Shown here: positions 1-51,262 of the stretch, piece by piece | Position numbering within the stretch: the stretch's first letter is position 1 | Layout of the letters: each line of letters begins with the position of its first letter | NCBI GenBank assembly: GCA_024641025.1 | Contig: JAHEDW010000006.1 | Location: 1-51,262, forward strand | DNA: 51,262 nt | Direction: 5' to 3' | Source of the DNA: Gallionella sp. | GTDB lineage: Bacteria > Pseudomonadota > Gammaproteobacteria > Burkholderiales > Gallionellaceae | The notes under the pieces: model-generated | Seen by the model: the letters and a program-made list of their open reading frames with translations, nothing else | The model's database searches: none | What the model was told of the DNA's origin: nothing | Translations under genes and position numbers: made by a program

Positions 1-2
1 TA

Positions 3-353
3 CGATCGCTCAATGTCTCACTTGGATTCGCAATATTTTGTGCGACTGTCAGCAATTTTTACTGGAACCGATTCTGGACCTGGAGCGATCGTACCCACCA
101 TCCCGACAAGCACTTGCTCTTGCACTTTGGCCAATATGCACTGGCATGTTGGGTTGGAATCGTAGTTCAATTTGTTCTGACCAAGTTGTTCGTGCTCTAC
201 TTGTATTATCTGATTGCAAACGCGCTTGCAATCTTGCTGGCCAGCGTATTCAATTTTGTGGTAAACAATTTCTGGACTTTCCGAAGCCATAAGCCGGTGG
301 ACGAGATAGCTTTGCCAATCATTCCCGAAAACATGCCTGATGATGACAAATAG
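3..353 (+). CDS. GtrA-like membrane protein, C-terminal part (5' end outside window)
   Basis: The frame is open from the window edge and ends at TAG 351-353, so only the last 116 residues are visible. GtrA-family proteins are small four-helix membrane proteins that help move polyprenyl-phosphate-linked sugars across the inner membrane. They consist of two similar halves, each ending in an NF-x-x-N-x-W-T-F/W-type motif. Here the first such motif (NFYWNRFWTW) and a complete second half ending in NFVVNNFWTF are both visible, with long hydrophobic stretches between them, followed by a short acidic tail. It may be a stand-alone GtrA protein or the tail of a glycosyltransferase-GtrA fusion; the missing upstream part would decide. 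It lies 23 bp before a GT39-type glycosyltransferase, which fits a role in supplying lipid-linked sugar. Confidence 0.7.
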   Translation, partial: RSLNVSLGFAIFCATVSNFYWNRFWTWSDRTHHPDKHLLLHFGQYALACWVGIVVQFVLTKLFVLYLYYLIANALAILLASVFNFVVNNFWTFRSHKPVDEIALPIIPENMPDDDK

Positions 354-376
354 TATCGGCAAATTCCAGCTAGAAC

Positions 377-2107
377 ATGAGACCAAATGATTCGACAGTC
401 AAGATCGGTTGGTATGTTCTAGCCAGCCTGTTAGCTGTTTTCACCTATTTCTATGGCTTGGACAGCCAGAATATCCCCAAGAATGGGGACGAATATCCAT
501 ATGAGCATATCGTGCGGCTTACTGCTGCCAGCGGAGAGATGCTCCCGCTGAAGTCGCAGCTTGAGAACATGCGCAATACCAAGCCGCCTTTGCTGTTCTG
601 GCAAGGAATCGCTTCTACCGGATGGGCCACGGACTGGACATTATGGCAGTTGCGATACCCAAGCGTTATCTACACATTACTCACCGCAGCAATGCTGCTT
701 CTATTGGGAAGGAAGCTTACCGGTCAATCTGAAACAGGCTTTGTCGCTGCATTGACATTTTTGGCATTCTTTACCACCTACCGGTTTGGTCGTCCATTCC
801 TGACCAATCCGCCTGAGGTATTCTGGATTTTCCTGCCGTTCTTTGTACTGCTTTATTGGAAGAAGGTATTCGAGTCAAGCATTGTCATGCCTTTGCTGCT
901 TGGCATTAGTATTGGCATCGGATTTTTGTACAAGTCCTTTGCGCTAGGTTTGCCGGTTTCCCTCGGATTGGCAGGATGGTATTTGCAACGACGAAATTAC
1001 CAAATAGCAGCATTCGTCAGACAGGATGTGTTGAAAATTGTAATCACCTTTGCGATAGCAGTTGGCATGTTCGCAATGTGGTTTGCTTTGGATCCAGATC
1101 CGGTAGCAGTATGGAATGAGTTCGTTGTCGGCGAAAACGTTGGCAAATTCGACCCGCACGGGCCGAGTTATGTTGAAAAACTGCTTTGGGGAGGTTCGAG
1201 CATCTGGAGTTACACGATTGCTTTCCTTACCAATCCCGGTTTGCTGACTATTCCCGTAGTGATGCTATTTTATGTTTCTTTCAGAAATCGTTACCAACTC
1301 AGTAGTGAAGAAAAACTGCTATGGATACTGGTTGGCGTGTTCTTCTTAAGTTTCAGCTTGCCAAGCCAGCGCTCTGGCAGATATTTGCTAGATGTAATGC
1401 CCGCGATAGCTTTGTTGAGTGCCCTGAGATGGCAGCAGATCAATCGCAAGGCATTCATTGCAAGTCTGGTACTTTCAGGCGTGGTACTTGCCGTGGTGGC
1501 TTATCTTGCAGTGCATTTGCAAGCAGGAGTCAAAGAAGCGCGTATATTTCCCGAGGTTTTCTGGCCATTGATTTCTTTTACCGGGTTATTGACGCTGCTG
1601 GCCATATTCGTTTCGAAAATTACACGCCCGGTAGTAAACATCGTCGCTTTGCTGGTATTGCTAAGTTTCGCTGCCTTCCTGAAACCATTGGATGGTGAAA
1701 TGGGTAATTACAGCCTGGACGCGCAACGGTATGCACGTAACAAGGATGTTTGGGTACCATGTAATTTCAGGGCCTTAGACGAGGGTCATCGCTTCTTGCT
1801 GCCGGGGGCGGAGATACATGGTTACAACGAGAACCAAAATTTGAATATTGATGAACTTGCTATGCGATATCCACTGTTCGCTGCGCGACTGCCATTGGAT
1901 GTAAATATTCAAGCAGGTGTTTGCACAAGCTGCGAGGTTGTCGGCCAACGTCTTGATATCCGTGGTCGGCAAAGCTCTGCAGAATTGAAAGAGATGTTCT
2001 TCGAGGGTAAAGTGTTCCAGTATCTCTTCACCCGGGAATTGCTAATAGCCTCACCCAACGGCGGTAAGCATCCGTTGAACCAAACACCCGCTCAAACATG
2101 CCGTTGA
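377..2107 (+). CDS. ArnT/PMT-type (GT39-like) membrane glycosyltransferase
   Basis: A 576-residue integral membrane protein with about ten or more hydrophobic segments. Near the N-terminus is a periplasmic-loop signature, GDEYPYEH (residues about 37-44), followed by NTKPPLLFW (residues about 67-75). This is the acidic-pair plus KPPL-x-W pattern of ArnT/protein-mannosyltransferase-like enzymes, which move a sugar from a polyprenyl phosphate donor to lipid A, protein or another periplasmic acceptor. A second family-like stretch, SQRSGRYLLDVMP, lies near residue 331. The C-terminal 120 residues look soluble. It overlaps the following gene by 10 bp and follows a GtrA-like gene, which suggests one transcription unit. 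The substrate cannot be told from the sequence. Confidence 0.75.
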   Translation: MRPNDSTVKIGWYVLASLLAVFTYFYGLDSQNIPKNGDEYPYEHIVRLTAASGEMLPLKSQLENMRNTKPPLLFWQGIASTGWATDWTLWQLRYPSVIYTLLTAAMLLLLGRKLTGQSETGFVAALTFLAFFTTYRFGRPFLTNPPEVFWIFLPFFVLLYWKKVFESSIVMPLLLGISIGIGFLYKSFALGLPVSLGLAGWYLQRRNYQIAAFVRQDVLKIVITFAIAVGMFAMWFALDPDPVAVWNEFVVGENVGKFDPHGPSYVEKLLWGGSSIWSYTIAFLTNPGLLTIPVVMLFYVSFRNRYQLSSEEKLLWILVGVFFLSFSLPSQRSGRYLLDVMPAIALLSALRWQQINRKAFIASLVLSGVVLAVVAYLAVHLQAGVKEARIFPEVFWPLISFTGLLTLLAIFVSKITRPVVNIVALLVLLSFAAFLKPLDGEMGNYSLDAQRYARNKDVWVPCNFRALDEGHRFLLPGAEIHGYNENQNLNIDELAMRYPLFAARLPLDVNIQAGVCTSCEVVGQRLDIRGRQSSAELKEMFFEGKVFQYLFTRELLIASPNGGKHPLNQTPAQTCR

Positions 2108-3420
2108 AATATGCTTCCATCATTCGCAAAGCTACAACACTGCATGGCCTGGTGTTCGTTACGATATTGACTGCAGCCATTGCGGCTTCCGTCAAGTTAT
2201 CGGATCGACAACTGCCTGCACATTTTCAGATGCCGGAGGTCACAACGGACGCGAGTGTGACTCTGCCAAGCATGTACTCCACTTTCGTATCCCGCGCACC
2301 TAATATACATACTCATGCGGCTTCATTGGTTGAATTGAGTGACGGGCACATCCGTGCATTTTGGTTTGCCGGTAGTCGTGAGGGTGCATCGGATGTGGAG
2401 ATTCGCAGCGCAGTGTTCGATCCCTTGAGCAATCACTGGGAGAGTGAAAAATCCATCGTAAATCGTGAAGATACTCAACACTCACTGTCGCGCTACGTTA
2501 AGAAACTGGGTAACCCGGTGGCGTATCGTGCTTCTGACGGAACACTGTGGTTGTTCTACGTGACAGTTTCGCTGGGCGGTTGGGCAGGTAGCTCAATCAC
2601 TGCAATAACTTCTGCAGATGAGGGTGAAAGTTGGGGTTCAGCGCGACGCCTTGTTACATCCCCATTCCTGAATATCAGCACACTAGTAAAAGGCACGCCA
2701 TTCGAATACGGCGATGGCAGTATTGGTCTACCTGTATATCACGAGTTTATCGGAAAGTTCGGCGAATTGCTGCATTTAGCCAAGTCTGGTGAGATCATCG
2801 ACAAGATTAGACTCAGCTCTGGCAATTACAGTTTGCAGCCAGTAATTTTAATCAGGAGTCCGTTGCAGGCCTTGGCATTGATGCGTGATGCGGGGGCCAA
2901 TCCGAAACGAGTCATTGCTGCTTTAACAAGCGATGCAGGAGAGCATTGGAGTACGCCAGAAAAAACCATATTACCGAATCCCGATGCAGCCCTCTCAGGG
3001 GTGGTGTTGCCTAACGGGAATCTCCTTTTAGCGCTGAATGATACGGAATACGGTCGAGACGTGCTGTCCTTAGTAATTTCATCTGATGGCGGATCGACCT
3101 GGACGAATTTATATCACTTCGAGAATCAGCGAGGACAATCTCACGATGCCAAGCGCTATGTGCAAGTTGCTACCGAACTTGCTAAAGCGACAGATGCTCA
3201 CATTAGCGACGCTGCGACCTATGCGAGTTCAGCACAACAGCACAAATGCGAGGCTAATGTCTGCGGATTCGAGTTTTCCTATCCTTACCTGATTCGGTCT
3301 CATAACGGCGATTTTCATCTGGTTTACACCTGGAACAGAAGCTTTATAAAGCATGTCAGTTTTAATCGTGCTTGGCTGGACAGACAAATTGAAAGAGCGA
3401 CTGATGTACAGCTTAACTGA
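2098..3420 (+). CDS. Asp-box (BNR repeat) sialidase-like exported or membrane-anchored protein
   Basis: A 440-residue protein with an N-terminal hydrophobic segment (residues about 11-30) that could be an uncleaved anchor or a signal peptide. Three Asp boxes of the S-x-D-x-G-x-x-W type are visible: SADEGESW, TSDAGEHW and SSDGGSTW. These mark a six-bladed beta-propeller of the sialidase/BNR superfamily. The N-terminal region has IRAFWFAGSREGASDVEI, resembling the FRIP-like region of the BNR_2 family. Real sialidases need an arginine triad and a Tyr/Glu pair; I cannot assign these with confidence, so enzymatic sialidase activity is not claimed. The start overlaps the end of the glycosyltransferase gene, and the 3' end overlaps the next gene, so translation is probably coupled. 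Confidence 0.7.
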   Translation: MPLKYASIIRKATTLHGLVFVTILTAAIAASVKLSDRQLPAHFQMPEVTTDASVTLPSMYSTFVSRAPNIHTHAASLVELSDGHIRAFWFAGSREGASDVEIRSAVFDPLSNHWESEKSIVNREDTQHSLSRYVKKLGNPVAYRASDGTLWLFYVTVSLGGWAGSSITAITSADEGESWGSARRLVTSPFLNISTLVKGTPFEYGDGSIGLPVYHEFIGKFGELLHLAKSGEIIDKIRLSSGNYSLQPVILIRSPLQALALMRDAGANPKRVIAALTSDAGEHWSTPEKTILPNPDAALSGVVLPNGNLLLALNDTEYGRDVLSLVISSDGGSTWTNLYHFENQRGQSHDAKRYVQVATELAKATDAHISDAATYASSAQQHKCEANVCGFEFSYPYLIRSHNGDFHLVYTWNRSFIKHVSFNRAWLDRQIERATDVQLN

Positions 3421-4021
3421 CATTGCAGGACTTTCGGGTGTAGCCAGTGCTGGTGCGGCAGCGTCTTTGACTTTACCGGGCATTGCGCGACTTTCCAAAC
3501 GAAGGTTGGCCTTGTTGCAGGTCGCCGTATTTATCGTAATGCTGATTCCATTTAGCGATATTTCACTGGCAGCCTATCTGCGCGGTGCGAGTGGTGACTT
3601 GAGCATGACAACGCTGATGTTTATAGGGTGTGCGTTTTTCAGGTTTTACTTTGATGAAGAAAAAAATAGCGTCATGCAACGACAGACACTACTGATACTG
3701 ATTGCCTTGACTGCCTTACTGCTATACCCACTTTCCCTAGGATTGACCAATTATGATCCGTACCGACTTGGTTACGGGGATACATTATTTTTCGCCATGC
3801 TGCTGATTACGGTGCTTGTAGCGTGGGTATGGAAGTATCATTTGATTGCTTCATGTATTTCTCTAGCTACCCTTGCTTGGTCAATCGGTTGGTATGAATC
3901 CAGCAATATCTGGGATTATCTAATTGACCCTTGGGTAGCTGTTTATGCTTTGTCTGTTTCCATGCTGCGATGGATAAAGCTCATTTTGCAATACGTAAAA
4001 TCATTTCAACCGAACTTATGA
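3404..4021 (+). CDS. small polytopic membrane protein of the glycosyltransferase cluster
   Basis: A 205-residue hydrophobic protein with about five or six predicted membrane helices. I do not recognise the family. I chose ATG 3404 because it has a GAAAGAG stretch 8-10 bases upstream and overlaps the previous stop by only 17 bp; an upstream ATG at 3353 would add 17 residues inside the preceding gene. It contains an odd sequence LGLTNYDPYRLGYGD in a loop. The sequence looks like the single-gene companions found beside exported polysaccharide-active proteins, but nothing visible gives a reaction. The overlap with the Asp-box gene implies co-expression. Nothing resembling a strong terminator was seen in the roughly 95 bp before the convergent dgkA gene. 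Confidence 0.6.
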   Translation: MYSLTDIAGLSGVASAGAAASLTLPGIARLSKRRLALLQVAVFIVMLIPFSDISLAAYLRGASGDLSMTTLMFIGCAFFRFYFDEEKNSVMQRQTLLILIALTALLLYPLSLGLTNYDPYRLGYGDTLFFAMLLITVLVAWVWKYHLIASCISLATLAWSIGWYESSNIWDYLIDPWVAVYALSVSMLRWIKLILQYVKSFQPNL

Positions 4022-4116
4022 ATTTAGCGTTGCTATCATGATGCTTATCCAGTTATGAATCTGGACATCCAGCCGTTGTCGGTTTAGCTTCTTATTCATT
4101 CGGCAAGATGATGAAT

Positions 4117-4491
4117 CTAGCCGAATCCGAGCAATACCAATGACCATACTATTGCAGCATTTACGATGCTTAAGAAAACAGCAGCGCTAGCGATATCCTT
4201 GGCACGTTTGGCAAGTGGGTCTATTTCCTGAGAGGTGTGATCCACTGATGCCTCGATGGCAGAGTTGATCAACTCGACGATAAGTACCAGCAGAATGCTT
4301 GAGATCAACAAAGCTTTGCTTGGAAGGCTTGTCGGCAGGAACAGTGCGACCGGTAAAGCAATCGCTGCGACAATCAGTTCCTGACGGAATGCATCTTCAT
4401 GTTGCCAAGCTGCGCGCAAGCCCTGCAATGCTATACCGGTTGCATGCCATGCATGCGATAAGCCGGTGCGGTGTTTGTGTGGGTCTTCCAG
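4117..4491 (-). CDS. dgkA: diacylglycerol kinase (DgkA family), apparent CTG start
   Basis: DgkA is a three-helix inner-membrane enzyme that phosphorylates diacylglycerol and so recycles lipid by-products of envelope synthesis. Family residues are clear: GLRAAW-x-x-E-x-AFRQE near the N-terminus, VELINSAIEA with the catalytic glutamates, and AKDIASAAV. No ATG, GTG or TTG lies at the expected start. The only in-frame near-cognate codon is CTG at 4491, preceded by GGGAGG with 6 bases spacing. It gives 124 residues beginning EDPHKHRTGL, which aligns with the family N-terminus and matches the usual length of about 122. The alternative TTG at 4428 would give 103 residues and remove the first amphipathic helix. 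It follows the gcvP stop by 18 bp and is probably the last gene of the gcv operon. Confidence 0.85.
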   Translation of the reverse strand: MEDPHKHRTGLSHAWHATGIALQGLRAAWQHEDAFRQELIVAAIALPVALFLPTSLPSKALLISSILLVLIVELINSAIEASVDHTSQEIDPLAKRAKDIASAAVFLSIVNAAIVWSLVLLGFG

Positions 4492-4509
4492 ATTAAACCT
4501 CCCACTTCA

Positions 4510-7368
4510 CTAGTCGGCATATGATTCTATGGGTGGACATGCGCAAATCAGGTGCTTGTCGCCATACACGTTGTCAACGCGTGCGACGCTCGGCCAGAAT
4601 TTATTTTCACGCACCCAGGGCAGCGGGAAAGCAGCTTGTTCGCGCGCGTAACTGTGTTTCCAGTCGCTATTCACCACAGCTTTGGCAGTATGTGGGGCAT
4701 TTCTTAAGACATTGTCCTTTTTGTCCGACTTACCTGAAATGATTTCGTCGATTTCACCGCGAATCGAGATCATGGCGTCGCAGAAACGATCCAGTTCAGC
4801 CTTGGACTCGCTCTCAGTAGGTTCGACCATCAGGGTATCCACCACCGGGAATGATGTGGTGGGAGCGTGGAAGCCGTAATCCATGAGTCGTTTTGCGATG
4901 TCAGCAACCTCGATGCCGGCATCACGCTTGAAATCGGAACAGGCAAGAATCATCTCATGTGCACATCTATTTTTTGAGCCGCTGTACAAAGTTGGGAAGT
5001 GATCCTTTAGCGATTCCTTGATGTAGTTGGCATTCAGAATCGCAATTCGTGTGGCTTCAGTGAGCCCAGCGCCACCCATCATTTTGATGTAGCCATAGGA
5101 AATCAGCAGTATTAGCGCACTACCGTAGGGTGCAGCGGATACGGCGTGGATTCCTTGCGTACCACCGGTCTTGACCACTGGGTGTTTTGGCAGGAATGGC
5201 GCGAGATGCGCTGCTACACCGATTGGTCCCATGCCGGGACCGCCACCACCATGTGGTATGGCAAAAGTCTTGTGCAGGTTCAGGTGGCATACGTCAGCAC
5301 CGATATTGCCGGGACTGGTCAGGCCGACTTGGGCATTCATATTTGCACCGTCCATATATACCTGACCGCCGTTCTCATGAACGATACGTGTGATGTCCTT
5401 GATACCCTCTTCATAGACGCCATGCGTACTTGGGTAAGTGACCATCAGGCAGCATAGGTCTTCGCTGTGCTGCTCAGCTTTTTCGCGTAGATCGTTGATG
5501 TCGATATTGCCCTGCTTGTCGCACTTCACAACCACGATCTTCATTCCGCACATTGCTGCGCTTGCAGGATTGGTGCCGTGCGCAGAGGCTGGGATCAATG
5601 CCACGTTACGTTGACCCTCGCCGCGCGAACGGTGATATGCCTGTATTACCAGCAAGCCTGCATATTCACCTTGTGCACCGCTGTTCGGTTGAAAACTCAT
5701 TTTGGCAAAGCCGGTGATCTCTGAAAGTGCGGCATCAAGACTGGCAATCATTTCCTGATAACCCTCAGCTTGTTCAAGCGGAACAAAAGGATGTAGGTTG
5801 GCGAATTCCGGCCAAGTGAGCGGAATCAGCTCAGAGGCTGCATTCAGTTTCATCGTGCAGGAACCAAGCGATATCATCGAGTGTGTCAGCGACAGGTCTT
5901 TGTTCTCCAGTCGCTTGATGTAGCGCATCATCTCTGATTCGGAGTGATATTTATTGAAAACTGCATGACCCAGGATGGGAGATACTCTAATCTTCAAGCG
6001 CATCGACTGGGAAAGAACTTGCGCTGAGTTGACGGTCGGAGTTGGTTTGTCAGCAGCCTGGGAGAAGATGCGCAGAATGGCATTAAGCGCGTCTGCATCG
6101 GTAGTTTGGTCCAGTGAAATCGTCAGCCCATCATCTGTATAGCGGAAATTTATTTGTGCCGCCTCGGCCAGGGCGTGAATCTTCACGTTGTCAGTATGGG
6201 TTAGTTTGACCGTATCGAAGAATGCTTCTTCGGTAACGGCATAACCGAGTTTGCTTAATTCGCCTGCCAGCGTTGCTGCGGAAAGATGTACTGTCTGCGC
6301 GATGCTGCGAAGACCATCTGCGCCGTGATAAACCGCATACATGCTGGCCATGATCGCCAATAGTGCTTGTGCAGTGCAAATGTTGGAAGTGGCCTTTTCA
6401 CGGCGGATATGCTGCTCGCGGGTTTGCAGTGCCATACGCAAGGCGCGGGCTCCATCGGCATCGATTGATACGCCTATGATGCGTCCTGGCATGGAGCGCC
6501 TATGCACGTTATGACAGGCGAAATATGCGGCATGAGGGCCTCCGTATCCCATAGGAACACCGAAGCGCTGGGTGGAGCCAACAACTACGTCTGCACCCCA
6601 TTCACCCGGTGGGGTGAGCAAAACCAGGCTGAGAATGTCTGCTGACACTGCGATGGTCATGCCGTGTGCCTTGGCACGGGCAACAAAGTCTGCATAGTCA
6701 TGTACTAGCCCATCAGCTGTCGGGTACTGCAACAGTGCCCCATAAAGAGTGTCATTCAATGTGACGCTCTTGAAATCGCCGATGACCAGTTTGATACCCA
6801 GTGGCATGGCACGAGTCTTCAACAGCTCGATAGTTTGCGGAAAGCATTCGTGCGAAACAAAAAAACTGTCCCTGCCCTGCTCCACCGCCTCACTTGAACG
6901 GAGGCTGTACAGCATGGTCATCGCTTCTGCTGCAGCGGTTGCTTCGTCCAGCAAGGATGCATTGGCGATCTCCATGCCGGTGAGATCCATCACCATGGTC
7001 TGGAAATTGAGCAAGGCTTCGAGGCGACCCTGTGCGATTTCGGCCTGATAGGGTGTATAAGCTGTGTACCAACCTGGATTCTCAAGAATATTACGCTGGA
7101 TCACCGATGGCAAAATGGTGTCGTAATAGCCCAAGCCGATATAACTCTTGAACAATTTGTTCTTTGACGCGATTCCTGACAGATGTTGATGGTAAGCATA
7201 TTCGGACATGCCTTCAGGAAGGCTCAATGGTTGCTTGAGGCGGATGGCTGACGGTATGGTTTGATCTATCAGCGCGTCAAGTGAGGGCGCATCGATCTTT
7301 TGCAGCATTTCCCGAACTTCAAGCGAATTTGGGCCGTTGTGCCGATTTACGAATTGGTCGTTCTTCAT
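4510..7368 (-). CDS. gcvP: glycine dehydrogenase (decarboxylating), P-protein
   Basis: The P-protein of the glycine cleavage system decarboxylates glycine through pyridoxal phosphate and passes the aminomethyl group to the lipoyl arm of GcvH. The 952-residue length is that of the fused single-chain form rather than the split GcvPA/GcvPB form. The PLP lysine is in [18 protein letters not shown], at residue 700 (K), followed by the glycine-rich loop typical of the family. The N-terminal half carries the related but non-catalytic fold, beginning near FVNRHNGP. It is the third gene of gcvT-gcvH-gcvP-dgkA and lies 94 bp after gcvH. Start ATG 7368 gives the family N-terminus. Confidence 0.97.
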
Positions 7369-7462
7369 GGTATTGGAAATAGAATTGTGAGCTAGGGAAT
7401 CGTAAATCGGAATAAAAGAAGGATTGTCCCGAATCAGCGATCACGAATCCCATGCCCTGGTT

Positions 7463-7858
7463 TTAATGGGATTCGCTGTCCACCAATGCCTGATAGGCAT
7501 TGGCATCCATCAACGCAGCGACATCGGCTGGATTGTCGGGTTTCATTTTGAATATCCATGAACCATACGGGTCTGTATTGATGGATTCCGGAGAACTGTC
7601 CATGTCACTGTTCGCTCCAGTAACTTGTCCGCTGACGGGTGCGTAGATGTCGGCTGCTGCTTTTACCGATTCGACGACCGCGCATTCTTCCTTGGCCTTG
7701 AGCTTGCGGCCAACTTTCGGGCTTTCGACAAAAACCATGTCTCCCAAAAGTTCCTGGGCATGTTGGGTAATGCCAACGGTGATAGTGCCATCGGTTTCAG
7801 TCTTGATCCATTCGTGTGATGCTGTGTACTTCAAGTCGCCGGGAATACTCATCTTCAT
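7463..7858 (-). CDS. gcvH: glycine cleavage system H-protein
   Basis: A 131-residue lipoyl carrier that shuttles the aminomethyl intermediate between GcvP, GcvT and the dihydrolipoamide dehydrogenase. The lipoylation site is Lys66 in VVESVKAAADIYAPVSG, and the N-terminal YTASHEW motif is typical. ATG 7858 gives MKMSIPGDL; a second in-frame ATG two codons on would give MSIPGDL, and either is possible. It lies 14 bp after gcvT, so it is in the riboswitch-controlled operon. Confidence 0.97.
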   Translation of the reverse strand: MKMSIPGDLKYTASHEWIKTETDGTITVGITQHAQELLGDMVFVESPKVGRKLKAKEECAVVESVKAAADIYAPVSGQVTGANSDMDSSPESINTDPYGSWIFKMKPDNPADVAALMDANAYQALVDSESH

Positions 7859-7872
7859 GTCCTCGCAAAAAA

Positions 7873-8955
7873 TTAAATTAAGCCTTTGCCATTGCGTGCA
7901 AAAGGATATTTCACTACTTCTGCAGCGAGCATTTTATCTCGTATGGCGACCTGTACGGTGTCGCCGATCTGAACTTCATTGGGAACACGCGCCAGCGCGA
8001 TGGATTTTTCCAGCGTTGGAGAAAAGCTTCCGCTGGTTATTTCACCTGAACCTTGAGGGGTATGTACTTGCTGATGGCTGCGCAACACACCACGGTCAAT
8101 CAACACCAATCCGACGAGCTTACGTGCCGGAGGTTTGGACATCAGGGCAGCCTTGCCAATAAAGTCACGCTCGCTCTTAAGATCCACCGTCCATGCCAAC
8201 CCGGATTCCAACGGATTGACGGATTCGTCCATGTCCTGACCGTATAGGTTCATGCCTGCCTCAAGGCGCAGTGTATCGCGCGCACCGAGCCCGATAGGTT
8301 TAACCCCCTTTTCTGCCAGCGTTGCCCAGAAGATAGGTGCGGCCTTTGCGGGAATCATCACTTCAAAACCATCTTCACCGGTGTAGCCAGTTCGAGCGAT
8401 GAACATCGTGCCCATTTCAACCGCACTGAAGGGAGCAAGTCCTTCGGTCAATTCCCTGCTGCCGGGCAGCGCTTCCCAAACTTTTGCTCGCGCATTCGGT
8501 CCCTGTACAGCAATCATTGCCAATTCCGGGTGATCGGCTATGGATAATTGCGGGGAGTACTTGGCAGCTTGTTGCTTCATCCAGGCGATGTCTTTGTCTG
8601 CTGTGCCAGCATTTACGACGATGCGGAACCACTCTTCGTTCATGAAATAGACGATCAGGTCATCGATCACACCACCGTTATCAAGCAACATGCATGAGTA
8701 CAGGGCCTTGCCGGGTTGGGATAGCTTGTCTACATTATTTGCCAGCAAAAATCGCAGAAACGGCCTGACGCCATTGCCCTTGATGTCAACTACACGCATA
8801 TGCGAAACGTCGAACATACCTGAGTCATTGCGCACAGAATGGTGTTCGTCAATTTGAGAACCGTAGTTTACTGGCATGTCCCAGCCGCCAAAATCGACCA
8901 TTTTCGCGCCCATTGCGCGGTGTGCTGCGTTGAGTGGAGTCTGTTTGAGTGACAT
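7873..8955 (-). CDS. gcvT: glycine cleavage system T-protein (aminomethyltransferase)
   Basis: GcvT transfers the methylene group from aminomethyl-GcvH to tetrahydrofolate, giving 5,10-methylene-THF and ammonia. The 360-residue protein has the family N-terminus [30 protein letters not shown], the DVSHM motif, and [20 protein letters not shown] with the folate-binding residues. It is the first gene of the operon: its ATG at 8955 is about 11 bp beyond the U-tract of an intrinsic terminator, itself behind a tandem glycine riboswitch, so expression should rise with glycine. Confidence 0.97.
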
Positions 8956-8965
8956 AGCAACTTTC

Positions 8966-9007
8966 CGTAAAAAAGTAAAGGGCGCAGCACGTATTCGTGC
9001 TGCGCCC
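8966..9007 (-). terminator. riboswitch-controlled intrinsic terminator before gcvT
   Basis: Read on the minus strand, a perfect 12-bp stem (GGGCGCAGCACG with its complement, 9007-8980) closes on a four-base loop and is followed by TTTACTTTTTT. It sits directly after the second glycine aptamer and just before gcvT. This is the expected expression platform: glycine binding should prevent termination. The switching pairing itself is inference. Confidence 0.85.
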
Positions 9008-9010
9008 CAT

Positions 9011-9197
9011 CTGTCCTTGATACCTGAGAGATTACAACTTGCGTTGCGTGCCCCTTCGGTGGCCGGTAATTCCGACGCTCTCCAGATTCGCCTGTGTCAA
9101 TGGTTCATTAGCCTGAGCGGTTGCGGGTGTTACGCCTTCGGCGGTGTACCCCAGCTAGTAATTTTGCTGGTTGACACGCTCTCCCATTGGTCTGATC
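9011..9197 (-). ncRNA. tandem glycine riboswitch (two aptamers)
   Basis: On the minus strand two consecutive glycine-aptamer cores are visible. The first runs from GGGAGAGCGTGTC (about 9185) through ACACCGCCGAAGGCG to CTCAGGCTAATGAACC (about 9101). The second runs from CTGGAGAGCGTCGG (about 9084) through CACCGAAGGGGCACGC to CTCTCAGGTATCAAGGACAG (about 9011). GGAGAG, CCGAAGG and CTCAGG are the conserved blocks of the glycine riboswitch. The two aptamers are joined by a short linker, as in the cooperative Vibrio type. It lies in the leader of gcvT-gcvH-gcvP, the classic location. Confidence 0.95.
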
Positions 9198-9207
9198 GGC
9201 GAGTCGG

Positions 9208-9236
9208 AATATACCGGAAACTGACTAGCAAGACAA
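9208..9236 (-). promoter_or_regulatory. candidate sigma-70 promoter of the gcv operon
   Basis: TTGTCT (9236-9231), a 17-base spacer and TATATT (9213-9208) read on the minus strand. Transcription would start near 9201, just ahead of the first aptamer, which is the right position for a complete riboswitch leader. Confidence 0.6.
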
Positions 9237-9449
9237 ACGAATAGAGGAAGTACAAAAGAATCATGCCTACGCCATTATTTATGGGGGAATTCCAGTACAA
9301 GATGTAATGTCAGAACAAGATCGATAGTCGTCTGCGGTATCAGTCCTGTTCAGGGTCTTTGTATTGTTATCAGCCACTTTCCCTTATTCAAATCTGGAGG
9401 AATGGTAGATGAGTGTAATAATCGTGAGCCAGTAGTTGGTTCAAGTTCG

Positions 9450-10235
9450 TCAATAGTACAGTGCTAACCGATAGCCAACCGGTTTGAGGTCGGTTGTGTC
9501 GAGTCGCAGGTTGATGTCAAGTTCCTGATTACTTGGAAAGCCTGTGGCTATGTTTCTTGACGTAGCCAGATAATCCTCGGGTTTGAAGATACGCCTTGCC
9601 AGTGCATTGTCCTGGAGATCAGTGAGGGTAAGTTCAAGATTCGGGTAAGCTTGGGTGTATGCGGCACGGTTTCGTAACAGGGCAACCAGAATGATCTGGT
9701 TCCTTTGGGTAGGTTCGTCCTTGAGTTCTGAGGACTCGATGCTTATCAGACTGGCCTTTTGCGGCAATGGAACGCTACATTTTAGTAATTTGCAGTAACG
9801 TATCAGCCAAGGTTTCAATTGAGGGATATGTGCGGCGAGCTCGACTCGAAACAGGAAGGTGGACTGTGCAATCAGAAGCAGCAACAATGGGAACACCGGA
9901 ATCATCCAAAGTCGCGAGTTGGACTTTGACAGGAATTCCACTTCGTAAGGTTCAGACACGATAATATCGTGTCTCGTCTGCATTGTGTTCAGTAGATCTG
10001 TCACATGTCCAGAACTCTGCGTATTTGAGCCAGAAATACCAGGAGCAGCAATTTGGGTTTCATCCAAAATTGGCAACTCAAGTTGCGGATCAATTTCCTC
10101 GGGGACGTAATCGGGGAGTGGATCGAAGGCCTGGTGACAATTGCCGCAACGTACCAAGCCATAATGGGCATCCAATTGCTCCCTGCCGATTTTGAAACGA
10201 GTGCCGCAGTGCGGGCAGAGGGTGGTTCCGCTCAT
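9450..10235 (-). CDS. zinc-ribbon plus DUF3426 membrane protein
   Basis: The 261-residue protein starts with MSGTTLCPHCGTRFK and has four cysteines (C7, C10, C30, C33) in the CPHC...CGNC spacing of the MJ0042-type zinc ribbon. An acidic, proline-rich linker and one membrane helix (LWMIPVFPLLLLLIAQ) follow, then a C-terminal region typical of DUF3426 ending DLKPVGYRLALYY. Function is unknown in this family. I chose ATG 10235 because it overlaps the prmA stop as ATGA and gives the usual N-terminus; a longer frame from upstream adds 21 unrelated residues. It directly follows prmA, a pairing common in betaproteobacteria. Confidence 0.85.
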   Translation of the reverse strand: MSGTTLCPHCGTRFKIGREQLDAHYGLVRCGNCHQAFDPLPDYVPEEIDPQLELPILDETQIAAPGISGSNTQSSGHVTDLLNTMQTRHDIIVSEPYEVEFLSKSNSRLWMIPVFPLLLLLIAQSTFLFRVELAAHIPQLKPWLIRYCKLLKCSVPLPQKASLISIESSELKDEPTQRNQIILVALLRNRAAYTQAYPNLELTLTDLQDNALARRIFKPEDYLATSRNIATGFPSNQELDINLRLDTTDLKPVGYRLALYY

Positions 10236-11125
10236 TGTTTGCGTCCTGACAGGCACGCCCATCCCCCTTCGAAAATCGGGGCGTTCATTTCGAACCATTG
10301 TTTGTAAATCTTCATCACGTCTTGTGCCTGATTTTCAAGTATCCCTGACAAAACGATACGGCCACCTTCACGGGTCGAGTTCGCCAACAAGGGAGCTAGC
10401 ATCCTTAGTGGGTTAGTCAGGATATTCGCCACGACTAGGTCATAACTGACAGAAGGAGCATCATCGGGAAGATGGAATCTCGCATCGGTGACCTTGTTGG
10501 CAATTGCATTATCTTTGCTAGCCTGCACTGCCTGTGAGTCTACATCAACACCGGTTGCGCTTGCAGCCCCAAGTTTGACGGCTGCGATAGCGAGGATACC
10601 CGATCCGCATCCATAATCCAGAATAGTTTCTCCACGGTGTAGATTGTCATCAAGCCAGCGCAAGCACAGTCGTGTGGTTGGATGGCTGCCTGTACCAAAT
10701 GCAAGGCCTGGATCGAGCAGGATGTTGATGGCATCAGGGTCTTTGGGAGTATGCCAGGTCGGAACTATCCACAGTCGTGCAGAGATTGGTATCGGTTCGA
10801 ACTGGGACTGGGTGAGCCGAACCCAGTCATTGTCAGCAAGTGTTTCGATGCGATACCCAGGAATTTTTGCTAGGCCGATGCTAGTTGCCGCATTATGCAA
10901 GATTGTGTTTATGTCCTGGTTTTCCTCAAACAACGCGCTAACACGGTTATGTTGCCATACCCCTGGTGGGGGCTGGCCAGGTTCGCCGAATATTGCCTGC
11001 TCATCTGGCGTGTCGGCATCAGCATCCAGCAAGTCTACCGACAAGGCACCCATGTCGAGCAGAGCCTCGCTCAAGGCTTCGGCGTGTTCGGCATCGGTAT
11101 CAACGATGAGCGTCAGCCAAGGCAT
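10232..11125 (-). CDS. prmA: ribosomal protein L11 methyltransferase
   Basis: PrmA uses S-adenosylmethionine to trimethylate ribosomal protein L11. The 297-residue length is typical. The SAM-binding motif ILDYGCGSGILAIAA lies in the middle and is followed by GVDVDSQAV; VVANILTNPL is the motif IV equivalent. The N-terminal substrate-recognition domain begins MPWLTLIVDTDAEHAEALSEAL. It ends in an ATGA overlap with the downstream zinc-ribbon gene, so the two are translationally coupled. It follows accC after 107 bp. Confidence 0.95.
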   Translation of the reverse strand: MPWLTLIVDTDAEHAEALSEALLDMGALSVDLLDADADTPDEQAIFGEPGQPPPGVWQHNRVSALFEENQDINTILHNAATSIGLAKIPGYRIETLADNDWVRLTQSQFEPIPISARLWIVPTWHTPKDPDAINILLDPGLAFGTGSHPTTRLCLRWLDDNLHRGETILDYGCGSGILAIAAVKLGAASATGVDVDSQAVQASKDNAIANKVTDARFHLPDDAPSVSYDLVVANILTNPLRMLAPLLANSTREGGRIVLSGILENQAQDVMKIYKQWFEMNAPIFEGGWACLSGRKQ

Positions 11126-11232
11126 ATTATTTCATATACATTAGTATTGCGAACACAACTTCAGTTTTGAAAATAAAAGCACGAAATTTTGAGGGATATG
11201 CAGTTAAGGCAACAGCTTGTACGCAAGAAATG

Positions 11233-12588
11233 CTATTTCCCCTTTGTGCGTTCAGCAAGCCGCTCTTCCAGGTAATGTATGCTTGTGCCACCCCGGATGA
11301 ATGCAGCGTCCTGCAACAATTCGCGATGCAGCGCAATATTTGTTTCGATTCCGTCTACCGCCATTTCCGATAATGCAGTGCGCATTCGTGCCATTGCTTG
11401 TTCACGCGTGTCACCATAAGAAATGATCTTCCCGATCATCGAATCGTAATGTGAAGGAACCAGATAATTAGCATAGACGTGGGAATCAACGCGTATGCCG
11501 GGTCCGCCGGGTGGGTGCCACGTGGTAATGCGACCCGGGGACGGGGTGAATTTGTAAGGATGCTCGGCATTGATTCGACATTCGATTGCGTGGCCACGGA
11601 ACTTGATGTCTCGTTGCTTGAATGGAAGCTTTTCTCCTGCGGCAATCAGTATCTGCTGCCGCACTATATCAATTCCAGTGATCATTTCCGTGACTGGATG
11701 CTCAACCTGCACACGGGTATTCATTTCGATGAAAAAGAATTCTCCGTTTTCGTATAGGAATTCGAATGTCCCGGCGCCGCGATATCCGATTTTTCTGCAT
11801 GCTGCGGCACAGCGTTCACCGACCTTGTCGCGCATTTTAGTGTCGAGAAGGGGAGCTGGCGCTTCCTCCAGTATCTTCTGGTGGCGGCGTTGCATCGAAC
11901 AGTCACGTTCCCCAAGATATACTGCGTTTCCATGCTGGTCAGCCAACACCTGGATCTCGACGTGGCGTGGATTCTCCAAAAACTTTTCCATATATACCAT
12001 GGGATTGTTGAACGCAGCCTGTGCCTCTGTCTTGGTCATCGTAACAGCGTTCAACAGCGCTGCTTCGGTATGCACTACACGCATTCCACGTCCACCACCA
12101 CCACCTGAGGCCTTGATGATGACGGGATAGCCTATGCTGCGCGCGATCTTTATGATTTCTGCAGGGGTATCCGGAAGTGCGCCATCAACCCCAGGAACGC
12201 AAGGTACCCCGGCCTTTTTCATCGCATTCTTGGCACTGACCTTGTCACCCATCAACCGAATCGTCTCTGCGCGAGGACCGATAAACACAAATCCGCACTT
12301 CTCTACTCGCTCGGAAAAGTCCGCATTTTCGGAAAGAAACCCATAGCCGGGATGGATGGCTTGCGCATCCGTTACTTCAGCAGCACTGATGATGGCTGGA
12401 ATACTTAGATAGCTTAGTGAGGATGAGGCCGGTCCGATACAGACGGATTCGTCTGCCAATTTGACATACTTGGCATCTGCATCCGCTTCAGAATGCACTA
12501 CGACGGTCTTAATGCCCAGTTCACGACAGGCTCTCTGAATGCGAAGAGCTATCTCGCCGCGATTGGCGATCAGGATTTTTTCAAACAT
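11233..12588 (-). CDS. accC: acetyl-CoA carboxylase, biotin carboxylase subunit
   Basis: AccC carboxylates the biotin of AccB using ATP and bicarbonate, the first half-reaction of fatty-acid synthesis. It is a 451-residue ATP-grasp enzyme starting [17 protein letters not shown]. The glycine-rich ATP loop [13 protein letters not shown], the [13 protein letters not shown] segment and the catalytic [14 protein letters not shown] stretch are all present. ATG 12588 has GGAGCC about 8 bases upstream; a longer frame adds 26 residues unlike the family. It follows accB by 104 bp. Confidence 0.97.
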
Positions 12589-12692
12589 AGTGTTGGCTCC
12601 GGGCTTGGGCTTGGCGAGCAGATTCGCGCCTTTTATTCCTAGTGTCATGTCAGCTATATAGCTCAATAGTCATATGTGATGGTCATACTAGA

Positions 12693-13145
12693 TCAGCCAA
12701 TCACATATAATGGTTGTCCAAACTCTACTGGTTGGCCGTTCTCCACCAATATCGCTTTGATAACGCCACTCTGGTCGGCATCGATCTCGTTGAGTAACTT
12801 CATTGCCTCGATGATGCACAAGGTGTCACCGCTGTTCACGGACTGGCCAACATCGACGAATGGCTTTGAACCCGGTGAGGCTGAGCGATAAAACGTGCCG
12901 ACCATCGGCGATTTCACTACATGGCCCTCCGCGACTGCAGGTTTGGCGGCCACCTCTATCGGTGGTGCTGCCTGAGGAGCTGGTGCCATGGCTGGTTGCT
13001 GCTGCTGGAGAGGTGCATATGCCTGCTGTACGGAGGCCGCAGTGCGGGTGATTCTCACGCGTTCTTCACCTTCACTGATTTCAAGTTCGGCGATACCTGA
13101 GCTTTCGACCAGTTCGATCAGCGTCTTGAGTTTGCGTAAATCCAT
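12693..13145 (-). CDS. accB: biotin carboxyl carrier protein of acetyl-CoA carboxylase
   Basis: A 150-residue protein with an N-terminal [23 protein letters not shown] domain, an Ala/Pro/Gln-rich flexible linker (residues about 41-70) and a C-terminal biotinyl domain. The biotinylated lysine is K116 in EAMKLLNEI; the usual form is EAMKMMNEI, so the flanking Met is replaced by Leu, a conservative change. A strong AGGAGG lies 5 bases before ATG 13145. It sits between aroQ and accC, a widespread order. Confidence 0.97.
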
Positions 13146-13154
13146 AGTGTCCTC

Positions 13155-13598
13155 CTAAGCTTGATTTGTATATTTCAGTGCATATTGCAAGGCATATTCA
13201 TACCCCGATGCGCCCAAGCCGCTAATCACGCCGATGGCGAGATCGGAAAAGAACGACTCTTTGCGGAACGATTCGCGTGCATACACATTGGATAGGTGCA
13301 CTTCGATGAATGGTATAGATACTGCCGCTAGCGCATCCCGTAATGACACGCTGGTATGAGTGAATGCAGCCGGATTAATGATTATGAATTCTGTACCGTC
13401 GGCTCTAGCCTGTTGAACGCGTTCTACCAAGGTTGCCTCTGCATTACTCTGGAAGCATGACAAGGTTGCATGATGTTTTTCAGCAAATTGCGTTAAACCA
13501 GCATTAATTTCATCTAAAGTGACACGACCATACACCCCTGGCTCACGACTACCGAGCAAGTTCAGGTTGGGGCCATGCAACACCAGGATATTTTTCAC
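13155..13598 (-). CDS. aroQ: type II 3-dehydroquinate dehydratase
   Basis: AroQ converts 3-dehydroquinate to 3-dehydroshikimate in the shikimate pathway. The 147-residue length fits the small type II enzyme. Arg18 and catalytic Tyr23 are in GSREPGVYG, Asn75 in [10 protein letters not shown] and His101 in EVHLSNV. It lies 9 bp upstream of accB. Confidence 0.97.
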
Positions 13599-13662
13599 CT
13601 GTGTAGTTTGCCGTAAATTAGGGTGAGTTGTCTAGGATTTTAACGAAGATAGGGAAAAGGCG

Positions 13663-15489
13663 TTATAGGCCGACAGCCTTCAATGTTCTCAGGAATTGAG
13701 CAGCATTTTGATAGCCGACCACTCTAAAATCGCCTTGTTCATTGCCATTTGCATCAAAAAATAGGATTCCCGGAGGTCCAAACAGGCCAAATCGATTGAG
13801 CAGTGCTTTGTCAGCTTCGCTATTGGCTGTGACATCTGCCTGCAACAATAAGGCAGATTTGAGCTTGGATTGTACGAGCGTGTCTGAAAACGTGAAGCGC
13901 TCCATTTCCTTGCATGAGATGCACCAATCGGCATAGAAATCCAGCATCACAGTTTTTCCGCCTGCCTCCTGGATACGCCTGTCGAGTTCTGCGACATCCC
14001 TGACGCGTGAAAATTGGAGCGAGGCAGGGGTTTGTGCTCCGGCACGACCCATCGTGCCTAACGGACGCAGGATATCCTGTGCGCCAGAAAGCGCACCTAT
14101 CAAATATGCTACACCCAAGAGCAGCGCAAACAGCCCGACACCCTTGAACAGCTTGTGCCATCCGGTGGCGTTGTGTGGAAGGCTGTCCAGTGCATGCATG
14201 TAAATTCCCGAAAAGATGAGCAGTGCAGCCCAAAGCATCATCTGAGCGGCAATTGGTAGCAGAGGCTGGATGATCCAGATCGCCAGCGCCAAGAGCATTA
14301 CGCCGAAGAAGCGCTTTACCGCTTCCATCCATGCGCCTGCCCTGGGAAGCAAAACTCCCGCCGAGGTGCCGATCAGCAAAAGCGGCGCGCCCATGCCCAT
14401 AGCTAGTGCGAACAGGGCGACTCCGCCCAACATAGCGTCATGAGTCTGGCCAATATACAACAGCGCTCCAGCAAGTGGCGCAGCGACGCAAGGCCCCATG
14501 ATGATTGCGGACAATGCGCCCATCACAAACACCCCTGAAAGATGACCACCATGCAGTTTATTGCTGGTGTCGGTAAGTTTGCTCTGTAGCGCAGATGGCA
14601 ATTGCAACTCATAAAACCCGAACATAGAAAATGACAGGATCACGAACACGGCTGAGAAGCTTCCCAGTACCCAAGGAGTTTGCAGGGCGTTGGAAATCAG
14701 GTTACCTGAAAATCCAGCTGCAACACCGGCAATTGCATAGGTAATTGCCATGCCCAGCACATACGCCAGTGACAGCATGAACGCGTGCATCCTCGTGATC
14801 TTGTGGCCACGTCCTACAATGATTCCTGACAGGATAGGGATCATCGGGAAAACGCAGGGAGTGAAGGCAAGCAACAGTCCTGCGCCGAAGAAGAACGAAA
14901 CTATCAGCCAGAAGCTACCACTCTTGAAAAGCTGCGCGATCTGCGAACCTTCCGACTGAACGGCTTGCGTTTCTTCAGGCTGAGCTGTGGTAATAATGGG
15001 TGGCGGCTTTTCGCCAGATTTAGCGTCTGGCAGATTAATTAGCAAAGCAGGGGTGATAGGTGGGTAGCACAATCCCTCCTCGCTACATCCTTGATAGCTG
15101 GCATTTAAAGTGAAACTTCTGGCACCGGCATCAGGGCTCGGTGCTAATTTGATCTCAGCTTGAAATGACTGATGGAAAACTTCAGTGGGACCGAAATTTG
15201 GATCATCCTTCATATCACCCCTTGGCAGGCTCATTCCGGATATCTTTACAGCCTTGTCCTGAATCTCGAAACTTATCTTTTCTCTATACAAGTAATATCC
15301 AGGAGTGATTCTGAAATTTGCCTGCAGGGTATGTGCATCCCGAACGATTACATTCAGGGAAAAAGCCTGTTCTGGGGGCAAAAAGACCGGTTGTTTGGTA
15401 CCTCCAAACCCCGGAAGGCGGTCAAGAAGGCCATCCGCAATCGATGCGGGAGAGCTGAAACAGAGCAAAATAAGCAAAACTAAACGCAT
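13663..15489 (-). CDS. dsbD: thiol:disulfide interchange protein DsbD
   Basis: DsbD carries electrons from cytoplasmic thioredoxin across the inner membrane to periplasmic reductases such as DsbC and the cytochrome c maturation system. Visible parts in order are a signal peptide (MRLVLLILLCFSSPASIADG), the N-terminal periplasmic domain with its cysteine pair in GCSEEGLCYPP, a central eight-helix membrane domain with cysteines in FTPCVFPMIP and GPCVAAPLAG, and a C-terminal thioredoxin domain with CISC (Cys523, Cys526) in DFYADWCISCKEM. ATG 15489 gives 608 residues and lies 2 bases after the cutA stop; an upstream start would only prepend cutA-overlapping residues. Useful for a cytochrome-rich organism. 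Confidence 0.95.
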   Translation of the reverse strand: MRLVLLILLCFSSPASIADGLLDRLPGFGGTKQPVFLPPEQAFSLNVIVRDAHTLQANFRITPGYYLYREKISFEIQDKAVKISGMSLPRGDMKDDPNFGPTEVFHQSFQAEIKLAPSPDAGARSFTLNASYQGCSEEGLCYPPITPALLINLPDAKSGEKPPPIITTAQPEETQAVQSEGSQIAQLFKSGSFWLIVSFFFGAGLLLAFTPCVFPMIPILSGIIVGRGHKITRMHAFMLSLAYVLGMAITYAIAGVAAGFSGNLISNALQTPWVLGSFSAVFVILSFSMFGFYELQLPSALQSKLTDTSNKLHGGHLSGVFVMGALSAIIMGPCVAAPLAGALLYIGQTHDAMLGGVALFALAMGMGAPLLLIGTSAGVLLPRAGAWMEAVKRFFGVMLLALAIWIIQPLLPIAAQMMLWAALLIFSGIYMHALDSLPHNATGWHKLFKGVGLFALLLGVAYLIGALSGAQDILRPLGTMGRAGAQTPASLQFSRVRDVAELDRRIQEAGGKTVMLDFYADWCISCKEMERFTFSDTLVQSKLKSALLLQADVTANSEADKALLNRFGLFGPPGILFFDANGNEQGDFRVVGYQNAAQFLRTLKAVGL

Positions 15490-15491
15490 GT

Positions 15492-15821
15492 TTAATCCTT
15501 GGCAATCATTGTTTCGTTGTCTATCCATCCCAGATAAGCCGGCAAGCCCGCAATGACCGGGACAGCGATGATTTCCGGAAGTTCATAAGGGTGAGCCATG
15601 CTGATCAATTTTTCAAGGTGCGGATAAGCAGCCCTTGTGGTTTTAATCAATAACGGGACTTCGGTGGCGGTTTCGATTTTACCTTGCCAATGGTAGGTCG
15701 AGTTGCAGGTCGCAAGCTGATTCACGCAAGCTGCGGCACGTGATTCCACGAGTTGCTTTGCCAATCGTGCAGCGGATGACGCATCAGGCAAACTTGTTAT
15801 AACTAATAGGGTTTCATTCAT
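15492..15821 (-). CDS. cutA: divalent-cation tolerance protein CutA
   Basis: A 109-residue trimeric protein of the CutA1 family. The pattern LVITSLPDASSAARLAKQLVESRAAACVNQ, ST-x-x-W-GKIE and the MAHPYELPEII-x-VPV stretch are diagnostic. The family binds divalent copper, but its physiological role is unsettled. Its stop lies 2 bases before dsbD, and cutA-dsbD pairing is common in proteobacteria. Confidence 0.95.
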   Translation of the reverse strand: MNETLLVITSLPDASSAARLAKQLVESRAAACVNQLATCNSTYHWQGKIETATEVPLLIKTTRAAYPHLEKLISMAHPYELPEIIAVPVIAGLPAYLGWIDNETMIAKD

Positions 15822-15929
15822 TCAAAACTCGATTTTAACCAAAGGGCAATGTGAAAATCAGCGGGCAATCATATTCCTTATTGATTCAATTAGCGCTCAG
15901 CATAAAGGGAGTCAAAGGAATTTGCATGC

Positions 15930-16934
15930 TTAAGGTTTGGAAAACCGCATTCCAAGTTGAAGTAATTCATCCCAGACATCTCCCTGACGCAAGCCCTTTA
16001 TGATCTTGTCCAGACGTGCAGCTTGCAGCATTGCGCGTTCAAGATGGGAAAGTTTGATGCGCCTCGCAGCACTTTCCATCAGACCATGTTTATCCTTGCG
16101 TACTCGAAAATCGCGTAAGGCGTTGCCAAGATTCACCCCCCGTTGCACTGCCTGCAACAATTTACCTAAGGTTCGGATATCCTCGCTGATGGCCCACAAT
16201 ACCAGTGTCGTTGCTGTGCCCTCTGCATGAAGCCCGTCGAGGATGTGCGCAAACCGTCCTGAATTGCCGCTTAGCATTGCCTCCGAAAGTTTAAAGATAT
16301 CGTAACGTGCAACGTCCATCACAGCGTCCTTCACCTGCTCGAAAGCCAGTTGACCTGTGGGGTATAGTAACGCAAGTTTCTGTATCTCCTGGAAAGCTGC
16401 AAGAAGGTTGCCCTCGCAGCGATCTGCAAGGAATTCCAGTGTTGCATTGTCAGTATTCTGATCCTGCCGTTTGAGACGGCCGGCGATCCAGCGCGGAAGT
16501 GCGCTGCGAGGAATGTCATCAGCTGAAACAATCACGCCATGCTGTTGTAGTGCACTGAACCATTGGCTCTTCTGGGCTGACCAGTCCAATTTGGGGAGGG
16601 AAATCAGCGTTAGCACATCCGGACTCAGGCTGGTGCAATAATCCTGTAACGCCTGACCTCCCTCCACACCGGGTTTTCCGGAAGGGATGCGCAAGTCGAT
16701 AATTTTCCGCGTTGCAAACAGCGACAGGCTATGAGCGCTATTGCGCAATTCATCCCACTTGAAATGCTGCTCGGCGATGAAGGTTTCACGCTCAGTGTAT
16801 CCCGCCGTGCGAGCTGCGGTGCGGATGCTGTCCGCCGCCTCGATAGCCAGTAGCAAAGCATCACCAAAGACTACATATAGCGGCTTCAGTCCTGATGAGA
16901 GGTGACGTGGAAGAGCTTCGCTGTCGATGGCCAT
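15930..16934 (-). CDS. holA: DNA polymerase III delta subunit
   Basis: HolA is the part of the clamp loader that opens the beta clamp. The 334-residue protein begins MAIDSEALPRHLSSGLKPLYVVFGDALLL, with the LxPxYxxxGxExLL-like N-terminus of the family. WFSALQQHGVIV, RWIAGRLKRQ and LEFLADRCEGNLLAAFQEIQKLALLY match further conserved blocks. It lies 1 bp after lptE in the leuS-lptE-holA unit, a conserved proteobacterial order. Confidence 0.95.
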   Translation of the reverse strand: MAIDSEALPRHLSSGLKPLYVVFGDALLLAIEAADSIRTAARTAGYTERETFIAEQHFKWDELRNSAHSLSLFATRKIIDLRIPSGKPGVEGGQALQDYCTSLSPDVLTLISLPKLDWSAQKSQWFSALQQHGVIVSADDIPRSALPRWIAGRLKRQDQNTDNATLEFLADRCEGNLLAAFQEIQKLALLYPTGQLAFEQVKDAVMDVARYDIFKLSEAMLSGNSGRFAHILDGLHAEGTATTLVLWAISEDIRTLGKLLQAVQRGVNLGNALRDFRVRKDKHGLMESAARRIKLSHLERAMLQAARLDKIIKGLRQGDVWDELLQLGMRFSKP

Positions 16935-16935
16935 G

Positions 16936-20061
<3,126 letters not shown>

Positions 20062-20122
20062 GCGATATCCCACCTGCTACGCTCGAAAGCCATTCTGTTA
20101 TAGAATCACTTCTCATAATTTT

Positions 20123-20128
20123 TATAAT
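20123..20128 (+). promoter_or_regulatory. candidate -10 element for prkB
   Basis: A TATAAT lies 20 bp before the prkB start, in an AT-rich stretch. An AGGAG ribosome-binding site follows at 20135-20139, 9 bases before ATG. If this box is used, the leader is very short. No convincing -35 was seen, which would fit an activator-dependent promoter such as one using CbbR, but no operator was identified. Confidence 0.3.
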
Positions 20129-20148
20129 CAGCTCAGGAGCTTCATACC

Positions 20149-21105
20149 ATGTCTCGCAAGCATCCCGTTGTCGCTGTCACCGGTTCATCCGGTGCAGGTA
20201 CTACCACAGTCAAGCGCGCTTTTGAAAATCTGTTCCGCCGTGAAAAGAGAAAGAACAGTAACGGCAACCCGCCCGATGTCGAAAGACGCAGCATCGACCG
20301 TGCCGATCAACCAGGAATACGCGCAGCAATCATTGAAGGTGATAGCCTGCACAGCCTCGATCGTATGGCGTTTCGTGCAGCTTCGGCTGAAGCTGCTAAA
20401 GCCGGCAACAACACCTTCAGCCATTTTGGACCGGAAGCGAACCATTTCGACAAAATCGAGGAGACCTTCAAGTCATATGGTGAGACAGGCATGTGCAAGC
20501 GGCGCTACTACGTACATAGCGCGGAAGAAGCCGAATTGCATAACAAGCATTTTGGCCTCACCGACCTCAAGCCGGGTGTGTTTACCCCTTGGGAGGATAT
20601 CGAGCCGAACTCTGACCTGCTGTTCTATGAAGGCCTGCATGGCTTGGCGTCCGATAACAAGCATGATGCTGCCAAATACGTGGATCTTGGGATCGGCGTT
20701 GTGCCAGTGGTCAACCTTGAGTGGATACAGAAGATCCACCGCGATGGTGCGGAGCGCGGCTATTCGGCCGAAGCTACCGTGGACACCATCATGCGTCGCA
20801 TGCCGGACTATATCAAGTACATCACGCCCCAGTTTTCACGTACCCATATAAACTTTCAACGCGTTGCTACCGTAGATACCTCCAACCCCTTCATCGCACG
20901 CGATATCCCGACTCCCGATGAAAGCTTTGTTGTTATTCGCTTTCGTGATCCGAAGGGAGTTGATTTTCCATACATGCTTTCGATGATTCCAAGCTCATTT
21001 ATGTCCCGTGCCAATACTCTGGTCGTACCCGGCGGAAAGATGAGTTATGCGTTGGAGATCATACTTGCACCGATAGTGCATGAGATGATCGAGAACAAGA
21101 AGTAG
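20149..21105 (+). CDS. prkB: phosphoribulokinase
   Basis: Phosphoribulokinase uses ATP to turn ribulose 5-phosphate into ribulose 1,5-bisphosphate, the CO2 acceptor for RuBisCO; it marks a Calvin cycle. The 318-residue length and N-terminus fit the proteobacterial class I enzyme. The P-loop is GSSGAGTTT (residues 12-20), followed by an SLHSLDRMAF segment and DLKPGVFTPWEDIEPNSDLLFYEGLHG. The gene stands alone, divergent from leuS and followed at once by a terminator, so it seems monocistronic. It is about 22 kb from the other Calvin-cycle genes here. Confidence 0.95.
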   Translation: MSRKHPVVAVTGSSGAGTTTVKRAFENLFRREKRKNSNGNPPDVERRSIDRADQPGIRAAIIEGDSLHSLDRMAFRAASAEAAKAGNNTFSHFGPEANHFDKIEETFKSYGETGMCKRRYYVHSAEEAELHNKHFGLTDLKPGVFTPWEDIEPNSDLLFYEGLHGLASDNKHDAAKYVDLGIGVVPVVNLEWIQKIHRDGAERGYSAEATVDTIMRRMPDYIKYITPQFSRTHINFQRVATVDTSNPFIARDIPTPDESFVVIRFRDPKGVDFPYMLSMIPSSFMSRANTLVVPGGKMSYALEIILAPIVHEMIENKK

Positions 21106-21123
21106 GATTTTTCAGAAAGGCAG

Positions 21124-21161
21124 ACGGGGAAGCAGATGTAGTGTCTGCTTCCCCGTTTCTT
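21124..21161 (+). terminator. intrinsic terminator of prkB, abutting uvrD
   Basis: A perfect 12-bp stem CGGGGAAGCAGA (21125-21136) pairs with 21144-21155 around a seven-base loop and is followed by TTTCTT. Its tail ends one base before the uvrD ATG at 21162. Confidence 0.8.
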
Positions 21162-23312
21162 ATGGACATACTCAACGGTTTAAACCCCGAACAAAGACAG
21201 GCTGTCACACTACCGCACCAATCTGCACTGATTCTTGCCGGAGCAGGCAGCGGTAAAACGCGCGTGCTGACAACACGAATAGCCTGGCTGATAAGTACCG
21301 GTACGGCTAGCCCGCACGGGATTCTTGCTGTGACATTCACCAACAAAGCAGCCAAGGAGATGGTGACACGACTCTCTGCGATGTTGCCGATCAATACGCG
21401 CGGAATGTGGATAGGCACTTTTCACGGCTTGTGTAACCGCATGCTGCGCGCGCATCATCGCGAGGCGAACCTGCCCCAGACCTTCCAGATCCTCGACAGC
21501 GGCGACCAGTTGTCCGCCATCAAGCGACTGATGAAGGCGATGAATGTGGATGACGAGAAATACCCGCCGCGCGAGATACAGAACTTCATCAGTGGCAGTA
21601 AGGAGCAGGGTCTGCGCGCAAACGAGGTAGAAGCTTACGACCCCTATACGCGTCGCAAGGTGGAGGTTTTCGCCGAGTATGATGCCCAATGTCAGCGCGA
21701 AGGCGTGGTGGATTTTTCCGAGTTGTTACTGCGCTGCTACGATTTGTTGTCCCGCAATGCGGAGCTTCGCGAGCATTATCAGGAACGCTTCAAGCACATT
21801 CTGGTGGATGAGTTCCAGGATACCAATCCGTTGCAGTATCGCTGGTTGAAACTGCTGGCAGGAAAGCACAACGCTTTATTCGCAGTTGGCGACGATGATC
21901 AATCGATCTATGCTTTCCGTGGCGCACATGTCGGCAACATGCAAGAACTGCTGCGAGACTTTCAAGTTGAGAATGTTATCAAGCTAGAGCAGAACTACCG
22001 CTCGCATGGAAACATACTCGAAGCTGCCAATGCCTTGATTCAGAACAACAGAAGCAGGTTGGGGAAGAATCTATGGACATCGGAGAGCGGCGGAGAAAAG
22101 TTGCGAGTCTATGAGGCGGCGAACGATGTAGATGAGGCGGCTTTCATCGTCGATGAGATCAAGCAGCTCAAGCGTGAAGGTGTGAATCTTCGGGAGATCG
22201 CCCTGCTGTATCGCTCGAATGCACAATCACGTGTTTTGGAACACGCGCTTGTTTCAGCAAGCATGGCATATCGTGTATATGGTGGGCTGCGATTTTTCGA
22301 GCGCCAGGAGATCAAGCATGCGCTGGCCTATCTGCGTCTGATGCAGAACAGCGACGATGATAATGCTTTGCTGCGCATCATAAATTTTCCAACACGCGGG
22401 ATTGGCGCCCGCAGCATCGAGCAGCTACAGGAGGATGCTAAAAGAAATAACTCAACATTATTCGAAGCAGCTGCACGCTCAGGCGGCAAGGTATTGGCTT
22501 TCGTTGCACTCATCGAATCTCTCCGCAACGAGACACGTGAATTGCCGCTCCCCGAAATCGTCGATCATGTGCTGAGTCATTGTGGTATGTCCCAGAATTA
22601 TCAGAATGAAAGCGGTGCCAAAAAGCGTGAGGCTCAGGAACGGTTAGAGAATTTGAACGAACTTGTTAATGCCGCAATGTTATTTGTACATGAGAATGAA
22701 GACGACAGCCTGACCGCGTTCCTTGCACATGCTTCGCTGGAAGCGGGCGAGCATCAGGCGGGCGATCAGGAGGATGCCTTGCATTTGATGACCGTGCATT
22801 CGGCGAAGGGACTTGAATTCCATACCGTGTTCATCACTGGACTGGAAGAAGGCTTGTTTCCGCATCAGAACAGCCAGCGTGAAGACGGTGGCCGGGATGA
22901 AGAGCGCCGCTTGATGTATGTGGCGCTCACTCGGGCGAGACGCAGGCTGTACTTAACTTTGGCACAGAGCCGGATGCTGCACGGCCAAGTGAGTTACGGT
23001 ATGGCATCGAGCTTCCTAAGAGAACTGCCGGAGAACTTGTTGCATTGGCTCACACCGAGGTTTTCAACGAGTACACCTGTTTTCATTTCACCTACTTACC
23101 GGGATGCGCAACTCTCATCTGATAAGGGTGGTCAGGGAAAGGCTGGAGTACCTTGGCGTATCGGACAGCGAGTATTTCACCAGAAATTCGGTGAAGGAAC
23201 CATCACAGGCGTTGAAGGCGTCGGTGCAGATGCGCGTGTACAGGTGAATTTCAAACATGCCGGCAGTAAGTGGCTGGCATTAGAGTATGCAAAATTGACC
23301 GAGGTGCAGTAG
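21162..23312 (+). CDS. uvrD: ATP-dependent DNA helicase UvrD/PcrA type
   Basis: A superfamily I 3'-5' helicase that acts in nucleotide excision and mismatch repair. The 716-residue protein has Walker A AGAGSGKT (residues 26-33), Walker B/motif II ILVDEFQDTN, QNYRSHGNIL, and motif VI VALTRARRRLYLT. The C-terminal FGEGTITGVEGVGADARVQVNF...SKWLALEYAKL tail is the UvrD-type C-terminal domain, which separates it from Rep. I prefer ATG 21162 over an upstream GTG 21141, because the GTG lies inside the terminator stem and adds seven residues unlike the family. No ribosome-binding site is visible at either start. Confidence 0.95.
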   Translation: MDILNGLNPEQRQAVTLPHQSALILAGAGSGKTRVLTTRIAWLISTGTASPHGILAVTFTNKAAKEMVTRLSAMLPINTRGMWIGTFHGLCNRMLRAHHREANLPQTFQILDSGDQLSAIKRLMKAMNVDDEKYPPREIQNFISGSKEQGLRANEVEAYDPYTRRKVEVFAEYDAQCQREGVVDFSELLLRCYDLLSRNAELREHYQERFKHILVDEFQDTNPLQYRWLKLLAGKHNALFAVGDDDQSIYAFRGAHVGNMQELLRDFQVENVIKLEQNYRSHGNILEAANALIQNNRSRLGKNLWTSESGGEKLRVYEAANDVDEAAFIVDEIKQLKREGVNLREIALLYRSNAQSRVLEHALVSASMAYRVYGGLRFFERQEIKHALAYLRLMQNSDDDNALLRIINFPTRGIGARSIEQLQEDAKRNNSTLFEAAARSGGKVLAFVALIESLRNETRELPLPEIVDHVLSHCGMSQNYQNESGAKKREAQERLENLNELVNAAMLFVHENEDDSLTAFLAHASLEAGEHQAGDQEDALHLMTVHSAKGLEFHTVFITGLEEGLFPHQNSQREDGGRDEERRLMYVALTRARRRLYLTLAQSRMLHGQVSYGMASSFLRELPENLLHWLTPRFSTSTPVFISPTYRDAQLSSDKGGQGKAGVPWRIGQRVFHQKFGEGTITGVEGVGADARVQVNFKHAGSKWLALEYAKLTEVQ

Positions 23313-23347
23313 CTTGTCTGAGTAAGTGCAGGCCTTCCTTGTTCTGG

Positions 23348-24124
23348 CTAAAAAATCTGATCGTCGCGGGCAAAAATATCGTTTTCCTGTGTGTCGCTCC
23401 CGGTTTCCTTTTCAGCCGGAAATATCTCTGAATAGCTGGCATAAAGGGAAGTAAACACGATCGGCAACAATATCAGCCAGCCAAGCATCATCGGAAGACT
23501 GGCAAGGAACGCCAACAGCATGAAAGTAATGCCATAAACCAACATGGCACCAATGTTGTTGAGGAAAGCACGCAGGCTGAGTTTCATGGCCACCAGCGGT
23601 GTCACGTTGTTGAAGAACACCAACAGAGGCGCATATTGCATTGCCATGACAAGCAGGCTGAACAGGATTAAGCCCAGCAAAATCGCCAGCCCGGCCCCGC
23701 TGGCAGCTTGCATGATGACTTCGGGTTCAACATCCGGCTGTCCGCTCATCAAAATGCTCACCAGTGCCGCTCCACCGACCAGCATCATTATGCCGAAAAT
23801 CAGGAACTGGCTGACCAACCCGATACCGCCCAGTGTCACCAGTTGGGTAGTATGTTGTTTAAAACCCCGGACCAGATGCATCAGTTCCAGATCCTCGCCT
23901 TTTCTCAAGTCTTGGCATCCAGCCATCAATCCAACCAATATCACTGGCATCAGTAGGCTAATGAGCGGCTCGCCTACTACCGGCACGCTGGAAAAGGCGA
24001 CTGCAGCGACCAGGCAGATCAGCAACAGTACGATCCATAGCAATGGGGCTTTCATGAACAATGCATACCCTTGCTTGATCCATTCCCAACCGTGACCAGC
24101 CGTTAAATGTTTAGCTTCTATCAT
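23348..24124 (-). CDS. BPSS1780-family polytopic membrane protein
   Basis: A 258-residue hydrophobic protein starting MIEAKHLTAGHGWEWIKQGYALFMKAPLLW, the recognisable N-terminus of the BPSS1780 family found mainly in betaproteobacteria. About five or six membrane helices are visible, and the tail is charged. Function is not known. GGAG lies 8-9 bases before ATG 24124. It is convergent with uvrD. A broken second copy of its first third lies just upstream (24262-24462). Confidence 0.8.
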   Translation of the reverse strand: MIEAKHLTAGHGWEWIKQGYALFMKAPLLWIVLLLICLVAAVAFSSVPVVGEPLISLLMPVILVGLMAGCQDLRKGEDLELMHLVRGFKQHTTQLVTLGGIGLVSQFLIFGIMMLVGGAALVSILMSGQPDVEPEVIMQAASGAGLAILLGLILFSLLVMAMQYAPLLVFFNNVTPLVAMKLSLRAFLNNIGAMLVYGITFMLLAFLASLPMMLGWLILLPIVFTSLYASYSEIFPAEKETGSDTQENDIFARDDQIF

Positions 24125-24160
24125 ACTTTATCTCCTATATAGCCAAATAGCTTGCGCTGC

Positions 24161-24258
24161 TGAGATGTGATTTTGCAAGACATTCTCAAAATGACGCGGA
24201 TTGTGTGCATTGATCAATTCTCCATCGTGCGGCAAATACATTTCATGCAGGCGCGACT
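24161..24258 (-). pseudogene. 3' fragment of a second thrB copy
   Basis: The minus-strand translation reads SRLHEMYLPHDGELIN followed by AHNPRHFENVLQNHIS, colinear with the C-terminal end of the intact ThrB at 25434-26375 (SRLHDMYFPRDGELVN...). DNA similarity is high, roughly four bases in five by eye over about 95 bp. The fragment has no start, and its reading frame is out of register with the BPSS1780-like piece to which it is joined. It ends a few codons later with unrelated residues, just before the intact BPSS1780-family gene. Confidence 0.8.
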
Positions 24259-24261
24259 ACC

Positions 24262-24462
24262 GGTATACAGCCCGGCTAAAAACACGGACGTCAGCAAGAT
24301 TATTAATGGCTTGCTTATGACGGATATGCTGGACCATGAGAATGTTGACATCAACAAGATCATCAGCAGGCTAATCCACAGTAGCGGTGCTTTCATGAAC
24401 AGCCCGTAACTGCTATTTATTCATACCCAACCGTTACCGGCACTTAATTGTCTTGGTTCAAT
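24262..24462 (-). pseudogene. 5' fragment of a second BPSS1780-family gene
   Basis: On the minus strand the translation runs IEPRQLSAGNGWV, an in-frame TGA at 24423-24421, then INSSYGLFMKAPLLWISLL and on to VFLAGLYTG. It aligns without gaps to residues 2 to about 70 of the intact protein at 23348-24124 (IEAKHLTAGHGWEW...). The start codon is lost (CAA in place of ATG), and the stop replaces the codon for Trp14. The rest of the gene is missing and the sequence passes directly into the thrB fragment. Confidence 0.8.
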
Positions 24463-24536
24463 TTGATCTTAAATACATTAATTCGGATATATATTTCCAT
24501 TGTAATGTGATTTAGTAATATCTGCCCAAAATAGCG

Positions 24537-24552
24537 CTGTACATCTGTACAG
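24537..24552 (+). promoter_or_regulatory. LexA-like box (CTGT-N8-ACAG)
   Basis: CTGTACATCTGTACAG matches the CTGT-N8-ACAG consensus used by LexA in beta- and gammaproteobacteria, inside a slightly longer palindrome (24536-24553). It is 150 bp before the thrH start. Nothing else recognisable was found between the pseudogene and thrH. Confidence 0.4.
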
Positions 24553-24701
24553 CAAAACTGGCAGTCGCTCGGCAATTTCTATTCGTGTCAGCCTGTGGCA
24601 TCAAGAAATGCACAGAAACAGATTTGCGCTTGGTCGGAATTATATCGAGAGATGGTAGAATTCATGTTTCGTGGCGAATCCTCATATTAAGGAGTCTTTC
24701 C

Positions 24702-25310
24702 GTGCAGCTTGTTTGTCTTGACCTTGAAGGTGTCCTCGTTCCGGAGATATGGATCGAATTCTCGAAACGCGCCGGCATTCCAGAATTGCGCCGTACTACA
24801 CGCGATGAGCCAGACTATGACAAACTGATGAAATACCGGTTGGGTATTCTGGCGCAGCACAAACTTGGCCTGCCAGATATACAGAAGGTCATTTCCGATA
24901 TGGGGCCAATGGAAGGTGCCAAAGAATTCCTCGATGATCTGCGCAAGCGCTTTCAGGTCATCATCCTTTCAGATACATTCTATGAATTCGCTCTTCCGCT
25001 GATGCTGCAATTGGGCATGCCGACGTTGTTCTGCCACAAGCTGGAAGCGGATGCCAACGGTACGCTGGTCAATTACCACTTGCGCATGCCGAACCAGAAG
25101 CGTGAAGCGGTGAAACGATTTCGCGAGATCAATTTCAAAACCATTGCTGCTGGCGACTCATACAACGATACGGCAATGCTTGGCGAAGCGCATGCAGGCA
25201 TTCTGTTTCGCCCGCCGGAAAACGTGACACGGGAGTTTCCGCAATATCCTGTCACCATGAACTATGCGGAACTTGATGAGGAAATTCGCAAAGCCAGCTT
25301 GAGAATCTGA
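24702..25310 (+). CDS. thrH: ThrH: phosphoserine phosphatase / phosphoserine:homoserine phosphotransferase
   Basis: ThrH is a HAD-superfamily enzyme that dephosphorylates phosphoserine and can move the phosphate to homoserine. The 202-residue protein begins with GTG and reads QLVCLDLEGVLVPEIWIEFS, where DLEG is HAD motif I with an E at the position that is D in most HAD phosphatases, as is typical of ThrH. The motif II serine is in ILSDTFYEF, and the motif III/IV region is AAGDSYNDTAML. GTG 24702 is preferred because AAGGAG lies 7 bases upstream and the length matches the family (about 205). An upstream ATG at 24585 would add 39 unlike residues. It sits beside the convergent homoserine kinase gene, tying it to threonine synthesis. 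Confidence 0.93.
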   Translation: MQLVCLDLEGVLVPEIWIEFSKRAGIPELRRTTRDEPDYDKLMKYRLGILAQHKLGLPDIQKVISDMGPMEGAKEFLDDLRKRFQVIILSDTFYEFALPLMLQLGMPTLFCHKLEADANGTLVNYHLRMPNQKREAVKRFREINFKTIAAGDSYNDTAMLGEAHAGILFRPPENVTREFPQYPVTMNYAELDEEIRKASLRI

Positions 25311-25433
25311 CGCGATAAACATCAGGCCAGTATTAAACATTCAAACCTACGAACATCTGATTCGCGTGTTCCTGGTTTGCCCCACTTTGTCGCTATAGGG
25401 CATTTTCTGGGGATCAGTAAATGTGGATTCGGT

Positions 25434-26375
25434 TCATAACCAGACGGGCTGTTTCGTCCAGATATGGTTTTGCAGAATGCGCTTGAAATGCGCCGGATTA
25501 CGCGGATTGACCAATTCTCCATCGCGCGGAAAATACATATCATGCAGGCGTGACAACCAGAAGCGAAGCGCGGCAAGGCGCAGCATCAGCGGCCATGCAT
25601 CCCGTTCCGTATTCTGCAGCGGACGCACTTGATGATAGGCGCGCAGCAAGGTTTGCGCTCGCGGAATATCCAGCTTGCCGCTTGTATCCATGCACCAGTC
25701 GTTTACGGTGATTGCAACGTCATACAACAATACATCAGTGCAGGCAAAATAAAAATCGATCAAACCACCAATGCGGTCCTTTTCAATCAATACATTGTCA
25801 CGGAATAGGTCTGCATGAATCACCCCTTGTGGCATTGAAACATCAAATTGCCCGTTGTGTAGAGCAATTTCTCGTTCCAGCATTTCCGCTTGTGAAGCAT
25901 CCAAAAATGGTCGTACCAGTGGCGCAGTTGTTGAGCGCCATGCTGTACCACGCGGGTTAGGCATGATTTGTGAAAAACTTTGACCAGCTATGTGCATCTG
26001 ACCCAACATCGCACCGATGGAAGCACACTGAGCCAGACTGGGAGCGTTGACAGACTTGCCGCTCAAGCGACTGACGATGCATGCGGGCTTGCCTTTGAGG
26101 GAGCCAAGAAACTGATTGTGGCGGTTTGCCATCGGGTTCGGGCAGGGAATGCCATGGCGGGCAAGATGTGCCATCAGGTTCAGGTAGAACGGTAACTCAT
26201 CTGCGGTTAGTTTCTCAAAAAGAGTGAGCACAAAACGCCCGTTGCTGGTCGTTACGAAATAATTTGTATTCTCGATGCCGGAAACTATGCCTTGCAACTC
26301 CGACAACTGGCCGAGCGAATAGTTAGATAGCCATGCAGTAAGTTCCGCCTCGGAAACCGTAGTGAAGACCGCCAT
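25434..26375 (-). CDS. thrB: homoserine kinase (ThrB, aminoglycoside-phosphotransferase fold)
   Basis: It phosphorylates homoserine on the way to threonine. This is the APH-fold type of many proteobacteria, not the GHMP type of E. coli. The 313-residue protein begins MAVFTTVSEAELTAWLSNYSLG. HADLFRDNV is the catalytic loop (H-x-D...N) and GLIDFYFACTD carries the metal-binding Asp. ATG 26375 lies 10 bp after the DUF2782 gene, which gives the usual N-terminus; the longer frame would overlap that gene. A decayed copy of its last 32 codons is present at 24161-24258. Confidence 0.95.
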   Translation of the reverse strand: MAVFTTVSEAELTAWLSNYSLGQLSELQGIVSGIENTNYFVTTSNGRFVLTLFEKLTADELPFYLNLMAHLARHGIPCPNPMANRHNQFLGSLKGKPACIVSRLSGKSVNAPSLAQCASIGAMLGQMHIAGQSFSQIMPNPRGTAWRSTTAPLVRPFLDASQAEMLEREIALHNGQFDVSMPQGVIHADLFRDNVLIEKDRIGGLIDFYFACTDVLLYDVAITVNDWCMDTSGKLDIPRAQTLLRAYHQVRPLQNTERDAWPLMLRLAALRFWLSRLHDMYFPRDGELVNPRNPAHFKRILQNHIWTKQPVWL

Positions 26376-26385
26376 GTTCAAAAAC

Positions 26386-26727
26386 CTAGAATCGCTTGAT
26401 GACCCAGCGAGGTGGTCTGAAGCCGGAATCAAGACTTTCCTGCCTGACAAACTTGCCGTCGCCCAGGTCGTCTACCAAGTAATAGGGAGGACCAATTTTG
26501 GGTGTTACCTTGATCATGTAAAGTTTGCCGCCAACGCGAAACTCCTCAATCACCGCTTCGCGCGGCTTGGTTATTATCACCTGCGGTTCATCTTCTGGCT
26601 GTCCAGTATCCGCACCAGCATCAAATACTGGTGGCGGGGGCAATGGCTCAAGATTATCGGGAACAGGCTCGGCAGCAAAGGCTGTAAACGAAAAAACACT
26701 TAGCAGAAACAATGTCAGGAAGCGCAT
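26386..26727 (-). CDS. DUF2782 secreted protein
   Basis: A 113-residue protein with a signal peptide MRFLTLFLLSVFSFTAFAAEP, a proline-rich stretch and a conserved core VIEEFRVGGKLYMIKVTPKIGPPYYLVDD, ending with RPPRWVIKRF. This is the DUF2782 pattern, usually found between polA and thrB in betaproteobacteria. Function is unknown. ATG 26727 is chosen because it begins the signal peptide. Confidence 0.85.
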   Translation of the reverse strand: MRFLTLFLLSVFSFTAFAAEPVPDNLEPLPPPPVFDAGADTGQPEDEPQVIITKPREAVIEEFRVGGKLYMIKVTPKIGPPYYLVDDLGDGKFVRQESLDSGFRPPRWVIKRF

Positions 26728-26761
26728 GGTGATAACCGTTGCGTGAAGGAATGAGTGCATT

Positions 26762-27026
26762 TTATCCGATGACAGTGAACTCTGTGCGAATAGGTGCATG
26801 AAGAGCTTCAACCCGTGCTCCAGCAGCGAGGTGTTTTATCACATGGCGTACGTCGGGGGCGATTAGATGTTCGGCGAAATATTCACGCATAAAATTTATG
26901 GCATCCCAATGGTCCTGTGTGAGTTCGATGCTTTCCTGTGATGCCAAAATACTTGGCGATTTCCTCACTATGTCTTGAGGATTGATCAGGTAGCCTTCCT
27001 CGTCAGTTTAGGGTACTTGCACATCC
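26762..27026 (-). pseudogene. broken TusE/DsrC-family gene
   Basis: Read on the minus strand from ATG 27026: MDVQVP, TAA, then TDEEGYLINPQD, a short out-of-frame patch, and LASQESIELTQDHWD with AINFMREYFAEHLIAPDVRHVIKHLA after it. The family signature (DEEGYL, ELT-x-x-HW, NF-x-REY, IAP-x-VR) is clear. The defects are a premature TAA, a one-base deletion after the PQD codons, a one-base insertion (four T instead of three) that restores frame, and loss of the C-terminal LFPYG...KQAC region with the catalytic cysteines. A short trace (KLFMHLF) of that region survives in another frame. TusE/DsrC proteins handle sulfur in tRNA thiolation or sulfur oxidation; this copy cannot work. Confidence 0.75.
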
Positions 27027-27075
27027 ATAATCGAATTGTTTAAGTTGGGATAAATCGAGCAAGGCAGGGAGCTGA

Positions 27076-27792
27076 CTACAAATATAGCTGCTTCTCGCGT
27101 TCCGCAGCAGAAGGTTCAAAGCCTCGCGTTTCATAGTGTTTGAAGATCGCTGTGACTATTGCCTGAGGTTCGTCGATGACCTGGATCAAATTCATGTCTT
27201 CTGGACTGATCACCTTTTCATCCAACAGTGCGTTACGGAACCAGTCGAGCATGCCGCTCCAGAACTTGCTGCCTACCAGAATGATTGGCATGCGACGGGT
27301 CTTGCCGGTCTGTACCAGTGTCAGTGCTTCCATCAATTCGTCAAGCGTGCCGAAGCCGCCAGGCATTACCACATACGCGCTGGCAAATTTCACGAACATT
27401 ACTTTGCGGGCGAAGAAATGCTGAAATGTCTGGCTGATGTCCTGGTAATGGTTGCTGGTTTGCTCGTGCGGTAATTGGATATTCAGTCCTACGCTGGATG
27501 ATTTGCCATAGAACGCTCCCTTGTTGGCTGCTTCCATGATACCTGGACCGCCTCCGGATATGACAGAGAAACCGGCGTCTGAAAGCAGGCGGGAAATTTC
27601 CTCGGTAAGTTTGTAGTAAGGTTGATCCGGCTTGGTTCGCGCACTACCGAAAATACTTACTGCAGGATGTATCTGGTTAAGCCGTTCGGTTGCAGAAACA
27701 AACTCTGCCATAATACCGAATACACGCCAGGCTTCCTTGGAATTCAAGAATTCGGATACGGCAGGGATAGGCAGTTTGGACGAGGAGTTCAT
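27076..27792 (-). CDS. LOG-family (TIGR00730) nucleoside-monophosphate phosphoribohydrolase
   Basis: The 238-residue protein carries the Rossmann-type FGSARTKPDQPYY start, ISGGGPGIMEAANKGAF, and PGGFGTLDELMEALTLVQTGK, which is the PGGxGTxxE signature of the LOG/lysine-decarboxylase-like family. Members cleave nucleoside 5'-monophosphates to free base and ribose phosphate; some release cytokinins. The bacterial substrate is usually unknown. It is divergent from polA with only 51 bp between them. Confidence 0.9.
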   Translation of the reverse strand: MNSSSKLPIPAVSEFLNSKEAWRVFGIMAEFVSATERLNQIHPAVSIFGSARTKPDQPYYKLTEEISRLLSDAGFSVISGGGPGIMEAANKGAFYGKSSSVGLNIQLPHEQTSNHYQDISQTFQHFFARKVMFVKFASAYVVMPGGFGTLDELMEALTLVQTGKTRRMPIILVGSKFWSGMLDWFRNALLDEKVISPEDMNLIQVIDEPQAIVTAIFKHYETRGFEPSAAEREKQLYL

Positions 27793-27843
27793 GCAATTAT
27801 CCTTAAAACAAATAAATTAAAGTTAGTTTCGAAAAAATACAAC

Positions 27844-30594
27844 ATGATTTCTGAAAAAACATTGCTGTTGGTTGACGGCTCGTCGTTTCTGTATCGCGCT
27901 TTTCATGCCATGCCTGATCTACGAAACCGGCACGGTGAGCCTACGGGTGCTATCTACGGTGTGCTAAACATGCTGCGCAAGCTGCGCCATGACTACCCGG
28001 CTGATTATAGCCTGTGCGTATTCGACGCAAAAGGTAAAACATTTCGAGAAGACATATATCCGGAATACAAGGCCCATCGACCTGCGATGCCGACCGAACT
28101 CGTGCAGCAGATCGAACCGCTGCATCAGGCCATTGCCGCCACAGGCTGGAACATCATCGCGCTGGAAGGCGTGGAAGCAGACGACGTTATCGGCACTTTG
28201 GTGCAGCAAGCAGCAAAGGATCGAGCAAACAGCATCGTCGCAACCGGCGACAAAGACTTGGCACAATTGGTTAATGCACATGTCACGCTAGTCAACACCA
28301 TGAGCAACGAGACGCTGGATGTGCCAGGGGTCAACACAAAATTTGGCGTGCCGCCTGAGCTCATCGTGGATTATCTTACGCTGACCGGTGATGCGGTCGA
28401 TAATGTGCCCGGGGTTGATAAGGTCGGGCCAAAGACAGCTGCAAAGTGGCTAGCAAAATATGGATCGCTGGACAACTTGTTGCGGCATGTCGATGAGATA
28501 GGCGGAGTTGTGGGCGATAATCTGCGCAAGGCGGTAGATTGGCTCCCGCAAGCACGTCGTTTGCTCACGGTGAAATGCGATGTTCAACTGCCATTTGATT
28601 ACAACGAGTTGATTGCTCCATCACCTGATAAGGAAAAGTTGCGCAACTTGTTTGAACGTTTTGAATTCAAGAGTTGGCTGCGCGAAATCAATGGTGAAAG
28701 CATTGCTAAGGATGCCAAAACTGCCGGCGGCGTGGATCGCCAAGCAAACCAGCCTGAAGATTCCGCTATCGAGCCAAGTCGTACCGACAATTCTTTCTAT
28801 GAAACGATTTTGACCGAGTCGCAACTTGATAATTGGTTGAAACAAATTCTTGCGGCGAAACTAGTGTGTATTGATACCGAGACCACTGGTTTGGACATGA
28901 TGAACGCGCAATTGGTTGGCATATCGCTTGCCATCACACCGGATAAGGCTGCCTACTTGCCGCTAGCGCATGTATATCCGGGCGCACCCGATCAACTTGA
29001 CCGTGCGCATGCATTAGAGAAGCTCAGGTATTGGCTGGAGAGCGATCAGCACCACAAGCTTGGGCAGAACCTCAAATACGACATGCACATCTTTGCAAAC
29101 CACGGGATCGCTCTTAATGGTGTAACCGAGGACACTCTACTGGAATCCTATGTTCTGGAGAGTCATAAGCCTCACGACATGGATAATCTCGCACTGCGAC
29201 ATCTCAATGTGAAAACCATCAGTTTTGCCGACGTAGCCGGCAAGGGCGTAAAGCAAATCTGCTTCGATCAGGTGGATATAGCCATCGCCACGCATTATGC
29301 TGCTGAAGACGCTGACATCACACTGCGGCTTCATCAAGATCTGTTTCCGCAACTAGCGGCTCAAAGCGGATTGCTTCATGTATATCGCGACATTGAAATG
29401 CCCAGTATGCATGTGATCTACACAATGGAGCGCAACGGTGTTTTACTCGACAGTGCGCTGCTAAAGATCCAGAGCAGTGAGTTGGGCGAAAAGCTGATCG
29501 ATCTGGAAACCAGAGCGCATGAGGCTGCCGGGCAACCGTTCAACCTGAACTCACCAAAGCAGATACAAGAGATCCTGTTCGATAAGTTGGGTTTGCCGGT
29601 AGTGAAAAAAACACCGAGCGGAATGCCTTCGACCGACGAAGAAGTACTGCAGGAGTTAGCTCTCGATTATCCCTTGCCGAAAATCCTGCTTGATTACAGG
29701 GGTATGGCGAAACTCAAATCCACTTACACTGACAAATTGCCGCAGATGGTAGATAACAAGACCGGACGCGTGCACACTAGCTATTCGCAAGCGGTTGCTG
29801 TGACTGGTCGGCTGGCTTCCAGTGACCCTAACCTGCAGAACATCCCGATACGCAGCGCGGAGGGCCGGCGTATTCGCGAAGCATTTATCGCGCCTAGTGG
29901 CAGCCGCATTGTTTCTGCAGACTACTCCCAGATCGAGCTGCGAATCATGGCACATCTGTCTGGTGATTCGGGCCTGCTTAAGGCGTTTGCCAATAACGAG
30001 GACATCCACCGACATACCGCAGCGGAGATCTTTATGGTCGAACCCGCCGGGGTCAGCAGTGAACAGCGACGATATGCCAAGGTCATCAATTTCGGACTGA
30101 TTTATGGTATGTCAGCATTTGGACTGGCCAAACAACTGGGGATTGAGCGTAGCGCGGCGATTGCCTACATCGACCGCTACTTTGAGCGCTATCCGGGAGT
30201 GAAAAACTACATGGACAGTACACGCGAGCAGGCTAAACAGCAGGGTTATGTTGAGACTGTATTCGGGCGTCGCCTTTGGTTGCCAGAGATCAACAGCAGT
30301 AATGGCATGCGCCGTCAGGGCGCAGAACGTGCCGCAATCAATGCGCCTATGCAGGGTACTGCAGCGGACCTGATCAAGCTGGCGATGATCGCAGTGCAGC
30401 ATTGGCTGGAAACCGAAATGCTGCAAAGCCGATTGATCATGCAAGTGCATGACGAACTAGTACTAGAAGTATCTGAGGCCGAGTTGAAACTGGTCAAGGC
30501 GAGGTTGCCTGAATTAATGTGCGGGGTAGCAGAACTGAAAGTTCCACTATTGGTGGAATTGGGAGAAGGTATGAATTGGGATCAGGCACATTAA
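27844..30594 (+). CDS. polA: DNA polymerase I
   Basis: A 916-residue repair and Okazaki-fragment polymerase. The N-terminal 5' nuclease domain starts MISEKTLLLVDGSSFLYRAFHAMP. The middle 3'-5' exonuclease domain keeps the DxE acidic pair in CIDTETTGLD (around residue 343), so proofreading should be active. The polymerase domain has SADYSQIELRIMAHLS (around residue 692) and the VHDELVLEV palm motif. ATG 27844 gives the family N-terminus; an upstream frame extends into the divergent LOG gene and is rejected. Confidence 0.97.
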   Translation: MISEKTLLLVDGSSFLYRAFHAMPDLRNRHGEPTGAIYGVLNMLRKLRHDYPADYSLCVFDAKGKTFREDIYPEYKAHRPAMPTELVQQIEPLHQAIAATGWNIIALEGVEADDVIGTLVQQAAKDRANSIVATGDKDLAQLVNAHVTLVNTMSNETLDVPGVNTKFGVPPELIVDYLTLTGDAVDNVPGVDKVGPKTAAKWLAKYGSLDNLLRHVDEIGGVVGDNLRKAVDWLPQARRLLTVKCDVQLPFDYNELIAPSPDKEKLRNLFERFEFKSWLREINGESIAKDAKTAGGVDRQANQPEDSAIEPSRTDNSFYETILTESQLDNWLKQILAAKLVCIDTETTGLDMMNAQLVGISLAITPDKAAYLPLAHVYPGAPDQLDRAHALEKLRYWLESDQHHKLGQNLKYDMHIFANHGIALNGVTEDTLLESYVLESHKPHDMDNLALRHLNVKTISFADVAGKGVKQICFDQVDIAIATHYAAEDADITLRLHQDLFPQLAAQSGLLHVYRDIEMPSMHVIYTMERNGVLLDSALLKIQSSELGEKLIDLETRAHEAAGQPFNLNSPKQIQEILFDKLGLPVVKKTPSGMPSTDEEVLQELALDYPLPKILLDYRGMAKLKSTYTDKLPQMVDNKTGRVHTSYSQAVAVTGRLASSDPNLQNIPIRSAEGRRIREAFIAPSGSRIVSADYSQIELRIMAHLSGDSGLLKAFANNEDIHRHTAAEIFMVEPAGVSSEQRRYAKVINFGLIYGMSAFGLAKQLGIERSAAIAYIDRYFERYPGVKNYMDSTREQAKQQGYVETVFGRRLWLPEINSSNGMRRQGAERAAINAPMQGTAADLIKLAMIAVQHWLETEMLQSRLIMQVHDELVLEVSEAELKLVKARLPELMCGVAELKVPLLVELGEGMNWDQAH

Positions 30595-30618
30595 CGAGTT
30601 TTGCTCAAAGAAGGGCAA

Positions 30619-30634
30619 TGTGACCTACATCACA
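30619..30634 (+). promoter_or_regulatory. CRP-type operator (TGTGA-N6-TCACA)
   Basis: TGTGACCTACATCACA is a perfect two-fold site for a CRP/FNR-superfamily regulator. Its centre is 30626.5. If the TATATT at 30656-30661 is the -10 box, the start of transcription is near 30668 and the site is centred at about -41.5, the class II activator position. Confidence 0.55.
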
Positions 30635-30655
30635 GACATCAGCACTGAATATGGC

Positions 30656-30661
30656 TATATT
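30656..30661 (+). promoter_or_regulatory. candidate -10 element of the cytochrome gene
   Basis: TATATT, 34 bp before the ATG at 30695. No good -35 is visible, as expected for a class II activator-dependent promoter. Confidence 0.4.
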
Positions 30662-30694
30662 GCTGCTCTTGGTAACTAATAGCAAAGGACTATA

Positions 30695-31162
30695 ATGAGT
30701 TCGAACAAGCTAGCGCAAATTGCTTTGCTGCTCTGGGTGATAACAATTGGCGTTTTTGCCTGGTTTTTCGTGCGTGGTAATACGACTGCGGGAAATGATG
30801 GCAGAACCGCTATCGTCTTGCAGCCGGGAGAGCGTGATCTGGTGCTCAAAGAAATGCGTGGACTGCTGGCAGCGACGCAGCAGATACTGGAAGGAGTCAA
30901 CCAGGGAGATATGCAACGCATCAGCAAGGCTGCGCGTGCGGCAGGTATGGCTGGCGCAGCAGACGTAAATCCGGTACTGATGGCTAAGCTGCCGATCGAG
31001 TTCAAGCAACTTGGCATGAGCGTGCATCAGGAAATGGATGATATCGCCAATGCAGCAGAGACCGGGAAATCCTCATCGGATATTCTACAGATGGCCTCGA
31101 ACAGCTTGAACAAATGTGTTGCTTGCCATTCGTCATGGCAGATCAACGCTACGGGCCAGTAG
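30695..31162 (+). CDS. membrane-anchored cytochrome c'-like protein
   Basis: A 155-residue protein with an N-terminal membrane helix (residues about 7-26), a helical body with many alanines and methionines, and one heme c motif CVACH (Cys141, Cys144, His145) 10 residues from the C-terminus. A heme motif close to the C-terminus after a bundle of helices is the layout of cytochrome c' (or c-556) proteins, which often bind NO or act in electron transfer. The anchor faces the periplasm. The exact role is not visible. It stands alone between polA and the convergent topA, with its own predicted CRP-dependent promoter. Confidence 0.75.
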   Translation: MSSNKLAQIALLLWVITIGVFAWFFVRGNTTAGNDGRTAIVLQPGERDLVLKEMRGLLAATQQILEGVNQGDMQRISKAARAAGMAGAADVNPVLMAKLPIEFKQLGMSVHQEMDDIANAAETGKSSSDILQMASNSLNKCVACHSSWQINATGQ

Positions 31163-31211
31163 GCAACCTGACTTGAGTACTGCGGTACACGATAAGCTAA
31201 TAGCGTCAGGA

Positions 31212-33839
31212 TTAAATCTTGGCAGCCTTCTTTGTAGAAGGCTTTTTAGCCGCTGACTTTTTCTCCACAGGCTTGGCCGTCTTGGAAGGGGACTTCGCAT
31301 TTCCAGATGTAGTTTTTTGCTTGGCTTTGGACTTTGCTGCTGGTTTGGCTTTGGATTTTGCAGCAGATTTTTTACTGCCTGATTTCTTGCTGACAGGGCC
31401 CTTGGCCACTTTGGCGGCAATCAGCTCCACAGCTTCCTCAAGGGTTATCTCCTCAGGCGTGACATCCTTGGGCAGTGTGGCGTTGATCTTTCCATGGCGG
31501 ACATAAGGGCCGTAACGACCACTGCATATCTCTATGCTGGTCTTGTCGACCGGGTGATCGCCCAATACACGCAATACAGTCGTTCCTTCACGCGATTGCG
31601 CGAGCAATTCAACCGCCCGATCAATATCAATGTCGAAAATACTGTCGCTACGCGGAATGGATTTGAACTTGCCGTCATGTCCGATATAGGGACCGAATCG
31701 ACCGATGTTGACAATGACTTTCTTGCCGGAAACCGGGTGTGTGCCGATCTCTTTCGGCAACGAAAGCAGTTTTAATGCAGTTCCCAATTCGGCATTTTCC
31801 AAAGGTAGTTCCTTTGGCCATGAAACACGCTTTGGCTTGGTCTTCTCTCCTTCAACAACTTCACCGAGTTGCACGTAGTAGCCATATGGACCGCGCAACA
31901 AAAGCACGCTTTTCCCGGTTTCTGGATGCACACCCAGTTCGCGGCGCGCAGTTCCATCGTCTTCTGCCTCACCGCCAAGACTACGGGTGTAGTCGCATTC
32001 AGGGAATCCGGTGCACCCGATGAAACTGCCGCGCTTCCCCAGTCGCTTGGAAAGCGGCTTGCCGCATTTCGGGCAGGCCTCATCGATCAGCTCCTGGGTG
32101 ACATCCTTGCGCTCTATACTTTGCTTTTCGGAAATCAGCTTGTTGAAGCCCTTCCAGAATTCATCAAGCACTGGTATCCAGTCACGCTTACCCTCGGACA
32201 CTTCATCAAGTTCGTCTTCAAGATGGGCGGTGAACCCATAGTCGACATAACGGGTGAAGTGCTCGGTGAGAAACTTGTTGACTACGCGGCCGACATCGGT
32301 GGGAACAAAGCGTTTCTTTTCGAGGGCGGCGTATTCACGCGCCTGGAGCGTAGAGATGATGGTTGCGTAGGTAGACGGTCTGCCGATACCGTGCTCCTCC
32401 AGTGACTTGACCAGGCTGGCTTCCGAATATCGCGGAGGAGGCTGTGTAAAGTGCTGCTCGCCATAGAGTTTATCAATTGACAGCACATCACCCTCCGCCA
32501 GCGGCGGCAGTTTGCCGCCCTCTTCCTCGGTGGCATCATCCACGTCCTCCATGTACACGCTGATGAAGCCGGGAAATACGAGTACCTGACCGCTGGCACG
32601 GAACAGAGTGGTATCACCTCCCAGGCGAATATCGACGCTGACGGTATCGAATCGCGCAGGTGACATCTGGCAAGCCAGCGTACGCTTCCAGATCATTTCG
32701 TACAACCGCGCTTGATCCGCGCTCAAATGGTTGCGAATACTGTCAGGAGTACGTGCTATGGAGGTCGGGCGTATTGCTTCGTGGGACTCCTGGGCGTTCT
32801 TGGTCTTGCTCTTGAAGGTCGGCTGGGTTGATGGAAGATATTCAGATGAGAAATTGTCTTTGATGTAATTCCGGATTTCCTGCACCGCTTCCTTCGCAAG
32901 TGAGACAGAATCCGTGCGCATATAAGAGATCAGGCCGACGGTCTGGCCGCCGATATCCACGCCTTCATACAGCGACTGTGCGGTGCGCATCGTGCGGTCG
33001 GCGGTCATGCCGAGTTTTCGTACGGCTTCCTGCTGCAGCGTGGAGGTAGTAAAAGGTGCAGCGGCATAACGCTGCTTGGCTTTCTTATCGACGCGAACCA
33101 CCTTGGGAGGCAGTTTGGCATCACTGAGCTTGGTGTAGATCGATTCGTACTCAGTCTGACTGCCGATGCTGAGTTGCTCCAGTTTTGTACCTTGGTACTG
33201 AAAAAGCTTGGCGGTGAACGGCTGATGGTCCTTGTGACTGTCCAGATGAACAGTCCAGTATTCCTGGCTTTTGAATGCCTCAATCTCAAGTTCGCGCTCG
33301 ACGATCATGCGCAGCGCTGGACTCTGCACACGACCGGCAGATAATCCGGGCCGTATCTTGCGCCACAGCAACGGAGAAAGATTGAACCCGACAAGATAAT
33401 CGAGTGCGCGACGAGCCTGCTGGGCGTTAACAAGTGGCTGTGAGATCTCGCGGGGATTTGCCACGGCTTCACGCACTGCCGTCTGGGTGATCTCATAGAA
33501 AACCACGCGTTGCATGTTCTTGCCTTTCATGCCGCGTTTTGATTTTAGCAATTCTGCAATATGCCAGGCGATTGCTTCGCCTTCGCGATCTGGGTCGGGT
33601 GCGAGATAAATGTTTTTCGCTGCAGCAGCGGCCTTGGCGATCGCGTCCATATGCTTGCTGTTACGCGAGATCGCCTCATACTTCATCGCGAAACCATTAT
33701 CGGGATCGACAGCGCCGGTCTTGGGAATCAGGTCGCGGACATGTCCGTAAGAAGCGAGTATCTCGAAATCCTTGCCCAGGTATTTCTGTAGTGTCTTGGC
33801 CTTAGCCGGAGACTCGACGATTAGGAGATTGTTTGCCAT
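31212..33839 (-). CDS. topA: DNA topoisomerase I
   Basis: An 875-residue type IA topoisomerase that relaxes negative supercoils. The Toprim domain begins NNLLIVESPAKAKTLQKYLG and contains APDPDREGEAIAWH. The catalytic tyrosine is Tyr306 in ISYMRTDSVSL. One four-cysteine zinc finger, CPKCGKPL...FIGCTGFPECDY, is followed by further topoisomerase C-terminal repeats (GPYGYYVQLG, GRFGPYIGHDGKF, GRYGPYVRHGK). The last 60 residues are a Lys/Ala/Ser-rich tail. It is the last gene of LysM-dprA-smg-topA. Confidence 0.97.
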   Translation of the reverse strand: MANNLLIVESPAKAKTLQKYLGKDFEILASYGHVRDLIPKTGAVDPDNGFAMKYEAISRNSKHMDAIAKAAAAAKNIYLAPDPDREGEAIAWHIAELLKSKRGMKGKNMQRVVFYEITQTAVREAVANPREISQPLVNAQQARRALDYLVGFNLSPLLWRKIRPGLSAGRVQSPALRMIVERELEIEAFKSQEYWTVHLDSHKDHQPFTAKLFQYQGTKLEQLSIGSQTEYESIYTKLSDAKLPPKVVRVDKKAKQRYAAAPFTTSTLQQEAVRKLGMTADRTMRTAQSLYEGVDIGGQTVGLISYMRTDSVSLAKEAVQEIRNYIKDNFSSEYLPSTQPTFKSKTKNAQESHEAIRPTSIARTPDSIRNHLSADQARLYEMIWKRTLACQMSPARFDTVSVDIRLGGDTTLFRASGQVLVFPGFISVYMEDVDDATEEEGGKLPPLAEGDVLSIDKLYGEQHFTQPPPRYSEASLVKSLEEHGIGRPSTYATIISTLQAREYAALEKKRFVPTDVGRVVNKFLTEHFTRYVDYGFTAHLEDELDEVSEGKRDWIPVLDEFWKGFNKLISEKQSIERKDVTQELIDEACPKCGKPLSKRLGKRGSFIGCTGFPECDYTRSLGGEAEDDGTARRELGVHPETGKSVLLLRGPYGYYVQLGEVVEGEKTKPKRVSWPKELPLENAELGTALKLLSLPKEIGTHPVSGKKVIVNIGRFGPYIGHDGKFKSIPRSDSIFDIDIDRAVELLAQSREGTTVLRVLGDHPVDKTSIEICSGRYGPYVRHGKINATLPKDVTPEEITLEEAVELIAAKVAKGPVSKKSGSKKSAAKSKAKPAAKSKAKQKTTSGNAKSPSKTAKPVEKKSAAKKPSTKKAAKI

Positions 33840-33855
33840 TCGCGCGTAATAAGTT

Positions 33856-34311
33856 TCAATGTAGTTGCGTGGAATGAAATGGGGAAAGCAGTTCCTCGAT
33901 CAGTAGATGATCGATATCCTGATGACGATTCCACAATATCATCAGCATGATCAATTTGAGTTTGTCTACCGAAAGGTTTTCATGTTGTAGGGCGACAGCA
34001 CGGTCAATGATCATTTCACGCTCGATAGCAGAGATCAGATGCTGCTGTTCAGCAAATAACAGGAATTGCCGTGCTTCAAAGCTGATGCGCTGCCGCTCCA
34101 GTTCGGCAAAATGCCGCTGCCCGGCATGCTCGAGTTTTGAAGGGTAGTTATCCTGATTATGCTGCTTCAGTGCAGACAACCAGGTCAATGCCTCGTTTAT
34201 GTCGTTGTCCTCGAACCCGGCAGCTGAAAGCTTTCGTTCCAGCTTATCCTGTTCCGGATAACCGCCTGACTCAAAGTAACTTTCAAAAAGGTACATTAAT
34301 ATTTCGAACAT
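33856..34311 (-). CDS. smg: Smg family protein (DUF494)
   Basis: A 151-residue protein starting MFEILMYLFESYFESGGYPEQDKLERKLSAAGFE, the diagnostic N-terminus of the Smg/DUF494 family, whose role is not settled. ATG 34311 is chosen because it matches the family start; a TTG-initiated longer frame covers only the dprA-smg gap. It lies between dprA and topA, the usual order. Confidence 0.9.
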   Translation of the reverse strand: MFEILMYLFESYFESGGYPEQDKLERKLSAAGFEDNDINEALTWLSALKQHNQDNYPSKLEHAGQRHFAELERQRISFEARQFLLFAEQQHLISAIEREMIIDRAVALQHENLSVDKLKLIMLMILWNRHQDIDHLLIEELLSPFHSTQLH

Positions 34312-34468
34312 GTTCTGCGTGGTTTTATTGAATATATTGATAAAGTCCGCCGGGCAAAATGCTGATGAGTCCCTTCCAGCTGGAGTGATAACAGCATGGC
34401 GGATAGCTAGGCTACCGTCAAGCTGCAAAGTAATTTGAACATCTCAACAACCTTTGAGGCCATTAAGA

Positions 34469-35413
34469 TCAGGCAGGATAGAATCCTTCTCCTGTATGCA
34501 GGTTCCGCTTTTTTTCCCGGTTCAGCAAAGGATTGGCGAGTTCATTGCCCAACTCTTCAAGAATATCCTTCGCAGTCTCGACAAGTTTCGCACCTTGTTT
34601 GATCAGCGCATGGGATCCTTTGCTTTGTGGAGAATGTATTGAGCCGGGGATTGCGAAAACGTCCCTGCCCTGCTCCAGAGCAAGCCGGGCAGTGATGAGC
34701 GAGCCGCTCTGGAGGCTGGCTTCCACCACAAGGCAGCCAGAGCTAATACCACTGATGAGGCGATTGCGCCGCGGGAAATTTGCAGCCAGTGGTGGTGTAC
34801 CTAGTGGAAATTCTGAGACCAACGCACCGCTCTGAGCAAGCATATGAGCGAGATCATGATTCTCTGAAGGATAGACCTTGTCCAATCCTGTTCCGACGAT
34901 CGCAATACTGCTTCCCTGCCCACGCAAAGCGCCTCGATGCGCTGCTGCATCGATGCCATGCGCCATGCCGCTAATGATGCACAGACCCGCGTCGCTTAGT
35001 GCCTTTGCGAAAGCCTCGGCGTTATCTATTCCCATCGTGGTGGGATTGCGGCTGCCAACTACTGCCAGGGAAGCATGATTGAGCAGACCGGGTTGGCCCT
35101 TAACATAAAGCAACAGCGGTGGGTCTGGGATATTAAGCAACAACCGCGGGTATTCCTCGTCAGCGAGAGTGAAGATGTGATTGTTGTCTTCTTCTAGCCA
35201 GGCAAGGGTTGAAGCGATCGAGTCTTCGGCGATGCCTGCACCGATTTCGGCAGCGACGTCGGATTTGACGAAATTATTGAGTGAACTGATGGATGCGGAG
35301 ATAACAGCGTCGGGAGATCCGAATTCCCTGAGCAGGAGGCGCGCACTTTCACCGTCCAGGCTCCGAACCTGGCTGAGAGTCAGCCAGGCTTTGAGCGAAG
35401 CATCGAAAGACAT
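34469..35413 (-). CDS. dprA: DNA-processing protein DprA, lacking the C-terminal winged helix
   Basis: DprA binds incoming single-stranded DNA in transformation and loads RecA. The Rossmann core is intact: VVGSRNPTTMGIDNAEAF, GMAHGIDAAAHRGAL, FPRRNRLISGISSGCLVVEA and IPGSIHSPQSKGSHALIKQGAKLV. Length is 314 residues, while many DprA proteins have 360-390. The protein stops at about residue 314 after EELGNELANPLLNREKKRNL and lacks the C-terminal DML1-like winged helix. The 157-bp gap to smg contains, in another frame, the fragment ITLQLDGSLAIRHAVITPAGRD, which resembles the end of that domain. Confidence 0.9.
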   Translation of the reverse strand: MSFDASLKAWLTLSQVRSLDGESARLLLREFGSPDAVISASISSLNNFVKSDVAAEIGAGIAEDSIASTLAWLEEDNNHIFTLADEEYPRLLLNIPDPPLLLYVKGQPGLLNHASLAVVGSRNPTTMGIDNAEAFAKALSDAGLCIISGMAHGIDAAAHRGALRGQGSSIAIVGTGLDKVYPSENHDLAHMLAQSGALVSEFPLGTPPLAANFPRRNRLISGISSGCLVVEASLQSGSLITARLALEQGRDVFAIPGSIHSPQSKGSHALIKQGAKLVETAKDILEELGNELANPLLNREKKRNLHTGEGFYPA

Positions 35414-35467
35414 GTATATGCGTGGCAGCGAATGACGTTTGAGTTAATAAACCGTGAGGACTCGTTA

Positions 35468-36508
35468 CTATGGATTTTGAGCGCGGTCCAGCAACTGTAC
35501 GGGTAATTTGGTTTGCATCACCAATGCATACGATACTTTGTCGAAGACACGGAACACAAACGCCAAGCCATAGCGCTCATCAGGCAAGGTGTAACTTTTA
35601 CCTTCGCTTTTCACTACTTCACCTTTGTGATAAAGCGCCAGCACATGGCCGATTTCCAGACCATCACGTGCACCCTTGCTTAAGGTGATGGCGGTGTTCT
35701 GACCTGCCTGGGATACACCGCCATATACAGAAATCACTCGAGCAGAAATGCTGCTTGCTGGTGCACGTGGCAAGTAGTTGGTGGAAGTGTCTATAGAAGG
35801 CACTACCAGTCGATCTCCCTGGTGTGCTTCTTGTACCGAATGTGTGATCGATACGGTGCTGACGTCCGCAAAATGCGTGACTTCGGCATCCCCCAGATAT
35901 ATCGCCTCGATACCCAGAAGTTCTCCGCTGTCCGGATCGATGAATTTCTTACCAGGCCGGTAGATTTGCCACTTGTCACCCATATCGGAGGACAGACCCG
36001 TGGCAAAGCAGATATCTCCGGCACCCAGGACAACACGCCCTTCGCGGGCACCTATCAACGAAGGTGCTTTCTTGAGTGCGTCCTTGTCGACGACCAAAGG
36101 ACGGCTCAGGAAAGGTGCGATGTCGGCAACTGGAATACTCGGGATGGCATCATGAGAACTAATGTCTTCGCGTACCCTTGGAGAGAGCCTGATGACCCCA
36201 CTTTCATCGCGCATACCCTGAGTCACGTTTGACGTTTCCATTTCATTGATACGCAATGTACCGCTGCTTCGGTCGAGAAAGACAACATCTCCTGGGTAGA
36301 TCCAGTGAGGATCTTTGATGGTTTCCTTGTTCAGACCCCAGATAAATGGCCACTTCCAAGGGTCCTCGTAAAATTTTTCGGAAATGTCCCACAACGTGTC
36401 ACCTTTGACGACAACGTAACGGTTTGGGGCATCAGGCCGGATTTGAAACTGATCGGCACTAGCCAGAACAGGCAACAAAAAGCAAATCAGCGATATAATC
36501 TTTATCAT
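35468..36508 (-). CDS. LysM peptidoglycan-binding protein
   Basis: A 346-residue secreted protein with a signal peptide (MIKIISLICFLLPVLASADQ) and a LysM domain from about residue 30, with VVVKGDTLWDISEKFYEDPWKWP and IYPGDVVFLD. The C-terminal part is the unnamed region common in betaproteobacterial homologues encoded beside dprA. ATG 36508 is preferred, as it begins the signal peptide; the longer frame runs into the divergent def gene. It is the first gene of LysM-dprA-smg-topA. Confidence 0.88.
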   Translation of the reverse strand: MIKIISLICFLLPVLASADQFQIRPDAPNRYVVVKGDTLWDISEKFYEDPWKWPFIWGLNKETIKDPHWIYPGDVVFLDRSSGTLRINEMETSNVTQGMRDESGVIRLSPRVREDISSHDAIPSIPVADIAPFLSRPLVVDKDALKKAPSLIGAREGRVVLGAGDICFATGLSSDMGDKWQIYRPGKKFIDPDSGELLGIEAIYLGDAEVTHFADVSTVSITHSVQEAHQGDRLVVPSIDTSTNYLPRAPASSISARVISVYGGVSQAGQNTAITLSKGARDGLEIGHVLALYHKGEVVKSEGKSYTLPDERYGLAFVFRVFDKVSYALVMQTKLPVQLLDRAQNP

Positions 36509-36630
36509 TGGAAACTCCGGCACAGCCAATATTATATTAAGGGCACGCACATTTCGGCATTGCCGCCAAATTCTGCATCTTGTCCTATAAATTAGCAAGC
36601 ATAAATCCATTTCCTTCTGAAGAGTTCTGA

Positions 36631-37134
36631 ATGGCAATCCTGAAAATTTTGCAATATCCCGACGAGCGATTGCACAAAGTCGCAAGATCAGTCGAGAATG
36701 TAGATGAATCAATACGTAGCCTGGTACGCGATATGGCTGAAACCATGTATGCTGCTCAAGGAGTTGGGTTGGCGGCCACTCAAGTTGATGTTCACAAGCG
36801 GGTCATCGTAATGGATGTTTCCGAGTCACACGATCAATTGCGTGTTTTCATCAATCCCGAAATCATTTCTAAAATCGGCGAGGAGGAATGCGAGGAAGGC
36901 TGTTTGTCGGTACCGGGGATTTATGAAACTGTCCGTCGTGCTGCAAATGTCACTGTACGTGCACTGAACGAAAACGGTGAGACAATCACTCTTGAAGCAG
37001 ATGGCTTGCTGGCGGTATGTATCCAACATGAGATGGATCATCTGCTTGGCAAAGTTTTTGTCGAATATCTGTCACAGCTCAAACAAACTCGTATTCGCTC
37101 GAAGTTGAAGAAGCGCTTGCGCGAAACCATGTAA
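36631..37134 (+). CDS. def: peptide deformylase
   Basis: Def removes the formyl group from nascent proteins. The three family motifs are GVGLAATQ (residues 44-51), EEGCLSVP with metal ligand Cys91, and HEMDH with His133, Glu134 and His137. Length 167. It is followed after 252 bp by fmt, the opposite step of the same process. Confidence 0.97.
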
Positions 37135-37338
37135 CATCCTCAGTACAAGTACTCCACATGTTGACGCTTCATTAAAATTGGATCTAAAACTACATGTACA
37201 AATTGTAGATATTCGCAATATCGGCACATTATCTTTTCGTATGACTATGTTAAGTTAGCATTAAGACAAGGCTCCAGAAGTTGGTTTGAATGGTCTCTCT
37301 CACCCCAGAAGCTTCACAAAGACTTGTTTTGCCCGTTG

Positions 37339-37361
37339 CTTCATCTGCCAAGCAGATGAAG
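37339..37361 (+). repeat. 9-bp inverted repeat in the def-fmt gap
   Basis: CTTCATCTG and CAGATGAAG are separated by five bases, 25 bp before the fmt ATG. No T-tract follows, so it is not a normal terminator. The rest of the 252-bp gap has nothing I recognise. Confidence 0.4.
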
Positions 37362-37386
37362 AAGATTTCTCAGCGACAAATATATT

Positions 37387-38316
37387 ATGAAAATCATCTT
37401 TGCCGGAACGCCGCAATTTGCTGCCAGGGCCCTGGCAGCACTGCACAAAGAACATCAAGTGATTGCGGTGCTTACACAGCCTGACCGTCCGGCAGGTCGC
37501 GGTCTGAAGCTTACCTTTAGCGCGGTGAAGCAACTCGCCCTGCAGTATGGTTTGCCAGTATTGCAGCCATCCACATTGAAGGCCGCAGATGTGCAGCACG
37601 ATATAGCCAAACTTGATGTAGATGTGATGGTGGTAGCGGCCTATGGATTGATTTTACCAGGAGGGGTACTGCAAATTCCTCACTATGGCTGTTTGAACAT
37701 ACACGCTTCCCTCCTGCCTCGTTGGCGCGGCGCGGCTCCAATTCAGCGAGCTATCCAAGCCGGCGATGCCGAAACCGGCATCACCATCATGCAGATGGAT
37801 GAAGGATTGGATACCGGGGACATGTTGCTGCAGCATAATTGTCCAATCAAGGGTACCGATACTGCGCAGTCTCTGCAAGACAGATTGGCAGAGCTCGGAG
37901 CAACCAGCATCCTTGAGGCGCTGAAGATGCTTAAGGAGAATCGCTTGATGCCGGTCAGACAAGATGATCATGCGGCATGCTACGCACCAAAATTGCTAAA
38001 AAGCGAAGCACGGATAGATTGGGACCAGGATGCCAGGCAGATCGAGCGTATGGTCCGAGCTTTCAACCCGTTCCCCGTATGTTATGCAGACATGCATGGA
38101 ATAACAATCAAGATATGGCAGGCCACGGTATCTGCTGGTGAACATGGCGAAGCGGGCAAAGTCATATCAACTGATAGACTCGGTATTACAGTAGGGTGTG
38201 GTCAAGCCGCTTTGCGCCTTGAAGTGCTGCAGCGTCCTGGTGGCAAGCCGCAAGCTGCTGCACAGTTCATGCAAGCCATGCCAGTCAAGGTTGGCGACAG
38301 TTTTTCAGTGAGCTGA
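37387..38316 (+). CDS. fmt: methionyl-tRNA formyltransferase
   Basis: Fmt formylates initiator Met-tRNA with 10-formyl-THF. The 309-residue protein begins MKIIFAGTPQFAARALAAL, and has the catalytic NIHASLLPRWRGAAPI with the Asn/His pair, followed by GITIMQMDEGLDTGDML. The C-terminal tRNA-binding part is present. The ATG at 37387 lacks a clear ribosome-binding site. It overlaps rsmB by one base (TGATG). Confidence 0.97.
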   Translation: MKIIFAGTPQFAARALAALHKEHQVIAVLTQPDRPAGRGLKLTFSAVKQLALQYGLPVLQPSTLKAADVQHDIAKLDVDVMVVAAYGLILPGGVLQIPHYGCLNIHASLLPRWRGAAPIQRAIQAGDAETGITIMQMDEGLDTGDMLLQHNCPIKGTDTAQSLQDRLAELGATSILEALKMLKENRLMPVRQDDHAACYAPKLLKSEARIDWDQDARQIERMVRAFNPFPVCYADMHGITIKIWQATVSAGEHGEAGKVISTDRLGITVGCGQAALRLEVLQRPGGKPQAAAQFMQAMPVKVGDSFSVS

Positions 38317-39590
38317 TGCAGTTCGTTCAGTTATCAGCAAGCATCGTCGTTCAGCAAGTGCTGGCTAATGGGCGCAACCTTAATCAGGTACTTGAAGAGT
38401 CGCTGCGCAAAAAAAATACCTGGGCACCGTCGCAACGGGCCGCAATGCAGGATTTGAGTTACGGAACACTACGCTTCTATGGCCAGTTAAAGTCGGTATT
38501 GAATCTGCTGCTGCACAAACCCTTGAATGATGAGCGTGTCCGATACCTGTTGCTTGTTGCGTTGTATCAGCTGCAATACAGCAAATCTGCACCACATGCA
38601 GTCGTTGATCATGCAGTACGAGCGGCACATACTTTGAATTCGCGTGTAAGTGGACTGGTGAATGCGTTGCTGCGTAATTTTTTGCGCAACCAGTCGAGCT
38701 TGCTCAGTCAGGCAACTCAAAGTCCTGAAGGGAAGTACAGTTATCCGCAGTGGTGGATAGACGAGTTGTGCGCTCAGTATGGTGAGCTAGGACCTGCTAT
38801 TCTCGAAGCGGGTAATAAGCATCCGCCGATGACATTGCGCGTCAACCAGCATCGAAGTTCCAATATGGATTACCTTGCTTTGCTAGAAGAGCAAGATATT
38901 TCAGCAAAGGTTGTTGGTCAGGAAGCGTTGCAATTGGATAGACCGGTTTCAGTTGATAGATTGCCAGGATTTTTTGCGGGATTAGTCTCGGTGCAGGATG
39001 CCGGTGCCCAATATGCAGCACGTCTGCTGGATGTTCATGACGGGATGCTTGTACTGGATGCCTGTGCAGCACCGGGGGGCAAGACGGCACATATACTGGA
39101 ACTTGCTGCAGTCGAGATGCTGGCGCTTGATAAAGAAAAAGAACGATTGGAACGAGTTGCAGAAAACTTGAATCGCTTGGGACTGTCTGCACGGCTTGTT
39201 TGTGGTGATGCTTCAGAACCTGACAATTGGTGGGATGGTAGGCGCTTCCAGCGGATCCTAGCTGATGTGCCCTGCTCGGCTTCAGGCGTGGTGCGGCGGC
39301 ATCCTGACATAAAATGGTTGCGTCGTCGCGCTGATATTCCCATGTTTGCTGAGAAACAACTTGGTATCCTGTGTGCATTATGGCGACTGATGGAGCAAGG
39401 TGGTAAATTGCTCTATGCTACTTGTTCGGTTTTCCAGCAGGAGAACGAACATGTCATCAAGGCTTTTCTTGCGCAACAACCGGACGCGATTCGTTTGCCG
39501 GTGATGTTGCCTGAAATGAATGAAGGACAAATGTTGCCCAATGACCAGCATGATGGCTTCTTTTATGCATTGCTGCAAAAAATTGCTTAG
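38316..39590 (+). CDS. rsmB: 16S rRNA m5C967 methyltransferase
   Basis: A 424-residue SAM-dependent enzyme. The N-terminal NusB-like RNA-binding domain precedes the catalytic domain with DACAAPGGKTAHILEL (SAM site), ADVPCSASGVVRRHPDIKWL and YATCSVF, which carries the two active-site cysteines. It overlaps fmt by one base. The usual order fmt-rsmB is kept. Confidence 0.97.
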   Translation: MQFVQLSASIVVQQVLANGRNLNQVLEESLRKKNTWAPSQRAAMQDLSYGTLRFYGQLKSVLNLLLHKPLNDERVRYLLLVALYQLQYSKSAPHAVVDHAVRAAHTLNSRVSGLVNALLRNFLRNQSSLLSQATQSPEGKYSYPQWWIDELCAQYGELGPAILEAGNKHPPMTLRVNQHRSSNMDYLALLEEQDISAKVVGQEALQLDRPVSVDRLPGFFAGLVSVQDAGAQYAARLLDVHDGMLVLDACAAPGGKTAHILELAAVEMLALDKEKERLERVAENLNRLGLSARLVCGDASEPDNWWDGRRFQRILADVPCSASGVVRRHPDIKWLRRRADIPMFAEKQLGILCALWRLMEQGGKLLYATCSVFQQENEHVIKAFLAQQPDAIRLPVMLPEMNEGQMLPNDQHDGFFYALLQKIA

Positions 39591-40191
39591 CGCTATCCTG
39601 CGTGGCGTCATACTTTTCGCCTGGCTGACGGGCGCGTATGCGGAAGGTATATACGTCAACAAGGCTGAGCTTCGATTGGCAGACGATGGCTATCATTTGA
39701 CTGCCAGTTACGACATCGGCCTGACTCAAGTGATGCAGCAGGCTTTGTCGCGTGGCATACCGTTATATTTCATCGGTGAGTTTTCACTTACTCGCCAGCG
39801 CTGGTACTGGATGAATGAAGATGTTTTTCAGGGGGAGCAGACTATCAAGCTTTCCTACAACGTACTGACGCGCCAATACCGTATCTCTCGCGGAACTCTA
39901 TTTCAGAACTTCGCAAGCCTCGAGGATGCATTGAACATTCTTGCCAGGCAAAACTCCCCCGCCATTCCCGCCGATCTGCTTAAGAAGGAGGAGGGATATA
40001 TAGCCGAATGGATCAAACGTGAAGGGAATCTTGTCGCCGCTGTAAGGCTACGGCTGGATAATTCGCAATTGCCCAAGCTGTTACAAGTGAACGCTTTGTC
40101 AGGAAGTGATTGGACGCTGAATTCTGATTGGTACCGCTGGGAGATCAGTCCGGAGGCGATGGCTGTAAGAAATCCAGCAGGAACGGAGTGA
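39565..40191 (+). CDS. DUF4390 exported protein
   Basis: A 208-residue protein with a signal peptide ([26 protein letters not shown]) and a DUF4390-type body ([41 protein letters not shown]). Function is unknown. Several in-frame ATGs are possible (39541, 39550, 39553, 39565). I chose 39565, because it gives the tightest signal peptide; the overlap with rsmB is then 26 bp. It is always found beside ntrY in related bacteria and may share a regulatory role, but this is inference. Confidence 0.8.
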
Positions 40192-40198
40192 TGGCCAA

Positions 40199-42319
40199 GT
40201 GAAGAATCTTATCCTGCTCAGTGTGGTGTTGGCCATTGGATTGCTGGTGCTATTGTCGGGCAGCAGTGCCAACACAGACGTCTTTTCCTTTAACTACTAT
40301 GCGCTGCTGAGTCTGACAGGCCTGCTGGCATTGAGTTTGATTGCCCTGTCTGGCTATCAATTGTGGCGCTTGCGCGTAAAGCTGAAAAAGAAAGTGTTCG
40401 GTGCAAAGCTGACCCTGCGGCTGGTGACCTTTTTCACGCTGATCGGGGTATTGCCGGGCATATTGATATATGCGGTTTCAGTGCAGTTTCTGGACAAGAG
40501 CATCGAGTCATGGTTTGACGTGCGTGTTGAGAATGCGCTGGAAGGAGGCCTTAATCTCGGCAGAAGCGGACTCGAGAACAGTTTGAGCGAGCTTGCAAAG
40601 AAGGCCAAGTTTACTGCTTTGTTGCTTGCTGAAAAGCAACCGCAGCAATACCAGCAGGCACTCGATCAGCTGGTGGACGAGAAAGTGGCACAGGAAGCAG
40701 CCTTGTTTACTATCAATGGCAACTTGGTAGCGTTTTCAACTGGAAGCAACGTGCGATCGCCAGATTTGCCAGATGGTGATCTCATGAGACTGGTGCTGGA
40801 CAGGGGTGAATATGCAGTTATTGATACATTGCCGAACAGAGGATTGACATTGCGCTCACTGGTAAAGGTAAATCCCACTTCGAGTGGAACCGGCAGTTAT
40901 GTGCTGCAATTTACCCAGCCGGTCCCGAAAAAAATTGAACAGGATGCGGAGACTGTCCAGTCGGTATACCGCGACTATCAGGAACTCACTTTTTCACGGC
41001 TCGGCCTGAAGCGGCTGTATGCGATTACCCTGACACTGTCACTTTTGGTGGTGGTGCTGACAGCGGTATCGGTGGCCTTCTTTCTCAGTGAAAGACTGGG
41101 TTCGTCGCTTGAGGCGCTTGCGGAAGGAACACGAGCAGTGGCACAGGGTAACTTTACCGGACAATATCCGATACGCAGCAGCGACGAGTTGGGTGCGCTG
41201 ACCGGTTTGTTCAACCAGATGATACGACAGTTGTCTGATGCTAAGACTGCAAGCGAATTGCAACAGCGCCAGGTGATGCGTGCCAAGGGTTATCTGGAAA
41301 GTGTATTGACGCACCTTTCTTCTGGAGTGTTGGGTCTGGACGATAACCTGCGCTTGCGTTCGGTAAACACCAGCGCGGTGCAGATCCTGAGCGCGCCGTT
41401 GCACGAAATGCAGCGTAAGAATATGGAGCAGATCGCAGAAAGGTTCCCACTACTTGCGTCGTTCTGCAACACGATTAGCGCCGCATTTACTGAAGTGCCC
41501 AATGGCGAGTGGCAGCGTCAAATTGAAAGAATGAGCAGGAACGGCAACCAAATTCTGTTGATGCGCGGAACACGACTTCCACCGGGATCAGGAGCGGGCT
41601 ATGTGGTGGTTTTCGATGATATCAGCCATCTACTACAGGCCGAGCGCCAGGCTGCATGGGGCGAGGTCGCGCGCCGCTTGGCACACGAGATCAAGAATCC
41701 GCTGACCCCGATTCAGCTTTCTGCGGAGCGATTGCAACATAAATTGAGCAACAAGCTTGACGAAGCAGGGGCGAAGTTATTGCGGGATGCAACCCAGACG
41801 ATAGTTAGCCAAGTTGCAGCAATGAAAAACATGGTGAATGATTTTGCCAACTATGCACGTGGACCAGCCATGAAGTTGACGCAACTGAATTTGCACAATC
41901 TCGTCAAGGAAGTGTTGGGTCTGTATGAGGCGAATATTGTACCTATTTCACTGAACTTGAAGGGAGAAAGGGTGCAAATCAATGGTGATCCGACCCGCCT
42001 TCGGCAGATCATTCACAACCTGTTACAGAATGCACAAGATGCGTTGCAGGAAATAGAGCATCCGCAAATTACCGTAAGCACTGAAACGCGGGGTGGAGAA
42101 ATCTATCTGTTTGTCGAGGATAACGGCACAGGATTCTCCCAGAGTGTGCTTTCGGATGCATTCGAGCCTTACAAAACGACCAAAACCAAAGGCACCGGCC
42201 TAGGATTGGCAATTGTGAAAAAAATCGTGGAAGAGCATGGCGGACGTATCGCCATAGAAAATAAACTGGATGGCGGGGCGCGAGTCAGCATTGCTCTCCC
42301 GTTGGCAGAGGAGGCGTGA
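40199..42319 (+). CDS. ntrY: sensor histidine kinase NtrY
   Basis: A 706-residue membrane sensor. Two N-terminal membrane helices and a third ([21 protein letters not shown]) come before a periplasmic region; a fourth helix precedes a HAMP domain. A PAS-like region follows, then HisKA with the phosphorylated His496 in [17 protein letters not shown], and an HATPase domain with GTGFSQ and [12 protein letters not shown]. NtrY/NtrX affects nitrogen metabolism and respiration in other proteobacteria. GTG 40199 is used; a TGATGGCCAAGTGA stretch directly upstream holds a three-codon ORF between the DUF4390 stop and this start. Confidence 0.92.
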
Positions 42320-42966
42320 TGAGTGGCAACAAGATTTTGGTGGTGGATGATGAAATTGGCATCCGTGAGCTTCTTTCAGAGATACTTTTCGATGAAGGAT
42401 ACGAAGTCCATGTAGCTGAAAATGCCGAGCAAGCCCGTGCATTCCGGAACGAGAATGAGCCTGATCTGGTTTTGCTCGATATCTGGATGCCTGAAACCGA
42501 TGGTATCGCATTACTCAGAGAATGGGTCGAGCAGGACCTGCTTACCATGCCTGTAGTGATGATGTCGGGCCATGGCACTATAGAAACAGCAGTCGAAGCG
42601 ACCCGAATTGGCGCAGTCGATTTTCTTGAAAAGCCGATCTCGCTTCAAAAATTGTTGAACACTGTTTCCAGGTCGATCAAGGAATCTGTGCCAAAATTGC
42701 CAATTTCAGATTCCGTGTCACATGGTAGTCAATCATCGGAACAAGTCGAGGGACAGAAGCAACAAATCTTCCTCACGCTCGATTTGCCGCTTCGGGCAGC
42801 GCGAGACCATTTCGATGCGCTCTATTTTGACTACCATCTCCGTAAGGAAGTGGGTAATGTTACTCGTGTAGCGGAAAGAGTCGGTCTGGAGCGCACGCAC
42901 CTTTACCGTAAGCTCAAACAACTTGGCATCAAATTCCCTAAAAAGGGAGGCGAAGAAGGATCTTGA
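42319..42966 (+). CDS. NtrX-like response regulator lacking the AAA+ domain
   Basis: A 215-residue protein with an N-terminal receiver domain (VVDDE, phosphoacceptor Asp54 in LLLDIWMP, MMSGHGT, lysine in FLEKPI) and a C-terminal Fis-type helix-turn-helix (AERVGLERTHLYRKLKQLGI). The LRAARDHFDALYFDYHLR stretch before the helix-turn-helix resembles the C-terminal part of NtrX. The central AAA+ sigma-54 interaction domain, about 230 residues in NtrX, is missing and replaced by a short Ser/Gln-rich linker. ATG 42319 is used with GAGG upstream and a TGATG overlap with ntrY. It could instead be called a RegA-like regulator. Confidence 0.85.
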   Translation: MSGNKILVVDDEIGIRELLSEILFDEGYEVHVAENAEQARAFRNENEPDLVLLDIWMPETDGIALLREWVEQDLLTMPVVMMSGHGTIETAVEATRIGAVDFLEKPISLQKLLNTVSRSIKESVPKLPISDSVSHGSQSSEQVEGQKQQIFLTLDLPLRAARDHFDALYFDYHLRKEVGNVTRVAERVGLERTHLYRKLKQLGIKFPKKGGEEGS

Positions 42967-42988
42967 TCAGGGTGCTGAAACGCGATTG

Positions 42989-43017
42989 TTGCCCTAATCG
43001 GGGGGCTACGGCATAAT
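42989..43017 (+). promoter_or_regulatory. candidate promoter of the tkt-gap-pgk-pyk-fba cluster
   Basis: TTGCCC (42989-42994), a 17-base spacer and CATAAT (43012-43017). Transcription would start near 43024, about 94 bases before the tkt ATG. Confidence 0.5.
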
Positions 43018-43040
43018 TGCTGGCCCAGACATAATAATAG

Positions 43041-43073
43041 GGCACCATATAAATCCATATTTATAGTGGTGCC
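43041..43073 (+). repeat. imperfect inverted repeat in the tkt leader
   Basis: GGCACCATATAAA (43041-43053) faces TTTATAGTGGTGCC (43060-43073) around six bases, with one bulged base. It would form a strong hairpin near the 5' end of the mRNA, or could be a protein-binding operator. Confidence 0.5.
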
Positions 43074-43117
43074 ATTCAATAACCAATCCCGCAGGGATGT
43101 TTACGAGGTAACAGGAA

Positions 43118-45136
43118 ATGGCTGCAACGCGAGGCATCACCCCACCTAAATTCAATGACATTACCGGTGCGATTCGTATGCTGGCAGTGGATGCCGTGCA
43201 AAAGGCAAACTCTGGCCACCCAGGCGCACCGATGGGTATGGCAGAAATTTCCGACGTATTGTGGAATCGCCATCTGCGCCATAATCCTGCCAACCCTAAA
43301 TGGCCCGATCGTGACCGCTTTATCCTGTCCAACGGGCATGGCTCGATGCTTGTATATGCTTTGCTTCATCTGTCCGGCTACGACCTGCCGATCGAAGAGC
43401 TCAAGCGTTTCAGGCAGCTGCATTCCAAGACCCCGGGCCACCCTGAGTACGGTTATACCCCCGGTGTTGAAACGACCGGAGGACCGCTCGGTCAGGGCAT
43501 CACCAACGCGGTAGGAATGGCAATGGCGGAAAAACTGTTGGCCGCCGAATTCAACAAACCCGACCACGAGATCGTCAATCATCATACTTATGTGTTTATG
43601 GGTGACGGCTGCATGATGGAAGGCATTTCCCACGAGGCCTGTGCGCTTGCTGGAACATGGGGTCTGGGAAAATTGATCGCTTTTTGGGACGACAACAACA
43701 TCTCTATCGACGGGCACATCGATGGATGGTACACCGACGATACTGCAAAGCGCTTCGAAGCATATGGCTGGCATGTCATAGCCAATGTGAACGGGCACGA
43801 CTCAGAAGCGGTTGATGCAGCAATCAATGCCGGGAAAAAAGTTACTGATAAGCCTACTCTGATCTGTTGCAAGACTATCATCGGGATGGGCTCACCAAAC
43901 AAGGCCGATACACATGACGTGCATGGTGCAGCTCTCGGTAATGATGAGGTGGCCGCGACACGCGAGCATATTGGCTGGAAATATCCACCGTTCGAAATTC
44001 CCAAGCACGTTTATGAAGCATGGGACGCGCGCACCAAGGGTGCGGGCCTTGAAAAACTGTGGAACAACAAGTTTGCTGAATACAAGGCCGCATTCCCGAA
44101 AGAGGCTGCCGAATTCGAGCGCCGCATCAAGGGTGATCTGCCTGCAAATTGGAAAGCACATGCTGCTGAGGCGATCGCAAAGACCAACGAAAAAGCTGAG
44201 ACTGTCGCTACCCGCAAGGCTTCGCAAAATGCAATCAATGCATTGGCACCGGCACTACCTGAGTTTCTTGGTGGATCAGCAGACCTGACCGGCTCCAACC
44301 TGACAAACTGGACCGGATGCAAGCACCTTCGTGGCAAGAGCATCGGCAACTACATCAGTTACGGTGTGCGCGAATTCGGCATGTCTCACATCATGAACGG
44401 CATGGCTTTGCATGGGGGCTTCCTGCCTTTCGGTGGGACCTTCCTGATGTTCTCCGAATATGCACGCAATGCGCTGCGCATGTCTGCTCTCATGAAGCAA
44501 CGGGTGATCTTCGTGTTCACACACGACTCCATCGGCCTGGGTGAAGACGGCCCGACCCACCAACCTGTAGAGCAAACTGCGACATTGCGCTATATACCCA
44601 ATATGGAAGTTTGGCGCCCGTGCGATACGGTTGAATCAGCCGCTTCCTGGATTGCAGCGGTCGAGCGCAAGGACGGCCCGAGCAGTTTGATATTTAGTCG
44701 CCAGAACCTGGCATTCCAGAAACGTGATGCTGCGCAGATCGCCAACATTCGCAAGGGCGCATATGTGTTATCCGAAGCGGCCGGTGGTAAACCGCATGCA
44801 GTGATCATTGCAACCGGTTCAGAAGTGAGCTTGGCGATGGACGCGCAAAAAACACTTGCTAGCGAAGGGATCAACGTTAGGGTGGTTTCCATGCCATCTA
44901 CCAATGTGTTCGACAAGCAGGACCAGGCTTACAAGGACACTCTGTTGCCCAAGGGCATCAAGCGAGTGGCGGTCGAAGCCGGAGTCACCGGAGGGTGGTA
45001 CAAGTATGTCGGCCTGGATGGCGCAGTAGTTGGTCTGGATAGCTTCGGTGAATCTGCACCGGCACCGGAGTTATTCAAACACTTTGGTATTACCGCTGAC
45101 AACGTCGTTGCTACGGTAAAAAAAGTTATAGGTTGA
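43118..45136 (+). CDS. tkt: transketolase
   Basis: A thiamine-diphosphate enzyme that moves two-carbon units in the Calvin and pentose phosphate cycles. Length 672. Seen: [15 protein letters not shown] near residue 30, [14 protein letters not shown], the ThDP motif [13 protein letters not shown]...[13 protein letters not shown], and [19 protein letters not shown] in the second domain. CAGGAA is 2-3 bases before ATG 43118, with GAGGT further upstream. First gene of the carbon-fixation cluster. Confidence 0.97.
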
Positions 45137-45158
45137 GGAGAAGGCTGGCATAAGCGTG

Positions 45159-45193
45159 GCGAATGTTAAGGGACGACGTCCCTTAACATTCGC
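45159..45193. repeat. perfect 35-bp palindrome between tkt and gap
   Basis: GCGAATGTTAAGGGACG (45159-45175), one central A at 45176, and the exact complement at 45177-45193. In RNA this is a stem of at least 15 bp. It is followed by AAAAATA rather than a T-tract on the plus strand, so it is not a classical terminator in the tkt-gap direction. Confidence 0.85.
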
Positions 45194-45252
45194 AAAAATA
45201 TCGCCAATGTCATAAAAAGCGTGTGTTAAAACACCGATAAATTTTTAATTAA

Positions 45253-46269
<1,017 letters not shown>

Positions 46270-46296
46270 ACTTGTGCAACTTGAAGTGATCTTCAA

Positions 46297-46345
46297 TCCC
46301 GACAGTGAAGGGAAGCGCATAAACACTGTCGGGGAATTTTGTTTC
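46297..46345 (+). terminator. terminator-like hairpin between gap and pgk
   Basis: A perfect 10-bp stem CCCGACAGTG (46298-46307) pairs with 46324-46333 around a 16-base loop and is followed by GAATTTTGTTT. It may attenuate transcription from gap into pgk, so that downstream genes are less expressed unless another promoter exists. Confidence 0.5.
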
Positions 46346-46436
46346 AGAGCTCGCGTTTCAAACGTGATCCTACTGCGAGCGGCAAGCTCTGTCTTCAAAC
46401 CAGTTCTTGTTGCATGCACTAATTCAGGAGAATGAA

Positions 46437-47624
46437 ATGTCCGTAATCAAAATGACCGATCTGGATCTCAAGGGCAAGCGCGTCCTGATCCGTTCGGATT
46501 TGAACGTTCCCGTAAAAGACGGCAAGGTAACCTCAGATGCACGAATTACAGCGTCGATGGCGACCATTGATTTTGCTATGAAGGCTGGAGCACGTGTGAT
46601 GGTTACGTCGCATCTGGGCCGACCTGAAGAAGGGGTCTATTCTGAAGAGAACTCCCTCAGGCCGGTTGCTGATGTGATCGCCAACAAACTTGGCAAGCCT
46701 GTGCGTCTGATCAGGGACTGGGTCGATGGTGGTTTCAGTGTTGCCGAAGGCGAACTGGTTTTGCTGGAAAATTGCCGTTTCAACAAGGGCGAGAAAAAAA
46801 GCCTGGAGGAAACTGGAAAAAAATATGCCGCTTTGTGCGACGTGTTCGTGATGGATGCATTTGGCACGGCACATCGTGCAGAGGCCTCCACGCATGGCGT
46901 TGCAAAATATGCGCCAACTGCTGCTGCCGGAATTTTGCTTACCCAGGAACTGGAAGCCTTGACCAAGGCATTGCTTGATCCGGCACGCCCGATGGTAGCA
47001 ATCGTCGGGGGCTCAAAAGTATCTACCAAGCTGACTGTTCTGGAGTCGTTATCAGAGAAATGCGAGCAACTGGTGGTCGGCGGTGGAATAGCAAATACTT
47101 TCCTCAAGGCCGCTGGCAAGAATGTAGGTAAGTCGTTGTGCGAGGATGACCTGGTTCCTACTGCACAAGCCCTGATGACGAAGATGCAGGCGCGAGGTGC
47201 AACAATTCCTATCGCAGTCGACGTGGTGGTCGGAAAGAAATTCGATGCCAACGAACCGGCAGTGCTTAAGGATGCAGGTGACGTGGCCGATGACGACATG
47301 ATCTTCGACATCGGACCCAAGAGCGCGCAACAATTAGCTGACATCATCATGAAGGCAGGAACCGTGGTTTGGAACGGTCCGGTCGGGGTATTCGAGTTTG
47401 ATCAGTTCGGTGAGGGAACCAAGACCATTGCCAAGGCTATCGCCGATACCAATGCATTCACGCTGGCTGGCGGCGGAGACACAATAGCTGCGATCCAGAA
47501 ATATGACATATATGACAAGGTGTCTTACATCTCAACGGCAGGCGGGGCTTTTCTGGAGTTTCTGGAGGGCAAGAAATTGCCAGCAGTGGAAATTCTGGAA
47601 AAACGAGCGAATAACAATAACTAG
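46437..47624 (+). CDS. pgk: phosphoglycerate kinase
   Basis: The 395-residue enzyme interconverts 3-phosphoglycerate and 1,3-bisphosphoglycerate. Visible: [42 protein letters not shown], and GGGDTIAA near the C-terminus. ATG 46437 has AGGAG 6 bases upstream; a longer frame adds ten residues. It lies 6 bp before pyk. Confidence 0.97.
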
Positions 47625-47630
47625 GACAAC

Positions 47631-49070
47631 ATGCTGCGCAGAACAAAAATAGTTGCAACGCTGGGACCAGCTTCCAGCGACCGGAAGGTGCTGGAAAAAA
47701 TGATTCGAGCGGGAGTTGACCTGGTGCGCATGAATTTTTCGCACGGTTCCGCGCAGGATCACCAGAAGCGAGCGGAAAATGTTCGCGCGGCAGCAGCAGC
47801 AGTGGGACGTACCGTTGGTATCCTCGCTGACCTGCAAGGTCCAAAAATTCGGGTCCGAAAATTCGAGAACGACAAGATCATCCTGAACGATGGTGACACG
47901 TTCATCCTTGATGCCGCGATGGAGGGCTTGGGCAACCAGGAACGCGTCGGGTTGGACTACAAGGATCTGCCCAAGGATGTCAAAAAAGGCTCCGTGCTGT
48001 TGCTCAATGATGGCATGTTGGAATTCATTGTTTCCGAGGTCAAAGGCCTGCAGGTTATTTGCAAGGTGGTACGTGGTGGCGTGCTTTCGAACAACAAGGG
48101 CATCAACCGCAAAGGTGGTGGACTGACCGCTCCCGCGCTGACTGACAAAGACAAAGAGGACATCAAGACCGCGGCACTGATCAAGGCTGACTATCTGGCC
48201 GTGTCTTTCCCGCGCAGCGGAGACGACATGCGTCTGGCCCGCGAACTGATGCACGCTGCGGGTGGCAAGAGCATGCTGATGGCCAAGATCGAGCGTGCTG
48301 AAGCGATCCCTGCGCTCGCCGGAATCATCGATGCTTCGGATGCCATCATGGTCGCGCGCGGCGACCTGAGCGTCGAAGTCGGCGATGCAGCAGTACCCGG
48401 ATTGCAGAAGCGCATGATAAATATGGCACGAATGAAAAACCGACTGGTCATCACCGCCACGCAAATGATGGAATCGATGATCACCAATCCGATTCCGACA
48501 CGTGCAGAGGTATCCGATGTGGCCAATGCAGTCTTGGATGGCACCGATGCGGTAATGTTGTCAGCTGAAACTGCCGTAGGCGATTATCCGATCGAAACCA
48601 TCGAGGCGATGGCTCGTATCTGCCTTAAGGCAGAGGCCGTAGATGAGGACCACACGATTAGCCGACGCTCTGTCTCCCAAAAATTTACGCGAATCGATCA
48701 GACCATTGCGATGTCTGCACTGTTTGCTGCTTCGCATATCAAGGTAAAGGCAATTGTTGCACTGACGCAGTCCGGATCAACTGCGTTGTGGATGTCGCGA
48801 ATGAATGCCGGCGTGCCGATCTTTGCCCTGACGCCGGTGCCGGAAACGCTGACCAAAGTGACATTGTTCAGTGGTGTTCACCCGATCGCATTTCAATCCG
48901 AGGCAAAGGTGCAGTCTGAGGAAATGCTCAGCGCGGAAGCAGAACTCGTTGAAAGAGGATTGGTAAAAGAAGGGGACCTGGTGGTTATAACCGTCGGAGA
49001 GGCAGTTGGGAAAGCCGGTCATACCAACACCATGAAGATCGTGCGTATAGGTGATTATAGTAAGCACTAG
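47631..49070 (+). CDS. pyk: pyruvate kinase
   Basis: The 479-residue enzyme makes pyruvate and ATP from phosphoenolpyruvate. N-terminus [15 protein letters not shown], substrate-binding [18 protein letters not shown], and [34 protein letters not shown] are all typical. It is placed 6 bp behind pgk, within an otherwise Calvin-cycle cluster, and gives an exit to pyruvate. Confidence 0.97.
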
Positions 49071-49195
49071 ATGATGGATTTTCAGGTTGGACGGCGGCTT
49101 CATCATATGCAGCTGCACCCTGTCGGGAAGCACTGAGGAGAATGCCCGAACAGATCTCAAAAACTATATTTTTAATTTTTAATCAGGAGAAAAAA

Positions 49196-50260
49196 ATGGC
49201 TCTCGTATCTATGCGTCAATTACTCGATCATGCTGCAGAAAACGGCTACGGCCTGCCCGCGTTCAACGTGAACAATCTTGAACAGGTAAAGGCCATCATG
49301 GAAGCAGCGGACGAAACCAACAGCCCGGTGATCATGCAGGGCTCCGCCGGCGCACGAAAATATGCCGGTGAAGCGTTCTTGCGTCACCTGATCTCAGCGG
49401 CAGTGGAAGCCTACCCGCACATTCCGGTGGTGATGCATCAGGATCATGGCGCATCACCTGCGGTGTGCATCAACGCAATCCGCAGCGGCTTCTCCAGCGT
49501 GATGATGGACGGCTCCCTGAAGGAAGATGCCAAGACACCTTCTTCGTTTGAATACAACGTCGACGTAACCCGTCGCGTGGTGGAGTTGTCACATGCTGTT
49601 GGCGTCTCCGTCGAGGGTGAGCTGGGTTGCCTAGGCTCTCTCGAAACAGGTATGGGTGAAAAAGAGGATGGTCAGGGTGCGGAAGGGGTTCTGTCTCACG
49701 ATCAGCTGTTGACTGATCCGGAAGAAGCGGCGCAGTTCGTTCGCCAAACCGGCGTGGACGCTTTGGCGATTGCAATCGGTACTTCGCATGGCGCTTACAA
49801 GTTCACCAAGCCGCCCACTGGAGACACCCTCGCGATCAGCCGCATCAAGGAGATCCATGCGCGTATCCCCAATACCCATCTGGTAATGCACGGTTCTTCT
49901 TCGGTACCTCAGGAATGGTTGAAGATCATCAATGAATTTGGCGGCGACATGGGCAAGACCTATGGCGTACCTGTTGAAGAAATCGTCGAGGGCATCAAGC
50001 ATGGCGTGCGCAAGATCAATATAGACACCGATCTACGTATGGCATCAACGGGTTCTGTTCGTCGTTACCTGTCACAGAATCCGAAGGATTTTGACCCGCG
50101 CAAGTTCCTGGCAGCATCGACCAAGGCGATGAAGGAAATCTGCAAGGCACGTTACGAAGCATTCGGTTGTGCCGGCCAGGCAGCCAAGATCAAGCCGATC
50201 TCCATGGAAGCGATGGCCAACCGTTATGCAAAAGGTGAACTGAAGGCAGTCGTCAAGTAA
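49196..50260 (+). CDS. fba: fructose-bisphosphate aldolase, class II
   Basis: A zinc-dependent aldolase of 354 residues, which condenses dihydroxyacetone phosphate with GAP or erythrose 4-phosphate. [41 protein letters not shown] with metal-ligand histidines, and [16 protein letters not shown] are the Calvin-cycle (CbbA-like) type. CAGGAGA lies 6-7 bases before ATG 49196; an upstream frame start at 49142 is rejected. Last gene of the cluster. Confidence 0.96.
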
Positions 50261-50282
50261 GCCGAACGAAACAGTAGTAAAC

Positions 50283-50310
50283 GAAAAAGCGACCGTAAGG
50301 TCGCTTTTTC
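50283..50310. terminator. bidirectional terminator between fba and pilY1-like gene
   Basis: GAAAAAGCGACC, loop GTAA, GGTCGCTTTTTC: a perfect 12-bp stem whose arms are A- and T-rich on the outside, so it can stop transcription from both convergent genes. Confidence 0.85.
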
Positions 50311-50333
50311 ATTATGGCAATACGAATAGGTGA

Positions 50334-51260
50334 TTATTCCCCCTCCATATACCAATAAGGCCTGTATCTGCTGCCAGTTGGATTGATGGTCACCTTGCCG
50401 CCCTGCAATGCAGACGAATTCGCCTCGTCTGCATTGATGCAGCCGATGCAGAAGGGAACCTTGGTACCGTCTACATCAACAACCCCTGCAACCGGAGAAG
50501 GCGGCATACCGCCGCCGACATACACTCCAGAGCGGTTGTTGTATGTCGCATTGCCGGAAAGATAGTCGACCGCATAGCCGCGAGCAATTCCCAGATCCGC
50601 TGTGCAGGAGGTGCCCCCGCTGTCCCTGCTGGGGGTATTGGTTCCAAAGAATGTCGATCCGGCAATGGTCAGCGCCTCGTTGACTGTCTGTTCACACTGG
50701 CCGAAATTGAAACGCCAGCCCTTTGTCGATGTCGTGGTAACCCCGCTTGTAACGTTGGTGATTGTCGTCGTGCCTGCTGCGGTTGTTGCCGACGTTGTGC
50801 CGTATGTGACATCAACCAGCGAGCTTGGTGTCAACGTCGGGCTTGGATAACCGGTCGGCTTGTCGACCAACATGTAGAACTGATTGGTGACATAGGTGCC
50901 TGCCGTTTGGGGAAGATATGAACTGGTCAGCGAATCCCAAACGGGGTTGCCGCAGGCATAGTCTGTTACCAAGGGATGTTCGCGATCACCTGAGCCGATC
51001 AGTACCGCGTTGAATCCGGGTGAAGGAACAACTGTCGGGCCGTTGATGAACTTGCGCGCATGGTTGGTTTCGCTCATGCTGGCAAGAATGATGTCACTCG
51101 CTGTGGAATTATTGGTCCACGAGGTAAAAATGGTTCCTGTGTCATCGGTGGATCCGACATTGATGCGATAGACATTTCCCCCGGTGTCAGATGCGTACAC
51201 ATAGGTCATGTAACCAGAGCCATCCTTTAATACTGCGACGTCCCCGGGGACGCTATAGTG
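50334..51260 (-). CDS. PilY1-like type IV pilus protein, C-terminal part (5' end outside window)
   Basis: The frame is open to the window edge on the minus strand, so only the last 308 residues or so are seen. It reads HYSVPGDVAVLKDGSGYMTYVYASDTGGNVYRI, like the beta-propeller blade of PilY1 (usually D-x-D-x-DG-x-x-D and Y-x-A-D-x-x-GN-x-W-R). The metal-binding loop is largely replaced (LKDGSGYMT). A Thr/Ser-rich tract (DVTYGTTSATTAAGTTT...) follows, and the end is RYRPYWYMEGE. PilY1 proteins tip type IV pili and control adhesion and twitching. It could also be a related adhesin. Confidence 0.75.
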   Translation of the reverse strand, partial: HYSVPGDVAVLKDGSGYMTYVYASDTGGNVYRINVGSTDDTGTIFTSWTNNSTASDIILASMSETNHARKFINGPTVVPSPGFNAVLIGSGDREHPLVTDYACGNPVWDSLTSSYLPQTAGTYVTNQFYMLVDKPTGYPSPTLTPSSLVDVTYGTTSATTAAGTTTITNVTSGVTTTSTKGWRFNFGQCEQTVNEALTIAGSTFFGTNTPSRDSGGTSCTADLGIARGYAVDYLSGNATYNNRSGVYVGGGMPPSPVAGVVDVDGTKVPFCIGCINADEANSSALQGGKVTINPTGSRYRPYWYMEGE

Positions 51261-51262
51261 GG

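Follow-up and report, generated by a model that had tools for sequence, protein, structure and literature searches.

A decayed direct repeat of a thrB-BPSS1780 gene junction beside thrH in Gallionella sp.

Features of the locus

The window (the whole analyzed stretch of 51,262 nt from Gallionella sp.) contains intact genes for a BPSS1780-family membrane protein, ThrH and the homoserine kinase ThrB, with gene fragments between the first two. Features are given by window position and strand. "Outside" designates the type found at loci L130 and L134 of named relatives outside the genus set.

23348-24124, minus strand: BPSS2, intact BPSS1780-family membrane protein gene (NF041043, 197 bits, cut-off 90)
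24140-24261, minus strand: T2, relic of a thrB 3' end, joined to BPSS2 (junction model, 279 bits)
24251-24261, minus strand: chimeric joint on a microhomology of about 11 nt (commonest forms: thrB GGCTGTCGCGC, BPSS GGCTGCCGCGC)
24262-24462, minus strand: B1, BPSS1780-like gene front, dead (ATT in the start position; TGA at 24423-24421)
24497-24608, minus strand: T3, degraded thrB tail upstream of B1 (counterparts in G071, L130, L131 and L134)
24499-24504, minus strand: TACAAT, a -10-like hexamer inside ATTACAATG in T3, possible BPSS promoter
24535-24554, no strand: palindrome GCTGTACA-TC-TGTACAGC (CTGT-N8-ACAG), upstream of thrH
24648-24701, plus strand: thrH upstream region, conserved among thrH loci
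24702-25310, plus strand: thrH, intact, phosphoserine phosphatase/homoserine phosphotransferase family (NF010109, 327 bits; TIGR02137, 287 bits)
25434-25543, minus strand: thrB end of outside (L130/L134) type (change of type between 25572 and 25543)
25434-26375, minus strand: thrB, intact homoserine kinase of the APH family (TIGR00938, 388 bits, cut-off 256)

ThrH was matched over its full length to PDB 1rku (E 2.4e-78) and scored above the curated cut-off over its full length (TIGR02137/NF010109). Both thrB (dN 0.13, dS 1.48 against G083) and thrH (dN 0.04, dS 0.76 against L130) look maintained, because pairwise dN is well below dS. The cell probably has two routes to phosphorylate homoserine, judging by family membership and the cited work on ThrH. 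In the passage of PMC5764234 that refers to Singh 2004, ThrH is a phosphoserine:homoserine phosphotransferase.

A short ORF on the minus strand of the window (26762-26968) was matched by the DsrC profile PF04358 at positions 27-70 of 107 only (E 1.6e-11) and is possibly another truncated gene.

Similarity and decay of B1 and T2

In the first-pass annotation, two dead pieces derived from a BPSS1780-type gene and from thrB had been placed back to back on the minus strand, and both origins were confirmed. The minus strand of 24462-24300 gave a local score of 47 against the BPSS gene (maximum of 1000 dinucleotide shuffles, 17), and that of 24270-24150 a score of 53 against thrB (maximum of 1000 dinucleotide shuffles, 16); neither score was reached by any of the 1000 shuffles. 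The alignments proposed in the annotation were thus far above shuffles of the same composition, and crosswise controls, in which each piece was aligned with the other gene, stayed at shuffle level with scores of 12 and 11.

B1 is homologous to approximately the first 70 codons of the adjoining BPSS1780-family gene, and T2 to approximately the last 40 codons of thrB. In protein searches, B1 was aligned with BPSS residues 2-75 at 50% with one TGA, and T2 with thrB residues 297-338 at 57% with one TAG (residue numbers count from the TTG that opens the long ORF). At the nucleotide level, T2 and the present thrB (25460-25558) are identical at 76 of 99 positions (77%). The extent originally assigned to B1 (BPSS residues 2-70) was revised: its similarity runs to BPSS codon 67-75 or so, where it abuts T2. 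The thrB piece had been drawn too short at 32 residues: T2 reaches 24140, about 40 codons, and ends in a junction with the intact BPSS gene as in relatives (tail, short gap, ATG).

The reported disablements were recovered as well. B1 has ATT in place of a start codon and TGA as codon 14 (24423-24421), and the translations place the B1 and T2 parts in different reading frames. B1 is AT-rich and decayed (44.0% GC versus 50.7% for the window). Its pN to six BPSS fronts was 0.27-0.38, compared with 0.057 between the BPSS2 front and that of G071 (pairwise values). The remnant combines significant similarity to functional genes with a lost start, an in-frame stop and truncation, by which pseudogenes are recognized. 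The stretch 24140-24462 is a recombination scar and no gene. It has no role today as a protein and would at most be an untranslated leader for BPSS2. Nothing in its function is surprising; it is a well-preserved evolutionary scar of an ordinary kind.

The chimeric joint

At the joint, the FWLSRL codons of thrB and BPSS codon ~70 share a microhomology. With the joint position set by alignment ends, which brings a mild bias, on average 7.9 of 11 positions matched in 22 genomes, against a background of 2.8 (sd 1.1). This quality was equalled by 7 of 35,088 position pairs. The count was 10 of 11 in three genomes and 6 of 11 in G083, the nearest relative with thrB. Conservation of the fused fragments in relatives was not observed: no match across the chimeric B1/T2 joint was obtained in the 75 other genus genomes.

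A third thrB tail and the 340-nt repeat

The junction of thrB tail and BPSS front was modelled on 14 of the 29 congeneric thrB loci (the 15 on the minus strand were left out). With confidence, this junction model matched the window at three places: at the remnant with T3 included (24584-24269, 85 bits, E 2.2e-26), where T2 meets BPSS2 (24261-23853, 279 bits) and at the end of the present thrB (25736-25421, 265 bits). T3 and the usual character of the junction between T2 and the intact BPSS gene had both been overlooked in the first pass. T3 alone reached 2.5 bits only (E 0.0015). When it was aligned with five thrB tails, its score was reached by 0 of 300 shuffles, and the same held for its counterparts in G071, L130, L131 and L134; the L130 counterpart is still readable in frame as a thrB end. 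T3 and G071 are identical at 115 of 127 aligned nt (90.6%) over 24463-24601.

A repeat finder placed the three thrB tails in one family, with a T2-T3 spacing of 340 nt. The locus thus comprises three thrB tails and two BPSS fronts, and the remnant, T3 counted in, is a direct repeat of about 340 nt of the thrB-tail/BPSS-front junction. The view that the remnant reflects a duplication, with thrH between the copies, is borne out.

Gene order in relatives

The genus set comprised 76 genomes, the own genome included, many of them incomplete. Matches were found in 70 genomes for BPSS1780-type genes, in 66 for thrB and in 8 for thrH; five thrH matches were clear at 86-100% (own genome, G016, G095, G020 and G012), and three were marginal (E 1e-4 to 9e-4). 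In the congeners that were read further, the order is uvrD, BPSS and thrB on the opposite strand, a DUF2782 gene, a LOG-family gene and polA. Of the 65 other genomes with thrB, 61 had BPSS directly downstream of it, on the same strand and within about 65 nt; the distance was larger in G083 (203 nt), in G090 and G023 (about 250-260 nt) and in G068 (4.3 kb). All 29 loci read in detail had BPSS after thrB, with 4-60 nt between aligned ends. An intact tandem thrB-BPSS pair was seen in none of the 75 other genus genomes, many of which are incomplete. Two BPSS matches per genome were recorded in the own genome, in G012 (two contigs, each with uvrD), in G094 and in G097; those of G094 and G097 were one gene, split.

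Within the genus set, thrH was located between uvrD and BPSS in G016, G095 and G012 contig C34, and behind BPSS in the same orientation in G020, where uvrD is on a separate contig. No thrB match was found in G016, G020 and G095, all three of which have thrH. Putative thrB scraps before BPSS were noted in translations of these three genomes read by eye; only that of G016, with the first and last thrB codons in one frame, was clear.

Among named relatives outside the genus set, the neighborhood of 22 of 80 thrH loci was examined. In L132 and L133, thrH is between uvrD and BPSS, and thrB is retained. In L130 and L134, thrH is flanked by BPSS and thrB as in the window, an order which is thus not private to the window's duplication, and L131 has BPSS-thrH without thrB at the locus. 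The BPSS-thrH spacer is common to the window, L130, L131 and L134; it was also found in G071, beside an intact BPSS gene near the end of a contig, which stops 130 nt upstream of the BPSS start. G071 (genome completeness 64%) gave no thrB or thrH match.

Several further features of these loci were recorded. In G083, an insertion of about 200 nt (L110, approximately 6775-6977) separates thrB and BPSS, a second interruption of that junction; its ends show apparent inverted repeats by eye (CTCTAAAAAT...ATTTTTAGAG), and it resembles a small non-coding mobile element. L130 carries a tandem of two BPSS1780-type genes (6214-7794) with 38% and 61% identity to that of the window, resembling the two classes (34-42% and 56-78%) that follow thrB in the genus set. 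In G021, the last ~47 uvrD codons recur about 3 kb downstream of uvrD (L102, 6866-7006), a further partial duplication at the locus. The two contigs of G012, C10 (L097) and C34 (L096), hold two uvrD-BPSS-polA versions in one assembly, one with thrB and the other with thrH and a glyoxalase-like ORF (by eye); G012 is probably a mixed bin of two organisms. G082 (L269, 93% complete) gave no match for thrB, BPSS1780 or thrH. It was discarded as an informative thrB-less relative, as its uvrD is followed by unrelated genes and the junction model found no match.

Native and outside ancestry

In the rpoB tree, G071 was nearest to the window (100), followed by G083 (support 80); four of 56 rows (G067, G009, G064 and G017) were on a very long branch, probably as wrong-frame picks, and were not involved in the window/G071 pair. 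The BPSS2 tree (split with G071, 99.4/100) and the thrB tree (split with G083, 94.4/94) agreed with rpoB. Based on these trees, BPSS2 was placed as vertically inherited and thrB as native over most of its length.

The thrH tree grouped the window with L130 (96/98). The two thrH genes have 86.3% nucleotide identity, compared with 68-78% for five flanking genes, and pS between window and L130 was 0.48 for thrH versus 0.66-0.75 for five neighbors. The window thrH was closer to neighbor level in pS against G016 and G095. The synonymous comparison lends weak support, because thrH was lower in pS than its neighbors in three other pairs too (L130/G016, L132/L133 and G012C34/L132).

The intact thrB has the look of a mosaic, with an outside type over the final ~35 codons. 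For this comparison, 43 congeneric thrB copies from the 65 other genomes with a match were used. The end had 8 outside, 0 genus and 1 other states at 9 nucleotide sites, and the upstream part 8 outside, 35 genus and 1 other at 44 sites (Fisher without "other", 2e-5), counts for which the odd tail had been spotted by eye beforehand, the split point was the T2 start and the sites are not independent. Outside-type amino acids were found at 5 of 5 sites in the end versus 1 of 18 in the body (5e-4). The best of the 43 congeners had the outside-type state at 3 of 7 sites of the end. The outside-type end is marked by the motif NPRNP..HFKRILQNHI. The change of type (25572-25543) is over the FWLSRL codons and coincides with the T2 start. 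In the AU test, an outside origin of the thrB body was excluded (p 0.017); a native origin of the short thrB end stayed compatible (p 0.11), and T2 was unplaced. That thrH and the thrB end came from outside is supported but not proven.

The present thrB end (T1) was nearest to L134 and L130 (76%), and T2 to G024 (76.5%). At the 9 sites that separate outside and genus types, T2 had 6 genus and 2 outside states and 1 that was neither; with the genus state at 6 of 9, T2 is unlikely to have been copied from the present thrB end once thrH was in place. The pN of B1 was 0.27-0.29 to the window's own clade versus 0.38 to L130, and as B1 is closer to this clade it is probably not from an L130-like donor. 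An L130-like B1 was not supported by minority states either, since B1 shares 10 of 50 of those of L130; the share was 33-38% in G083, the window, G071 and G070 and 21-25% in G022, G012C10, G064, L132 and G024. Neither was a recent duplication of B1 after the window/G071 split supported: the place of B1 in the tree with G083 (39/63) is unsupported, and B1 has the minority state shared by window and G071 at 10 of 25 sites (0.27-0.42 in the highest 12 rows listed). Similarity to G071 falls at the BPSS start, from 90.6% in T3 to 58% in B1. In BPSS and uvrD, 57-70% of synonymous sites differ between window and G071.

Possible promoter in T3

ATTACAATG, which contains the -10-like hexamer, was present in 5 of 5 T3 copies and in 0 of 48 thrB tails. 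In a promoter scan, the single match of the region was located in T3, and this one site was fewer than the 4.1 obtained on average in shuffles. It is conceivable, if doubtful, that the BPSS1780 gene, separated by thrH from its operon, is now driven by a promoter derived from T3. Such a role would explain the conservation of T3 with G071, as would a late exchange with the lineage of G071. The dead B1/T2 chimera would then be an untranslated leader of about 340 nt for BPSS2 in the window. The palindrome at 24535-24554, which has one mismatch in G071, presumably resembles a LexA-type box.

Proposed history and alternatives

The locus probably arose by a microhomology-mediated duplication and the horizontal arrival of thrH, together with an outside thrB end, via homologous recombination. 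A second gene for a homoserine-phosphorylating enzyme (thrH) apparently came from a relative. In the window's lineage, the usual arrangement of thrB end, short gap and BPSS start would have been broken at the FWLSRL codons of thrB, and a joint with BPSS codon ~70 on the ~11-nt microhomology would have placed a further copy of the ~340-nt segment, tail plus front, upstream of the first. There, thrH and its upstream region would have entered, flanked by outside-type thrB tails (T3 and the present thrB end), by homologous recombination with a relative already of BPSS-thrH-thrB order. The present thrB would consist of the native body and a replaced end, and T2, before the intact BPSS gene, would be the original end. 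B1, of no use as a protein, would have decayed. Duplication and thrH arrival may have been separate, or may have happened together in a single event whose one end was homologous and whose other end was microhomologous. This history alone does not account for the 90.6% identity between T3 and its counterpart in G071.

As B1 resembles the own clade and not L130, two steps or a close-kin donor are favored. A two-step course, to which we give somewhat less than an even chance, would comprise a native tandem duplication of ~340 nt, after which donor DNA carrying thrH and T3 replaced the thrB end of the upstream copy, the left crossover lying close to where BPSS starts. B1 would then resemble the window's clade and T3 and the thrB end the outside type, as observed, and the drop in similarity to G071 at the BPSS start (90.6% in T3, 58% in B1) would fit. 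The change of type at the T2 start would have to be chance, though the conserved FWLSRL codons make crossovers easy. The first-pass annotation had instead deduced that the entire pair was once duplicated in tandem and then suffered an internal deletion. In a complete thrB-BPSS-thrB-BPSS array, a deletion fusing the first BPSS front to the second thrB tail, with insertion of thrH between, would yield the same fusion and leave T2 as a genuine thrB tail joined to BPSS2. This course is unlikely: it takes an extra step, an intact array was seen in 0 of the 75 other, often incomplete genus genomes, and the outside-type thrB end and the order shared with L130 and L134 are left unaccounted for. A full tandem pair with deletion is unnecessary, because the microhomology gives the fusion in one step from a segment of ~340 nt.

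Artifact and transposition were also weighed. The genome is in 132 contigs and native and outside types alternate, as would be expected if two species of the metagenome had been joined in assembly. Such a chimera is nevertheless very improbable, as it would have to make two joints within a single contig, of which one rests on no more than a short match; moreover, B1 is AT-rich and decayed, and the separate genome G071 has T3 before its BPSS gene. The repeats that flank thrH might recall the scar of a transposon insertion or excision, but they are thrB tails, and we consider this origin hardly credible. A search for terminal inverted repeats returned only two inverted pairs (14 nt, at a minimum length of 14), neither of which flanks the segment, and no ORF of more than 84 aa other than thrH was present in 24140-25434.

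Comparison with known systems

Among the literature matches listed, no paper concerned this locus. Under the favored history of duplication and horizontal thrH arrival, the locus is a readable seam in which both joints, the displaced thrB end and the duplicated junction are visible together. In homology-facilitated illegitimate recombination (HFIR), as outlined in the part of PMC3240628 consulted, homology is used at one end and an illegitimate joint is made at the other. The locus would likewise have a homologous end in thrB, where the change of type is significant by site counts and not by the AU test, and it shows, at its other end, an illegitimate joint at a microhomology between unrelated genes, although the latter amounts to only 6 of 11 in G083. 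It differs from HFIR so described in that the course is reconstructed from a relic, B1 looks native and a two-step history is equally likely. Tandem duplication at microhomologies followed by pseudogene decay is similar in its unit of ~340 nt bounded by a shared short sequence; here, however, the upstream unit also has an outside-type thrB tail, with thrH beside it.

The locus further adds a case in which the genes of ThrB and of ThrH, its unrelated substitute, are brought together at a single chromosomal site. It resembles the non-orthologous displacement of ThrB by ThrH in that G016, G020 and G095 have thrH and gave no thrB match, but the window retains both genes, with pairwise dN well below dS. 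Three other thrH genomes of the genus set show no thrB. The steps of such a displacement could be put in order with sister strains.
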